Shown here in pieces: positions 1-64,000 of a stretch of DNA of 64,000 nt; the first letter of the stretch is position 1, and each line of letters opens with the position of its first letter. This DNA is from Microbulbifer flavimaris (lineage in GTDB: Bacteria; Pseudomonadota; Gammaproteobacteria; Pseudomonadales; Cellvibrionaceae). The position numbers were made by a program, and so were the translations under genes. The notes under the pieces were generated by a model. The model did not search any database. It worked only from the letters and a program-made list of their open reading frames with translations, and had not been told where the DNA came from. The stretch is taken from positions 1 to 64,000 of the forward strand of contig NZ_LRFG02000001.1 of the NCBI RefSeq assembly GCF_001641755.2, given 5' to 3'.

Positions 1-560
1 CGCAGGCCGGCATCCAGCCTCCCACCGTGCGACCTTGGAGCAGCGGACCTTAGCTCGGCTCACGGGCAGATGGATCCCGGATCAAGTCCGGGATGACAAG
101 CGAGGTTGAATTCACCTTCGTCGTCATGCCGGCGAAGGCCGGCATCCAGCCTCCCACCGTGCGACCTTGGAGCAGCGGAGCTTAGCTCGGCTCAGGGGCA
201 GATGGATCCCGGATCAAGTCCGGGATGACGGACGATGGTGGTTTCCATTGTTTCGTCATGCCGGCGCAGGCCGGCATCCAGCCTCCCACCGTGCGACCTT
301 GGAGCAGCGGACCTTAGCTCGGCTCACGGGCAGATGGATCCCGGATCAAGTCCGGGATGACAGATGATGGTGGTTTCCATTGTTTCGTCATGCCGGCGCA
401 GGCCGGCATCCAGCCTCCCATCGTGCGACCTTGGAGCAGCGGACCTTATCTTGGCTCACGGGCAGATGGATCCCGGATCAAGTCCGGGATGACAGGTGAG
501 GCTGAATTCACCTTCGTCGTCATGCCGGCGCAGGCCGGCATCCAGCCCCTCGAGCTGTCA
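1..560. repeat. Tandem array of 132-bp units made of inverted palindromic elements
   Basis: The same landmark (GGCCGGCATCCAG) begins at 5, 137, 269, 401 and 533, so the unit is exactly 132 bp and there are four full copies plus a partial fifth. Each unit has one element in forward orientation (CGTC, ATGCCGGC stem, GCAG loop, GCCGGCAT stem, CCAG) and one in reverse orientation (TGGATCCCGGA...TCCGGGATGAC), separated by unique spacers. Copies differ by a few substitutions; the spacer before the forward element switches between two variants. Because 132 is divisible by three, open frames run through the array, but they encode only repeat peptides and are not genes. The array is cut by the window edge. 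Confidence 0.95.
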
Positions 561-561
561 G

Positions 562-588
562 ATACCTCGCATGCGCGGGGTATTTTTT
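562..588 (+). terminator. Rho-independent terminator
   Basis: A 9-bp stem (ATACCTCGC with GCGGGGTAT, one G-T pair) with an ATGC loop is followed by six T. No gene ends here inside the window, so it would serve a plus-strand gene upstream of base 1. In relatives secA often lies upstream of argJ, so secA is a guess. Confidence 0.65.
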
Positions 589-651
589 GCAATCAAGGGC
601 GCATTATCTGCAGTTATGCTGAATCAAACAGCAGAAAGTTTGGGAATCTGC

Positions 652-680
652 TTGTCTCCTGACCCGCCCCCTTCGATAAT
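652..680 (+). promoter_or_regulatory. Putative sigma-70 promoter for argJ
   Basis: TTGTCT (-35) and GATAAT (-10) are separated by 17 bp, about 75 bp upstream of argJ. The match is 4/6 and 5/6. Confidence 0.45.
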
Positions 681-755
681 GTCGCTTTTCTAGTCTCGCC
701 GCTTTCTTTTAAGTTGGCTCAGCCCGGGGAGGCCTGTAGGCCCTGCTAAATAATC

Positions 756-1958
756 ATGTCCGAACATTCACTGCCGCAAATTCCGGGAATCCGTCTCGCC
801 AGCGTGCCCGCTAGGATCAAGAACTGGGAGCGGGACGACCTGCTGCTGGTTGCGATCGATGAGGGCGCCAGCGTTTCTGCCACCTTTACCCAGAATGCCT
901 TCTGCGCGGCACCGGTCACGGTGGCGAAGGAGCACATCGGGGCCGGCGGAGTCCGCGCTTTGCTGGTGAATGCCGGCAATGCCAACGCGGCCACCGGTGA
1001 GCGAGGGATAGAGGATGCGAGGGCATGCTGCGAGGCTGTCGCCACGGCATTGAACATTCAACCCAAACAGGTGCTGCCATTCAGCACCGGCGTGATCGGC
1101 GAGCATCTGCCCCTGCAGCGGCTTCTGGATGGCGTGCCAAGGGCCGCCGAGCAGTTGCGCGGTGATGGCTGGGCGGCGGCTGCCAAAGCCATCATGACCA
1201 CCGATACCAGGCCCAAGACCGCCAGCCGCTCTGTGGCAGTGGCGGGGCAGCAGGTCCGTATCTGCGGCATCGCCAAGGGAGCCGGCATGATCCAGCCCAA
1301 TATGGCGACGATGCTGGCATATGTCGCCACGGATGCAGCGGTTCCGCAGCCGCTGCTGGATACGCTGGTGCAGGAGGCCGTTGCGGCTTCCTTCAACCGC
1401 ATCAGTGTCGATGGTGATACCTCCACCAATGACGCCTGCGTGCTAATCGCGACCGGGGCCACCGGCCCCACGATTGCAGATACCCAGAGCGAAGACTTCC
1501 TGAATCTCAAGCAGGCCATTGTGGATGTCCACATCGAGTTGGCCCAGGCGATCGTCAAGGACGGCGAGGGCGCGAGTAAGTTTGTGACGGTGCAGGTCAC
1601 CGGAGCAGCCAGCAGTGAAGAAGCATTGAAAGTCGCGTTTGAGGTGGGTGAGTCCCCGCTGGTGAAAACCGCCCTCTACGCTTCCGATCCCAACTGGGGG
1701 CGCCTGGTGATGGCGGTGGGTAATGCCGGGATCGAGGGCCTGGATCCGGGCAAGGTGAATATTTTCCTGGATGATGTACAGGTGGTGGAAGCTGGCGGCC
1801 GCGCGGCAACTTACACGGAAGCGCAGGGAGACAAGGTTTTCGCCAAGCCTGAATTCACCATCACGGTGGATCTCGGTCGCGGCGATAGCTGCGAGCATAT
1901 CTGGACCTGCGACTTCTCCCACGACTACGTGACCATCAACGCGGAATACCGCACCTGA
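756..1958 (+). CDS. argJ: Bifunctional glutamate N-acetyltransferase / amino-acid acetyltransferase ArgJ
   Basis: ArgJ transfers the acetyl group of N-acetylornithine to glutamate, recycling acetyl in cytosolic arginine synthesis; bifunctional members also use acetyl-CoA. The 400-residue length is normal. The autocleavage region is intact: KGAGMIQPNMATML around residues 174-187, with the nucleophilic threonine at about 185 after alanine. The C-terminal block with NPNWGR-like DPNWGR and the final AEYRT are also typical. The ATG lacks a strong Shine-Dalgarno close by. A promoter-like sequence lies about 75 bp upstream. argJ followed by mutT is a conserved order in Pseudomonas-type genomes. Whether it is mono- or bifunctional cannot be decided from sequence alone. 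Confidence 0.96.
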   Translation: MSEHSLPQIPGIRLASVPARIKNWERDDLLLVAIDEGASVSATFTQNAFCAAPVTVAKEHIGAGGVRALLVNAGNANAATGERGIEDARACCEAVATALNIQPKQVLPFSTGVIGEHLPLQRLLDGVPRAAEQLRGDGWAAAAKAIMTTDTRPKTASRSVAVAGQQVRICGIAKGAGMIQPNMATMLAYVATDAAVPQPLLDTLVQEAVAASFNRISVDGDTSTNDACVLIATGATGPTIADTQSEDFLNLKQAIVDVHIELAQAIVKDGEGASKFVTVQVTGAASSEEALKVAFEVGESPLVKTALYASDPNWGRLVMAVGNAGIEGLDPGKVNIFLDDVQVVEAGGRAATYTEAQGDKVFAKPEFTITVDLGRGDSCEHIWTCDFSHDYVTINAEYRT

Positions 1959-2108
1959 TTCGACCATTCGGCTCCGCTCACGAATCCGTGTGCAGGCTGG
2001 CCGGGCGCCGGCGCGCCAACAATGGTCCCTATGGGCAGCCTGCACTGCATGGCTTTAGCAGCTATACCTATCAGTGAGGTCTCCACCCGCCAAACAGGAG
2101 CCAACCTG

Positions 2109-2240
2109 ATGATGAAATTTGTCTGGGCGATTCTGATCGTGATGGCGATCCTGATGTTCGGGCGCTTTCTGGTCAATACCGTCGATACCCATGACGAGCC
2201 GATCGAGACGCACCCGCCGCAAGAAGAGCAGTCCCCCTGA
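2109..2240 (+). CDS. 43-aa single-pass membrane protein, unknown function
   Basis: Not recognised. The protein starts MMKFVWAILIVMAILMFGRF, a single hydrophobic helix at about residues 3-22, followed by a polar, acidic and proline-rich tail (THDEPIETHPPQEEQ). The start at 2109 is chosen because AGGAG at 2096-2100 lies 8 bases upstream; an in-frame upstream start would remove this good ribosome-binding site and add a non-hydrophobic leader. It lies between argJ and mutT on the same strand. The helix with short acidic tail fits a small inner-membrane protein, but no role can be assigned. Confidence 0.6.
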   Translation: MMKFVWAILIVMAILMFGRFLVNTVDTHDEPIETHPPQEEQSP

Positions 2241-2385
2241 GAAGATGGGCAGCAGCGTTTGTCTCCTCCCTGATAGGCCAAGGGGCGCCTGATAGCGGAT
2301 TGCCACCGCAGCATTGGAGCCTGCGCCCTCGTGATCGCTTCCTAGGCGGCGATGCCGTCATCGGCGTCCTGCCTACCTCACTGTC

Positions 2386-2414
2386 TTGAGAAATCACCGC
2401 CGGAGCCGTATAAC
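2386..2414 (+). promoter_or_regulatory. Putative sigma-70 promoter for mutT
   Basis: TTGAGA (-35, 5/6) and TATAAC (-10, 5/6) are spaced by exactly 17 bp and lie 32 bases upstream of the mutT GTG start. Confidence 0.55.
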
Positions 2415-2446
2415 GTTGCCTTCCTGAACAAGGCACAGAGGTTTCC

Positions 2447-2851
2447 GTGAGCAAAGTCATTCACGTCGCCGTCGGCGTTATCCTTGGCCGCGACGGCCGC
2501 ATCCTGATCGCCCGCCGTCCGGACCACCTGCATATGGGCGGCCGCTGGGAGTTCCCCGGTGGCAAGGTAGAGGCCGGTGAGAGTGTGCAGGAAGCGCTGA
2601 CCCGGGAGTTGCGCGAGGAGATCGCCATCGACGTAGAGGCCATCCAACCGCTCACGGAGATTCGCCACGAATACCCGGAAAAAACCGTGCTGCTGGACAC
2701 CTGGTGGGTGACCGCATTCAGCGGTGAGCCACGTGGCCTGGAAGGGCAGGAGACCCGTTGGGTTGCCCGCGATGAGCTGGACCATTATCAGTTCCCGGAT
2801 GCCAACCAGGCGATTATCGAAGCCATCCAGCACAGTAAAGTCACCGGCTAG
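2447..2851 (+). CDS. mutT: 8-oxo-dGTP diphosphatase MutT (Nudix)
   Basis: MutT hydrolyses 8-oxo-dGTP to the monophosphate, removing a mutagenic nucleotide from the pool. The 134-residue protein has a full Nudix box at residues 39-61, with GGKVEAGES followed by RELREEI, supplying the metal-binding glutamates. The GTG start at 2447 is supported by AGG-rich sequence 6-16 bases upstream and by the normal N-terminus (KVIHVAVGVI). It lacks the C-terminal thiamine-phosphate-synthase-like domain fused to MutT in some relatives. Its position downstream of argJ is conserved. Another Nudix specificity is possible but less likely given length and context. Confidence 0.93.
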   Translation: MSKVIHVAVGVILGRDGRILIARRPDHLHMGGRWEFPGGKVEAGESVQEALTRELREEIAIDVEAIQPLTEIRHEYPEKTVLLDTWWVTAFSGEPRGLEGQETRWVARDELDHYQFPDANQAIIEAIQHSKVTG

Positions 2852-2894
2852 GCCACAGCCTAGAATCTCGAGCCGAAAAAGTGGCCTTCACCAC

Positions 2895-3335
2895 TATCGT
2901 CATGCCGGCGCAGGCCGGCATCCCCAAAAACCACAGAAGCCTAGCCCCAGCGATAGACCGCTATCTCAGGCCTATGGCCAATGAAATCCCGGATCATCCG
3001 GGCTGAAGCGAGAGCGCGGTTCCTCCCCCCGTCGTCATGCCGGCGCAGGCCGGCATCCAGAAAACCACAGAAGCCCAGCCCCAGCGATAGACTGCTATCA
3101 CAGGCCTATGGCCAATGAAATACCCGGTCATCCGGGTTGAAGCGAGAGCGCGGTTCCTCCCCCCGTCGTCATGCCGGCGCAGGCCGGCATCCAGAAAACC
3201 ACAGAAGCCCAGCCACAGCGATAGGCTGCTATCACAGGCCTATGGCCAATGAAATACCGGGTCATCCGGGTTGAAGCGAGAGCGCGGTTCCTCCCCCCCG
3301 TCGTCATGCCGGCGCAGGCCGGCATCCAGAGGCCA
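2895..3335. repeat. Tandem array of 134/135-bp palindromic-element units
   Basis: Forward elements (CGTCATGCC...) start at 2898, 3033, 3167 and 3302, giving periods of 135, 134 and 135 bp. Between them is a weaker inverted partner (TCCCGG..CCGGG type, for example near 2986) and a conserved spacer including GAAGCGAGAGCGCGGTTCC. Unit sequence and length differ from the array at 1-560, so this array expanded independently. It fills the mutT-yacG intergenic region between convergent genes. Open frames here encode only repeat peptides. Confidence 0.92.
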
Positions 3336-3417
3336 CAGAACCAGAGTCTGGCAGGAAAAGGGGATCAGAGAAGAGAGCTTGAGGAGGCTCAGAAAGGGCA
3401 TCCAAGCCGGCAAAGAC

Positions 3418-3642
3418 TCAGTGTCGGGTCTTATCGGGATCCAGATCCTCACTCAGCACATCGTCATAAACCGGCTGACCCGGAATCTTGTGCCCCTCAC
3501 TGGCCCACTCCCCCAGATCGATCAACTTGCAACGCTCGCTGCAGAACGGACGAAAAGGGGAATCCGCACTCCATTCAACCAGCTTCTTGCAGGTAGGGCA
3601 CGGCACTGAGGGTTTGTCGGATGCGGTTTTCTTACTGCTCAT
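3418..3642 (-). CDS. yacG: DNA gyrase inhibitor / zinc-binding protein YacG
   Basis: This 74-residue protein has the YacG zinc knuckle: CPTC at residues 15-18 and CSERC at 34-38, followed by KLIDLGEW. E. coli YacG binds GyrB and inhibits DNA gyrase. It lies 6 bp downstream of coaE on the same strand, the conserved pilD-coaE-yacG order. The polar C-terminal tail is typical. Length and all four cysteines are intact. Confidence 0.95.
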
Positions 3643-3648
3643 AATGCT

Positions 3649-4257
3649 TCAATCGTGTTTATTTGCCAGCTGCAGGTAGTGCTCGTGCAGCGTGTGCACC
3701 TGGGCTCGCAGGCTGGCCAGGTCGCCGGAATTATCCAGCACATCATCGGCACGCTTCAACCGCTCCATACGCGGCAACTGGGCGTCCATAATCTGGCGAA
3801 TCTGCTCGGGATCGTTGCGGTCGCGGGAGCTGGCCCGTGCGATCTGCATCTCCTCTGGCACATCCACCACACACACGCGCTCTACCAGTGTATCTTGTCC
3901 GGACTCGATGAGCAGCGGGGACTCCAGGATCGCGTAAGGGCTGGAGGCGGACTGCAGGGCCTGAACAATTTCCTCGCGGATCAGCGGGTGCAAAAGCCCC
4001 TCAAGCCAGCGGCGCTCCGTCTCACTCTCGAAAACCAGCTGCCGCAGCCTTGCCCGGTCCAGCTCACCGCTCTCCAGCAATACGTCGGCCCCAAAATGCT
4101 CGGCAATCTGTTCCAGCGCCGGCCGCCCAGGCTGCACAACAACCCGCGCAGCCCAGTCGGCATCCACGACCGTGATGCCATGCTCCCGAAACCCATCCGC
4201 CGCGGCGGACTTACCACTGCCGATGCCACCGGTAAGGCCCACGATATAGTTAGCCAT
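3649..4257 (-). CDS. coaE: Dephospho-CoA kinase CoaE
   Basis: CoaE phosphorylates the ribose 3'-hydroxyl of dephospho-CoA in the last step of coenzyme A synthesis. The 202-residue protein starts MANYIVGLTGGIGSGKS, with the Walker A motif at residues 10-17. The usual VVDADWAAR block (substrate region, about residues 30-39) and the lid region with RASSRD follow. It is immediately upstream of yacG, probably co-transcribed, and separated from pilD by about 230 bp of palindromic elements that may end or process the pilD transcript. Confidence 0.95.
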   Translation of the reverse strand: MANYIVGLTGGIGSGKSAAADGFREHGITVVDADWAARVVVQPGRPALEQIAEHFGADVLLESGELDRARLRQLVFESETERRWLEGLLHPLIREEIVQALQSASSPYAILESPLLIESGQDTLVERVCVVDVPEEMQIARASSRDRNDPEQIRQIMDAQLPRMERLKRADDVLDNSGDLASLRAQVHTLHEHYLQLANKHD

Positions 4258-4273
4258 GAAGAGATTCTTCCAT

Positions 4274-4459
4274 CGTCATCCCGGCGAAGGCCGGGATCCA
4301 GTGAACCACTGGGGTGGAGTTTAGCGGCGGACCACAAAGCCAGCCTGCGGGCCAATGGATCCCAGACCAAGTTCGGGATGATGATTCAGCACACTCACCA
4401 CGCGCTCGTCACCCCGGGGCAGAGCCCGTACTGGACTTGATCCGGCACCGGGATCCAGA
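4274..4459. repeat. Cluster of palindromic elements between coaE and pilD
   Basis: A well-formed forward element lies at 4274-4301 (ATCCCGGC / GCCGGGAT stem). Degenerate inverted copies follow near 4353-4384 and 4409-4459. They fill the pilD-coaE intercistronic gap. Unlike the three arrays, there is no regular period. Confidence 0.8.
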
Positions 4460-4488
4460 AACCAGCGAGCCTGAATTCTGCCAGTGGC

Positions 4489-5373
4489 CTACGATCCCAG
4501 CCCGGAATAAGCCAGATACCACCCCACAATCTGCTCACCCCACAGCATGGCAATCCAGCCCGCACCTGCCAGATAGGGGCCAAACGCAATCGGCAAGTTC
4601 TTGTCCCGCCCCGCGATTGCGCTCCAGGTCAAACCGGCCACCGCACCTACGGCAGCGGAGAGCAGAATAATCAGCGGCAGCATCTGCCAGCCAAACCAGG
4701 CACCGATGGCCGCCAGGATCTTGAAGTCCCCGGCCCCCATGCCCTCCTTGCCGGTCACCAGCTTGAAAACATGGTAGACAGCCCAAAGTGCCAAGTACCC
4801 GGCCACTGCGCCGATCACCGCATCCTGAAGCGGCACAAACACGCCCCAGATATTGATCACCAGTCCCGCCCATAGCAGCGGCAGCGTGATCTGGTCCGGC
4901 AGGAGTTGCTTGTCAAAATCGATCCCGGTCAGCGCGATAAGCGCCCAGGTAAACACGCAGCCCGCCAGCGCCTGCCAGGTAAAGCCCAGCTGCCAGACCA
5001 CCATCACGGTCAGCAGACCGGTCACCAGCTCCACTAGCGGATAGCGCTTGGAAATCTTCGTCCCGCAGAAACCGCATTTACCTCCAAGGAGCAGGTAGCT
5101 CACAACCGGAATGTTATGCCAGGGTCTGATCTCAGCATCGCAGTTGGGGCAATGCGAGTGGGGCAGTATAAGGTTGAAGGTTTCGTCGAGCGCCTTCTTC
5201 TCACTGGGATCGGGCTTCTGGTCGAAGTAACTGTAGAAATCTCGCTTGTACTCTCGCTCCATCATAATGGGGAGGCGGTAAATAACTACATTTAGGAAAC
5301 TGCCAATCAGTAGCCCCAAAAGAAAAGCGCTGCCTATGAGCAGCGCTTGGTGCGAAAGTATTGAATCAAGCAT
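4489..5373 (-). CDS. pilD: Type IV prepilin peptidase / N-methyltransferase PilD
   Basis: PilD is an inner-membrane aspartyl protease that cleaves the prepilin leader after glycine and N-methylates the new terminus. The 294-residue protein has an N-terminal hydrophobic segment (LLIGSFLNVVIYRLP), a cytoplasmic zinc site (C75xxC78 and C100xxC103) and several membrane helices. Catalytic aspartates are visible in GIDFDKQLLPD (D152) and the GAGD motif (D216). It follows pilC by about 11 bp in an apparent pilB-pilC-pilD operon. Its substrates here would be PilA and the second pilin. It may also process type II secretion pseudopilins, as in related bacteria. Confidence 0.96.
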   Translation of the reverse strand: MLDSILSHQALLIGSAFLLGLLIGSFLNVVIYRLPIMMEREYKRDFYSYFDQKPDPSEKKALDETFNLILPHSHCPNCDAEIRPWHNIPVVSYLLLGGKCGFCGTKISKRYPLVELVTGLLTVMVVWQLGFTWQALAGCVFTWALIALTGIDFDKQLLPDQITLPLLWAGLVINIWGVFVPLQDAVIGAVAGYLALWAVYHVFKLVTGKEGMGAGDFKILAAIGAWFGWQMLPLIILLSAAVGAVAGLTWSAIAGRDKNLPIAFGPYLAGAGWIAMLWGEQIVGWYLAYSGLGS

Positions 5374-5384
5374 TATTACTTCTT

Positions 5385-6596
5385 TTAGATAACTTGGCCA
5401 AGTTGGAAGATAGGCAGGTACATAGCCACCATCAGGCCGCCAACGAGAATGCCCAGCACTGCCATAATCATGGGTTCCAGCAGGGTCGTGAGGTTGTCGA
5501 CCATATTGTCGACAGCTTCCTCATAGAAGTCCGCGGCTTTACTCAGCATGTCATCCAATGCGCCGGACTCTTCACCGATAGCGGCCATCTGGATCAGCAT
5601 TGTGGGATAGAGTCCGGAGCTTCGTAGTGCGGTATTGAGTGGAATACCAGTTGCCACTGAGTCGCGAATCTTGAGAGTTGCCTCCTCATAGACGCTATTA
5701 CCGGTAGCCCCGGCCACAGATTTCAGCGCATCAATTAGCGGTACACCCGCAGCAAACGTGGTTGAAAGGGTGCGGGCAAAACGGGCCGCAATGGAGTTGT
5801 ATGTAATTGTACCGAGAATAGGCAGCTTCAAGACAAGCCGATCAAAGAAGTGAGCTACATTCTTGTTGCGCTTCTTTGCTTCGATTGTGCCGCCAACAAT
5901 GATGACAACGGTGATGAGAGCATAGAACCAGTTGGCCTGCATCCACTCGGACATACCGACTACCATCTGGGTAAAGGCAGGCAGGTCGGCGCCAAAGCTC
6001 GAGAAAGTCTCGGCAAACTGGGGCACCACCTTGATCAACAGGATAGAGGTCACGATGATCGCCACCACAATCACGGCTATCGGATAGGTCATCGCCTTCT
6101 TGATTTTGGCCTTAAGTGACTCAGTCTTCTCCTTATAAGTTGCGATGCGGTCGAGCATGGTTTCCAGTGCGCCGGACTGTTCACCTGAGGCGACCAAGTT
6201 ACAGAAAAGATCATCGAAATAAACTGGGTGCTTCCGTAATGCTTCAGCGAAGGACGTACCGGAGGCGACATCATCCCTGATTTTGAAAATCAGCTCTTTG
6301 ACGCCCTGATTGTCCAGACCGTCGGCAACAATCTCGAAGCTTTGAACCAGTGGGACACCGGCTTTCATCATCGTAGCCATCTGGCGAGTGAAGAGGGCTA
6401 TATCGGCAGGCTTGACTTTTTTGTTACCGCCAAATAATGGCTTTGGCTTCTTCTGCACCTTGTTCGCGATAATTCCCTGTTTGCGCAGCTGTGCCTTAAT
6501 CAGCGCAGGATTGGTGCCGTTGATCTCTCCCTCGACCTTGTTGCCTTTATTGTCCACGCCCTTGTAGACATAAGCGACTGCGGTGGCATTGGCCAT
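5385..6596 (-). CDS. pilC: Type IV pilus inner-membrane platform protein PilC
   Basis: PilC is the membrane platform that couples the PilB ATPase to pilin assembly. It has two GspF (T2SSF) domains, about residues 70-195 and 275-395, each with the conserved PL..AL/F...A.G.......G pattern, and three hydrophobic segments. I place the start at 6596 (MANATAVAYVYKG, 403 aa), because CAGGAA precedes that ATG by 7-8 bases and the alternative start at 6629 adds a polar MRQQNNNRNET leader. It lies between pilB and pilD. One palindromic element separates it from pilB. Confidence 0.96.
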   Translation of the reverse strand: MANATAVAYVYKGVDNKGNKVEGEINGTNPALIKAQLRKQGIIANKVQKKPKPLFGGNKKVKPADIALFTRQMATMMKAGVPLVQSFEIVADGLDNQGVKELIFKIRDDVASGTSFAEALRKHPVYFDDLFCNLVASGEQSGALETMLDRIATYKEKTESLKAKIKKAMTYPIAVIVVAIIVTSILLIKVVPQFAETFSSFGADLPAFTQMVVGMSEWMQANWFYALITVVIIVGGTIEAKKRNKNVAHFFDRLVLKLPILGTITYNSIAARFARTLSTTFAAGVPLIDALKSVAGATGNSVYEEATLKIRDSVATGIPLNTALRSSGLYPTMLIQMAAIGEESGALDDMLSKAADFYEEAVDNMVDNLTTLLEPMIMAVLGILVGGLMVAMYLPIFQLGQVI

Positions 6597-6659
6597 GGTT
6601 TCGTTCCTGTTGTTATTCTGCTGCCGCATTGCCGCGGCTTATCGCCAGTAATCGTCGTA

Positions 6660-6690
6660 TAGTCATTCCGGCGCAGGCCGGAATCCAGTG
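6660..6690. repeat. Single palindromic element between pilB and pilC
   Basis: One forward-type element with ATTCCGGC / GCCGGAAT arms and a GCAG loop, ending in CCAG. It lies in the pilB-pilC intercistronic gap, where a transcript hairpin could affect relative expression. Confidence 0.85.
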
Positions 6691-6702
6691 TTCAGAGCTG
6701 AT

Positions 6703-8415
6703 TTAGTCCTGCGTCACTCGGTTAGCCTCTTCAAGGCTGGTCACACCCATCACAACCTTCCGCAACGCAGAGGTGCGCAGGTTGTTGAAGCCCTCCTTGC
6801 GTGCCTGGTCGGCAATTTGGATAGAGTTTCCCCCCTCCATGATAATTCGGGAGATACCATCGGTGATGCGAACCACTTCATACACGCCCACCCGGCCCTT
6901 GTAGCCCTTGGAGCAGTGTTCACAGCCCACCGGCTGGTAGATCTTCCATTCATTGGTAGGGATAGTTACCGAGTCAAAGCCCTCTTCTTTCAACACTTCC
7001 TCGGGCAGGTTGGCCGGCTTCTTACACTCGCCACAGAGCCGGCGAGCGAGCCGCTGGGCAATGATCAGACTCACCGAGGTGGCGATGTTGAAGGTCGGGA
7101 CACCCATATTCATCAGGCGCGTCAGGGTCTCCGGGGCTGAGTTGGTATGCAGGGTGGAGAGCACCAAGTGCCCGGTCTGGGCGGCCTTGATGGCAATCTC
7201 CGCTGTTTCGAGGTCCCGGATTTCCCCCACCATCACGATATCCGGATCCTGACGCAGGAACGACCGCAAAGCATCGGCAAAGTTAAGACCCACTTTGGCA
7301 TTGACGTTGACCTGGTTAATCCCTTCCAGGTTGATCTCCACCGGGTCCTCTGCGGTGGAGATATTGCTCTCCGCTGTATTGAGGATATTTAGGCCTGTAT
7401 ACAGAGAAACCGTCTTGCCGGAACCGGTGGGGCCCGTAACAAGGATCATGCCTTGGGGCTGGGCCAGGGCGTCCAGGTACATTTTCTTCTGGTCCTCCTC
7501 GTAACCGAGCGCATCGATACCGAGCTTGGCAGAGGAGGGGTCCAGGATCCGCAGTACGATCTTTTCACCCCACAGGGTTGGAAGACTGTTGACCCGGAAG
7601 TCGATGGCCTTGGTCTTCGATAGCTTCATCTTTATCCGGCCGTCTTGGGGCACTCGCCGCTCAGAGATATCCATCTTGGACATTACTTTAAGACGAGCGG
7701 AGATCCGGGGAGCCAGTTGAATCGGCGGCTTGGCGATCTCATGCAAAACGCCATCAGTACGGAAGCGCACCCGGTAAGCCTTTTCGTAAGGCTCAAAATG
7801 GATATCAGATGCACCGGTTCGAATGGCATCCAAAAGAACTTTGTTCACAAATCGAACAACCGGTGCTTCATCGCCACCCGGGTCATCATCTTGCGCCTGG
7901 TCCGGCTGCCCGCCCTCTACGTCGAGGGCATCCAGTTCCTCATCGTCCATGCCCTCCAGGCCTGCGCCCATATCAGAACTATTGGAAAGGTAGCTCTCGA
8001 TGGCCTTGGCCAGCTTGTCGGCCTCAACCAGTACGGCATCAGTGTTGAGACCAGTATTGAAGTTGATCTCATCCAGGGCCGCGAGGTTGGTGGGGTCCGC
8101 AACCGCGACAAAAAGCCGGTTTCCTCGCTTATACAGAGGAAGAGCAAAGTGCTTGCTGATCAGGCGTTCGTCGACAATGTCTTTGGGGATGAGGTCAAAA
8201 TTGTAGCCACCAAGGTCAAAGAGGGGGGAGCCGAAGGCATTGGCAGCAATAGTGGCCAGTTCACGGCTCTTGATCAGCTTGGCCTCTACGGCGTGCTGGG
8301 CGAAGGTCTGGCTTTCGCGCTTGGCTGCCTTGGTGGCAGAGGCGGCGGTTGCTTCGTCCAGTTTCTGGTCTGCTACCAGGCGCTTGGCCAGGCCGCTGAG
8401 GGGAATACTGCTCAT
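6703..8415 (-). CDS. pilB: Type IV pilus extension ATPase PilB
   Basis: PilB is the hexameric cytoplasmic ATPase powering pilus extension. The 570-residue protein has an N-terminal MshEN/GspE-N domain (about 1-150), an acidic linker, then the secretion ATPase core. Visible motifs are Walker A GPTGSGKT, the Asp box STAEDPVE, Walker B IVMVGEIRDLET with the catalytic glutamate, the His box TGHLVLSTLHTN, and a zinc-binding tetracysteine (CGECKK and CEHC). It is the first gene of pilBCD and diverges from pilA across about 550 bp. Confidence 0.97.
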   Translation of the reverse strand: MSSIPLSGLAKRLVADQKLDEATAASATKAAKRESQTFAQHAVEAKLIKSRELATIAANAFGSPLFDLGGYNFDLIPKDIVDERLISKHFALPLYKRGNRLFVAVADPTNLAALDEINFNTGLNTDAVLVEADKLAKAIESYLSNSSDMGAGLEGMDDEELDALDVEGGQPDQAQDDDPGGDEAPVVRFVNKVLLDAIRTGASDIHFEPYEKAYRVRFRTDGVLHEIAKPPIQLAPRISARLKVMSKMDISERRVPQDGRIKMKLSKTKAIDFRVNSLPTLWGEKIVLRILDPSSAKLGIDALGYEEDQKKMYLDALAQPQGMILVTGPTGSGKTVSLYTGLNILNTAESNISTAEDPVEINLEGINQVNVNAKVGLNFADALRSFLRQDPDIVMVGEIRDLETAEIAIKAAQTGHLVLSTLHTNSAPETLTRLMNMGVPTFNIATSVSLIIAQRLARRLCGECKKPANLPEEVLKEEGFDSVTIPTNEWKIYQPVGCEHCSKGYKGRVGVYEVVRITDGISRIIMEGGNSIQIADQARKEGFNNLRTSALRKVVMGVTSLEEANRVTQD

Positions 8416-8649
8416 GATTTACCGTGCTGACACTCGGTGAGGGCAGCGCTCGCTAGCGCTGACTGTTCATTTTTTATGCGATTGAGGCGCTCGATAATCT
8501 CCTTGGGACCAATAATAGGATGTAATTAGAGGAGAGCGCGTCAAGGGCCTCAATATAGCGAATTCAGTGCCTTAGGCCAATCATGTGAGGTGATGGCTGA
8601 GAGATCTATGCATTCGCTCTATCAAGCTGCCTTCTGTTGAGAGTGGGCT

Positions 8650-8678
8650 CGTCATACCGGCGCGGGCCGGTATCCAGA
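8650..8678. repeat. Single palindromic element upstream of pilA
   Basis: Forward-type copy with ATACCGGC / GCCGGTAT arms, ending in CCAG. Both arms carry the same change relative to the array copies, so pairing is kept. Confidence 0.85.
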
Positions 8679-8885
8679 AACTGATGAGATGTAGGGCGAC
8701 CGATGTAAGGGGTTACAAGTAAAGAGCGCTCAAATTCTGAGCAGAAACAGTCTATGAGTGCCCCTCTGGGCAACGAAGTGACAATTTATGTCAGAACCTT
8801 CATGTCCTCAGCAAAATTAAAAAAAATTGCTTAGAAAATGGGCTAAAAAAGTGAACTTTTGTGACATTCGCACGGTTGCGCGTAT

Positions 8886-8901
8886 TGGCACAAACCTTGT
8901 A
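8886..8901 (+). promoter_or_regulatory. Sigma-54-type promoter of pilA
   Basis: TGGCAC, five bases, then TTGTA matches the -24/-12 consensus TGGCAC-N5-TTGCA except C to T in the -12 element. The pilA start codon is 68 bp downstream. RpoN/PilR control of pilA is established in Pseudomonas; here it is inferred from this match and position. Confidence 0.6.
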
Positions 8902-8968
8902 TTGTTTAGCCCGACTTCCTCACGGGATTTCACTCGAACCACAAAATGTCTGTATGGAGACGGTTACA

Positions 8969-9433
8969 ATGAAAAAACAACAGGGTTTTACTTTGATTGA
9001 ATTGATGATCGTGGTTGCGATCATCGGTATTCTGGCTGCCGTTGCGCTGCCGGCTTACTCTGACTACACCAAGCGTGCCAAGATGAGCGAAGCGCTGGGT
9101 TTTGCTGCACAAGCTAAAGCTGCCGTGGCTGAGTCTATCCAGGCTTCTGGTACTGTACCGGCGAACAACACTGCAGCAGGTCTGGATGCTACTCCGGCCA
9201 ACATTACCTCCACCTATGTTGAGTCCGTGACCGTAAACAACGGTGTAATCACAGTTGCGATTCAAGGGACCAATGACAACGCCCTTGACAACGGAAGCAT
9301 TGTACTGACACCGACACAAGATGACGGCACAACTGCAGTTGCCGCTGGTTATGATGGTTCGGTAATTTGGACCTGTACCGTGAGCTCTGATGCAATCGCC
9401 AAATACTTCCCGTCTTCTTGTCGTTCTACCTGA
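8969..9433 (+). CDS. pilA: Major type IV pilin PilA
   Basis: The 154-residue prepilin begins [16 protein letters not shown]: a short basic leader cleaved after Gly6, Phe at mature +1 and the invariant Glu at +5. The N-terminal helix continues to about mature residue 50. Two cysteines near the end (VIWTC...FPSSC) form the expected C-terminal disulfide loop, leaving the tail RST. The start at 8969 is fixed by GGAGA 10 bases upstream and by the leader length. A sigma-54-type promoter precedes it and a strong terminator follows. The C-terminal Ser/Thr tail may be relevant to the neighbouring ligase. Confidence 0.97.
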
Positions 9434-9464
9434 TGCTTTCAGGTATTCACGTGTAGTGTGAAAA

Positions 9465-9487
9465 GGCGGGCTTGGCCCGCCTTTTTT
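9465..9487 (+). terminator. Rho-independent terminator of pilA
   Basis: GGCGGGC, TTG loop, GCCCGCC, then six T, starting 32 bases after the pilA stop. Confidence 0.9.
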
Positions 9488-9576
9488 ATGTGTTCTAGAA
9501 ACTATTAGAAAATAATTCTTAACAGTCCCCCTTGATGCAAGGAGCTAGGGGTGCTATGGGGATGTGGTGATTAAAG

Positions 9577-11022
9577 GTGGGAGCGAGTAAAGTGGTGCAA
9601 AGTTATATCGCTGGGAGATTTCCCCTTTTAAGTTGGGTCAGCGCGACTGTAGCTTTGTTGTGGTTTTTCTTTAGTTTTAACCCGACGGATTTGACTCTCC
9701 CATTTAGTCCCTATGATCACAAGCGAGTTGTTCAGGTCGGATTTGTGTGTCTTGCGGTACTTATGTTTTGCTCAAAAAGCTACCGCTTGGAGCTTGGTGA
9801 GATAGTTAATGAGAGAATTTTAATTACAGTATGGGCTTGCTCACTTTTATTAATTTTCACTTCCAGTGTTGTTTCTGATAATCCCATTCACTCATTGTTT
9901 GCCAGTCTGCACTGGTTTTTGCTCTCCAGTATTCTCTGTTTTGGCTTCTATATTGCCCGTAGAGAGCTTGTCCATGTTCTACTGGCCGGCCTGTTAATAT
10001 TGCAAAGCCTGATGGTGTTGAAGGCACTTCTGTTTTTACTGTTCGAGGTCGCGCTTGGAGACTCCCTCAGGGCGGCATTGCTATACCCTGGTGTGGAACA
10101 CCACCGTTTCTTCAATCAAGTGCAGGTATTTATCGTTCCTCTGCTTTACCTTTGGGCGGTGCAAACGCGTTTCAGGAAGTTTGCCTATTTTTTCCTCTTT
10201 GCCAACTTGTTACTCGCATTTTCTGGTGGCGCAAGAGGTCTACTGGTAGGACTGATTGGTGGTGCTGTAATCGCGGGCTTCTTGCTTCCTCATCTGCGCC
10301 GTGAGGTGTTGAATGCGGGTGTGGTGACCTTGTTCGCGGCGCTGGCTTATCTTGGGTTGAGTCTTTGGGTGGAATTGGGAAAAAATGCCGATGTTTTACG
10401 AGCGCATACTTCCGGGCGTCTAGTCATCTGGCAGCGATTAATCGAAGCCTTGGAGCCCTCCCACTTTGTTTTAGGACAAGGCACAGAATCTTTTTCTTAT
10501 CACTCCTTTAACCGCATTGAAGGGCACCCTCATAACAGCGTCTTACAGTTTCTCTATGAATGGGGCCTGTTGGCTACTCTGGGTATGATTGCAGCAGTTG
10601 GACGGATTCTCTGGCTGGGCTGGCAGAAAGCAAGGTGCGCAGTTGATGATCGAAGCCACATGGTTGTTACTGCCTCTCTGCTTGTTGCGCTGGTCTCAGC
10701 AGCCATCTATTCGCTTTTCAGTGGTGTGGTGGTTATGCCGATCCCACAAACGTTGTTTTTCCTATTCCTGGGGTTGCTTTGGGGGGCAGTTAAATATGAT
10801 GCGGCTGAGGTGCCTGAAAAAAAGCCTGTCCAGATAGAAAAGGGGCTTTTCCGACCGGAGGCCATATCTACGTCTGTAATAACTGGTGTTGGCTTAGGTG
10901 CAGTGCTCGTAGTTTATGTACACTTTTGTGGTGCCTATCTGGCACAGCAGGCAGGGGCGCAGGAGGAGTTTCGAGCTCCACGATTCTGGGCTCAAGGGGC
11001 ACAGTTTCGGGGCCTCGGCTAG
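9577..11022 (+). CDS. Wzy_C-family O-antigen ligase-like membrane protein, probable pilin glycosyltransferase
   Basis: Polytopic membrane protein of about 480 residues with roughly ten hydrophobic segments. The Wzy_C/O-antigen ligase signature is visible: SGGARGLLVGLIGG (about residues 215-230) and, after a periplasmic loop containing LGQGTESF, the GHPHNSVLQFLYEWG block. This family includes WaaL, Wzy and the pilin oligosaccharyltransferases TfpO and PglL. Location between two pilin genes favours pilin glycosylation. The GTG at 9577 is weak; GTG at 9592 or 9595 has a GGGAG-like site upstream and may be the true start. Base composition is visibly richer in A/T than neighbours, suggesting separate ancestry. 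The glycan donor is unknown. Confidence 0.8.
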   Translation: MGASKVVQSYIAGRFPLLSWVSATVALLWFFFSFNPTDLTLPFSPYDHKRVVQVGFVCLAVLMFCSKSYRLELGEIVNERILITVWACSLLLIFTSSVVSDNPIHSLFASLHWFLLSSILCFGFYIARRELVHVLLAGLLILQSLMVLKALLFLLFEVALGDSLRAALLYPGVEHHRFFNQVQVFIVPLLYLWAVQTRFRKFAYFFLFANLLLAFSGGARGLLVGLIGGAVIAGFLLPHLRREVLNAGVVTLFAALAYLGLSLWVELGKNADVLRAHTSGRLVIWQRLIEALEPSHFVLGQGTESFSYHSFNRIEGHPHNSVLQFLYEWGLLATLGMIAAVGRILWLGWQKARCAVDDRSHMVVTASLLVALVSAAIYSLFSGVVVMPIPQTLFFLFLGLLWGAVKYDAAEVPEKKPVQIEKGLFRPEAISTSVITGVGLGAVLVVYVHFCGAYLAQQAGAQEEFRAPRFWAQGAQFRGLG

Positions 11023-11186
11023 ACTCGTAATGGAAACATGCTCGGGGGCGCCATAACATTACTGTGGCTAAAAATTATCAGTTAATTCATCTTTTCTTCC
11101 TGGTTGATATCTGACCTTCTACTAGACTAAACGCGGGTTAAGGCATAGTGCCTTGAACTATTGAGTTAGAGCCTGGAAGAATTTTC

Positions 11187-11654
11187 ATGAATGCTTACCG
11201 CGGCTACACGTTAATTGAATTGATGATCGTGGTTGCCATTGTCGGCATTCTCGCCGCTGTGGCTCTTCCCGTTTATTCAGACTATGCAAAACGCTCGAAG
11301 ATGAGTGAAGTGCTCGCTTTTTCCGCCAAAGCCAAGTCGGCGGTCGTGGAGTCGTTCCAGTCAGCAGGTATTCTACCTGCCGATAATAATGCCGCGGGGC
11401 TCTATGCATTGGCGACGGATACAACTTCAAAATTCGTGGAATCACTATCGGTAGCTGATGGAGTAATTACCGTTGAGATCCAGAACTCGGGGGATGCTGA
11501 TCTCAATCTCGAGAGTGTTGTCCTGAGTCCGATGGAGAGGGATGGTGTGACGCCTGTTGCGCCTGGCTATTCAGGTGTGATTGTGTGGGTCTGTCAGGTG
11601 AGTGATATTTCAATCGCGGAATATTTCCCGCCTAACTGCCGGTCTGCATTGTGA
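11187..11654 (+). CDS. Second type IV pilin (PilA paralogue)
   Basis: This 155-residue prepilin starts [16 protein letters not shown]: cleavage after Gly6, Glu at +5 retained, but tyrosine replaces the usual phenylalanine at +1. It shares the whole layout of PilA, including A..RSKMSEVL, the [13 protein letters not shown] region and a C-terminal cysteine pair (VWVC...FPPNC), with many substitutions between. It is a diverged duplicate, perhaps a minor or alternative pilin. GGAAG lies about 9 bases before the ATG. No terminator is obvious; convergent dnaE2 ends 24 bp away. Confidence 0.92.
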
Positions 11655-11677
11655 TTGGAGTCTTTGCAATAAAGTAA

Positions 11678-14600
11678 CTAGTGAAAGCTTCTGACCTCCT
11701 GAATTTTTGACCATTCGATCGATACTACCTTTTTTGCAATAACATGGATTGGCGTGGCAGAGTCGTATTCCCCGCCTTTCTGGATTGATCCGTTGACCTT
11801 TAATACCTTACCCCGTGTTAGCTCTGCTCGATATAGCTGCTGGGTATTCTCCCACACTACTAAATTCATCGCTCCTGTCTCATCCTCAAGGGTAAGAAAC
11901 ATCACCCCTGAGGCGCTTCCTGGGCGCTGGCGGCATGTGACCAATCCTATAACTGTAACCTGGTGGCCATCTTTGAGTTTCGGGAGTTCACTGGCCTTGA
12001 GGGCGTGGTGATACTCCTTTCGCTTGCGTAACAAGGCAATGGGGTGCTCCCTCAGGCTGAGGCCGGTACTGGAATAGTCGCTGTATGTGTCATCCTCCAG
12101 AGTGTGGGGTGGGCTGTGAAGCTCTACTGCGAAGTTTGTCGACTCTAGGCTGAGGGAGCGCCAAGCATTGTTATAGCGGTTTTCCTCCAGGCTATGGAAG
12201 GCATTGGCACTGGCTAGTAGGGTGATCTGGTCGCGGGGAAGGTTAGTTGTCTGGCGAAAGTGGGCCAGAGAATTGAAAGTTGTTTTCCCGCGGGTGGTTG
12301 CAATGGCTTCCGCGCTTTGCTGGTCGAGGCCTTTGATCAGGCGCATCCCGAGGCGCAGGCCCGCAGCCTTATCCTCCTTGGTAGTTATGGATCCCGGCCT
12401 GCGCGGGGATGACGAGATCCGGGCCTGAGAGGGTTGCTTATTGGTTACCGTGGGGCCCGGTAATTCCAGTCTGTGGTCCCACTGGCTGTAAAGCACATTG
12501 ATTGGAAGTACTTTCACATTGTGTCGCTGGGCGTCATAAACTAGCTGGGCGGGGGCATAGAATCCCATCGGCTGGCTGTTTAGAAGGCCGCAGTAGAAAG
12601 CGGCCGGGTGGTGGTGTTTGATCCAGGCAGAAAAGTAGGCGAGCAGAGCGAAGCTGGCAGAGTGGGATTCGGGAAAGCCGTAAGCGCCGAAGCCTTTCAT
12701 CTGCTGGAACAGCTGCTCGGCGAAGTCGGCGCGGTAGCTGTTGGCTTGCATGCCCTGAATCAGTTTGTCTTTGAAGGTATTGAGGTTGCCGTTCTTGCCC
12801 CAGCTGGCCATGGCTCGGCGCAGCTGGTCGGCCTCGCCGCCGTTGAAGCCGGCGGCGACCATTGAGAGCTTGATGACCTGCTCCTGGAAGATGGGTACCC
12901 CCAGGGTGCGCTCCAGTACTGGACGCAGGTTTTCATGCGGATAGGTGACGGGCTCCAGGCCCTGTTTACGCTTGAGGTAAGGGTGGACCATGCCACCCTG
13001 TATGGGGCCCGGGCGGACGATGGCGATCTCGATGGTGAGTTCGTAAAAATTGCGTGGCTGCAGGCGCGGCAGCATGCTCATCTGGGCGCGGGACTCGATC
13101 TGGAACACGCCCACGGTGTCGGCGCGACACATCATTTCATAGACCGCCGGGTCCTCCGGCGGGATATCTTGCAGGCGCAGCTTGGGCCCGTAGAGGCCGA
13201 TATAAGTCAGTGACTTGCGCAGGGCGGTGAGCATGCCCAGGGCCAGAATATCCACCTTCATCAGTTTCAGGTCTTCGATATCTTCCTTGTCCCACTGCAC
13301 GATGGTGCGATCGTCCATGGCGGCGTTCTCAATGGGCACCAGGGTATGCAGGGGCTGTTCTGTAATCACGAAGCCGCCCACATGCTGGGACAGGTGACGG
13401 GGGAAACCGTAAATCTGCCCCATCAATTCCGGCAGCATCCGCCCGGTAGCGCTGTTTGGATCGATTCCCACTTTCTGCATCTGCCTGGGGAAGTCGTCCA
13501 TGGTGTCCCACCAGGCGCGCTCAGCGATGAGCTGCTCGATGGTAGCGCTGCCGATACCCAGTGCCTTGCCGATATCACGTAATGCGCTCTTGAAACGATA
13601 GGTAGTCTTGCTGGCGGCCAGGCCAGCGCGGTGGCGGCCGTACTTCTGGTAGATGTACTGGATGATTTCCTCGCGCCGTTCGTGCTCGAAGTCCACGTCA
13701 ATATCTGGCGGCTCGTTACGCTCACGGGAAATAAAGCGCTCGAACAACAGGCCGATACGGTGGGGGTCGATCTCGGTGATAAACAGGCAGTAACAGACCA
13801 CCGAGTTCGCCGCGGAGCCACGCCCCTGGTAAAGGATGTGTTGGCTGCGGGCGTACTGGACGATGTCATAGATGGTGAGGAAGTAGTGCTCGTATTCCAG
13901 TTCCGCGATCAGTGCGAGTTCTGTTTCTATCTGCTCGGCAATATGGGCTGCGGGTCCGTTGGGCCAACGCACTTTCTCACCGGTCTCCACCAGTTCCCGC
14001 AGATGGCTACTGGCACTTTTCCCCTTCGGTATGACTTCTGAAGGGTATTGATAGCGCAGTTCACTCAGGCAAAAGTGGCATTGCTCCGCAATCTGGATTG
14101 TATTGTCGATAGATTCTCTGGGGAAAAGTGTCGCAATGTCTTCTAGCGTACGCAGGTACCGTTCGGCGTTCTGTTCCAGCCGGTAGCCCAGCTTATCCAG
14201 AGTACAGTGATGGAAATTGGCATTGAGTACATCCTGCAGTGGCTTGCGGCTGCTGCTGTGCATCAATACGGCATTGGTGGCTACCAGGGGAAGTTCACTT
14301 TGGCGGGCAAAGTCGAGCAGTTGGTGGTTCTTCAGGTTTTGTTGACCAAGCAGCTGATTGCTAAACGCCAGGTAGAGGCGTTCCTTGAAGTGGTCCTTGA
14401 TCGCACCAGGTACTTCTAGTTTCTCAGAAGGCAGCCAGATAGCGATGCACTCGTGACAGATTTCCAATAGGTCGTTCTGGTAGGTGATGTAGCGCCCTTT
14501 TTCTGCGCGCAGGCGTGAAGTCGAGATTAACTGGCAGAGTTCGCTGTAGGCAGTTCGGGTTGGGGCTATTAGGACGATTTTCTGGCAGTTCCCTTCTGCT

Positions 14601-14968
14601 TCGTCCCCTGGCTGTCTGGCTTTGGTAACTCTGTCCTGAGCGGCGTTGCTCTCAGATTGAAGTTTAAACAGGCTGCCACAGATTAGTTTCAGTGGTTTTT
14701 CTGGATCCCGGCCTTCGCCGGGGTGACGATGGGGATTATGGTTTGCAGTCTGGGGAGCTGGAGGCCTGTCTTCGCCGTGATCACGGCGGTTTTGGGTGAG
14801 TTGTTTGAGTTCGGCATAGGCTCGCACCACACCGGAGAGGGAACATTCGTCAGTCAGCGCGAGGGTGCTGTAACCCAGTTCGTGGGCAGTGCGAGCGAGT
14901 TCCTGTGGGTGTGAGGCACCCTGTAGGAAAGAGAAGTTGCTTTGGCAGATGAGTTCGGCGTACTGCAT
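11678..14968 (-). CDS. dnaE2: Error-prone DNA polymerase III alpha subunit DnaE2 (ImuC)
   Basis: DnaE2 is the catalytic polymerase of the ImuA-ImuB-DnaE2 damage-inducible translesion system. The 1096-residue protein has an N-terminal PHP domain (SNFSFLQGASHPQEL), the polymerase core with the catalytic aspartate motif PDIDVDFE, finger and thumb regions, a helix-hairpin-helix region and a C-terminal OB fold. Two palindromic elements lie inside the frame: residues about 81-90 (RHPGEGRDPE) in the PHP region and about 851-860 (SSSPRRPGS) before LRLGMRLIKGL. Both add non-conserved loops but keep the frame open. imuB is upstream, separated by a GIY-YIG gene and more elements. The start lacks a strong Shine-Dalgarno. 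Confidence 0.95.
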   Translation of the reverse strand: MQYAELICQSNFSFLQGASHPQELARTAHELGYSTLALTDECSLSGVVRAYAELKQLTQNRRDHGEDRPPAPQTANHNPHRHPGEGRDPEKPLKLICGSLFKLQSESNAAQDRVTKARQPGDEAEGNCQKIVLIAPTRTAYSELCQLISTSRLRAEKGRYITYQNDLLEICHECIAIWLPSEKLEVPGAIKDHFKERLYLAFSNQLLGQQNLKNHQLLDFARQSELPLVATNAVLMHSSSRKPLQDVLNANFHHCTLDKLGYRLEQNAERYLRTLEDIATLFPRESIDNTIQIAEQCHFCLSELRYQYPSEVIPKGKSASSHLRELVETGEKVRWPNGPAAHIAEQIETELALIAELEYEHYFLTIYDIVQYARSQHILYQGRGSAANSVVCYCLFITEIDPHRIGLLFERFISRERNEPPDIDVDFEHERREEIIQYIYQKYGRHRAGLAASKTTYRFKSALRDIGKALGIGSATIEQLIAERAWWDTMDDFPRQMQKVGIDPNSATGRMLPELMGQIYGFPRHLSQHVGGFVITEQPLHTLVPIENAAMDDRTIVQWDKEDIEDLKLMKVDILALGMLTALRKSLTYIGLYGPKLRLQDIPPEDPAVYEMMCRADTVGVFQIESRAQMSMLPRLQPRNFYELTIEIAIVRPGPIQGGMVHPYLKRKQGLEPVTYPHENLRPVLERTLGVPIFQEQVIKLSMVAAGFNGGEADQLRRAMASWGKNGNLNTFKDKLIQGMQANSYRADFAEQLFQQMKGFGAYGFPESHSASFALLAYFSAWIKHHHPAAFYCGLLNSQPMGFYAPAQLVYDAQRHNVKVLPINVLYSQWDHRLELPGPTVTNKQPSQARISSSPRRPGSITTKEDKAAGLRLGMRLIKGLDQQSAEAIATTRGKTTFNSLAHFRQTTNLPRDQITLLASANAFHSLEENRYNNAWRSLSLESTNFAVELHSPPHTLEDDTYSDYSSTGLSLREHPIALLRKRKEYHHALKASELPKLKDGHQVTVIGLVTCRQRPGSASGVMFLTLEDETGAMNLVVWENTQQLYRAELTRGKVLKVNGSIQKGGEYDSATPIHVIAKKVVSIEWSKIQEVRSFH
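12388..12416. repeat. Palindromic element inside dnaE2 (C-terminal third)
   Basis: Reverse-orientation copy (TGGATCCCGGCC...GGGATGACGAG). On the coding strand it is translated as approximately SSSPRRPGS. One base differs between the arms, so the hairpin is slightly imperfect. Confidence 0.85.
14701..14728. repeat. Palindromic element inside dnaE2 (PHP domain)
   Basis: Reverse-orientation copy from CTGGATCCCGG to GGGTGACG, full 28-bp length. The dnaE2 frame reads it as RHPGEGRDPE, a different frame from the copy at 12388. Confidence 0.88.
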
Positions 14969-15031
14969 GGTGGGATGGTTTTGCTACTTCGTGTGGTTTA
15001 AGGGCCGTGCTACCTGGTAATTCGAGGAAGC

Positions 15032-15061
15032 CTGGATCCCGGCCTCCGCCGGGATGACGAC
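15032..15061. repeat. Palindromic element between dnaE2 and the GIY-YIG gene
   Basis: Reverse-orientation copy (CTGGATCCCGGC...GCCGGGATGACG), about 60 bp upstream of the dnaE2 start. Confidence 0.85.
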
Positions 15062-15165
15062 AGTAGGGTTGTCATTGCCTTAGCTTCTCTATATCGGTTG
15101 GTAATGGGGTGATGGTTGTAGTTTTCGTTAGCTCGATTTGATTAGTGAGTGTTTTCCCTAAATCT

Positions 15166-15193
15166 CGTCATGCCGGCGCAGGCCGGCATCCAG
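15166..15193. repeat. Palindromic element flanking the GIY-YIG gene (3' side)
   Basis: Forward-orientation 28-bp copy, 29 bp beyond the stop codon of the minus-strand GIY-YIG gene. It is inverted relative to the copy at 15535-15562 on the other side of the gene. Confidence 0.88.
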
Positions 15194-15222
15194 GTTCTCA
15201 GGGGTGAGGGATTGTTGATGGC

Positions 15223-15513
15223 TTAGAGAATCTCTTGGTAGAGATCCCGCCACTCCGGATTGGACTCCTTAATCAATCGTATCTTCCAGGCCCTTTTCCA
15301 GTTCTTGATCAACTTCTCGCTAGTGATTGCAGTTTCCATGGTGCTGTGTTGCTCAAACCAAACCAGCGTTTTTACGCTGTATTTCTTAGTGAATCCTTCT
15401 GCAAGTTCTTCCCGGTGTTGCCAGACTCTTTTCACCAGGTCGGATGTCACGCCGGTGTAGAGTGTGCCGTTGCCTTTGCTGGCAAGAATGTAGACGGTTG
15501 GTTGTCTTTTCAT
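15223..15513 (-). CDS. Small GIY-YIG superfamily nuclease
   Basis: The 96-residue protein is a stand-alone GIY-YIG domain. Visible are VYIL (residues 7-10, in place of GIY), LYTG (19-21 YTG in place of YIG), R29 and H33 in KRVWQHR, and E67 in a helix before NWKRAWKIRLI. GIY-YIG domains cut DNA through one metal ion; the role of these short bacterial members is largely unknown. ATG 15513 is chosen because the longer frame up to 15669 only translates palindromic repeats (PAQAGIQ-like), while AAGGGC precedes this ATG. It is flanked by inverted elements and interrupts the imuB-dnaE2 linkage. Confidence 0.85.
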   Translation of the reverse strand: MKRQPTVYILASKGNGTLYTGVTSDLVKRVWQHREELAEGFTKKYSVKTLVWFEQHSTMETAITSEKLIKNWKRAWKIRLIKESNPEWRDLYQEIL

Positions 15514-15534
15514 TGCCCTTGAGTCCGGTGGTTT

Positions 15535-15562
15535 CTGGATCCCGGCCTGCGCCGGGATGACG
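15535..15562. repeat. Palindromic element flanking the GIY-YIG gene (5' side)
   Basis: Reverse-orientation 28-bp copy, 22 bp upstream of the GIY-YIG start codon. Stem ATCCCGGC / GCCGGGAT with CTGC loop. Confidence 0.9.
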
Positions 15563-15596
15563 ATAATGGTTGAATTCACTTTTCTCGATTTTTGAG

Positions 15597-15622
15597 TCCC
15601 GAGATTCGCCGGAATGACGATG
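15597..15622. repeat. Degenerate palindromic element
   Basis: Decayed reverse copy (TCCCGAGATTCGCCGGAATGACG) between imuB and the GIY-YIG gene; its arms no longer pair fully. Confidence 0.6.
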
Positions 15623-15637
15623 TCATGACTTGTTTGT

Positions 15638-17149
15638 TCAAGCGTAGATACCCTGCAGATACCACTCATCCGATGTCAGGTCCTGGTAGACCCAGTAAAG
15701 GCTGCCTTCCTCGCCGCGGGCGATGTAGTAGTCGCGGGCGTGGCGGTGGTGTTGCCACCAGTAGCCATCGATGCGTTCCGGGCCTTGTAGCAGCTGGATT
15801 TCACCGCGGTAAAAAAGCTTGTTGTCCCGCGCCTTGATGGGATCGGGGCGGGACAGGAGCCAGCTTGGCCGTGGTGCGTTCACGGGTTTTAGCTGATGTC
15901 CGCTCTGGCGGCGGCCGCTGTGGAGTACCAGGGTATCCGCGCTCTGCCAGGCCTGTTCCGGCAGGTGGCTCTCGCGCAGGGTGACGCCGGACATGGCTTC
16001 GTGACCGAGGCGCGCCTTGAGTTTGTCCAGTAGCTGGTGGCTGCACTTGAGATGGCTGTTGCCGCCGAAGAGGTCCTCATCCAGCGCATCTTCTGCCAGT
16101 GGCAGTAATTGACCGCAGGTAAGGTGCAGGGCCTGCACTTCCTGTTCCAGCTGGAAGCGCTCCAGCTGCAATTTGGTCAGCGCAATCAGGCGCTGCGGGT
16201 CCAGCTGCGGGCGGGAGATTTCTACACTCACCACCTTGCAGCCCCGCTGGCCGAAATCCAGTTTCCAGCGCAGCTGCTGGGCATACAGCTGGCGGCGCTG
16301 TAGTTGCTGGCAGAGTTCCCGCACCAGGCGGCCCGCCGGGAAAAGCAGTTGCTCGCTGTTATCCAGTGGGCTGGGGAAAAACAGTTCGCTGTGAAATTGC
16401 GGCGGTGGCTGGTAGCTGGGCACCGGATCGTGGCGGGTACCATTCAGCCGCGCCAGGTAATTGACGAAATCGCGGCCGAAACGGCTGCCCACTTCCGACA
16501 GGGGGATGGCCAGTAGTTGGCTGACCCGCTTGATTCCACAGGCATAGAGCTTGGCGATGGTCTTGTGGTCGCAATCCAGCAGTTTGGAGGGGCTGAAACT
16601 GATCCACTGACGCCACTGTTGAGCACTGGGTGGTGACTTGGCTTCCCGCAGCCACTGGCGGTGCTCTGGCAATTGGCTGAGCATATGCGCGGCACTGGGG
16701 CTATGGCCCAGCCCCATCAGTGCGCTGATGCGCATTTGTTTGAGTTCGCGCTGCAGTTGCTGGAGTAGTGGCTGCAGCCCGCCGCTGGCGCGCAGGCAGC
16801 CACTCAATTCCAGATAGAGACAGGCGGGGCGGCTCTCACCCTTGTCCATGGGCCCCGCAGCCTGCGGAGACACCACGGGCGTGAAGCTGTAACCCCACTG
16901 GGCCAGCTCTTCCAGCAGCTGTGCCTCTCTTTCATTGTCGCGGGGCAGTAATTCAAGGTCTGCACTCAGTGCACAGGCGGTGGCGATAGTGAGGCCACAC
17001 TCGATACCCCTCTGGGTAGCGACCGGATTGGCATCGACGATGGACTGTTGCTCGGCCACGGCAAGGGGGCGGTCATCGTCAGCCCTGGGCTGTGCGCGGG
17101 TCAGGGCCTGCAGGGGCAGGCTGGGAAACTGGATACAGAGCCAGAGCAT
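15638..17149 (-). CDS. imuB: ImuB, Y-family polymerase-like mutasome hub protein
   Basis: ImuB resembles Y-family polymerases but lacks catalysis; it links ImuA, DnaE2 and the beta clamp. In the 503-residue protein the N-terminal position that is DxDxFFA in active enzymes reads LCIQFPSLPLQAL, so the metal-binding aspartate is absent. The palm/finger and little-finger-like regions and the C-terminal GRGEEG-type block (YYIARGEEGSLYWVYQD) are typical of the ImuB family. Start 17149 is preferred over 17197 because AGGAG precedes it and family proteins begin MLWL. It lies about 130 bp downstream of imuA on the same strand. Confidence 0.93.
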   Translation of the reverse strand: MLWLCIQFPSLPLQALTRAQPRADDDRPLAVAEQQSIVDANPVATQRGIECGLTIATACALSADLELLPRDNEREAQLLEELAQWGYSFTPVVSPQAAGPMDKGESRPACLYLELSGCLRASGGLQPLLQQLQRELKQMRISALMGLGHSPSAAHMLSQLPEHRQWLREAKSPPSAQQWRQWISFSPSKLLDCDHKTIAKLYACGIKRVSQLLAIPLSEVGSRFGRDFVNYLARLNGTRHDPVPSYQPPPQFHSELFFPSPLDNSEQLLFPAGRLVRELCQQLQRRQLYAQQLRWKLDFGQRGCKVVSVEISRPQLDPQRLIALTKLQLERFQLEQEVQALHLTCGQLLPLAEDALDEDLFGGNSHLKCSHQLLDKLKARLGHEAMSGVTLRESHLPEQAWQSADTLVLHSGRRQSGHQLKPVNAPRPSWLLSRPDPIKARDNKLFYRGEIQLLQGPERIDGYWWQHHRHARDYYIARGEEGSLYWVYQDLTSDEWYLQGIYA

Positions 17150-17280
17150 GGGACACTCCTGCACTTTATCGTGTGCAATTACTTCAGGTGATACCACTTC
17201 CTGTTTTGGTTTTGTTCTTTGGTTTTTTCGGTTCCGGGGTTTCTACCCATGTCCGCCTCTATTGCTGCGGTAACTACCGA

Positions 17281-17988
17281 TCAGTGCAGCGGCTGGTCAC
17301 GACGGACAAGATCGGCATTGCGGGCAAGGTGCAGGCGCTGCCCGGACGGGCCACCCAGTTGCTTGAGCAGTTGCAGGGCTAGCTGTTCACCGTTGCTCTT
17401 CAGCTGAAGTCGCAGGGCGGCCGGTGAGGGACTGGCGGCGCAGGAGCTGGGGCGAAAGTGGAAGTGCATACCGTTACCCTCGCGGGCGGCGATCTGCAGC
17501 CGGCGCAGATCCTTGTCGGCCGGAGGCGGACCGCTTTGCCAGCTGAGCAGGGCCCCACAGCAGCCGGATTGCAGGGCTTGTTCCATGGCCCAGAGCTGGT
17601 CTCGCTGGCCACGGGGGTGCAGGATCAGAAGCTTTTCCAGCCGCACACCTGCCGCCGCCAGTGCCGGCGCATAGGGAATGAAAGGCGGGTTCACCAGCAC
17701 CACCATCTGCTCGCGCTGGGTCATCTCCGCCAGAGCGGGCAGCAACAGGGACAGCTCGCCGATGCCGGACTGGTCCACCAGTAGCTCTGTGGTGGCGCTA
17801 CGGGGCCAGCCGTGTCCTGCCAGCAGGGCATCCAGGCCCGGGTAACCGGTGGCAATACCGTTTCTGGAGCGCTGCTGCTCATTGGCGGCTTGCCAGATAT
17901 CCGCTCGCGCCAGCAGACGGTTGAGGCGCTGGCGCCTGGAGCCATGATCTAACTGTTTGTTTTCAATAACGTTTTCGGCATTGCTCAC
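17281..17988 (-). CDS. imuA: ImuA, RecA/SulA-like translesion synthesis accessory protein
   Basis: This 235-residue protein has the ImuA pattern: basic helical N-terminus, then GYPGLDALLAGHGWPRSATTELLV, aligning with the start of a RecA-like fold but without a Walker A GKT/S, followed by QMVVLVNPPFIPYAPALAAAG. ImuA acts with ImuB and DnaE2 in damage-induced mutagenesis. It is the first gene of the set. Two LexA-type boxes lie 40-77 bp upstream, the distal one overlapping the likely -10 element. No lexA copy is linked, unlike in some relatives. Confidence 0.92.
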   Translation of the reverse strand: MSNAENVIENKQLDHGSRRQRLNRLLARADIWQAANEQQRSRNGIATGYPGLDALLAGHGWPRSATTELLVDQSGIGELSLLLPALAEMTQREQMVVLVNPPFIPYAPALAAAGVRLEKLLILHPRGQRDQLWAMEQALQSGCCGALLSWQSGPPPADKDLRRLQIAAREGNGMHFHFRPSSCAASPSPAALRLQLKSNGEQLALQLLKQLGGPSGQRLHLARNADLVRRDQPLH

Positions 17989-18027
17989 GATCTGTGCCCT
18001 CTCTTTCAGCGCCCTGCTTTAGGATTG

Positions 18028-18043
18028 CTGTATGGGTGTACAG
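18028..18043 (-). promoter_or_regulatory. LexA (SOS) box 1 upstream of imuA
   Basis: CTGTATGGGTGTACAG matches the gammaproteobacterial LexA pattern CTGT-N8-ACAG exactly. It lies 40 bp upstream of the imuA start. Confidence 0.85.
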
Positions 18044-18049
18044 TATTTA

Positions 18050-18065
18050 CTGGCAATTTATACAG
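18050..18065 (-). promoter_or_regulatory. LexA (SOS) box 2 upstream of imuA
   Basis: CTGGCAATTTATACAG matches CTGT-N8-ACAG with one mismatch. Its centre is 22 bp from box 1, about two helical turns. It overlaps the TATAAA -10 element at 18057-18062. Confidence 0.75.
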
Positions 18066-18085
18066 TAGTTGTTTCGGGGTCACAA
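18057..18085 (-). promoter_or_regulatory. Putative sigma-70 promoter of imuA
   Basis: On the minus strand TTGTGA (18085-18080) and TATAAA (18062-18057) are separated by 17 bp. LexA box 2 covers the -10, explaining SOS repression. Confidence 0.6.
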
Positions 18086-18256
18086 GTGGCGCATGGGTGC
18101 GGTGGCGTCAATTGCCGCAGGTTCAGTGATCAGTACTGTCGGAGGGCCCGATGCGGATGCTTGTTGGGCCGGTGAAGCCATAGAACACGCTGCGAATGCG
18201 GGCCGCATACTGAACAGGCAGTAGGGCAGGTAGAGCAGGGCGGATACGCCAAGCAT
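18080..18256 (-). CDS. Possible 58-aa protein with N-terminal hydrophobic segment
   Basis: Not recognised. A reading frame from ATG at 18256 encodes MLGVSALLYLPYCLFSMRPA followed by an alanine/serine/proline-rich tail. The first 24 residues resemble a membrane helix or signal peptide. The frame is open upstream only to a TGA in the dcd leader. Its stop codon coincides with the imuA -35 element. No convincing ribosome-binding site was seen. It could be a small gene, a remnant of a larger one, or chance. Confidence 0.22.
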   Translation of the reverse strand: MLGVSALLYLPYCLFSMRPAFAACSMASPAQQASASGPPTVLITEPAAIDATAPMRHL

Positions 18257-18543
18257 GGCGGCCAGGCGGGAGAGATTCTGCAGGGCCAGGGTGACCAGTG
18301 GGGTCAGGGCGTCCGCTATACGAGGCTTATGGGGTGGTTGATCTGCTCATTGTGGGATCCGCCACTGCCAGACCGCCTGGGACCAGGCGTTGTCAGGTCT
18401 TCTGGCGGCTATCTCCCCCAATAGGTGCTGACGGAAAGTGGCTGGTGGGTTCCCTCTGCAGTTGGCACTTTTTTGCACAGTTCAAACCGGCTATGATTCC
18501 GCCTCTTCGACAGACCAGAACACGCAAAGCGACGGGGGCGGTA

Positions 18544-19113
18544 GTGAGTATCAAATCCGACAAGTGGATCCGCAGGATGGCCGAGCAGGAGGGCATGATC
18601 GAGCCTTTTGAGCCGGGCCAGGTGCGCAAGAACGGCAATGGCGAGCGGCTGATCTCCTATGGCACCTCCAGCTATGGCTACGACGTGCGCTGCTCCAGCG
18701 AGTTCAAGATCTTCACCAACGTGCACTCCGCCACCGTGGATCCGAAGACCTTTGACGAGAACAGCTTTGTCGATGTGGAGGGGGATTCCTGCATTATCCC
18801 GCCCAACTCCTTTGCGCTGGCGCGCACTGTGGAGTACTTCCGCATTCCGCGCTCTGTGCTGACCATCTGCCTGGGCAAATCCACCTATGCCCGCTGCGGT
18901 ATCATCGTCAATGTGACGCCGCTGGAGCCGGAGTGGGAAGGACACGTGACCCTCGAGTTCTCGAACACCACCAACCTGCCGGCCAAGATCTATGCCCACG
19001 AGGGCGTGGCGCAGATGCTGTTCTTCGAATCCGACGAAGTCTGTGACGTGTCTTACAAGGACCGTGGCGGCAAGTACCAGGGCCAGCGCGGCGTGACCCT
19101 GCCGCGGGCCTGA
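18544..19113 (+). CDS. dcd: dCTP deaminase
   Basis: Dcd deaminates dCTP to dUTP, supplying dUTP for thymidylate synthesis. With the GTG start at 18544 ([15 protein letters not shown]) the protein is 189 residues, the family norm; the longer frame from 18298 translates non-conserved leader. Key features are [10 protein letters not shown] (40-49), [12 protein letters not shown] (109-120), the catalytic glutamate in HVTLEFSN (E138) and the C-terminal [12 protein letters not shown]. The start is preceded by a purine-rich CGACGGGGGCGG that is also half of a 16-bp direct repeat bracketing the gene. Confidence 0.95.
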
Positions 19114-19155
19114 TTTACTTCTGACGCCCTGAATGACTGTGTGGCGTCAAAGCGA

Positions 19156-19247
19156 CGGGGGCGCGGATTCCGAAAACGCATGAACACGTCCCTGTGGCTC
19201 CTTCCGCACCGTCCCTGGTGCGGAAGGTTTCGGAACCCGCGCCCCCG
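19156..19247. repeat. Nested inverted repeat downstream of dcd
   Basis: The outer arms, 19156-19175 and 19228-19247, form a 20-bp stem with one mismatch (CGGGGGCGCGG...). An inner perfect 11-bp stem, CCTTCCGCACC / GGTGCGGAAGG, lies at 19200-19210 and 19217-19227. No T-run follows, so a simple terminator is not supported. It lies between dcd and the HI0933-type gene. Confidence 0.8.
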
Positions 19248-19295
19248 CCCCTTCGACTTCTCCCTTACCCCACTCGCATCCGTTAGCCTTTTGCC

Positions 19296-20489
19296 ATGAA
19301 TGATCTCCCCCAACAGATCGATGTCCTGATCATCGGTGCCGGCGCCGCGGGCCTGATGTGTGCGGCTGTGGCCGGTCAGCGGGGGCGCAGCGTGCTGGTG
19401 CTGGACCATGCCAACAAGGTGGGCAAGAAGATCCTGATGTCCGGTGGAGGCCGCTGCAACTTCACCAACATGTACACCTCGCCGGAAAACTTCTACAGCG
19501 AAAACCCGCACTTCTGTAAGTCGGCGCTGGCGCGCTATACCCAGTGGGATTTTATTGCGCTGGTGGAGAAGCACGGTATTCCGTATCACGAGAAGACCCT
19601 CGGCCAGTTGTTCTGTGACAACAAGTCCAAGGACATCGTCGATCTACTGTTAGCCGAGTGCCGGGCGGCGAAAGCCCAGATTCGCACCCGTTGCAGTATC
19701 GAATCGGTACAGCCTCAGGATACGGGCTATCTGGTAGAAACCAGTCTCGGAACTGTGCGGTGCAAGTCGCTGGTGATCGCCACCGGTGGCCTGTCGATTC
19801 CCACCATGGGCGCCACCGGGTTTGGCTACGATGTCGCCCGCCAGTTTGGCCTGCGCATTGTGCCCACTCGTGCGGCGCTGGTGCCTTTCACCCAGCACAA
19901 GCGCCAGCTGCAGCGGCAGCAGGACTTGCCCGGCAGTGCACTGCCGGTGACCGCCAGTTGCGGCGAGGGCAGCTTTCACGAGCAGATGCTGTTCACCCAC
20001 CGTGGCCTGAGTGGGCCGGCGGTGCTGCAGGTTTCCAGTCACTGGCGCGAGGGCGAGGCTGTCTCTTTTGATCTGGCGCCGGACCGGGACCTGGCCGAAT
20101 GGCTTGCCCAGCAACGCACTGAAAAGCCGGATGCACATCTGCACACGGTACTCTGCGGGCTGTGGAGCAAGAAACTCGTTCACCACTTCCTCACCGACAA
20201 GGGCATCGAGAGTCGGCCCCTCAAGCAGTTCAGCTCACCTGAGCTGGCCGAAATCGGTGCAAAGCTTCAGACCTGGGAACTGGTGCCCGCCGGCACAGAG
20301 GGTTACCGCACCGCGGAAGTCACCCTCGGTGGTGTCGATACGGATGCAATCTCTTCCCGCACCATGGAGTGTAAGACCCACCCCGGGCTGTACTTTATCG
20401 GCGAGGTCCTGGATGTAACCGGCTGGCTGGGCGGTTACAACTTTCAATGGGCCTGGTCCTCTGCCCACGCCGCCGGCGAAGTGGTTTAA
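19296..20489 (+). CDS. NAD(P)/FAD-dependent oxidoreductase, HI0933/YhiN family
   Basis: The 397-residue flavoprotein begins with an FAD-binding Rossmann motif, VLIIGAGAAGLMCA, followed by NKVGKKILMSGGGRCNFTN, the diagnostic HI0933-family motif. A second conserved block is VIATGGLSIPTMGATGFGY, and the C-terminus has GEVLDVTGWLGGYNFQWAW. Members are widespread and cytosolic, but their substrate is not established. It is followed by a 61-residue protein gene with a strong Shine-Dalgarno, perhaps in one transcript. Confidence 0.9.
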   Translation: MNDLPQQIDVLIIGAGAAGLMCAAVAGQRGRSVLVLDHANKVGKKILMSGGGRCNFTNMYTSPENFYSENPHFCKSALARYTQWDFIALVEKHGIPYHEKTLGQLFCDNKSKDIVDLLLAECRAAKAQIRTRCSIESVQPQDTGYLVETSLGTVRCKSLVIATGGLSIPTMGATGFGYDVARQFGLRIVPTRAALVPFTQHKRQLQRQQDLPGSALPVTASCGEGSFHEQMLFTHRGLSGPAVLQVSSHWREGEAVSFDLAPDRDLAEWLAQQRTEKPDAHLHTVLCGLWSKKLVHHFLTDKGIESRPLKQFSSPELAEIGAKLQTWELVPAGTEGYRTAEVTLGGVDTDAISSRTMECKTHPGLYFIGEVLDVTGWLGGYNFQWAWSSAHAAGEVV

Positions 20490-20545
20490 ACTACCCCCAT
20501 CCCAATTCAACGGTCTGGGCTAAACCGGACAGGAGGCGAGCATCC

Positions 20546-20731
20546 ATGGGTGATGTGATTCCCTTCAAGCGCAAAACCGCCTGGCAGAAGCATAAGGGCA
20601 GCAGCCTTTGTCGTGATGGCTTCCACAAGTGGCAGGTGGTATCCGAGCGCAAGTTTGACGTGAAGCAGGGCAAGCTGGTGACGGAGTACCGCTGTGAGCG
20701 GTGTGGCAAGACCAAGACCAAATTGCTGTAG
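20546..20731 (+). CDS. 61-aa basic protein with C-terminal CxxC, unknown function
   Basis: Not assigned. The protein (MGDVIPFKRKTAWQKHKG...) is strongly basic and ends with CERCGKTKTKLL; an upstream Cys-His (LCRDGFHKW) could complete a small zinc site. The start at 20546 has a perfect AGGAGG 9 bases upstream; the longer frame from 20447 overlaps the preceding gene. Base character and zinc-ribbon-like ends suggest nucleic-acid or ribosome association, as inference only. Confidence 0.75.
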   Translation: MGDVIPFKRKTAWQKHKGSSLCRDGFHKWQVVSERKFDVKQGKLVTEYRCERCGKTKTKLL

Positions 20732-20806
20732 GCGCGGATCGACTATTCCCAATCACACCCGGCTCTCCAAACCGTCTTCATGCCTGCCGCGATGGTTTGT
20801 TCGAGT

Positions 20807-21480
20807 CGTCATGCCGGCACAGGCCGGCTTCAATATTCCTTAAAACCCTGTCAATACTCTGGATCCCGGCCTGCGCCGGGATGACGAGGGAGTAGTTGTT
20901 AGCGTCGTCGTGCCGGCGCACGCCGGCATCCATATTCCTTAAAATCCCATCAATACCCTGGATCCCTTCTGCGCCGGGATGACGAGGGAGTAGTTGTTAG
21001 CGTCGTCATGCCGGTGCAGTCCGGTATCTATGTTCCTCAAAGCTTCATCAATACTCTGGATCCCGGCCTGCGCCGGGATGACGAGGGAGTAGTTGTTAGC
21101 GTCGTCATGTCGGTGCAGTCCGGTATCTATGTTCCTCAAAGCTTCATCAAAACCCTGGATCCCGGCCTGCTCCGGGATGACGAGGGAGTAGTTGTTAGCT
21201 TCGTCGTGCCGGTGCAGGGCCGGTATCCATATTCCTGAAGGGCCATCAAAACCCTGGATCCCGGCCTGCGCCGGGATGACGAGGGAGTAGTTGTTAGGAT
21301 CCTTATGCCAGTGCAGGGCCGGTATTCATATTCCTGAGGGGCCATCAAAACCCTGGATCCCGGCCTGCGCCGGGGTGACAAGGGGAGTAGTTGTTAGTGT
21401 CGTCATGCCGGCGCAGGCCGGTATCCATGCTCCTCAAAGCGCCATCAAGACCCTGGACGTCGGCTTGCGTCGGGGTGATG
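20807..21480. repeat. Tandem array of about 99-bp palindromic-element units
   Basis: The motif GACGAGGGAGTAG recurs at 20883, 20981, 21080, 21179 and 21278, and a variant occurs at 21377: periods 98, 99, 99, 99, 99. Each unit has a forward element (CGTCATGCCGG...), a spacer with ATATTCCTTAAAA or TGTTCCTCAAAG, then a reverse element (TGGATCCCGGCC...GGGATGACG). Several forward copies have decayed while reverse copies stay close to consensus. The last unit ends with a diverged pair. It fills the interval before the convergent S46 peptidase gene. Confidence 0.93.
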
Positions 21481-21510
21481 GGACATGCCTCTCGTATTTC
21501 AGCGGGCATA

Positions 21511-21538
21511 AAAAAACCGGCGCGAGCGCCGGTTTTTT
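21511..21538. terminator. Bidirectional Rho-independent terminator
   Basis: AAAAAACCGGCGC and GCGCCGGTTTTTT form a perfect stem with a two-base loop, with T-runs on both strands. It ends the minus-strand S46 peptidase gene. Confidence 0.9.
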
Positions 21539-21555
21539 CCCTGGATAGGTGTCAA

Positions 21556-23874
<2,319 letters not shown>

Positions 23875-23978
23875 GACTCATCCTTAGGATTATTGCTTAT
23901 TGTGTGAACACTCTATGCGGCCGCAGCAGGCGGTCGCGAACGCCACATAATCCCACAATTGGCGGTTGGGTAAAACGC

Positions 23979-24012
23979 AAAAGCCGGTAACCTCGATTCA
24001 GGTTGCCGGCTT
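23979..24012 (-). terminator. Rho-independent terminator of glycine-zipper gene 1
   Basis: On the minus strand AAGCCGGCAACC pairs with GGTTACCGGCTT (one wobble) and is followed by four T. Confidence 0.7.
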
Positions 24013-24057
24013 CTCTCGTCAGGTCTGGGAACTTCTGTTAAGTCCTGGAGGGGGCAA

Positions 24058-24300
24058 TCAGCGACGGCGTTTCCACCTGCGCTCGTTGCGATCATAAATC
24101 CAGCCGCCGGCGGCACCGATGGCTGCCCCTGTCGCGACGCCGCGGGTATCTCCGCGGATGATCGCACCGGTAGCGGCACCAATGCCTGCGCCGGTAGTAA
24201 CGCGCCGTTGGGAGTCGCTCATATTGGCGCAGCCGACACTGCCAAGGCTCGCCGCCAAAATGATGGCGAGACCACAATTTTGCACCGTACCTGTTCGCAT
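24058..24300 (-). CDS. Small glycine-zipper lipoprotein 1
   Basis: An 80-residue lipoprotein: basic start, hydrophobic segment, lipobox LGSVGC, then ANMSDSQRR and a glycine-zipper region (GAGIGAATGAIIRG...GAAIGAAGG) ending WIYDRNERRWKRRR. Glycine-zipper repeats pack membrane helices; members of this group are outer-membrane or envelope-stress-associated lipoproteins of unclear role. ATG 24300 is preferred because GAGG is 5 bases upstream; GTG 24303 is adjacent. It is a close paralogue of the next gene upstream. Confidence 0.82.
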   Translation of the reverse strand: MRTGTVQNCGLAIILAASLGSVGCANMSDSQRRVTTGAGIGAATGAIIRGDTRGVATGAAIGAAGGWIYDRNERRWKRRR

Positions 24301-24445
24301 CACGACCTCACATATTCTTCCTGCGAAAAACGTCGCTAGTGTAATGTGGCGGCCAGCCGGTGACGATGCGGGCTGGCCCCGATGGGCTCCCCGGGCAGCG
24401 AGGAGGCGAGCATCCCCTTACAGGTGCTACTGGAGCACCGCCCGG

Positions 24446-24727
24446 CTAGCGGCGGTATACGCGCCGGCCGTTACGGTCGTAGTAGTAATGGCGTTTTTTC
24501 TCGCGGTCGTAGAGCCAGCCTGCACCCGCACCGAGTACAGCGCCAGCGGCCGTGCCACCGGGGCGTCCGCCGGAGATCAGGGCGCCGGTTACCGCACCGA
24601 TACCGACACCGGTGCCAATGCGTCGGTCGGTATCACTCATGTTGGCGCAGCCGGTTGTCAGGCTGCCAGCAAGCACGGTCGCAGAGACCAGGGATGTCAA
24701 TCCCGCGCGCTTCAGAGAAAGATTCAT
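24446..24727 (-). CDS. Small glycine-zipper lipoprotein 2
   Basis: About 93 residues with a signal peptide, lipobox LTTGC, then ANMSDTDRR, glycine zipper (GVGIGAVTGALISGG...GAVLGAGAG) and WLYDREKKRHYYYDRNG at the basic C-terminus. Three consecutive ATG codons (24733, 24730, 24727) precede the coding region; AGGAG best fits the second or third. A longer frame to 25039 has no signal peptide at its start and is rejected. It shares the ANMSD(S/T)xRR block and architecture with lipoprotein 1, indicating tandem duplication. Confidence 0.82.
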   Translation of the reverse strand: MNLSLKRAGLTSLVSATVLAGSLTTGCANMSDTDRRIGTGVGIGAVTGALISGGRPGGTAAGAVLGAGAGWLYDREKKRHYYYDRNGRRVYRR

Positions 24728-24977
24728 CATCATTGCTCCTGATTTTTCGGTCACTGGAAACCGATTCAGAGGTGATAGAGGTAGACTTCCGGTTTGACGG
24801 AAGATAAGCGCAGGGCAGCAACCCGCGCAGACAGAAATGAGTGTATGGTTGTGCTCCGGTATTCCCCACTGCCGGCTCACAGGGTGGGGTTCACCAGTGG
24901 ATGAGCGCCCAAAGCCTGGACATGACCCCGTACCCCCATGGCTTTGACGTTCAGAGATGGTGCTTTTTTGTTGAGAG

Positions 24978-25220
24978 TTGTTTGTGTTTGAAAAGAGAGA
25001 CTTGATTGACATTGCCCGCATGCCAATGCCCTTTGGCAAGTATGCCGGTCGTGCGCTGATCGACTTGCCGGAGGAGTACCTGCTCTGGTTCCAGAAAAAA
25101 GAATTCCCCTCCGGACGGCTCGGTTACCTGATGGCCCTGACGCTGGAAATCAAAATTGAGGGATTGGAGGGGTTGATCCGGCCGTTAAAAGACGCCCGGT
25201 CGGCTGGTGGAGGGGATTAG
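24978..25220 (+). CDS. DUF3820 family protein
   Basis: An 80-residue protein carrying the DUF3820 signature MPFGKYAGRALIDLPEEYLLWF (given here as its start, residues 17 onward: MPFGKYAGR, then LIDLPEEYLLWF), followed by a region rich in Leu and Gly. The family is common in Proteobacteria; an association with quorum-regulated virulence has been proposed but the biochemical role is unknown. No ATG fits at the expected position, so TTG at 24978 or GTG at 24984 is likely, with GAGAG upstream. Confidence 0.78.
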   Translation: MFVFEKRDLIDIARMPMPFGKYAGRALIDLPEEYLLWFQKKEFPSGRLGYLMALTLEIKIEGLEGLIRPLKDARSAGGGD

Positions 25221-25298
25221 GGCGCTGGCTGGCGATTTCTTGTAAGGCCTGATTAAAGCATCTAAAAAATCGGGCTGACCTTGGGCGGCCGTCGATGA

Positions 25299-25529
25299 TC
25301 ACGATTTGGGATGCCAGCGATCATCGTCCCCTTTCTCGTACTTTTCCTTTACCGCGGACCAGGCGACAGCATGGGCCGTTTCCTCCCGTGAGGAATCACC
25401 CCGGCGGTCCTCCGGATCTGCGTATTGCTCCCAGGCACTGTTGAACGCTTCCTTGTAAATCGATTGGGCATGCGGGGGCAGTACGCCTTTTACATTGTCC
25501 GGCAGTTCTTCACGACTTTTGTAGGGCAT
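25299..25529 (-). CDS. chaB: ChaB family protein
   Basis: A 76-residue ChaB-domain protein: MPYKSREELPDNVKGVLPPH is the classic beginning, followed by AQSIYKEAFNSAWEQY and, after an acidic insertion, AHAVAWSAVKEKYEK. E. coli ChaB is described as a regulator of the ChaA cation transporter, but ChaB proteins are found without ChaA, as here. ATG 25529 with GGAG upstream is preferred to ATG 25574, which adds a non-conserved leader. No partner gene is linked. Confidence 0.88.
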   Translation of the reverse strand: MPYKSREELPDNVKGVLPPHAQSIYKEAFNSAWEQYADPEDRRGDSSREETAHAVAWSAVKEKYEKGDDDRWHPKS

Positions 25530-25581
25530 GGTGACTCCAGAAAAGTGGTTTTCCAGCAGTGTAGCTGTTGTCATATGAAGT

Positions 25582-25609
25582 TTGGGTAGGCGGCTCCCAA
25601 CACTAAACT
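25582..25609 (+). promoter_or_regulatory. Putative promoter of candidate small RNA
   Basis: TTGGGT and TAAACT are separated by 16 bp, just upstream of the structured segment ending in a terminator at 25822. Both hexamers are partial matches. Confidence 0.3.
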
Positions 25610-25615
25610 ACGTAG

Positions 25616-25822
25616 TGCCTAGGTAAGAAGCTTCGTCACTGTTTGTAGTGCGAAGCGGCAAGAAGAAGCGGTCCGCAACGGAGCCCGGACAAGACCGTAA
25701 ATAGGCCCACAGCGGGTGACCACTGGTCTGAGATGACTTCAGCGAGTGAACATGCGGTACTAACGTTCGGACAGCTTAAAGAGAGGGAGCGGTCGAAATG
25801 AATTCGGCCGCTATTCTCTTTT
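25616..25822 (+). ncRNA. Candidate structured small RNA
   Basis: About 205 nt with no credible coding frame but strong pairing. A hairpin lies at 25630-25656 (GCTTCG-CACT / AGTG-CGAAGC). A long-range stem joins 25666-25680 (AAGCGGTCCGCAACG) with 25764-25777 (CGTTCGGACAGCTT), 13 pairs with one mismatch and one bulge. A terminator-like hairpin with T-run lies at 25781-25822. No plus-strand gene ends nearby to use that terminator. I recognise no known RNA family. Confidence 0.38.
25781..25822 (+). terminator. Terminator hairpin of the candidate small RNA
   Basis: AGCGGTCGAA pairs with TTCGGCCGCT around a 5-base loop; outer GAGAG/CTCT pairs across an internal loop; TTTT follows. Confidence 0.55.
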
Positions 25823-26119
25823 CTGGGGAAAACAAATTTTCAAAATGCTCAGCCTTTCAAGGCGGGATTGTCTGGCATTCTCATTCTCACCCGTTCCCAA
25901 ATACGATCCTTCAGTGCTCCAGCTGTTCTTGTTCTTCTTATCCTGCATCTTGCTTCCCGGGGCTACGCCCCATGACCCCGGGTGCGGCGCTTTATTCGTC
26001 CGGACCTGGTGGAAAATAATGCGCTAACTGCAGAATAGGGCGACGGATCTGTGAATGTTGTAGCAGTTTTGTGCCGGATGGCTGGCCGCTGATGCCTCAA
26101 TCTTCTAGTTTGGAATGGT
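25823..26119. other. Non-coding interval upstream of the chitinase operators
   Basis: No convincing gene. Short open frames lack ribosome-binding sites and recognisable composition. One palindrome, CCCGGGGCTACGCCCC (about 25956-25971), is visible. Confidence 0.4.
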
Positions 26120-26137
26120 AATGACATCGCTGTCATG
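26120..26137 (+). promoter_or_regulatory. Palindromic operator 1 upstream of chitinase (LacI/NagR-like)
   Basis: AATGACATCGCTGTCATG has a central CG palindrome (ATGACA-N-CG-N-TGTCAT). It resembles the operator recalled for LacI-family NagR of N-acetylglucosamine regulons (AATGACARCGYTGTCATT). It starts 132 bp upstream of the chitinase start. Confidence 0.65.
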
Positions 26138-26149
26138 GCTCTGCAAATA

Positions 26150-26167
26150 AATGACAGCGGTGTCATT
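26150..26167 (+). promoter_or_regulatory. Palindromic operator 2 upstream of chitinase (LacI/NagR-like)
   Basis: AATGACAGCGGTGTCATT differs from the recalled NagR consensus at one base. It lies exactly 30 bp from operator 1, a spacing that puts both on nearly the same helix face and permits cooperative or looping repression. Confidence 0.7.
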
Positions 26168-26245
26168 TCCCGGGGTAATTGTGTGGAAACTGCCGCGCAG
26201 CCGCGCTTTAGCCGCCCCGGAAAACAATAAAAACGTTCAAGGTGA

Positions 26246-29137
<2,892 letters not shown>

Positions 29138-29215
29138 ACACTCTCACAGGTGGTTGAAGTGGTAACGGTGGGGCGCTTCGGCGCCCTTACTGTTTATCGC
29201 CAGATTCAAGGCAAT

Positions 29216-29247
29216 AAAAAACCCGGCACTGTGGCCGGGTTTTTTTG
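29216..29247. terminator. Bidirectional terminator between chitinase and gltA
   Basis: ACCCGGC / GCCGGGT stem with flanking A-run and T-run serves both convergent genes. A second hairpin, GGGCGC-TTCG-GCGCCC (29171-29186), lies closer to the chitinase stop. Confidence 0.9.
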
Positions 29248-29262
29248 TCACGGGTGTGCGCC

Positions 29263-30555
29263 TTACTTGCGCTTGTCCGCAGGCACGTAGTCGCGCTGGG
29301 TGTAGCCGGTGTACAGCTGGCGCGGACGGCCGATCTTGTAGGGGTTGGAGATCATCTCGTTCCAGTGTGCGATCCAGCCGGCGGTGCGGCCGGTGGCAAA
29401 GATCACGGTGAACATATCGGTGGGGATACCGATCGCCTTCATGATAATACCGGAGTAGAAGTCCACGTTCGGGTACAGCTTCTTCTCGACGAAGTACTCA
29501 TCTTCCAGTGCGATCTTTTCCAGCTTCTTGGCGATACGCAGCAGCGGGTCGTTCTCGGCACCCATGGCACCCAGGACTTCGTCGCAGATGCCCTGCATCA
29601 CACGGGAGCGCGGGTCGAAGTTCTTGTAGACGCGGTGGCCGAAGCCCATCAGGCGGAACGGATCGTTCTTGTCCTTGGCGCGCTTGACGAACTCGTCGAT
29701 GCGGCTCTCGTCGCCGATCTCCTGCAGCATGTTCAGTACCGCTTCGTTGGCACCACCGTGAGCCGGTCCCCACAGGGCCGCGATGCCGGAGGAAATACAG
29801 GCGAAGGGGTTGGCGCCGGAGGAGCCAGCCAGACGCACGGTGGAAGTAGAGGCGTTCTGCTCGTGGTCGGCGTGCAGCAGGAAGATGATGTCCATGGCCT
29901 TGGCGACCACCGGGTCGATCTTGCTGGTCTCGCAGGGATTGCCAAACATCATGTGCAGGAAGTTCTCGGCGTAGCCGAGGTTGTTGTCCGGATACATGAA
30001 GGGCTGGCCCTTGGAGTGCTTGTAGCACATGGCGGCCAGGGTCGGCATCTTGGCGATCAGGCGATGGGCGGAGATTCTGCGGTGCTCCGGATCGTTGATA
30101 TCCAGGGAGTCATGGTAGAAAGAGGCGAGGGCGCCGACCACGCCGCACATCATGGCCATCGGGTGCGCGTCGTAGCGGAAGCCCTTGAAGAAGTTGACGA
30201 TCGACTCATGCACCATGGTGTGGTTCATGATGGTCTCGACGTACCCTTTCTTCTCTTCTGCGCTCGGCAGCTCGCCGTTCATCAGCAGGTAGCAGGTTTC
30301 CAGGTAGTCGGATTGCTCAGCGAGCTGCTCGATGGGGTAACCGCGGTGCAGCAGCTGGCCCTTGGCGCCATCGATATAGGTGATCTTGGATTCGCAGGCG
30401 GCGGTGGACACAAAGCCCGGGTCGTAGGTAAACAAGCCCTTGCCGGTGAGGCTGCCAACGTCGACAACGTCGGGGCCGAGTGTGCCGGAGAGCACAGGCA
30501 TCTCAATAGTGCCGTCGATACCATCGACCTTAAGTTGCGCTTTTTTATCGGACAT
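29263..30555 (-). CDS. gltA: Citrate synthase (hexameric type II)
   Basis: Condenses acetyl-CoA with oxaloacetate to citrate. The 430-residue length and N-terminal beta domain ([24 protein letters not shown]) are those of the NADH-sensitive hexameric enzymes of Gram-negatives. Catalytic regions are intact: the His in [24 protein letters not shown], and the Asp in [10 protein letters not shown]. It diverges from the sdh-suc operon, the usual arrangement in Gammaproteobacteria. AGGAGT-type sequence precedes the ATG. Confidence 0.97.
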
Positions 30556-30632
30556 TGCGGACTCCTAAAACTGTTCTTATGCCGCCTGATTCCCTGTCAC
30601 TGTGGGCAGTAGCGGGCTTTTGAGCGGGGCCA

Positions 30633-30661
30633 AACTTAAGTGGCGCGCCCCCAATTGTCAA
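30633..30661 (-). promoter_or_regulatory. Putative gltA promoter
   Basis: On the minus strand a perfect -35 TTGACA (30661-30656) is followed after 17 bp by TAAGTT, a weak -10. Confidence 0.35.
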
Positions 30662-30845
30662 ACTGAAACGGCCGAAACCGGCCCCTGCAAACGGCAGAAT
30701 ATGCGGTCACCCTTCTGTGAAGGAGAGGAATTGCCTGAATAACCCCGTTTTTTGTCCAAGTATCTTCGGTGCTGACCTCCCGCCCCGTGGAGGTTTTCAG
30801 TCACCGGGCGGTAGAGGCAGGCGCCCCGGGGCGGCCGCAGTTTCA

Positions 30846-30874
30846 TTGTCTTTTGAGCGCCAAATGCCTATAAT
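30846..30874 (+). promoter_or_regulatory. Sigma-70 promoter of the sdh-suc operon
   Basis: TTGTCT (-35) and a perfect TATAAT (-10) are spaced by 17 bp, leaving a leader of about 130 nt before sdhC. The rest of the gltA-sdhC interval (30556-31012) has no gene I can support. Confidence 0.65.
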
Positions 30875-31012
30875 CCGCGCGGCCTGCGCCGAGGTACGGC
30901 CATTTTGTACAAGCCTTCATCAGGTCGAGTGCAAAGTGAGCAGCAGGCGATTCGCCCCTCCATTGAAAGCTAACGGGCGCCCGGTCGTTCAGGGCAACAA
31001 GGTGTTTTTCCT

Positions 31013-31387
31013 GTGAACAAAAGCAGACCTGTCAATCTAGACATTTCCACTATCAAGCTCCCCGCTGCCGCACTGGTTTCCATTCTTCACCGTATTTCCG
31101 GTGTTGTGCTCTTCGCCGTGATGGCGTTGCTGCTGTGGATGCTGGGTACCAGTCTCGAGTCCGAGCAGGGCTTCGCAAGTGTAGCCGAGACTTTCAGCAG
31201 CATCCCCGCGAAGATCATTCTGTGGGCCTCTCTCGCTGCCCTCATCTATCACCTGGTGGCTGGCGTACGTCATTTATTCATGGACCTCGGGATCGGTGAA
31301 TCCCTGGAAGGCGGCCGTCGCGGCGCCGTGATGGTGTTGGTCCTGAGCGTTATTCTGATTCTGGCAGTGGGGGTATGGTTATGGTAA
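31013..31387 (+). CDS. sdhC: Succinate dehydrogenase cytochrome b556 subunit SdhC
   Basis: Membrane anchor of complex II, binding ubiquinone and heme b with SdhD. The 124-residue protein has three membrane helices. SILHRISGV near residue 23 carries the conserved Ser and Arg of the quinone site; the heme-ligand His is in IYHLVAGVRHLFMDLG. The start is GTG at 31013, matching the family N-terminus (NKSRPVNLDI). It is the first gene of the operon and overlaps sdhD. Confidence 0.96.
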   Translation: MNKSRPVNLDISTIKLPAAALVSILHRISGVVLFAVMALLLWMLGTSLESEQGFASVAETFSSIPAKIILWASLAALIYHLVAGVRHLFMDLGIGESLEGGRRGAVMVLVLSVILILAVGVWLW

Positions 31388-31749
31388 CCACCGTTACAAG
31401 TTTCGGTCGCAGCGGTACTTTTGACTGGCTGTACCAGCGTATCACCGCGGTCATTCTCGCGGCCTATACCCTCTTTATTGTGGGTTACATCTTCCTGACT
31501 GATGACTTCGGTTATCAGTCCTGGTCTGCACTGTTCCAGAACTTCTGGGTGCGGGTCTTCAGCCTTGTGGCGCTGCTCTCAATGGTAGCGCATGCCTGGA
31601 TCGGTCTCTGGTCTGTTGTGACCGACTACCTCACCAATCGCATGATGGGTCCCAAAGCGACAGTCTTTCGGGTCCTGGCTCAGATGGTACTGGGCGCGGT
31701 AGCCGTGATTTACACGGTGTGGGGCATTCAAATTTTGTGGGGTGTGTAA
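31381..31749 (+). CDS. sdhD: Succinate dehydrogenase membrane anchor subunit SdhD
   Basis: Second membrane anchor of complex II, with three helices. The conserved DWLYQRITAV and HAWIGLWSVVTDY blocks (heme/quinone region) are present. Two ATG codons compete (31375, 31381); the GGGGG at 31369-31373 fits 31381 better, giving 122 residues and a 7-base overlap with sdhC, which implies translational coupling. Confidence 0.94.
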   Translation: MVTTVTSFGRSGTFDWLYQRITAVILAAYTLFIVGYIFLTDDFGYQSWSALFQNFWVRVFSLVALLSMVAHAWIGLWSVVTDYLTNRMMGPKATVFRVLAQMVLGAVAVIYTVWGIQILWGV

Positions 31750-31752
31750 TTT

Positions 31753-33525
31753 ATGGCGAACATGCGAACCATTTCCTTTGACGGGATCGTAATTGGCGGT
31801 GGCGGCGCGGGTATGCGCGCTGCACTGCAGATGGCCCAATCCGGCTTCAAGACCGCGGTCATCACCAAAGTCTTTCCCACCCGTTCGCACACTGTGTCCG
31901 CCCAGGGGGGGATCACCTGTGCAATTGCCAGTGCCGACCCGCAGGACGACTGGCGCTGGCACATGTACGACACCGTCAAGGGCTCCGACTATATCGGTGA
32001 CCAGGACGCGATCGAGTACATGTGTTCCACCGGCCCAGAGGCCGTGTTCGAGCTGGAACACATGGGCCTGCCATTCTCCCGTACCGAAAACGGCCGCATC
32101 TACCAGCGTCCGTTCGGCGGCCAGTCCAAGGACTTTGGTCGCGGCGGCCAGGCGGCGCGTACCTGTGCTGCGGCAGACCGTACCGGCCACGCCCTGCTGC
32201 ACACCCTGTACCAGAACAACGTCAAGAACGAGACCGTCTTCCTGAACGAGTGGTTTGCCGTTGACCTGGTAAAGAACCAGGATGGCGCCGTGGTGGGTGT
32301 GATTGCCCTGTGCATCGAAGATGGCGAAGTGGTCTTCATCAAGTCCAAGGCCACCGTGCTGGCCACTGGCGGTGCCGGCCGTATCTACGCTTCCACCACC
32401 AACGCCCACATCAATACCGGTGACGGCATCGGCATGGCCCTGCGCGCCGGTTTCCCGGTGCAGGACATGGAGATGTGGCAGTTCCACCCCACCGGTATCC
32501 ACGGTGCGGGTACCCTGGTGACCGAGGGTTGCCGCGGTGAAGGTGGCTACCTGATCAACAAGGATGGCGAGCGCTTCATGGAGCGTTATGCCCCCAACGC
32601 CAAGGATCTGGCCGGCCGCGACGTGGTTGCGCGTTCCATGGTGCTGGAAATCCTCGATGGTCGCGGCTGCGGCCCCAATGGCGACCATGTTTACCTGAAG
32701 CTCGACCACCTGGGTGAGGAAGTGCTGAACAGCCGCCTGCCGGGTATCTGTGAGCTGGCCAAGACCTTTGCCCACGTGGATCCGGTCAAGACCCCGATCC
32801 CTGTGGTGCCTACCTGCCATTACATGATGGGCGGTATCCCGACCAATGTGCATGGCCAGGCCCTGACCCAGGATGCCTCCGGCAACGACCAGGTTATCGA
32901 CGGCTTCTACGCCTGTGGTGAGGCGGCTTGCGTGTCCGTACATGGTGCCAACCGCCTGGGCGGCAACTCGCTGCTGGACCTGGTGGTATTCGGTCGCGCT
33001 TCCGGCCTGTTTATCGAGCAGTCCCTGCGCGAGGGCATCGAGCACCGCGAGGCTTCCGAGTCGGACCTCGAGGCCGCCATGTCGCGCCTGAACAACCTCG
33101 AGCACAAGAACGACGGCGAGAAGGCATCTGATCTCCGTCGCGAGCTGCAGAACGTGATGCAGAACCAGTTCGGTGTATTCCGCCGCGGCGACTATATGGC
33201 CGAGGGCGTGAAGAAGCTGGAAGACCTGCGTGCGCGTATCGAGAACGTCCGCCTGGACGACAAGAGCCGCACCTTCAACACCGCCCGAATCGAGGCGCTG
33301 GAGCTGCAGAACCTGCTGGAAGTGGCCGAGTCCACCGCCATCGCCGCGGAGACCCGTGTCGAGAGCCGCGGTGCCCACGCCCGCGAGGACTTCCAGGAGC
33401 GCGACGACGAAAACTGGCTGTGCCACTCCATGTTCTTCCCGACCGAGAAGCGTGTCGGCAAGCGCGCGGTGAATTTCGCACCGAACACCATGGAGGCGTT
33501 CGAGCCCAAGGCCCGTACCTACTAA
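31753..33525 (+). CDS. sdhA: Succinate dehydrogenase flavoprotein subunit SdhA
   Basis: Catalytic subunit oxidising succinate to fumarate with covalent FAD. The 590-residue protein has the FAD motif [16 protein letters not shown], the flavinylation site [11 protein letters not shown], the substrate region with HPTGI, and the C-terminal [18 protein letters not shown] block. It begins 3 bases after sdhD. It is followed by a short hairpin before sdhB. Confidence 0.98.
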
Positions 33526-33534
33526 GAGTTTGCA

Positions 33535-33552
33535 GGGCGCGCGAACGCGCCC
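33535..33552 (+). other. Intercistronic hairpin between sdhA and sdhB
   Basis: GGGCGCG-CGAA-CGCGCCC is a perfect 7-bp stem with a tetraloop ten bases after the sdhA stop. There is no T-run, so it is more likely an mRNA-stabilising or processing element than a terminator. Confidence 0.6.
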
Positions 33553-33571
33553 TTCATTCGGAAGCTGACAT

Positions 33572-34276
33572 ATGTTGAAAGTAAGCATTTACCGTTACAA
33601 CCCGGAGACCGACAAGGCTCCCTACATGCAGGACTACGAGTTCGACACCCAGGGCAAGGACCTGATGGTGCTGGACGTGCTCGAAGCGCTGAAGGCCCAG
33701 GACTCCAGCCTGTCTTTCCGTCGCTCCTGCCGTGAAGGTGTGTGCGGTTCCGACGGCATGAATATTTCCGGCCGCAATGGCCTGGCCTGCACCACGCCGC
33801 TGTCCGAGGCAGCGCCCAAGGGCAAGCTGGTCCTGCGTCCGCTGCCGGGCCTGCCGGTGATCCGCGACCTGGTTGTGGATATGGAGCAGTTCTACGAGCA
33901 GTACAAAAAGATCGAGCCCTACCTGCAGAACGACACCCCGGCTCCGGCCATCGAGCGTCTGCAGAGCCCGGAAGATCGCGAGAAGCTGGACGGTCTGTAC
34001 GAGTGCATTCTGTGCGCATGCTGTTCCACTGCCTGTCCGTCCTTCTGGTGGAACCCGGACAAGTTCATCGGGCCGGCCGGCCTCTTGCAGGCTTATCGCT
34101 TCCTGGCGGACAGCCGCGATACGGCCACCGAGGAGCGTCTGTCCAACCTGGATGACCCCTTCAGCGTTTTCCGTTGTCACGGTATCCAGAACTGCGTGAA
34201 CGTGTGTCCGAAGGGCTTGAACCCGACCCGGGCTATCGGCCATATCCGCAATATGCTGCTGACCCGCGCCGTCTGA
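33572..34276 (+). CDS. sdhB: Succinate dehydrogenase iron-sulfur subunit SdhB
   Basis: Electron-transfer subunit with three Fe-S clusters. In the 234-residue protein the 2Fe-2S ligands are in SCREGVCGSDGMN and the later Cys of LACTTP. The 4Fe-4S site is CILCACCSTACP and the 3Fe-4S site is CHGIQNCVNVCPKGLNP. All cysteines are present. It ends shortly before a strong terminator-like hairpin and then sucA. Confidence 0.97.
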   Translation: MLKVSIYRYNPETDKAPYMQDYEFDTQGKDLMVLDVLEALKAQDSSLSFRRSCREGVCGSDGMNISGRNGLACTTPLSEAAPKGKLVLRPLPGLPVIRDLVVDMEQFYEQYKKIEPYLQNDTPAPAIERLQSPEDREKLDGLYECILCACCSTACPSFWWNPDKFIGPAGLLQAYRFLADSRDTATEERLSNLDDPFSVFRCHGIQNCVNVCPKGLNPTRAIGHIRNMLLTRAV

Positions 34277-34369
34277 TTCGGCGCCGGTGTCTCAGGGGCG
34301 GATTTCCTCCGGCTTTGCCCGGTAGGGAATACAGCAATCAGTGACGGCGCCTGAGCCGCTGCCAGAATA

Positions 34370-34402
34370 AAAAGGGGAGGTGACTACGGCACCTCCCCTT
34401 TT
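34370..34402 (+). terminator. Terminator-like hairpin between sdhB and sucA
   Basis: AAAAGGGGAGGTG pairs perfectly with CACCTCCCCTTTT around a 7-base loop, with four T at the end. It probably ends or attenuates the sdhCDAB transcript. Confidence 0.8.
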
Positions 34403-34574
34403 GTGAGTTGGCCAGAGGGTCGATTCGAGGGCAGTGGCAACAGGCGTTTTGTTGCAATCAGGCTTTGGCGCCGGCTGGAAGGGCGCTGGTGCCGCAGCGA
34501 TGGAACCCGCTGCGGCAGGCAGGAACTTTGAGAATCGCAGTGTCGACGGGCACTGCAATGAGGTAGGCATAAAC

Positions 34575-37400
34575 ATGCACGAAAGCACCATGGAGCAGCT
34601 GTGGCGTAGCTCCCATATCTCCGGGGGCAACGCCGCCTACGTGGAGGACCTCTACGAAACCTATCTGCACGACCCGAGTGGCGTGCCGGAGGAGTGGCGC
34701 AATTACTTTGACAGCCTCCCGCGGGTGCCGGGTGGTGATGTCTCCCACGAGGCCATCCGTGCGCACTTCGAACTGCTGGGCAAGAACCGCACCCGCCCGC
34801 TGTCCGCACCCGGTGCCGGTGCCATCAATGTCGAACACGAGCGCAAGCAGGTTCGCGTCCTCCAGCTGATCAACTCTTACCGTCACCGGGGCCACAAAAA
34901 GGCCACCCTCGACCCGCTCGGCCTGATGGCCCGCGAGCAGGTGCCGGATCTGCAGTTGAACTACCACGGCCTCACCGAGGGCGACTTCGATACCACTTTC
35001 CAGACCGGCGACCTGTTCTTCGGGCAGGGCGAAGCGACGCTGCGGGAAATTGTAGAGGGCCTCGAGCGCACCTACTGCGGCAATCTCGGCGCGGAAATCA
35101 TGCATCTGTCGAATCTCGACGAGCAGCAGTGGTTCCAGCAGCGTCTCGAGCGCAGCCAGGCGCGCCCCAACTTCGGCGCGGATATCCGCAAGGAAATCCT
35201 GCAGCGCCTCTCTGCTGCAGAGGGCCTGGAGCGCCATCTGGATTCCAAATACCCGGGCACCAAGCGTTTCGGTGTAGAGGGCGGTGAGAGCCTGATCCCC
35301 CTGATGGATGCCCTGATTCGCCGCTCCGGCACCTACGGTGTCAAGGAAGTGGTGATGGGCATGGCCCACCGCGGTCGCCTCAATACCCTGGTGAATATTC
35401 TCGGCAAGAATCCGTCGGACCTGTTCGAGGAGTTCGAGGGCAAGAAAACCCTGGATACCTCCGGTGATGTGAAATACCACCAGGGTTTCTCCTCCAACGT
35501 GATGACACCGGGCGGCGAAGTACATCTGGCGCTGGCCTTTAACCCGTCGCACCTGGAGATCTGTGCACCGGTGGTGGTCGGCTCCGTGCGCGCCCGCCAG
35601 GATCGCCGCAGTGACAACACCGGCGAAAAGGTCATGCCGATCAATATCCACGGTGATGCCGCGTTTGCCGCGCAGGGTGTGGTGCAGGAAACCCTGCAGA
35701 TGTCCCAGACCCGCGGCTACTACACCGGCGGCAGCGTGCATATCGTGCTGAACAACCAGGTGGGCTTCACCACGAGCAAGCGCGAGGACGCCCGCTCCAC
35801 CGAGTACTGCACCGACGTTGCCAAGATGATCGATGCCCCGGTGCTGCACGTGAATGGCGACGACCCGGAAATGGTCGTGCTGGCGGCACTGCTGGCGGTG
35901 GACTACCGCTACGAATTCAAGAAAGACATCGTCATCGACCTGGTGTGCTACCGCCGTCGCGGCCACAACGAGACCGATGATCCGTCCGGCACCCAGCCGT
36001 TGATGTACCAGGCGATCCGCAAACACAAGACCACCCGCACCCTGTATGCGGAAAAGCTGGTGGATGAGGGCGTGCTGGACAAGTCTGAGGCTGACAAGCT
36101 GGCCAGCGATTACCGCGACAAGCTGGATCGGGGTGAAGACGTTGCCACCGGCCTGGTCAAGGAGCCCGACGAGTCCATGTTCGTGGACTGGAGCCCCTAC
36201 CTGGATCACGACTGGCAGACCCCGGGAGACACCAGTTACGCGTTGCCGAAACTGAAAGACGTGGCCACCCGCATGACCACCGTCCCGGACGGTGTCGTGC
36301 TGCAGCGCCAGGTCTCCAAGATCTATGAAGACCGCCGCAAGATGGCCGGCGGTGCATTGCCGCTGAACTGGGGCATGGCCGAGACCCTGGCCTACGGTAC
36401 GCTGCTGGAGCAGGGCTACATGATACGCCTCACCGGTGAGGACGTGGGCCGCGGCACCTTCTCCCACCGCCACGCGGTGATTCACAGCCAGAAGGACGGC
36501 CAGTCCTACGTGCCACTGCAGAACATGCAGGAAGGTCAGCCGCCGTTCTACATCTACGACTCCCTGCTCTCGGAAGAGGGTGTGCTGGCTTTCGAATACG
36601 GTTATGCCACCACCACGCCCAAGTCCCTGATTATCTGGGAAGCGCAGTTTGGCGATTTTGCCAATGGTGCCCAGGTGGTGATCGACCAGTTCATCACTTC
36701 CGGTGAGCACAAGTGGGGCCGTATGTGCGGCCTGGTGATGCTGCTGCCGCACGGCTACGAGGGGCAGGGCCCGGAGCACTCCTCCGCGCGCCTTGAGCGC
36801 TTCATGCAGTTGTGTGCCGAGCACAATATCCAGGTGTGTAACGCCACCACGCCGGCCCAGATCTTCCACCTGTTGCGTCGCCAAGCCATTCGCCCGATGC
36901 GTCGCCCGCTGGTGATCATGAGCCCGAAGTGGATCCTGCGTCACAAGCTGGCCACCTCCAGCCTGGACGAACTGGCCAATGGCCAATTCCACAATGTGAT
37001 CCAGGACGGGGGCGTCGATCCGGCCAAGGTAAAACGCCTGATCATCTGCTCCGGCAAGGTCTACTACCATTTGCTCGAAGCACGCATGGAGCGGGAGCAG
37101 GACGATGTCGCGCTGGTGCGCATCGAGCAGCTCTATCCCTTCCCGGATGAAGAGTTCCTGGACGCGGTTTCCGCTTTCAAGAACATCAAGAGCGTGGCCT
37201 GGTGCCAGGAAGAGCCCATGAACCAGGGGGCCTGGTATCACAGTCAGCATCACATGCGTCGCCTGCTGGCGGAAACGCATCCGAAGCTGGATCTGGAATA
37301 CGTGGGCCGTCCGGCCTCTGCAGCTCCGGCTGCGGGGTATATGTCCACACACCTGGAAGAACAGAACAAGTTCATCAACGAGGCGCTGACCGTCAAGTAA
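34575..37400 (+). CDS. sucA: 2-Oxoglutarate dehydrogenase E1 component
   Basis: Thiamine-diphosphate-dependent E1 that decarboxylates 2-oxoglutarate and transfers the succinyl group to SucB lipoate. Starting at MHESTMEQLWRSSHISGGNA the protein has 941 residues, matching the family (E. coli about 933). The upstream in-frame extension to 34434 is non-conserved. Visible motifs include GMAHRGRLNTLVNILGK and the C-terminal transketolase-like region with EEPMNQGAWY. GAGGTAGG precedes the chosen ATG. A leader of about 170 nt separates it from the sdhB terminator, so it may have its own promoter. Confidence 0.97.
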   Translation: MHESTMEQLWRSSHISGGNAAYVEDLYETYLHDPSGVPEEWRNYFDSLPRVPGGDVSHEAIRAHFELLGKNRTRPLSAPGAGAINVEHERKQVRVLQLINSYRHRGHKKATLDPLGLMAREQVPDLQLNYHGLTEGDFDTTFQTGDLFFGQGEATLREIVEGLERTYCGNLGAEIMHLSNLDEQQWFQQRLERSQARPNFGADIRKEILQRLSAAEGLERHLDSKYPGTKRFGVEGGESLIPLMDALIRRSGTYGVKEVVMGMAHRGRLNTLVNILGKNPSDLFEEFEGKKTLDTSGDVKYHQGFSSNVMTPGGEVHLALAFNPSHLEICAPVVVGSVRARQDRRSDNTGEKVMPINIHGDAAFAAQGVVQETLQMSQTRGYYTGGSVHIVLNNQVGFTTSKREDARSTEYCTDVAKMIDAPVLHVNGDDPEMVVLAALLAVDYRYEFKKDIVIDLVCYRRRGHNETDDPSGTQPLMYQAIRKHKTTRTLYAEKLVDEGVLDKSEADKLASDYRDKLDRGEDVATGLVKEPDESMFVDWSPYLDHDWQTPGDTSYALPKLKDVATRMTTVPDGVVLQRQVSKIYEDRRKMAGGALPLNWGMAETLAYGTLLEQGYMIRLTGEDVGRGTFSHRHAVIHSQKDGQSYVPLQNMQEGQPPFYIYDSLLSEEGVLAFEYGYATTTPKSLIIWEAQFGDFANGAQVVIDQFITSGEHKWGRMCGLVMLLPHGYEGQGPEHSSARLERFMQLCAEHNIQVCNATTPAQIFHLLRRQAIRPMRRPLVIMSPKWILRHKLATSSLDELANGQFHNVIQDGGVDPAKVKRLIICSGKVYYHLLEARMEREQDDVALVRIEQLYPFPDEEFLDAVSAFKNIKSVAWCQEEPMNQGAWYHSQHHMRRLLAETHPKLDLEYVGRPASAAPAAGYMSTHLEEQNKFINEALTVK

Positions 37401-37475
37401 ATCGGCGGCAGTAATTAGTGAATAGGGCGTTACCAACACGATTCGCCCAAGAGTCAATCTCAGGAAACAGGAACA

Positions 37476-38693
37476 ATGACGATCGAGATTAAAGCGCCAA
37501 CTTTCCCGGAATCCGTTCAGGATGGCACCGTGGCCACCTGGCACAAGAAGCCCGGTGAGGCCGTCTCCCGCGATGAACTGATCGTGGACATCGAAACCGA
37601 CAAGGTTGTCCTGGAAGTGGTGGCACCGGCCGACGGTGCCCTCAGCGAAATCATCAAGGACGAGGGCGATACCGTCCTCTCCAACGAGGTGATCGCCAAG
37701 TTCGAGGAAGGTGCCGGTGGCGGCGCGGCCAAGGACGAAGGCGAGGGCGAGAAGAAAGAAGCCAAGGAAGAGCCCAAGAAGGAGGAAGCCGAAGCCTCCA
37801 AAGGCGGCGAGGACCAGCTGGTAAATCCGGCTGCGCGCAAGCTGGCTGAGGAAAAGGGTGTCGACCTGAGCAAGGTCCAGGGCTCCGGTAAAGGCGGTCG
37901 CATCACCAAGGAAGATGTGCAGAAAGCCGAGAAGGCACCGGCAGCAGCCCCGTCAGCGGCGGCAGCAGAAATACCGGTTGCCGCTGGCGAGCGCGTTGAG
38001 AAGCGCGTGCCCATGACCCGCATGCGCAAGCGCATCGCCGAGCGCCTGCTCGACGCCTCCCAGTCCACCGCCATGCTCACCACCTTCAATGAGGTGAACA
38101 TGAAGCCGGTCATGGACCTGCGCAAAAACTACAAAGAGCTGTTCGAGAAGATGCATAACGGCACCCGTCTCGGCTTTATGGGCTTCTTCGTGAAGGCCGC
38201 TGTTGAAGCGCTGAAGCGCTACCCGGCAGTCAACGCCTCTATCGACGGTGACGATATTGTCTACCACGGCTACCAGGATATCGGTGTGGCGGTTTCCTCA
38301 CCGAAAGGTCTGGTGGTGCCGATCCTGCGCAATGCCGAGAACATGGGCCTGGCGGACATGGAAAACAATATCCGTGACCTGGGCCTGCGTGCTCGCGACG
38401 GCAAGCTGTCCATCGAGGAAATGACCGGCGGTACCTTCACCATCACCAACGGTGGTGTGTTTGGTTCCCTGCTGTCCACCCCGATCCTGAACCCGCCGCA
38501 GACCGCCATTCTCGGTATGCACAAAATCCAGGAACGCCCGATGGCCGTCGACGGCAAGGTTGAAATCCTGCCGATGATGTACCTGGCGTTGTCCTACGAC
38601 CACCGCCTGATCGATGGCAAAGAAGCTGTTGGTTTCCTGGTGGCGATCAAGGAAATGATCGAGGATCCCGCGCGCATCCTGCTGGAAGTTTAA
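37476..38693 (+). CDS. sucB: Dihydrolipoyllysine-residue succinyltransferase (OGDH E2)
   Basis: E2 core of the 2-oxoglutarate dehydrogenase complex. The 405-residue protein has a lipoyl domain (1-75) with the lipoylated lysine in ETDKVVLEV (K43), an acidic/lysine-rich linker ([16 protein letters not shown]), a peripheral-subunit-binding domain (about 112-147, [12 protein letters not shown]) and the catalytic domain ending with [12 protein letters not shown]. It lies 75 bp after sucA. AGGAAACAGG-like sequence precedes the ATG. Confidence 0.97.
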
Positions 38694-38714
38694 GCGCGCG
38701 AAGTAACTCGTCCT

Positions 38715-38734
38715 GCGGGAGCCACTGCTCCCGC
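38715..38734 (+). other. Hairpin between sucB and lpd
   Basis: GCGGGAG-CCACTG-CTCCCGC, a perfect 7-bp stem with no T-run. It is a likely mRNA processing or stability element. Confidence 0.5.
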
Positions 38735-38745
38735 GGAAACCCTGA

Positions 38746-40212
<1,467 letters not shown>

Positions 40213-40279
40213 AAATCAGGAAGTAGGGGCGGACCACGTGTTCGCCCCGTTTAGTTCGGGCGAACAGTCCGGCGAATAG

Positions 40280-40312
40280 AAAGGCAGGAGCCATTCCGGT
40301 GGACCTGCCTTT
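40280..40312 (+). other. Hairpin between lpd and sucC
   Basis: AAAGGCAGG pairs with CCTGCCTTT around a 15-base loop; the T-run is short. A second hairpin, GGGGCG...CGCCCC, lies at 40227-40249. The 189-bp lpd-sucC gap may hold a partial terminator or processing site; no promoter was clear. Confidence 0.45.
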
Positions 40313-40401
40313 ACACCATTCGCGGCAATCGTTCGCCCATCATGGATGCGGGAAACGGAATACCCGACCTCTAATTTTTCAAAAGTGAATTGGTATCAAC
40401 T

Positions 40402-41568
40402 ATGAACTTGCATGAGTATCAGGGCAAACAACTGTTTGCAGCATACGGATTGCCGGTTTCCAAAGGCATTGCAGCGGAAACCCCGGCAGCGGCAGCAGCA
40501 GCGGCAGATGAAATCGGCGGCGACAAGTGGGTGGTAAAAGCCCAGGTACACGCTGGCGGCCGCGGCAAGGCCGGCGGTGTAAAGCTGGTGGATTCCAAGG
40601 CGGAGATTGAAGAGTTCGCCAAGAAGTGGCTGGGCGAGCGCCTGGTAACTTATCAGACAGACGAAAACGGTCAGCCGGTTTCCCGGATCCTCGTTGAGAG
40701 CTGCACCGACATCGACCAGGAGCTGTACCTGGGCGCGGTTGTCGACCGCTCTACCCGTCGCATTGTATTCATGGCCTCCACCGAGGGCGGTGTTGAGATC
40801 GAGAAAGTTGCGGAAGAAACCCCGGAAAAAATCCTCAAGGCCACTATCGATCCGCTGGTTGGCGCACAGCCGTACCAGGCGCGCGAGCTGGCTTTCAAGC
40901 TGGGCCTGAACCCGACCCAGGTGAAGCAGTTCACCAAGATCTTCCTCGGCCTCGCCAAGATGTTCGAAGAAAAAGATCTGGCCCTGCTGGAGATCAACCC
41001 GCTGGTGATCACCGACGAAGGCAATCTGCACTGCCTGGACGCCAAAGTCGTGATCGACAGCAACGCGCTGTACCGCCACGCTGACCTGCGTGAGATGCAC
41101 GACCCGAGCCAGGAAGATGCCCGTGAAGCGCACGCGGCCAAGTGGGACCTGAACTATGTCGCCCTCGATGGCAACATCGGCTGCATGGTAAACGGTGCCG
41201 GTCTGGCCATGGGTACCATGGACATCGTTAACCTGCACGGCGGCAAGCCGGCCAACTTCCTGGACGTCGGTGGCGGCGCAACCAAGGAGCGCGTGGTCGA
41301 GGCGTTCAAGATCATCTTGTCCGATGAGAACGTAAAGGCCGTACTGATCAACATCTTCGGCGGCATCGTGCGTTGCGACATGATCGCAGAGGGTGTAATC
41401 GGCGCCGTGAAAGAAGTGGGCGTGAAAATTCCCGTTGTGGTACGCCTGGAAGGCAACAACGCAGACCTGGGTGCCAAGGTACTGAGCGAAAGTGGTCTGA
41501 ACATTATCGCAGCCACCAGCCTGACCGACGCGGCTCAGCAAGTGGTCAAAGCGGCGGAGGGTAAATAA
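40402..41568 (+). CDS. sucC: Succinate-CoA ligase ADP-forming subunit beta
   Basis: Beta subunit of succinyl-CoA synthetase, carrying the ATP-grasp and succinate-binding parts. From [16 protein letters not shown] the protein has 388 residues, exactly the E. coli length. [13 protein letters not shown] (nucleotide region) and the C-terminal [10 protein letters not shown] and VVRLEGNN motifs are present. sucD follows after 2 bases, so the two are translationally linked. Confidence 0.97.
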
Positions 41569-41570
41569 TC

Positions 41571-42443
41571 ATGTCCGTACTGATTAACAAAGATACCAAG
41601 GTCATCTGTCAGGGCTTCACCGGCTCCCAGGGCACCTTCCACTCCGAACAGGCTATCGCTTACGGCACCAAGATGGTCGGCGGTGTAACCCCGGGCAAGG
41701 GCGGCCAGGAGCACCTGGGCCTGCCGGTCTTCGACACCGTGAAAGAAGCGGTGGAAGCTACCGGTGCAGAAGCCTCCGTAATCTATGTTCCGGCGCCTTT
41801 CTGTAAGGATTCCATCCTGGAAGCGGCCAACGGCGGCATCAAGCTGATCGTGTGCATCACTGAAGGCATCCCGACACTGGACATGCTGGACGCCAAGGTT
41901 AAGTGTGACGAGCTGGGCGTGCGCCTGATCGGCCCGAACTGCCCGGGCGTGATCACTCCCGGTGAGTGCAAGATCGGCATCATGCCGGGTCACATCCACA
42001 AGCCGGGTAAAGTGGGCATCGTTTCCCGTTCCGGTACCCTGACCTACGAAGCGGTCAAGCAGACCACCGACCACGGCTTCGGCCAGTCCACCTGTGTGGG
42101 CATCGGCGGCGACCCCATCCCGGGTTCCAACTTCATCGACATCCTGGAGATGTTCGAGAAGGATCCGCAGACCGAAGCGATCGTGATGATCGGTGAGATC
42201 GGCGGTACCGCGGAAGAAGAGGCGGCAGCCTACATCAAGGAAAACGTCACCAAGCCGGTGGTTTCCTACATCGCTGGTGTAACTGCTCCTCCCGGAAAGC
42301 GCATGGGCCATGCCGGCGCGATCATCTCCGGCGGTAAGGGCACTGCAGACGAGAAATTCGCTGCGCTGGAAGACGCCGGTGTAAAAACCGTGCGCTCCCT
42401 GGCCGATATCGGCGACGCACTGAAGGAAGCAGCCGGCTGGTAA
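41571..42443 (+). CDS. sucD: Succinate-CoA ligase subunit alpha
   Basis: Alpha subunit, phosphorylated on histidine during substrate-level ATP synthesis. The 290-residue protein shows the CoA-binding Rossmann start ([14 protein letters not shown]), [12 protein letters not shown], and the active-site His in [10 protein letters not shown] (H247). It is the last gene of the block and a terminator follows. Confidence 0.97.
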
Positions 42444-42470
42444 TCAGCTGATTGCATTCTTTTGCGAAAG

Positions 42471-42497
42471 AGGCTGCCTTCGGGCGGCCTTTTTTGT
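42471..42497 (+). terminator. Terminator of the suc operon
   Basis: AGGCTGCC-TTCG-GGCGGCCT stem (one wobble) with UUCG loop, followed by six T, 28 bases after sucD. Confidence 0.9.
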
Positions 42498-42559
42498 AGG
42501 TCGCTGGAACTTCGCTGGAACAAGGGTGGGTGAGCTGGCCTGGACTTGTCAGGCCTGGA

Positions 42560-42943
42560 TTATTGCTCGTAGAGCTCCAGCGGGAGCCCATCCGGGTCGC
42601 TGAAAAAGGTAAACCGCTTGCCCGTGTATTCATCGACGCGCACGGGCTCCACATCGATACCAGAATTGAGCAGTTGCTCTATCACCGGCTCAAGCGTCGA
42701 GACCCGAAAAGCTAGGTGACGCAGCCCCCGGCCTTCCGGGTAGCTGGGTCTTTCCGGCGCATTGGGGAAAGAGAACAGCTCCACCTGGCTGCCGTCAGGC
42801 AAAGCCAGATCCAGCTTCCAGGAATCCCTTTCGGGTCGATAATTCTCTGCCAAGATCCCGAGCCCGAGAATCTCCGTATAGAAGTTTTTGGACCGGGCGT
42901 AATCCGAGCAGATGATGGCGGCGTGGTGGATACCGTTAAGCAT
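42560..42943 (-). CDS. VOC-family metalloprotein (GloA2/YaeR-like)
   Basis: A 127-residue vicinal-oxygen-chelate protein of the YaeR/SMU1112c type. It begins MLNGIHHAAIICSDYARSK, with metal-ligand His in IHHAAI and in GLRHLAFRV, and Glu residues in VELF and LELYEQ. The family resembles glyoxalase I, but members of this branch have no proven substrate. The frame to 43090 adds non-conserved residues, so ATG 42943 is used. It converges on sucD. Confidence 0.85.
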   Translation of the reverse strand: MLNGIHHAAIICSDYARSKNFYTEILGLGILAENYRPERDSWKLDLALPDGSQVELFSFPNAPERPSYPEGRGLRHLAFRVSTLEPVIEQLLNSGIDVEPVRVDEYTGKRFTFFSDPDGLPLELYEQ

Positions 42944-43230
42944 GGGGTTCCGAAACCATGAAGAAACTGTTTGAGGTCGGTGCAGCGGGGGCGCAAGATA
43001 GCCTGATCGGTGCCGGCTGGCAAACCGGACATCATTCTTACCCTGCGGCCGCCCAGGGCGGTGTAAGAATTCCACCGCAGAGACGACCAAAACGCGTAAA
43101 GCAATCGATTTTCTCTCCAGAAGATCATGGGGCTCGATTCAGGGGAGTCCGTGTGTGGGTTCGCATCTCCCCGGTTCCAGAGCGTATCGTTGTAGTTGAC
43201 CGGCATTGACGGGATAAACGGGAATAGATT

Positions 43231-43920
43231 TTGACCAAAAAATTGTTACTGATTGCCGGGATCTCGGCGCTCGTTGTGGCTTTTTTCTTATTCGATCTCA
43301 ACGAGTGGCTGACGCTGGATCGCCTCAAGCAGGGGCAGAACCAGTTTGCCGCCTGGCAGGCCGAATCGCCGTTGCTGGTGGGGTTACTTTTTACGCTGCT
43401 GTATATCCTGGTGACGGGGCTCTCGTTGCCGGGTGCGGCCATTATGTCACTGGCCGCCGGAGCACTGTTCGGACTCCTGTGGGGAACGGTGATTGTGTCC
43501 TTTGCTTCGAGTATTGGTGCCACATTGGCATTTCTTGTGGCGCGCTACCTCCTGCACGACTGGGTGCAGACTCGCTTCGCTGACCGGCTGCAGGCGATCA
43601 ATCGGGGAGTAGAACAGGAAGGCGCTTTCTACCTGTTCGCGCTACGGTTAGTGCCGGTATTTCCGTTTTTCATCATCAATATTCTTATGGGCCTGACCCG
43701 TATCCGCACCTGGACATTTTACTGGGTCAGCCAGGTCGGCATGCTGCCCGCCACGGTGGTCTACGTGAATGCCGGCACACAGCTGGCGCATATCGAGAGC
43801 CTGGGCGATATCCTCTCTCCGGGCCTGGTTTTTTCCTTTGTCCTGCTTGGCACTTTCCCGCTGCTGGCCAAGTGGGCACTCAAGGCCATCAAACGCCTCA
43901 AAGCAAAAGGGGAGCATTGA
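43231..43920 (+). CDS. TVP38/TMEM64 family membrane protein
   Basis: A 229-residue inner-membrane protein of the TVP38/DedA superfamily with about five helices. The VTT-domain signature is visible: GLSLPGAAIMSLAAGALFG, LARYLLHDWV-like amphipathic segment, and FALRLVPVFPFFIINILMGLT. Relatives act as lipid scramblases or transport-related proteins. The start is TTG at 43231; no better codon fits the first helix. It is 6 bp upstream of the FAD oxidoreductase gene, so the two form an operon, a pairing seen widely in Proteobacteria. Confidence 0.88.
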   Translation: MTKKLLLIAGISALVVAFFLFDLNEWLTLDRLKQGQNQFAAWQAESPLLVGLLFTLLYILVTGLSLPGAAIMSLAAGALFGLLWGTVIVSFASSIGATLAFLVARYLLHDWVQTRFADRLQAINRGVEQEGAFYLFALRLVPVFPFFIINILMGLTRIRTWTFYWVSQVGMLPATVVYVNAGTQLAHIESLGDILSPGLVFSFVLLGTFPLLAKWALKAIKRLKAKGEH

Positions 43921-43926
43921 ACCACC

Positions 43927-45405
43927 ATGCAGAAACCCAAGCAGTTTGACCGCAACCTCATCGTTATCGGCGCCGGTGCCGCAGGCCTGGTCAGCGCCTA
44001 TATTGCGGCGGCGGTAAAGGCCAAAGTGACCCTGATCGAAGCGGGTGAGATGGGGGGCGACTGCCTCAACACGGGCTGCGTGCCCAGCAAGGCATTGATC
44101 AAGTGCGCCCGCGTTGCCCAGCAGGCCCGGGATGCCGGTCAGTTTGGTGTCAGCGTGGGGGATCCGGAGATCGACTTTCCCGCGGTGATGGCTCACGTGC
44201 GCCAGTCGATCGAGATGATTGAGCCTCACGACAGTGTCGAGCGCTACACCGGGTTGGGTGTGGAGGTGCTGCAGGGCTACGCCAAGTTGCAGGACCCCTG
44301 GACCGTACAGGTAAAAATGCACGATGGAAGTGAGCAGACACTGACGGGGCGTGCCATCGTGGTGGCCACCGGTGCGTCTCCTGTGGTCCCGCCCCTGCCG
44401 GGACTGGACCAGGTGGGTTATGTCACCAGTGAAACGCTGTGGGACCGTTTCGCAGGACTGGAGCGTGCCCCGGAGAGACTTCTGGTGTTGGGTGGCGGTG
44501 CTATCGGCTGTGAGCTGGCCCAGGCATTTGCCCGACTGGGTGTCAAAGTGATGCTGGTGGAGAAGGCCTCGCGCCTGCTGCCGGCGGAAGATGAAGCTGT
44601 TTCAGAAGTCGTCGCCGAAGCTCTTACCGGCGACGGCGTTACCGTGCTCACCGGCACCGAGGCACAGCGGTTCGAAGTGTCTGCGGCACAGGGCGCTGCC
44701 GGCAAGGCGGTGGTAAAAACTTCAGAGGGTGAGCAAACCCTCGCTTTCGATCAGCTGTTGCTGGCCCTCGGGCGCCGTCCGCGGGTACAGGGCTTCGGTC
44801 TCGAGGAGTTGGGCCTGTTAGAGGATGGCAGGCTGAAAACCGACGCTTTCCTGCGTACGGATCGTCAACACATACTGGCGGCCGGAGACCTGGTGGGGCC
44901 CTATCAGTTCACCCATATGGCCTCGCACCAGGCCTGGTACGCGGCGGTGAACGGCCTGTTCGGCGACCTGAAGAAATTCCGCGTCGACTATTCCGTGGTG
45001 CCCAGGGCCGTGTTCGTGGATCCGGAGGTGGCCAGTGTGGGCATCACCGAGCGCCAGGCCCAAGAGCAGGGAGTGGCCTACGAGGTGACCCGCTATGACC
45101 TGGAGCAACTGGATCGTGCCATCGTCGAGGGCAGCCGGCGCGGCTTCGTCAAAGTGTTGACGGCGCGGGGTAAGGACAGAATTCTCGGGGCCGCGATCGT
45201 GGGCGAGAATGCCGCAGAGCTGATCGCCGAGTTTGTGCTGGCGATGAAGCATGGTCTCGGGATGAACAAGCTGCTGGGCACCATTCATGTCTACCCCACC
45301 ATGATGGAGGCCAACCGCTTCGCTGCCGGCGACTGGAAGCGGGCCAATGCCCCGAAGAAGGCGTTACAGCTGCTGGAATGGTTCCATCGCTGGCGCCGTG
45401 GCTGA
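43927..45405 (+). CDS. FAD-dependent pyridine nucleotide-disulfide oxidoreductase (MerA/Lpd-like)
   Basis: A 492-residue class I flavoprotein disulfide reductase. FAD motif VIGAGAAGLVSAYIAA, redox-active GGDCLNTGCVPSK, NAD(P)-binding GGGAIGCELAQAF and a C-terminal dimerisation domain are present. The C-terminal active-site segment reads HVYPTMMEAN rather than HPT(L/F)SE, so it is not a true lipoamide dehydrogenase. It lacks the mercuric-reductase terminal Cys pair, so mercury reduction is unlikely. Operon with the TVP38 protein suggests a membrane-linked redox role; the substrate is unknown. Confidence 0.85.
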   Translation: MQKPKQFDRNLIVIGAGAAGLVSAYIAAAVKAKVTLIEAGEMGGDCLNTGCVPSKALIKCARVAQQARDAGQFGVSVGDPEIDFPAVMAHVRQSIEMIEPHDSVERYTGLGVEVLQGYAKLQDPWTVQVKMHDGSEQTLTGRAIVVATGASPVVPPLPGLDQVGYVTSETLWDRFAGLERAPERLLVLGGGAIGCELAQAFARLGVKVMLVEKASRLLPAEDEAVSEVVAEALTGDGVTVLTGTEAQRFEVSAAQGAAGKAVVKTSEGEQTLAFDQLLLALGRRPRVQGFGLEELGLLEDGRLKTDAFLRTDRQHILAAGDLVGPYQFTHMASHQAWYAAVNGLFGDLKKFRVDYSVVPRAVFVDPEVASVGITERQAQEQGVAYEVTRYDLEQLDRAIVEGSRRGFVKVLTARGKDRILGAAIVGENAAELIAEFVLAMKHGLGMNKLLGTIHVYPTMMEANRFAAGDWKRANAPKKALQLLEWFHRWRRG

Positions 45406-45705
45406 TAGGGCGTCCGCACAGTCAGGTAACAGTTCGCTTCGTCGCTTCGACAAATCGTCCGGCTCTTCATTGAGAAAGCCTGAAATAGCGCTGCTATTCC
45501 GGCGCTTTCTCTCCTTGCGTTGAATGGTTTGGCTGTGCTCCATTTTTACCGTGCTTCACTGGCGACACACAAAAGGCGGCCATGCATTCTTGGGCTGAGA
45601 AGCTGGCTGCCGAGTGAGATGGGTGAGGGACTGAGACGGCGACACGGTGAGATAGCACAGTGAAGCCGTTGAGGTCGGCTTCACCTGGGAGCAGGGGGGA
45701 ATCGG
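45406..45705. other. Convergent intergenic region between FAD oxidoreductase and mltF
   Basis: No gene was found. An 8-bp perfect stem, GTGAAGCC / GGCTTCAC, lies at 45660-45684, without a T-run on either strand. Confidence 0.5.
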
Positions 45706-47187
45706 TCAGAGTGCGGAAGCCGCAGAGGCCTCCGCCGGGGGCTTGTTCTCGGCCAGCGCTTCCTCGGCGCGGCGCTCGGCCTCCGCCTCGGCGAGGCGCT
45801 GCTCCTCAATACGGCTGCTCCAGCTCAGCAGCGCCTGGTAATGGCGAATGTTCTGTACGTAGGTGACCGGTTCCCAGCCGCGCGCGTAACCGTGCTTGGT
45901 CTGCTTGTAGTACTGGCGTTTGGCCAGCAGGGGCAGCCGCTCGCGCACATCGGTCCAGCGGTCCGGGTTACCACCGGTCTTCTCAGTCAGTACCCGTGCA
46001 TCCTCAAGGTGGCCGTAGCCGACGTTGTAGGCGGCCAGAGCCATCCAGGTGCGGTCCGGCTCGCGGATGCGCTCTGGCAGTTTGGCTCGGATCTTGACGA
46101 TATACCGGGCTCCACCCTCGATGCTTTCTCTTGGATCGAGCCGGTTGACGCCCAGTTCCTTCGCGGTAGTGCGGGTCAGCATCATCAGGCCGCGCACACC
46201 GGTACGAGATTTGGCGCGGGGGTTCCAGTGGGATTCCTGGTAGCTGAGCGCCGCGAGAAGGTGCCAGTCCAGCTCGTGCTGTTCGGCCACTTCCTGCATC
46301 ACCTCGCGCCACTGGGGCAGGCGCTCGCGGGTGCTTCTGGCAAACGCCTTGGCCCCACCGGGGTTCAGTTGGCTGACGTGGCCGAAGAATTTTTCACGTA
46401 GTTCAGCCACCAGGCCACTGGTGTTGGCCCGCACCATGAAGCGTCGCGCGGCCACATACAGGGTGTCGTCGTTGCCCTTGGGGAAGGCCCAGGCGACCGG
46501 TTGAAACTGGGTCAGGTCGAAAGCCACATGGGTGTTGGCGAACAGACCGCGATGGACGGCGTAGGCGTTGGAATCCACTACCGCGTAGTCGAACTCGCCC
46601 TGGTCCACTTTTTCCATCAGCTCCACGGCATCCACGTCGCTGATTTCCTCCCAGCGCAGGCCGGGATAGCGCCGTGCCAGACGCTTGAACTCCTCGGCAT
46701 GGGCGCTGCCGGCGACCACCGCCACGGTTTTGCCTTCCAGGTCCTCAATCGCGCGGGGGCGGGTCTCGCCGAGTCGATAGATCACCTGCTGGCGGATTTC
46801 AAAGTAAGACGGGGTAAAGCGCACCTGCTCGCGACGTGCCTGTGTCACGGTGAGGCCCGCGGCTGCCAGGTGCGCTCCTTCTTCGGGATCGGTCAGGCGG
46901 CCGAACATCTGGTCGAGGTCATGCACATCGCGGATCTTGAGCTTCACGCCCAGCTCGTCGGCAAAGGCTTTCAGCATGCCGTACTCGAAGCCGGTGTGGT
47001 TGCCGCTGGCATCCTCGTAATAGGTGGTGGGGCCGTTCTGGGACAATACGACCAGCTTGCCGGAGGCCTTGATGCGCTCCAGGGTCGTGGGCGCCTTGCT
47101 GGCCACCAGCAGCGACGCACAGCAAGCCAGCGCCAGGCCCTTGGCCAGGCGACGGCTGTAGCGCAGCATGCGGCTTTTCATGATCAT
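45706..47187 (-). CDS. mltF: Membrane-bound lytic murein transglycosylase F
   Basis: MltF cleaves peptidoglycan with formation of 1,6-anhydromuramic acid at the outer-membrane inner face. The 493-residue protein has a signal segment, a type-3 solute-binding-like regulatory domain (about 35-270) and an SLT catalytic domain (about 290-430) with the catalytic Glu in LSYQESHWNP and GLMMLT and AAYNVG motifs. An Ala/Glu-rich tail follows. The ATG at 47187 has GAGGGG six bases upstream. The signal has no clear lipobox: the Cys in LACCASLL is inside the hydrophobic core. It diverges from purL, a conserved arrangement. Confidence 0.94.
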   Translation of the reverse strand: MIMKSRMLRYSRRLAKGLALACCASLLVASKAPTTLERIKASGKLVVLSQNGPTTYYEDASGNHTGFEYGMLKAFADELGVKLKIRDVHDLDQMFGRLTDPEEGAHLAAAGLTVTQARREQVRFTPSYFEIRQQVIYRLGETRPRAIEDLEGKTVAVVAGSAHAEEFKRLARRYPGLRWEEISDVDAVELMEKVDQGEFDYAVVDSNAYAVHRGLFANTHVAFDLTQFQPVAWAFPKGNDDTLYVAARRFMVRANTSGLVAELREKFFGHVSQLNPGGAKAFARSTRERLPQWREVMQEVAEQHELDWHLLAALSYQESHWNPRAKSRTGVRGLMMLTRTTAKELGVNRLDPRESIEGGARYIVKIRAKLPERIREPDRTWMALAAYNVGYGHLEDARVLTEKTGGNPDRWTDVRERLPLLAKRQYYKQTKHGYARGWEPVTYVQNIRHYQALLSWSSRIEEQRLAEAEAERRAEEALAENKPPAEASAASAL

Positions 47188-47641
47188 ACGCGTCCCCTCT
47201 AGTCCCTTAGTTGTTACTTTTATGCCTGCGATCTAGCGCGGCGGGGACCGGTGCGGGCTCATCCTGAGCAAGTTTCCCCCGGGTTCATGGAGGGGGCACC
47301 GGTCAAAAGGTGGCCAATTCTACCTCAAGGGGCCCGGCCTGCCTAATTGGCGGCCCACCCCGGCGAACTGACCCGACACTGATAGATGTGAGGGCTCTTG
47401 TCCCTAGATCAAGTTTAGCTGGGCCCGCTAGACTGATCGGGTGACAGCATGAAATACACGCCAGTTTCGCCAGTTTCCTCGCCGGCGGGCCTGTCGAAAA
47501 ATTAACCGCGCCCCGGGGGCGCGGGGCAGTGTTGGAGCGGCGTGGCTTCGGGTACAATTGCGCCCTCTCCAATTCCCGGGGTCTGCACAATACTTCTGCG
47601 GTGCAGTCTCCCCAAATTCAGACAAGAGGCAAACTCCCGCG
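47188..47641. other. Divergent mltF-purL control region
   Basis: No gene supported. A TACAAT -10-like hexamer lies at 47553-47558 with weak -35 candidates. A GC-rich hairpin, CGCGCCCC...GGGGCGCG, lies near 47506-47523. I did not find a clear PurR box. Confidence 0.45.
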
Positions 47642-50600
47642 ATGCTAGTTCTGCGTGGTGCTCCCGCACTGTCGAAATTCCGCCATCAAAAGCTTCTCAG
47701 CCAGCTGCGCGCCCTGCAGCCAGCCATCGAAGATGTCTACGCCGAGTTCGTGCATTTCGCCGACAGCGACAAGCTCGGTGAGAAAGAGCACGCGCTGCTG
47801 GAGCGGCTGTTGCAGTACGGCCCCACCGAGGAGAAGCACGAGCCCCAGGGCGAGCTGCTGCTGGTGGTGCCGCGTCCGGGCACTATTTCCCCCTGGTCCT
47901 CCAAAGCGACCGACATCGCGCACAACGCCGGTCTCACGCAGATCCACCGCCTGGAGCGCGGGGTTGCCTACTACCTTACCGGCGTCGAATTAACCGAAGC
48001 TGAACGCCGGGACCTGGCCTCCCAGCTGCACGACCGCATGGTGGAGAGTGTCTTCTCTGACCTGAATGAAGCCGAGCAGCTCTTCGTGGAGGAAAAAGCA
48101 CGGCAGATGACCTCCGTGGATGTGCTCGAAGGCGGCCGCACCGCGCTGGAAGAGGCCAATGTGAGCCTCGGCCTGGCACTGGCAGACGATGAGATCGACT
48201 ATCTGCTGACAAGCTTTGAGGAGCTGGAGCGCAACCCCACCGATGTGGAGTTGATGATGTTCGCCCAGGCGAACTCCGAGCATTGCCGCCACAAGATCTT
48301 CAACGCCAGCTGGACCATTGATGGCGAGGACCAGGACCTGTCGCTGTTCGGCATGATCCGCAACACCTACCAGAAGGGTGGCGACAACGTGCTGTCGGCC
48401 TACTCGGACAACGCCGCCGTGGTGGTGGGCTCCGAGGCCGGCCGTTTCTATCCGGACCCGGAAACCAGGGAATACGGCTTCAGCCAGGAGCCGATTCATC
48501 TGCTGATGAAGGTTGAGACTCACAACCATCCCACCGCCATCGCCCCGTTTCCGGGTGCCGGTACCGGCGCCGGTGGTGAGATCCGTGACGAGGGCGCAGT
48601 GGGCCGCGGCTCCAAGCCCAAGGTGGGCCTGACCGGTTTCACCGTCTCCAACCTGCAGATCCCGAATTACCTGCAGCCGTGGGAAGTGAACTACGGCAAG
48701 CCGGAGCGCATCGTGACTGCGCTCGACATCATGATCGAGGGCCCCATCGGCGGTGCCGCCTTCAACAACGAGTTCGGACGCCCGAACATCTGCGGTTATT
48801 TCCGCACCTTCGAAGAGGACTTCAACGGCGAGCGCCGCGGCTACCACAAACCGATCATGATCGCCGGCGGCTACGGCAATATCCGTGAGGAGCATATCGA
48901 CAAGCCGGAATTCAAGCCCGGCGCCAAGCTTGTGGTGCTCGGTGGCCCGGCCATGTTGATTGGCCTCGGTGGCGGTGCCGCCTCCAGTATGGCCAGCGGT
49001 ACCAGCTCCGAGGATCTGGACTTCGCCTCCGTGCAGCGCCAGAACCCGGAAATCGAGCGCCGCTGCCAGGAGGTCATCGATCAGTGCTGGCAGCTGGGTG
49101 GCAACAACCCCATCGCATTTATCCACGACGTGGGCGCCGGCGGCCTGTCCAACGCTTTCCCGGAGCTGGTGAAAGACGGCGGTACCGGCGGCAACTTCGA
49201 ACTGCGTAATGTGCCCTCGGACGAGCCGGGCATGAGCCCGCTGGAAATCTGGTGTAACGAGTCCCAGGAACGCTACGTGCTGGCGGTGATGCCGGACGAT
49301 CTGGAGCGCTTCGAGAAAATCTGTGCCCGTGAGCGCTGCCCCTTTGCCGTGGTGGGTGAGGCCACCGAAGACAAGCACCTGCTGCTGAATGACAAGAAGT
49401 TCGATAGCAAGCCGGTGGACCTGCCCATGTCGGTGCTGTTCGGCAAGCCGCCGAAAATGCACCGCGTCGCCGAAAAGCGCGAGGTGGAAACCAGCGAATT
49501 CAAGACCGCGGATATCGATCTCAGTGAGGCCGTGGAGCGGGTACTGCGCCTGCCCACCGTGGCCAGCAAAAACTTCCTGATCACCATTGGCGATCGCACC
49601 GTGACCGGCATGGTTTCCCGCGACCAGATGGTGGGCCCGTGGCAGGTGCCGGTGGCTGACTGTGCCGTGACCACCGTGGCCTATGACAGCTACGCCGGTG
49701 AGGCGATGGCGATGGGCGAGCGCACGCCGGTAGCCCTGCTGGACGCGCCCGCTTCCGGTCGCCTGGCCGTCGGCGAGGCGATTACCAACATTGCCAGTAC
49801 CCGCATTCGCCAGCTGTCCGATATCAAGCTGTCCGCCAACTGGATGTGTGCCGCGGGCCACCCTGGCGAAGAGGAAAAGCTCTACCGGACGGTGGAAGCC
49901 GTCGGCATGGATCTGTGTCCGGAGCTGGATATCACCATCCCGGTGGGCAAGGACTCCATGTCCATGCGTACTGCCTGGGACGACAGCGGCCTGGAGAAGT
50001 CCGTCACCGCTCCGCTGTCGCTGATCATTTCCGCTTTCTCCCCGGTCACCGATGTACGCAAGACCGTGACGCCGCAGCTGAAGCCGGGCATGGACAGTGA
50101 ACTGATTCTTGTCGACCTGGGTGCGGGCAAGAACCGCCTGGGTGGCTCCTGCCTGGCGCAGGTGTACAACCAGCTGGGTGACAAGCCGGCGGACCTGGAC
50201 GACGCCAAGCGCCTGCGCGGCTTCTTCGAAGTGATCCAGAACGCTCTGGAAGAGGACATTATCCTCGCCTACCACGACCGCTCCGACGGCGGCCTGTTCG
50301 TGACCCTGGCGGAGATGTGCTTTGCCGGCCGCGTGGGTGTGGATGTCGATATCTACGAGCTGGGTGACGACCCCATCGCCGCGCTGTTCAGTGAGGAACT
50401 GGGTGCGGTGCTGCAGGTGCCGGTCAACGAAGCCGAGATGCTGGTGCAGCGCCTGGGCGAAATGGGCGTGCCGGCACACCAGATCGGTTACCTGAATCGT
50501 GAAGAGACCTTGCGCATTACCCGCGAGGGCAATGCACTGTTCAGTCGCTCCCGCGCCGAGCTGCAGCAGATCTGGTCCGAGACCAGCTACCGCATTCAGG

Positions 50601-51505
50601 CGCAACGGGACAACGCCGATTGCGCGGCGCAGGAATTTGCGGCTATCACGAAGAAGGATCCGGGCCTGTCCGTGAACCTGACTTACGACATCAACGAGGA
50701 CATCGCCGCGCCCTACATCAAGAAGGGCGAGCGCCCCAAGGTGGCGATCCTGCGGGAGCAGGGCGTTAACAGCCAGGTGGAGATGGCGCATTCCTTCCAC
50801 CGTGCCGGCTTCAACGCCGTCGATGTGCACATGAGCGATATTCTTGCCGGCCGCGTGACCCTCGATGAATTCAAGGGCCTGGTGGGCTGTGGCGGCTTCT
50901 CTTACGGCGACGTACTGGGCGCCGGTGAGGGCTGGGCCAAGACGATCCTGTTCAATGACCGCGCCCGCGACCAGTTCGAAGGGTTCTTCAATCGCAAGGA
51001 CACCTTCGGTCTCGGTGTGTGTAATGGCTGTCAGATGTTCTCCGTGATCAAGGAGCTGATCCCGGGCGCCGGCCACTGGCCGCGCTTCGTCCGCAACCTG
51101 TCCGAGCAGTATGAGGCCCGCTTTGCGCTGGTCGGCGTCGAAGACTCGCCGTCCGTGCTGTTCAAGGGTATGGCCGGATCCTGGATGCCGGTGGCTGTGG
51201 CCCACGGTGAAGGGCGCGTGGAGTTTGCTGATCAGCAGGCACTGGAGACCTGCGAGCAGTCCGGTACCATCGCCATGCGCTACCTCAACAATCAGCAGCA
51301 GATTACCGAGACTTACCCGGCCAACCCCAACGGCTCGGTCAACGGTATTACCTCGCTGTGTTCCGAGGACGGCCGCGTGACGATCATGATGCCGCATCCG
51401 GAACGGGTCGCCCGTGCCGTCAGCAACAGCTGGCATCCGGACGACTGGCAGGAGGATTCCGGCTGGATGCGCCTGTTCCGCAACGCGCGTGTGTTTGTGG
51501 ACTGA
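47642..51505 (+). CDS. purL: Phosphoribosylformylglycinamidine synthase
   Basis: Large single-chain PurL of purine synthesis, converting FGAR to FGAM with glutamine and ATP. From [19 protein letters not shown], matching the E. coli beginning (LRGSPALS), the protein has 1287 residues. It carries the N-terminal PurS-like domain, two AIRS-like halves ([33 protein letters not shown]) and a C-terminal class I glutaminase with the nucleophile in GVCNGCQMF (C1127) and a His in PHPERV. The upstream frame to 47558 is non-conserved. Confidence 0.97.
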
Positions 51506-51530
51506 GCCCGACCGCTCCCGGTAGTGAAAA

Positions 51531-51556
51531 GCCCGCACACTGTTGCGGGCTTTTTT
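51531..51556 (+). terminator. Terminator of purL
   Basis: GCCCGCA and TGCGGGC form the stem, followed by six T, starting 26 bases after the purL stop. Confidence 0.9.
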
Positions 51557-51752
51557 GTTTCAGGGCGATGGAACGCGCCCACACTTACGGAAGAGAGACC
51601 GGCTGGAGGGTTACACGACACAGCTTACAGTCAGCTAACTGCCCTCGTTCATGTCAGGTGGCTTACGCCGACAAATCCCGGTCCGGCAGCAAACTCGGGG
51701 GCTGGTACGGACGTATTCTTTAGGAAGTATTGGATAGGACAGTGAGGCAGTG

Positions 51753-52526
51753 ATGACTGACAGGAAATTGGATCAGGTAAAGCCCGAGGGTGAAAGCCCG
51801 GATCTATGTTGTTCGCGCCGGCAGTGGTTGAAAGGCACTCTCGGGATGGGGGCCTTGAGTGTTGCTAGTGGTGTAGGGCTGGCCGGATTCTCCGGCTTGA
51901 GCTTTGCCGAAGCGCTCACCAAGGAAGAGCGTGACAAGATGTCACCGGATGATGTGGTCAAGAGTCTGCAGACCGGTAACAAGCGTTTTCGGGAAGGAAA
52001 AATGGAGGATCACGATTTCCTCGCGCAAAAACGTGCCAGTGCTTCCGGTCAGTATCCCGCTGCGGCGATTCTGAGTTGTATTGATTCCCGGACACCTGCA
52101 GAGATCCTGTTGGACCAGGGACTCGGTGAGGTCTTCAATGCCCGGGTAGCCGGCAATATCGTCAACGATGACATTGTCGGTAGTCTCGAATTTGCCTGCG
52201 CTGCCGCCGGCTCCAAGGTCATTCTGGTGATGGGGCACACAGCCTGTGGGGCGGTAAAAGGCGCCATTGATGGTGTCGAGATGGGTGAGCTGACAGGCTT
52301 GCTCGAGAAAATCGAACCGGCAATCGAGGCCACCAAATACGAAGGCGATCGCAGCAGCAAGAATGCCGAATTCGTCAATATGGTGGCTGCCACGAATGTG
52401 CGCCGCACCATGGATGAGATTCGAGAGAGCAGCAAGGTACTGTCGGGAATGGAAAAAGAGGGCAAGATCAAGATCGTGGGCTCGCTCTACCACCTGAGTG
52501 ACGGTCGGCTGGAGATACTCGGTTGA
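51753..52526 (+). CDS. Beta-class carbonic anhydrase with Tat-type signal
   Basis: Interconverts CO2 and bicarbonate. The 257-residue protein has a beta-CA zinc site: C109 and D111 in SCIDSR, H162 and C165 in GHTACGAV. The N-terminus carries CCSRRQWLKGTLGMGALSV followed by a hydrophobic segment and AEA, which fits a twin-arginine signal, so the folded enzyme is probably exported to the periplasm. ATG 51753 is preferred to GTG 51750 because GAGG is 6 bases upstream. It is a single gene with its own terminator. Confidence 0.92.
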   Translation: MTDRKLDQVKPEGESPDLCCSRRQWLKGTLGMGALSVASGVGLAGFSGLSFAEALTKEERDKMSPDDVVKSLQTGNKRFREGKMEDHDFLAQKRASASGQYPAAAILSCIDSRTPAEILLDQGLGEVFNARVAGNIVNDDIVGSLEFACAAAGSKVILVMGHTACGAVKGAIDGVEMGELTGLLEKIEPAIEATKYEGDRSSKNAEFVNMVAATNVRRTMDEIRESSKVLSGMEKEGKIKIVGSLYHLSDGRLEILG

Positions 52527-52556
52527 AGCCGTCTCACTAGTTGAAATAACCATTGC

Positions 52557-52582
52557 AAAGCGCGGCGCCCGTCGCGCTTTTT
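52557..52582 (+). terminator. Terminator of the carbonic anhydrase gene
   Basis: AAAGCGCG / CGCGCTTT perfect 8-bp stem with an 8-base loop and a run of five T. Confidence 0.85.
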
Positions 52583-52714
52583 CGTTTGCGGAGGTCCCGA
52601 TTGTGCCAGTGCGGTGATCAGCCCCCGAGATGTACGCAACACTGTTCTACCTGCGGCAGCAAACTGCAGAATTCCTGCTACACTGAAAGATGGACTGACA
52701 ATAAAATTTAGCGC

Positions 52715-53065
52715 ATGGTGCAGGTCAAAGAAATCATCGACGATTACACCAGTTCACTGGCCCCGCTGAGGCGGGAGCGTGTGAAGGCCCTGCACCAATT
52801 CATCCTCACGCAATACCCCGACACACAGGTCTCCCTGCAATACCGCATGCCCACCTACCATCGGGGCAGCGGCTGGGTATCGGTAGCCAGTCAGAAGCAT
52901 CATATCTCGCTCTACACCTGTGATCGGCAGCATATCCAGCCCTATATTGATCGCCACCCGGAAGTGAAGTGTGGCAAGGGCTGTCTGAATTTTCGCGATA
53001 ACGATGAGATGGACTGGGCCGCACTGAATCCGGTGCTGCACTCTGCTTTCAGCAAGAACCACTAG
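52715..53065 (+). CDS. DUF1801 domain protein
   Basis: A 116-residue YdhG/DUF1801-like protein: VKEIIDDYTSSLAPLRRERVKALHQFI, then YRMPTYHRG and SQKHHISLYTCD, ending in a region with CGKGCLNFRDNDEMDW. The fold is related to iron-chaperone frataxin-like proteins in some annotations, but function is not established. It is followed after 25 bp by the TfoX-N gene; homologues of these two are often neighbours. Confidence 0.82.
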   Translation: MVQVKEIIDDYTSSLAPLRRERVKALHQFILTQYPDTQVSLQYRMPTYHRGSGWVSVASQKHHISLYTCDRQHIQPYIDRHPEVKCGKGCLNFRDNDEMDWAALNPVLHSAFSKNH

Positions 53066-53090
53066 CAAGGACCAATCAAAGGAGGTTGCT

Positions 53091-53414
53091 ATGGCTTACA
53101 ACGAAGAACTGGTCGAGAAGGTACGAGAACTACTACAGGAGAGTGATGGCCTGACGGAGAAGCAGATGTTTGGCGGTCTTGCCTTCATGCTGAACGGCAA
53201 TATGGCCTGTGGCGTAGTGGGTGAGGAATTAATGGTTCGTGTAGGGCCGGATAATTATCAGGAAGCCCTGGGCGAACGCTATACCCGTCCCATGGACTAC
53301 ACCGGGCGGCCATTGAAAGGCATGGTATATGTCGAAGAAGACGCCATCGCTGCAGACCTCGATGAGTGGGTCAACCGCGGTGTCGAGTTCGCGGGCTCAC
53401 TGCCGCCCAAGTAA
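53091..53414 (+). CDS. TfoX/Sxy N-terminal domain protein
   Basis: A 107-residue protein containing only the TfoX N-terminal domain: LTEKQMFGGLAFMLNGNMACGV, then EELMVRVGPDNYQEAL and a TGRPLKGMVYV block. Full-length TfoX/Sxy controls natural competence, but this short form lacks the C-terminal domain, so a competence role should not be assumed. GGAGG lies 6 bases upstream of the ATG. Probably co-transcribed with DUF1801. Confidence 0.86.
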   Translation: MAYNEELVEKVRELLQESDGLTEKQMFGGLAFMLNGNMACGVVGEELMVRVGPDNYQEALGERYTRPMDYTGRPLKGMVYVEEDAIAADLDEWVNRGVEFAGSLPPK

Positions 53415-53700
53415 AAGCACGCACGAGGGCGGCAACACAACTTACAGGCATCACTGTGAGAGCCCGGCGGTTTGCGTTCAGGCACCGCCGGGGCGAACGG
53501 ATTCTTAAGACTCTCCATTTACCAGCGGTAACCTTCCCCTTTCCTCTGGCCCGCATGGCCACTCCAGGTCGAGCCGCGGGGGCAGCTAACTTGGTTCGAT
53601 TACGACCGGGTCAGGCTGATTCCTGCGGATAAAAAGCTTGTCACTGTAATACCTGGTTTCGCTCCTGGCCGCTTCGGTTTCAATCGATTGTCACTTGGCT

Positions 53701-54153
53701 ATGCTTACCGAAACTGGAGCGAGGACCCCCGTATTGCCAGCGCACTGGGAGCATTTCAGTCACGAGGCGGATATGGGGGTGCGCGGGGTGGGTGATTCGC
53801 TGGCCGAGGCGTTTGCGCAGGTCGCTCTGGCCATGACGGCAATCATTACTGATCCGTCAATGGTGAGACACACAGAGCGCGTTGACATCCACTGTGCATG
53901 TCCGGATCGGGAGCTGCTGTTGGTGGACTGGCTGAATGCGCTGGTCTACGAAATGGCCTGCCGCAATATGCTGTTTTCACGTTTTCAAATACAGATCGAG
54001 GACGGCAGTCTGTCGGCCGCTGCCTGGGGTGAGCCTGTGGAGCGCAAGCGCCACCGTCCCATTGTTGAGGTAAAAGGGGCCACCTACACCGCGCTGCGGG
54101 TAAATCAACAGAAAGACGGCAGCTGGATCGCCCAGTGCGTTGTCGACGTGTGA
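53701..54153 (+). CDS. Archease, RtcB cofactor
   Basis: Archease promotes the guanylylation and turnover of the RNA ligase RtcB. The 150-residue protein has the family features: [13 protein letters not shown] near the start (metal-binding Asp), [29 protein letters not shown] and a C-terminal [11 protein letters not shown] with terminal VVDV. ATG 53701 is used; TTG 53695 is an alternative and neither has a clear Shine-Dalgarno. rtcB follows after 6 bases. The 286 bp upstream of it contain no other gene. Confidence 0.9.
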
Positions 54154-54159
54154 AAGCCG

Positions 54160-55593
<1,434 letters not shown>

Positions 55594-55703
55594 TGAGGGA
55601 AGGCTCGACCAGCGGCGGCTCTACAATGAGAAACAGATGATCGCGTATCACCGGCGCGGATAACGTAACTGTGCCGGGGAGAAAAAAGCAGACGGAGCCA
55701 GTA

Positions 55704-56582
55704 ATGACCACAGTGACGTTAAACAACGGCGTTGAAATTCCGCAGATCGGTTTTGGCACCGCTGCCATTGGTGAATGGCAGCAGGACGACAGTTTTGTCA
55801 CCGACACCATTCTCAAGGCAATGGCCATTGGCTACCGTCACTTCGACACTGCCTCCGTGTATGGCAACGAACGCGCTTTGGGGCGCGCAATTCTCGAGTC
55901 GGGTATCCCCCGCCAGGAGCTGTTTGTCACCAGCAAAGTCTGGGATACCGAGCAGGGCTCAAAAACGAAGGAGGCCCTCGAGCGTAGCCTGGAGCGGCTG
56001 CAGCTGGAGTATCTGGATCTCTATCTCGTGCACTGGCCGGTGCCTGCCTACACCCGGGAGACCTGGGAGGTAATGGAGTCTCTCTGTGATGACAGGAAAA
56101 TCCGTGCGTTGGGGCTCTCCAATTTTCGCAAGTCGGATATCGAGCAGATCGCCACCTTTGCTCGCATCAAGCCCACCTATAACCAGCTGGAGGTGCACCC
56201 GTACCTGACCCAGCAGGAGCTGGTGGACTACTGCCAGTTCCACAAGATTGCAGTGTCATGCTGGTCGCCGCTGGGCTCGGGCAGTTGGAGTGGGGTGGAG
56301 ACCAAAGAGAAGCCCATCGTCGATCCCGTGATCATCGCCCTGGCAGACAAGTATGGTGTGAGTGCCGGTCAGATTATTCTCAAGTGGGATATCCAGCAGG
56401 GGCGGATTGTGATCCCGAAAGCCGAGAAGCTGGAGCACATTACCGCCAACTTCTCGCTGTGGGACTTTGAGTTGACCGATGAGGACATCGAGTCGATCAA
56501 TGCCCTGAACCGCGATCACCGGTTCGGGGCGGATCCGGACAGCGCCCACGAGGGCAACAGGAAAGTTGCCGTGCCCGATTGA
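55704..56582 (+). CDS. Aldo/keto reductase
   Basis: NADPH-dependent carbonyl reductase of the AKR superfamily, 292 residues. The catalytic tetrad is visible: FDTASVYGNE (Asp, Tyr), TSKVW (Lys) and LVHWP (His). The cofactor region near the C-terminus has IPKAEKLEHITAN. It resembles AKR5/2,5-diketo-D-gluconate reductase-type enzymes, but substrate cannot be given. ATG 55704 is preferred over the upstream frame, with GGAG 8 bases before it. Confidence 0.92.
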   Translation: MTTVTLNNGVEIPQIGFGTAAIGEWQQDDSFVTDTILKAMAIGYRHFDTASVYGNERALGRAILESGIPRQELFVTSKVWDTEQGSKTKEALERSLERLQLEYLDLYLVHWPVPAYTRETWEVMESLCDDRKIRALGLSNFRKSDIEQIATFARIKPTYNQLEVHPYLTQQELVDYCQFHKIAVSCWSPLGSGSWSGVETKEKPIVDPVIIALADKYGVSAGQIILKWDIQQGRIVIPKAEKLEHITANFSLWDFELTDEDIESINALNRDHRFGADPDSAHEGNRKVAVPD

Positions 56583-56625
56583 GGCTTAGTAAGACCGCCA
56601 GGCCAGATTTCCGGAGAGCCGTTAC

Positions 56626-57255
56626 TCAGCCGCGCAGTGTGCCGGCGCCTCTGGCCAGAAGCTGGCCGAGTCGGATTCCCAGGGCAACCGCAATCCCGAC
56701 ACAAACACCACTGGCGACACCCCAGAAGTGTGTTTCGAATATCACCGCCACACCCGTCCAGCGCTCCACGACCGAGCCCATGGTGCCGAACCATTCCGAG
56801 TACACCTTGACGGAAAGCAGCAACAGCAGGAAGAGGCCCCGCCAGCGCGAGGAGCGTTCGAAGATTTCCACCGTCGCACCCAGTGCCAGCAGCGCATGAA
56901 TCAAACCGGACAATCCGAGAAAGTCATCCAGCCGGTCTGCGAAGATAAAGAGAGAGAGTCCAGTCAGGAGGCTCAGCGTGACCAGCCCTATCAACACATG
57001 GTGCTGGGGCTGGCGGTTGGTGAACAGTGTCCAGCACAGCACCAGCGCCAGGCAGTTCACCAGCAGGTGGTTGAGATTGGCATGCACGAAGTGCCCGCTG
57101 ACAAGCCGCCAATAGTCCCCATCGAGAATCAGCGCCCGCTCATAGCGGAACAGCTCCTCCAGATTGTAAGGGGCAAAGAAAACGGCACATGCCAGGGCGA
57201 CGGTCAGGCTTGGTACGGCCCAGTGGCTGATGGTGTTCCTCAGGGTTTGAAACAT
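56626..57255 (-). CDS. rrtA: Rhombosortase
   Basis: A 209-residue rhomboid-family intramembrane serine protease of the rhombosortase type, which processes GlyGly-CTERM surface proteins of the type II secretion pathway. Six hydrophobic segments are seen. Motifs are SGHFVHANLNHLLVN, the nucleophile in GLSGLIHALLALG (S116) and the His in ETHFWGVASG (H176). It converges on the aldo/keto reductase gene. No protein with an obvious GlyGly-CTERM tail is encoded in this window. Confidence 0.85.
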   Translation of the reverse strand: MFQTLRNTISHWAVPSLTVALACAVFFAPYNLEELFRYERALILDGDYWRLVSGHFVHANLNHLLVNCLALVLCWTLFTNRQPQHHVLIGLVTLSLLTGLSLFIFADRLDDFLGLSGLIHALLALGATVEIFERSSRWRGLFLLLLLSVKVYSEWFGTMGSVVERWTGVAVIFETHFWGVASGVCVGIAVALGIRLGQLLARGAGTLRG

Positions 57256-57305
57256 TGTGAGTTCGCTCTTTTTATTCTTTTGTTCTCAGCCATTACCTGC
57301 TCAAT

Positions 57306-57971
57306 TCAGGTTGAGACAGCGGCCGGCTTCCTCGGGAAGCTTGCTGAATGTCCATCCGGGCTGGAGGGAGTGCCATGTTCAAGCGCTCCGCGGCGCGCAA
57401 GCTGTACCAGTGAGGGCTCCCGTTCTGCCTTCTGGTTTTGCACCCGCAAGGCTTCGCGGTAGACCTTGTCGGACACGATATATTCCTCGGCCAGCTGGTT
57501 GATCTCGCTGTAGCGGGCATTCAGCTCCGCAATCTTCATCGACAGGTGTTCGAGGTCCAGTATGCCATCAAAATACAGGGCGATGAGACGCTCGCACTCA
57601 CGGGCAATGGCCAGATATTCATTGCCCACCTCCCGGTGCCCCTCGTAGTTTTTCTTGAAGTTGAAAAAGGTCTGGACACCACCGAGCAGCGCAGTCAGCA
57701 GTGCCAGTGCGGCCCCGGCCCATTTGGTCCAGTCCGGCAGTTCCGCATTGATCAGGGAGAAAAACAGTGAGCCCAGGAACAGGTTGATCACCACAATTGG
57801 CACCCCGCAAAGCACATGCAGGTTGCGGCCCCGCATGGATGCGCGGAAGTGGCTGTGCTTGCACAGGTGGGCGTTCCAGCGGAGCTTGTCCAGCACCTCA
57901 ACCGTATTGGGGATAGCGTTTGGTGCTTTTTCAGAAGCAGAAGCGGGGGCGGAAGGTGGATAGGTCGCCAT
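57306..57971 (-). CDS. SLATT-like two-helix membrane protein
   Basis: A 221-residue protein with a disordered N-terminus, RWNAHLCKHSHFRASMRGRN, two membrane helices (about 52-74 and 84-104) and a long cytoplasmic helix starting FFNFKKNYEGHREVGNEYLAIARECERL. This layout fits the SLATT domains, predicted pore-forming effectors in nucleotide-signalling conflict systems. No cGAS/DncV-like nucleotidyltransferase or other defence gene is adjacent. ATG 57971 overlaps by one base the stop of the preceding 86-residue frame (TGATG), suggesting coupling. Family assignment is from pattern, not a search. Confidence 0.68.
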   Translation of the reverse strand: MATYPPSAPASASEKAPNAIPNTVEVLDKLRWNAHLCKHSHFRASMRGRNLHVLCGVPIVVINLFLGSLFFSLINAELPDWTKWAGAALALLTALLGGVQTFFNFKKNYEGHREVGNEYLAIARECERLIALYFDGILDLEHLSMKIAELNARYSEINQLAEEYIVSDKVYREALRVQNQKAEREPSLVQLARRGALEHGTPSSPDGHSASFPRKPAAVST

Positions 57972-58231
57972 CAATCTACCGGGTCCTTTTGGCTGCAGGC
58001 GGAAAGGCCCATTGTGCCTGCTTGCCGGGCAACTTTCAGCAGGGAGCGCAGGGGGGCTGCAGTTGGGGGGAGCGGACTGCCCGAGTCGGCAGTCCGCCCG
58101 CTTAACCGCAGCAGGTCAAGAGGTTCCGTTTCGGCCGCCGTCCCGGGGATTGGGGCACTGCGCCACGGTCTCAGGAACATGGCCACCAGCGCCGTTATCC
58201 CGAGTAGCCAGCAGTATTGAATACTGGCCAC
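57971..58231 (-). CDS. 86-aa membrane-anchored protein coupled to the SLATT gene
   Basis: Not recognised. The frame starts with GTG (58231) and encodes MASIQYCWLLGITALVAMFL, a probable single helix, then Pro/Ala/Ser-rich polar sequence. Its TGA shares one base with the ATG of the SLATT-like gene, the classical sign of translational coupling. GAGG lies only 3 bases from the GTG, a short spacing. It may be a real small partner of the SLATT protein or an untranslated leader. Confidence 0.4.
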   Translation of the reverse strand: MASIQYCWLLGITALVAMFLRPWRSAPIPGTAAETEPLDLLRLSGRTADSGSPLPPTAAPLRSLLKVARQAGTMGLSACSQKDPVD

Positions 58232-58394
58232 CTGCCTCAGCGACGAGGATTCAGTCCAGGGTGCAGTTTTGATATGCAGACAGATTGAGAAGGGAGGTTG
58301 TAAAGAGCCGCAGGAAGTTGACCAATAATTCTCCGGTCGGACGTCAGGGCTCTTGGCTATATCTCACTATGTGGTCTGGCCGGGGCCTCCACGT

Positions 58395-59021
58395 TCATTG
58401 CCCTGATTTGGGGTTACAGCGCATTTCCTCCGCCCCAAATCCCCAGGTTATCCGCACCCCTTCCCGGTTCTCCCATAAGCTCTCATTGCGGCCCTGGTAC
58501 CGGGTGCCGCTGGCGCTGGGCTGGCGGTACATGAGTGAGACTCTGTCTCCGCGCTCGGCAATCAGGGTGGGTGGGTCCGTCTCGAAATAAGTCACTACCA
58601 GTTCGTTGGCCGGGTTGCCGTCACAGGCAAAGAACACAGGCCCTTTTGACGGCACCAGGCGGTAGCGGGCCTGCAGCTCGGCGATTCGCTGGTGGTAACT
58701 CTCCTCCACACAGGCTCGCCTGTTGTCGCTCTTCCAGCACTCGTTGCGGCCCTTGATCCAGCCCCGCTGTTCGGCTTTCAGCGTCGGCGGATGTTCATTG
58801 GTTGCCTTCTTGCTCGCAGCGGCGTACACCTCGGCCAGCTTGCGATCCAGGGCGGAGAGTTGCTGGTCTGCGCAGACCAGGGCCTCCATGCTGCCGCGCT
58901 GCGCCTGGCTGCAGTCGAAGGAGGGGCCGGACCTCTCCGCGGCGAGACCAGCGGTCGCAGCGACCGCACAAGAGGCCATGAGGAGGCGACAAATACCGGC
59001 GGCTACTGGGGTGGGCTTCAT
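58395..59021 (-). CDS. Periplasmic LprI-like/MliC two-domain putative lysozyme inhibitor
   Basis: A 208-residue exported protein. A signal peptide (about 1-28, ending GLAA) is followed by an LprI/DUF1311 domain: SFDCSQAQRGSMEALVCADQ, LSALDRKLAEVY and LKAEQRGWIKGRNECWK, with conserved cysteines. The C-terminal half matches MliC: PVFFACDGN, VVTYFETDPPTLIAERGD and a final EEMRC. Both domain families include lysozyme inhibitors, so protection against lysozyme is a reasonable prediction. ATG 59021 is used because the signal peptide starts there. Confidence 0.82.
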   Translation of the reverse strand: MKPTPVAAGICRLLMASCAVAATAGLAAERSGPSFDCSQAQRGSMEALVCADQQLSALDRKLAEVYAAASKKATNEHPPTLKAEQRGWIKGRNECWKSDNRRACVEESYHQRIAELQARYRLVPSKGPVFFACDGNPANELVVTYFETDPPTLIAERGDRVSLMYRQPSASGTRYQGRNESLWENREGVRITWGFGAEEMRCNPKSGQ

Positions 59022-59278
59022 GGAGGGAATCCTGTAGTCAGTCCTTATTGGCAAGAATAGACGTCCCGGTGAGGGAAAAGGCGGAACCTCAAGGTCATGA
59101 CCCTGCGGGTGATACCGGGCATGCCGATCGCGGCATAACTCTCATAGTGTTTTGCGGTACCCTATCCGGCTGAGAGTAGAGGATGCCCGGTTCACCAGGG
59201 CATGCCGGTCGCTCTCGCGATGAGAATGATCACAAGCATAAGAAGGCCGGTTTGCACGGCCAAAGGTAGGAACTTTCC

Positions 59279-60655
59279 ATGGCGTTTTCGCGGCAGCACT
59301 TTATTGTCCTGGGCCCGCTTCTGGCCGTTGCCTTTTTCGCATTGCTCAATGCCATGGGTATGTCCTACCTGCCTGCGGTCACGGCTGCCATCACCCTGCT
59401 GACGGTGATCTGGTGGGTCACCGAGGCGTTGCCAATACCGGCAACTTCGCTGGTGCCTTTTGTGCTGTTGCCGCTGTTCGGGGTGGCGGACCACAAGCTG
59501 GTGGCCTCGTCACTGGGCAGCCATGTGATCCTGTTGCTGATGGGAGCCTTTATGCTCTCCAAGGCCCTCGAGAGGAGCGGTGCCCACGAGCGGCTGGCTC
59601 TTTACATGTTGCGCCTGGTGGGGGTGTCCAGTGGGCGCCGGCTGGTGCTGGGCTTTATGCTGGCGGCGGGCCTGCTCAGCATGTGGATCTCCAATACCGC
59701 CACCACCCTGATGATGCTGCCCATTGCGCTCGCCATTCTGTCCCGGATTGAAAACCGCAAGCTTACCGTGGCACTGGTGCTGGGTATTGCCTATGCCGCC
59801 AGCCTCGGTGGCGTGGGCAGCCCCATCGGCACCCCGCCCAATGTGATTTTTATGGGGATTTATGAGGAGGTCACCGGGCGCGGCTTCAGTTTCCTGGAGT
59901 GGTTATTCATCGGTTTACCGGTGGTGCTGGTGACCCTGCCTCTCATGGCCCTCTGGCTAACCCGTGGTGTAAAGCTGGAAAGCCCCATCGAACCGCCCAC
60001 CATCGGGGCCTGGCGGCCGGAAGAAGTGCGCACGCTGGCAGTATTCGGCATCGCTATTCTGGCCTGGGTAACCCGCAGTGAGCCCTTCGGTGGCTGGAGC
60101 GGCCTGCTCGGCATCGAAAGCGCTGGTGACAGCACTGTTGCCCTGGCTGCCGTGGTGCTGCTGTTTATTGTGCCGGATGGCCGGGGCGGGCGCCTGATGG
60201 ACTGGCAGACGGCAGAGAATATTCCCTGGGGCATGCTGCTGTTGTTTGCCGGTGGGATCGCCATTGCCAAGGGCTTCGCCGCATCCGGTCTCAGTGACAT
60301 GCTGGGCAACGGCCTGTCATTCCTCACGGCCATGCCCCTGTGGCTGATGCTGGTCTTGCTGTGCCTGTCGGTGACCTTCCTCACCGAGATCACCAGCAAT
60401 ACCGCCACCGCCACGCTGCTGATGCCGATTCTCGCCGTTGCTGCCGAGTCCGCAGGCTTCGATCCCATGGTACTGATGATTCCCGCGGCTATGTGCGCCA
60501 GCTGCGCCTTTATGCTGCCGGTCGCCACTGCGCCGAACGCCATCGCCTACGGTACCGGTGTGATCAGGATGCAGGATATGGTGCGGGAGGGTGCGGTGCT
60601 CAGTGTGCTGGCATCGCTGATTGTCGCGGGGATGAGTTGGTTACTACTGGTTTGA
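59279..60655 (+). CDS. SLC13/DASS-family anion symporter
   Basis: A 458-residue inner-membrane transporter of the divalent anion:Na+ symporter family. About eleven hydrophobic segments are present. The two pseudo-symmetric SNT motifs are intact: MWISNTATTLMMLPIA (about 139-154) and TEITSNTATATLLMP, as is SPIGTPPNVIF and the C-terminal SCAFMLPVATAPNAI. Substrates of the family include C4-dicarboxylates, citrate and sulfate; proximity to TCA genes is too loose to choose. AGGAAC precedes the ATG. Confidence 0.92.
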   Translation: MAFSRQHFIVLGPLLAVAFFALLNAMGMSYLPAVTAAITLLTVIWWVTEALPIPATSLVPFVLLPLFGVADHKLVASSLGSHVILLLMGAFMLSKALERSGAHERLALYMLRLVGVSSGRRLVLGFMLAAGLLSMWISNTATTLMMLPIALAILSRIENRKLTVALVLGIAYAASLGGVGSPIGTPPNVIFMGIYEEVTGRGFSFLEWLFIGLPVVLVTLPLMALWLTRGVKLESPIEPPTIGAWRPEEVRTLAVFGIAILAWVTRSEPFGGWSGLLGIESAGDSTVALAAVVLLFIVPDGRGGRLMDWQTAENIPWGMLLLFAGGIAIAKGFAASGLSDMLGNGLSFLTAMPLWLMLVLLCLSVTFLTEITSNTATATLLMPILAVAAESAGFDPMVLMIPAAMCASCAFMLPVATAPNAIAYGTGVIRMQDMVREGAVLSVLASLIVAGMSWLLLV

Positions 60656-60769
60656 AACTGGCTGTTTGATTTTTCGCGCTATGGCCCCTCGGTTGGGTAA
60701 GTTCGTTGCCGAACCGAGCAGTGAACTGACGAGGGCTCGCGTGTTAAACGGAGACCCGTGGGGGAACAC

Positions 60770-61099
60770 ATGCAGAAAAAAATATATGAAGACCTGAAAG
60801 ATCAACTCCTGGCTATGCAGAGTGAGCTTTCAGTAACGGATGTCCCAGACCAGACGGCTACTGTCGAGCTGGACCAGAGCCGTGTCGGACGCCTTTCACG
60901 TATCGATGCGCTCCAGTCCCAGCAGCTTGCCATGGAGGCTGAACGGCGCCGACAGCGTCTGCGGCTTGCCGTTGATGCCGCGCTGCTGCGAATGGAGGAG
61001 GGAGACTGTGGCCTCTGTTGTCACTGTGGCGATGAAATCGCCATCCAGCGACTGCAGTTCGATCCCACAATCACCGGCTGTATCAATTGTGCTGCTTAG
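60770..61099 (+). CDS. DksA/TraR-type C4 zinc-finger protein
   Basis: A 109-residue protein with a helical, Arg/Gln-rich N-terminal half resembling the DksA coiled coil and a C-terminal zinc finger CGLCCHCGD...GCINCA. DksA-like proteins insert into the RNA polymerase secondary channel; the short TraR-like members are less studied. ATG 60770 (GGGGGA upstream) and GTG 60758 (GGAGA upstream) are both plausible starts. It is monocistronic between the transporter and a phosphatase gene. Confidence 0.85.
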   Translation: MQKKIYEDLKDQLLAMQSELSVTDVPDQTATVELDQSRVGRLSRIDALQSQQLAMEAERRRQRLRLAVDAALLRMEEGDCGLCCHCGDEIAIQRLQFDPTITGCINCAA

Positions 61100-61307
61100 T
61101 GCCCCGTTGCTGGCCGCAGCTGGCCCATTTTCTCGCCAATGATCATCTTCAAATCCATCTATCCTGACCGGCTTTTGATAAGCGCACAGAAACTCCGGGG
61201 CTGATCGCCCAGTTCAATCTTCTCTCCCATCGGGGCGCCAGAGGCCTCTCAATCCCGAGGGCCGGAACTAGGCTTGCGGGTGCAGCACAGCGCAACCGAG
61301 GAAGCCG

Positions 61308-62123
61308 ATGGGCACGTTCCTGAAAGTTGGCCCGAATACCCGTGGCAGGGACTTTGTCGTGGGGGATGTACACGGTCACTTCTCCCAACTGCAACGACAG
61401 CTGGATTCCCTTGCATTCGATACTCAGGCGGACAGGCTGTTCTGCGTAGGTGACGTCGTTGATCGCGGGGCTGAGAGCGAGGCCATGCTCGCCATGGTGG
61501 ATCAAAGCTCCTGTTTCAGTGTTCTGGGTAACCATGAGGCGATGATGATCGCCGGGTTCGAGGACCCGGACAGTGCGGGTCTCCATCTCTCGAACGGTGG
61601 AGACTGGTTTTATCGCCTGCCTGAACCTCAGCGGCAGCTATATGCGGAGCAGGCGAGGGCCTGGCCCTGGGCGATAGAGATCGACACCGGTGGCGGCAGG
61701 GTCGGGCTGGTGCACGCCAATGTTCCCCGGGGTAGCTGGGGCGAGGTCACCATTCAGCTACAGAACATGGCGGCGGATTGGCAGTCAGGCGCCTCCCTGA
61801 CCAGCCATGCAGTGGAGTATGCCGCCCAGAACCTGCTCTGGAACCGTACCCTGGTACTACGCCTCTATCGGGAGTTCCTTGAGGTGGAGACCAACAAACA
61901 GAAAATATTTGCCCACCAAAAAGCGTCGGGGGCCAGAGAATGGGTGGCAGAGGGAGCCCCGGACCAGCTGGCGCCATTTGAGATTGAGCAAATTGACGGC
62001 GTGTATATGGGGCACACCTATGTGCCGGTGCCGATCCAGGTGGGAAGGTGCCATTTTCTTGATACCTATCGGGGTGAACCGGGTGAGGCGTTGAGCATTG
62101 TCTGCATCAACGCCCCTCAATGA
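61308..62123 (+). CDS. PphA/PrpA-like metallophosphoesterase
   Basis: A 271-residue protein with the PPP-family signature in order: GDVHGHFSQL, GDVVDRGAES, GNHEAMM, then His residues in LVHANVP and MGHTYVP, forming the dinuclear metal site. Bacterial members include serine/threonine phosphatases PphA/PrpA and diadenosine tetraphosphatase; length and GDVHG spacing fit PphA better. The physiological target is unknown. The 208 bp upstream have no recognised gene. Confidence 0.88.
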   Translation: MGTFLKVGPNTRGRDFVVGDVHGHFSQLQRQLDSLAFDTQADRLFCVGDVVDRGAESEAMLAMVDQSSCFSVLGNHEAMMIAGFEDPDSAGLHLSNGGDWFYRLPEPQRQLYAEQARAWPWAIEIDTGGGRVGLVHANVPRGSWGEVTIQLQNMAADWQSGASLTSHAVEYAAQNLLWNRTLVLRLYREFLEVETNKQKIFAHQKASGAREWVAEGAPDQLAPFEIEQIDGVYMGHTYVPVPIQVGRCHFLDTYRGEPGEALSIVCINAPQ

Positions 62124-62148
62124 ACCGATTAGCGTAGCGACAGGCCGG

Positions 62149-63507
62149 TCAGGCGCCAATCAGCCCCTGGCCGCACACGCGAATGGTGTTGCCATTGACG
62201 CCGACAGCGCCCGGTGAGGAGAGAAAGCCGATCAGCTCCGCCACATCCCGGGGCTGGCCGCCCTGTTTGAGTGAGTTGAGCCGCCGGCCCGCCTCGCGGG
62301 TGAAAAACGGCATGGCGTCGGTCATCGCGGTTTCGATAAACCCTGGCGCAACGGCGTTGGCGCAGATTCCCCGCTCTGAAAGTGTCGACCCCAGTGCAGC
62401 GACATACCCTATCAGCGCCGCTTTGGTAGTGGCGTAGTTGGTCTGGCCGAAGTTACCGGCCACTCCGCTCATGGAGGAGAGGTAGACCAGTCGCCCGCAA
62501 TCCCGAATCAATTGTGCGTTCAGAAGCGCTTCGTCGATGGCGATGATGGCCGCCAGGTTGACCTGCATCACCTGCTGCCAGAAGTGTTCTGGCATTTTGC
62601 CCAGTGTCTTGTCGCGGGTAATGCCAGCGTTGTGCACCAGAATATCGAGGCCACCAAAATTCTCCTGGATAAATTTCACCAGTCTTTGCGGTGCATCGCT
62701 CGCAGAGATATCCAGAGCCAGTGGGGTTGCCCCCAGGTCTTTACAAACCCTCTGCAACTCTTCATCAGCGGCGGGAATATCGAGGCCAATTACTGTGGCG
62801 CCTTCCTGATGCAAGCGCCGGGCAGTGGCGAGACCGATACCGCGTGCGGCACCGGTCACCAGGGCGACCTTGCCCGCCAGCAGTTGCTCGCGCGGCAGTA
62901 CCCCCGGTGTCCTGGTTTTGGCCGTCACGGTGATGGTCTGGCCGGAGACATAGGCAGTCTGGGGGCCGCAGAAAAAGCGCAGCACCATGTCCAGCCTGTC
63001 TGCTGCATCGGGAGCCACATAAGCGAGGTTGACGGTGATGCCCCTGGGGCCCAGCTCCTTGCCCAGCGAGCGGCTGAATCCTTCCAATCCGCGGGCAACG
63101 CCGCTGGCGACAACGCTTTCTGCTTGTTCGGGTGGTGGCGCCAGCATCAGGACCCGGCCATTCACGGCAATGCGTCGCACCAGTGGCTGCAACTGTTCAT
63201 AGATAAGCGTGTAGTCCTCCACCGACTGCAGGCCAGTGGCATCTACCACCAGAATTTCCGGGCGCTGCGCTTCCCCGAGCTCGCCAGTCAGCTTGATAGT
63301 GGCACCGGCCTGCTCAAGTGTCGTGCGGACGCTCTCCTGCACATAGCCGCCGCTGCTGGTGGCCAGCACCGCGGTCTTGCCTTGAAAAAGCTCAGCCGTG
63401 TAGGCGCCTTCCTCGCGCAGCAGGGTCACGGGGTTGGGCAACCCCAGAGTTTTGGCCAGCCAGCCGGTCAGGGGGTTGCTGTTTAATTGCTTCAACAGGT
63501 CAGACAT
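62149..63507 (-). CDS. High-molecular-weight 3-oxoacyl-ACP/CoA reductase (HMW-FabG)
   Basis: A 452-residue two-domain short-chain dehydrogenase. The N-terminal half (1-205) is a degenerate Rossmann-like domain; the C-terminal half has the cofactor motif TGAARGIG, NAG in LVHNAGITRDK, and the catalytic Ser and YATTK (Tyr, Lys). This is the FabG4/HMW-FabG type, which reduces 3-ketoacyl-CoA. It lies about 20 bp downstream of a thiolase gene on the same strand, so a beta-oxidation or CoA-thioester role is more likely than primary fatty acid synthesis. Confidence 0.9.
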   Translation of the reverse strand: MSDLLKQLNSNPLTGWLAKTLGLPNPVTLLREEGAYTAELFQGKTAVLATSSGGYVQESVRTTLEQAGATIKLTGELGEAQRPEILVVDATGLQSVEDYTLIYEQLQPLVRRIAVNGRVLMLAPPPEQAESVVASGVARGLEGFSRSLGKELGPRGITVNLAYVAPDAADRLDMVLRFFCGPQTAYVSGQTITVTAKTRTPGVLPREQLLAGKVALVTGAARGIGLATARRLHQEGATVIGLDIPAADEELQRVCKDLGATPLALDISASDAPQRLVKFIQENFGGLDILVHNAGITRDKTLGKMPEHFWQQVMQVNLAAIIAIDEALLNAQLIRDCGRLVYLSSMSGVAGNFGQTNYATTKAALIGYVAALGSTLSERGICANAVAPGFIETAMTDAMPFFTREAGRRLNSLKQGGQPRDVAELIGFLSSPGAVGVNGNTIRVCGQGLIGA

Positions 63508-63529
63508 AAACTGTGATATCGCTTTCTCG

Positions 63530-64000
63530 TTATTTTTCCAGAATGGCGGTTACCGCCTGGCCGCCGGCGGCACACACGGAGATCAGCCCACGGCCGGAGC
63601 CTTTTTCATTGAGTATTTTTGCCAGGGTGCCGACGATACGCCCGCCGGTGGCAGCAAAGGGGTGTCCGGTGGCGATTGAGCTGCCTTTTATATTGAGCCT
63701 GCTGTGGTCGATGCTGCCCAGGGCCTGATCGAGCCCCAGTTTCTCGCGGCAGAATTCATCGGATTCCAGTGCGGCAAGTGTGCACAACACCACTGCGGCA
63801 AAGGCCTCGTGAATCTCGTAGAAATCAAAGTCCTGAAGTGTCAGGCCGCGCTTGGCCAGCATGCGCGGAATGGCATAGGCTCCGCCCATCAGCAGGCCCT
63901 CGCTGCCGTCCACGTAGTCCACGGCCGCAGCTTCCCCCGAAGTGATATACGCGAGAATCGGTAGGTTTCTCGTCTTGGCCCACTCCTCAGTTGCCAGAAG
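63530..64000 (-). CDS. Acetyl-CoA C-acyltransferase (thiolase, FadI-like), C-terminal part
   Basis: The last 156 residues of a thiolase whose 5' end lies beyond the window. Visible are LPILAYITSGEAAAV, the catalytic His in YEIHEAFAAVV, KGSSIATGHPFAATGGR with the second His, and the catalytic Cys in VCAAGGQAVTAIL. The GHPFAATGGR wording is closer to FadI/trifunctional-type thiolases than to PhaA/FadA (GHPLGASG). It precedes HMW-FabG in transcription order. Confidence 0.9.
   Translation of the reverse strand, partial: LLATEEWAKTRNLPILAYITSGEAAAVDYVDGSEGLLMGGAYAIPRMLAKRGLTLQDFDFYEIHEAFAAVVLCTLAALESDEFCREKLGLDQALGSIDHSRLNIKGSSIATGHPFAATGGRIVGTLAKILNEKGSGRGLISVCAAGGQAVTAILEK

Follow-up and report, generated by a model that had tools for sequence, protein, structure and literature searches.

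The window analysed here, a stretch of 64,000 nucleotides from Microbulbifer flavimaris (NZ_LRFG02000001.1, positions 1 to 64,000), holds a small nuclease gene set between two inverted palindromes, and it raises the question of whether an enzyme of this kind could be what spreads such repeats. Those passages of the published description of CGTC-REPs that deal with mobility report no associated transposase genes and state that the repeats "apparently lack a dedicated transposase" (Di Nocera et al. 2013, PMC3733652), and the literature has thus posed the question of their enzyme since 2013. We consider it fairly probable that the nuclease gene and the CGTC-REPs belong to a single system comparable in its working to a RAYT transposase and its REPINs, with a GIY-YIG enzyme in place of an HUH one.

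The 96-residue product deduced from the reading frame contains a GIY-YIG domain (Pfam PF01541, E 1.7e-14) and no other domain that we could find. Residues Y8, Y19, R29, H33 and E66 are invariant in an alignment of 43 sequences, the catalytic Tyr, Tyr, Arg and Glu of the superfamily being presumably among them. An AlphaFold2 model of the protein (pLDDT 93.1, pTM 0.85) had UPF0213 as its closest fold (E 8.5e-4), followed by the Slx1 domain (0.026) and the UvrC domain (0.10), and a profile match to 1ZG2 was also obtained (E 3.6e-8). The NCBIfam search matched no family, and the Pfam search of the protein detected no Y1_Tnp or HUH features, by which a member of the RAYT group would be recognized. 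Along the minus strand the order is imuB-like, GIY-YIG and dnaE2-like gene, the two neighbours encoding what we take to be ImuB and DnaE2.

Both 28-bp palindromes turn their CCA tails to the nuclease gene and their CGTC heads outward (Table 1). Once one of them is turned they are identical at 26 of 28 positions, and since both differences fall in one stem pair, as a compensatory change from G-C to C-G, the hairpin is kept. Each is predicted to form an 8-bp stem with a 4-nt loop (−10.1 and −9.5 kcal/mol), and 0 and 1 of 200 shuffles, respectively, folded as well. The first-pass annotation of this DNA had described a gene bracketed by inverted, near-identical palindromes at 29 and 22 bp; the bracket and the first distance proved correct, while the second measured 21 bp. 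Its statement that the same element fills three arrays and many nearby gaps was borne out as well, a 27-nt consensus giving 25 matches in the window with up to three mismatches versus 0 in 100 shuffles. The free stem pair of the pattern was complementary in 23 of 24 window matches, where 10.2 were expected from base frequencies, and one REP dimer (20807-20886) is predicted to fold into a single long hairpin (−21.3 kcal/mol, z −5.5). The location of REPs inside replication and repair genes, seen here in dnaE2, is likewise described for CGTC-REPs in parts of PMC3733652. The genome as a whole carries 103 REPs, with dense arrays (window 1-547; contig C4 22786-34599) of which some stand at contig ends, and within them the loop types NTNC and TCAAG are often adjacent and in opposite orientation. 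Descent of the spacers was considered and dropped. The REPs at 3033, 3167, 4407 and 14701 do share a few tail-side bases with the REP at 15535 and its leader, but a genus-wide search for this tail-side spacer pattern gave seven places in the window genome versus 0 to 5 in the others.

Table 1. Nuclease gene, neighbouring genes and REP elements located in the window
Feature	Position	Strand	Basis
Tandem array, period 132, of oppositely oriented REPs with two types of loop	1..547		
Tandem REP array, period 134	2897..3330		
Dispersed REP	4274..4300	-	pattern
Dispersed REP	6661..6687	-	pattern
Dispersed REP	8650..8676	-	pattern
dnaE2-like DNA polymerase III alpha gene, downstream neighbour of nuclease gene	11678..14968	-	
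REP within dnaE2 reading frame, one mismatch	12388..12414	+	ORF list, pattern
REP within dnaE2 reading frame, one mismatch	14702..14728	+	ORF list, pattern
REP between nuclease gene and dnaE2	15033..15059	+	pattern
CGTC-REP downstream of nuclease gene, CCA tail gene-ward	15166..15193	-	sequence, pattern, fold
GIY-YIG nuclease gene, 96 aa (P0001)	15223..15513	-	ORF, Pfam, alignment, AlphaFold2 model
CGTC-REP upstream of nuclease gene, CCA tail gene-ward	15535..15562	+	sequence, pattern, fold
Degenerate REP copy, stem broken, farther upstream	15592..15619	+	read from sequence; missed by pattern
imuB-like gene (Pfam IMS), upstream neighbour of nuclease gene	15638..17197	-	
Tandem array of REP dimers, period 99	20797..21478		

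The identity of the repeat became clearer from 80 related loci, which yielded 308 elements, whereas a single shuffle of their sequences gave 5. Their consensus reads C-TGG-AT-stem-loop-stem-AT-GAC-G; the base after GAC is G in 235 and A in 66 of the 308, corresponding to a CGTC end or its TGTC variant, and AT..AT stands at the stem base in 253, while the tail gives no independent count, as the finder demanded TGG and GAC tips. Complementarity of the free stem pair in 203 of 205 pattern matches from these loci (110.9 expected) indicates a true hairpin maintained by paired changes. Among close REP pairs, 64 were tails-in, 40 heads-in and 20 same-way, the commonest arrangement thus having facing tails, a median of 24.5 bp apart. 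According to the passages of PMC3733652 that define them, CGTC-REPs have a CGTC head, a CCA tail, a paired AT at the stem base and loops of 4 or 5 nt, often occur as inverted dimers, and include dRS3 of Neisseria as well as RPE-4 and RPE-6 of Rickettsia. The elements found here share head, tail, AT pair, loops and dimers with that description, and on sequence grounds the window palindromes are members of the published family. The same paper, as far as its account of dimers goes, gives HH dimers as predominant and TT as rare, whereas tails-in pairs exceed heads-in pairs here, although the H/T convention used there may differ.

The first-pass annotation had left open that the gene and the palindromes co-occur by coincidence, and had proposed looking for palindromes around homologues. 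As homologues we took the best 80 of 184 loci from GTDB species genomes (58-73% identical, many metagenome-assembled), which according to their titles come from Gamma-, Beta-, Alpha-, Delta- and Zetaproteobacteria, Planctomycetes, Chloroflexi, Binatia and Patescibacteria. REPs within 100 bp on both sides, oriented as in the window, accompanied 25 of the 80 homologues versus 0 of 483 control ORFs from these loci, a result that removes coincidence from consideration, and a REP on at least one side within that distance was found at 66 of 80 versus 92 of 483. Orientation was the correct one for 38 of 45 upstream REPs (p 3e-6) and 43 of 56 downstream REPs (p 7e-5), while 14 of the 80 had no finder REP within 100 bp on either side.

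A flank test free of any consensus was run as well, since the finder insists on fixed tips: each gene's upstream 150 bp were aligned with its downstream 150 bp in reverse complement, and a score of at least 28 counted as a pass. Enrichment of palindromes, whose absence had been named beforehand as refuting the idea, was evident here too, with 45 of 78 subfamily genes passing versus 10 of 478 control ORFs, and 21 of 28 versus 0 of 35 in a further set obtained from class genomes by a profile search (two of the 80 loci and one of 29 had too little flank to be scored, and the own-genome locus was left out of the 29). None of 27 UPF0213-like GIY-YIG genes passed, and given this difference from the subfamily genes of both samples, the bracketing is specific to the nuclease subfamily and not a property of GIY-YIG genes in general. 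One of the 16 UPF0213-like genes of the class (L231) does have a finder REP 16 bp away, and another UPF0213-like gene (L227) has a nearby hairpin unlike a REP.

The pairing was also observed in other collections. In IMG/VR contigs, 30 of 37 relatives (at least 47% identity), some of them near-duplicates, reached a score of 28 versus 0 of 5 distant ones, as counted by eye from the list for the 42 loci scored out of 44 given, from a total of 47. These 47 loci may be proviral or host DNA; a known-phage gene was considered and rejected, no match being obtained in 50,697 phage records. Among plasmid records, a finder REP lay within 100 bp in 4 of 12 loci (12 of 33 records), L134, L138 and L143 having a correctly oriented pair within that distance and L135 having dimers on both sides. 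By eye, inverted palindromes with other tails were recognized at L139 and L142 and imperfect copies at L132, and no palindromes at L133 and L137. The protein encoded at L132 belongs to Neisseria gonorrhoeae, a species of the dRS3 genus, and is 63% identical to the window nuclease. Two N. gonorrhoeae records filed as plasmids (NZ_CP119140.1 and NZ_CP119142.1) are of chromosome size (2.2 Mb).

Not only do nuclease and REPs occur together, but they also co-vary. Stem types differ between genomes (CCGGC, CCCGC, CCAGC, CCGGGTCAAG, TTGCGAG), and left and right stem 8-mers are equal in 26 of 41 loci versus 17% of cross-locus pairs. REP stem distance tracked nuclease protein distance, with a Mantel r of 0.45 for all pairs and 0.32 for pairs less than 70% identical, neither value being reached in any of 5000 permutations, in a set of 79 of 109 loci, namely those where one or more REPs were correctly oriented. 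Relatedness of the hosts could contribute to this co-variation. Such relatedness is not the explanation in G398, a complete 3.2-Mb genome in which paralogues have different REP types: nuclease L174 has adjacent CC-stem REPs of the TGGATCCC type, and a second nuclease, for which blastn showed no similarity to L174 at the DNA level, is present as three copies at three sites (L175-L177; 93-96% identical over about 460 bp), each bracketed by the CGTCATTGCGAGG-type REP. This latter type gave 42 matches in G398, six of them at the three nuclease copies, with 40 of 108 candidates scored. The three copies share about 26 bp outside both REPs, and as the shared unit exceeds the REPs in this way, the REPs may not be the unit ends; by analogy with elements that have subterminal hairpins, the cleavage sites may lie outside the hairpins. 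Multiple copies were noticed elsewhere. At L178 (contig C16 of G333) two nuclease genes with identical printed flanks lie 1,039 bases apart as a tandem duplication, and several nuclease copies of G121 (L179-L183) adjoin what is presumably the start of an IS transposase, so that an IS may have spread the copies in that genome.

The first-pass annotation had also suggested testing whether gene presence goes with repeat number, and it does. Within Microbulbifer (40 genomes, one of them 80% complete), the median number of REPs was 102.5 in 10 gene-bearing genomes versus 1 in 30 without the gene (p 3e-6), the window genome and the pseudogene genome G030 being counted as gene-bearing, and 25 of the 30 gene-less genomes had at most 12. 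The pseudogene (L091) has an in-frame stop, and the 27 REPs of G030 are the lowest number among the ten. Across the class (370 genomes of at least 90% completeness, own genome left out of the comparison), 76 gene-bearing genomes had a median of 6.5 and a mean of 25.1 REPs versus 0 and 4.2 in 293 gene-less ones (p 8e-17), where presence meant a profile E below 1e-20, a threshold chosen after the scores were seen. The gene-bearing side was also higher in 31 of 44 mixed families, lower in 8 and tied in 5 (stratified permutation p 5e-5; family labels entered by hand from the search output). The REP pattern, TGGATNCCN{6,14}GGNATGAC, detects CC-stem REPs only.

REP-rich genomes lacking the gene, which had been named beforehand as the observation that would speak against a role of the nuclease, do exist as a minority. 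Excluding the own genome, 15 of 38 class genomes with at least 20 REPs lack a full gene, up to a maximum of 200 REPs in G357 (a 670-contig draft), and five Microbulbifer genomes have 27 to 99 REPs and no gene. A looser re-search of these 20 genomes recovered remnants in G269 and G240 and a contig-end fragment in G148, which accounts for only three of the 20. The remnant in G269 (L225) is a nuclease gene with an internal deletion between two REPs, by its sequence a decay intermediate. Several genomes that are REP-rich without the gene are near-complete, namely G258, in two contigs, and G020, G108 and G110, each in a single contig. In such genomes the REPs may have persisted after loss of the gene, or another enzyme may be at work. 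On the other side, pattern REPs number fewer than 5 in 32 of the 76 class genomes that carry the gene, and 15 of these 32 have none; the four of the 15 that were inspected (G088, G121, G196 and G296) all show inverted palindromes of other stem or tail type near at least one gene copy. In Microbulbifer, only 4 of 10 nuclease genes have a REP on the imuB side (the window genome, G021, G030 and G033).

That no RAYT is encoded in the window had been noted from the start, and the absence extends to the whole genome, in which no Y1_Tnp match was found at E 0.001 or better despite its 103 REPs; at the same threshold none was found in G021, with 154 REPs. As REP-rich genomes without a Y1_Tnp match exist, HUH enzymes are not required for REPs, and an HUH enzyme as the required mobiliser in the window genome was ruled out. 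Four genomes (G006, G010, G013 and G036) have 6 to 11 Y1_Tnp matches and zero pattern REPs, and two are rich in both Y1_Tnp matches and REPs, G033 (10 and 120) and G022 (9 and 40).

In the ten Microbulbifer genomes that have it, the nuclease gene is single-copy and adjoins imuB in every case, with dnaE2 on its other side in nine (the stretch from G015 ended first), which indicates a resident gene and not a frequent jumper in this genus. The imuB-dnaE2 junction seems to be an insertion hot spot, and in G015, G022 and G020 (L106, L114 and L119) it holds other small genes, which we take to be toxin-antitoxin-like. A clean empty site defining the moving unit was not found: in Microbulbifer, 20 of the 30 junctions retrieved lack the gene, and these measure 35-178 bp or hold other genes and aligned too poorly to fix the ends, and in Shinella one search and one locus offered no usable gene-free site. 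In Azospirillum lipoferum the gene and two dimers, one on each side of it, occupy about 500 bp between sufB and sufC, and three relatives, 95.6-96.6% identical over the matched parts, lack this insertion. The comparison shows that a block was gained or lost, its exact unit being blurred by ends that are not sharp.

Taken together, these data make the GIY-YIG nuclease the strongest candidate for the missing mobiliser of CGTC-REPs, and we infer that it cuts and transposes them. Slx1 and UvrC are structure-guided nucleases, and a fold nearest to UPF0213, Slx1 and UvrC suggests that the enzyme reads the folded REP, although the best Slx1 and UvrC matches stand only at E 0.026 and 0.10. It would recognize the hairpin, probably where the DNA is single-stranded or extruded, taking its bearings from the unpaired CGTC and CCA ends, and would nick next to it. 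The non-autonomous unit might be the REP dimer, tails facing and about 25 bp apart, and the gene-bearing unit a dimer with the gene in its spacer. Strand joining is not an activity to be expected of a GIY-YIG nuclease, so the host would have to complete the copy, by repair or by replication from the nick. The resident single-copy gene, at least in Microbulbifer, would act in trans, as RAYT genes do.

Other readings account for parts of the same observations. Homing, in which the REP dimers are the target and not the cargo, the gene is copied into a break in the REPs or their spacers and the REPs spread by other means, seems unlikely to us. In its favour, the gene sits within dimer-like pairs, several gene copies exist in genomes such as G398 and G121, a need for REPs as targets would also produce the copy-number link, and GIY-YIG is a classic homing-endonuclease domain, as stated in parts of PMC1564403. 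However, homing predicts many gene copies, whereas Microbulbifer has one, next to imuB, and it leaves unexplained both the low REP numbers of most gene-less Microbulbifer genomes (at most 12 in 25 of 30) and what spreads the REPs where no HUH protein was found. Moreover, the full outer arm in G398 occurs only at the three gene copies among the 42 matches listed (40 of 108 candidates scored). An enzyme of housekeeping type, related to Slx1 or UvrC, that trims hairpins or cruciforms, is retained because it lets cells tolerate REPs and moves nothing would agree with the nearest folds and with a gene presence that follows REP load. We regard it as improbable, since it explains neither the correctly oriented REP bracket nor the differing REP types of the G398 paralogues, and fewer than 5 pattern REPs were counted in 32 of the 76 class genomes with the gene.

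It is very improbable that the link is merely historical, other transposases (IS or MITE-like) having moved REP-gene cassettes. The arms that the G398 copies share beyond the REPs would fit this scenario, as would the G121 copies beside what we believe to be an IS transposase start; yet the link recurs across several phyla, judging by locus titles, with differing stems that track the protein, and it is almost absent from control ORFs of these loci. As for REP-dense intergenic regions that just happen to surround the gene, the 103 copies of the window genome would make such an encounter easier, but the counts refute it (25 of 80 versus 0 of 483 control ORFs, and 0 of 27 other GIY-YIG genes), so that we attach practically no probability to it. 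One system of nuclease and CGTC-REPs thus remains our preferred reading. A bolder form of it, for and against which we see about equal chances, would make CGTC-REPs a new kind of mobile element, in which a minimal GIY-YIG nuclease drives the copying of REP dimers through repair synthesis that starts from a nick, neither a transposase or integrase nor an HUH enzyme or reverse transcriptase taking part, and one enzyme family accounts for repeats in several phyla, including dRS3 of Neisseria.

The pairing of a known repeat family with an enzyme of another superfamily is new as far as open-access searches show. A text search for 'GIY-YIG' found nothing in PMC3733652, and the open-access literature returned no paper for GIY-YIG with 'repetitive extragenic palindromic' and none for GIY-YIG with dRS3; wider combinations gave nothing joining GIY-YIG and REPs among the matches listed. 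Likewise, the main text of a 2025 REP survey has no word starting with nuclease, transposase or GIY-YIG, and the 2006 GIY-YIG classification gave no match for 'palindrom' or 'flank'. The gene family now makes the question of the enzyme directly testable, and in cultured bacteria that are harmless. If the nuclease does spread the repeat, the REP life style would have been invented twice, with unrelated nucleases, and GIY-YIG chemistry would suffice for the multiplication of a hairpin; there would also be an explanation for repeats by which intergenic regions and transcripts are shaped in many bacteria.

Among known proteins, the single-domain GIY-YIG proteins of the UPF0213/YhbQ type (1ZG2, 1YWL) are the nearest solved relatives by profile and fold, but the flanks of their genes are devoid of inverted repeats (0 of 27), and identity to them within the same genus is just 29-36%. 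The GIY-YIG domain is a familiar component of mobile DNA, in homing endonucleases of the I-TevI type and in Penelope elements; unlike these, the system described here has no intron, no extra DNA-binding domain in its 96 residues and no reverse transcriptase. The closest parallel is with RAYT genes and REPINs, which have in common with it a short hairpin, one end of which is unpaired and conserved, as well as inverted dimers and a resident gene in single copy. RAYT genes are flanked by their repeats (PMC3733652, in part), REPIN number in E. coli is higher where the gene is present (PMC8049555, in part), and enzyme and repeat have co-evolved (PMC8266576, in part); here too the gene is flanked by repeats whose number is tied to it, with the exceptions given above. 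The difference lies in the partners themselves, since RAYTs are HUH/Y1 enzymes whose repeats carry GTAG, whereas here an enzyme of the GIY-YIG superfamily accompanies repeats with a CGTC head and a CCA tail.
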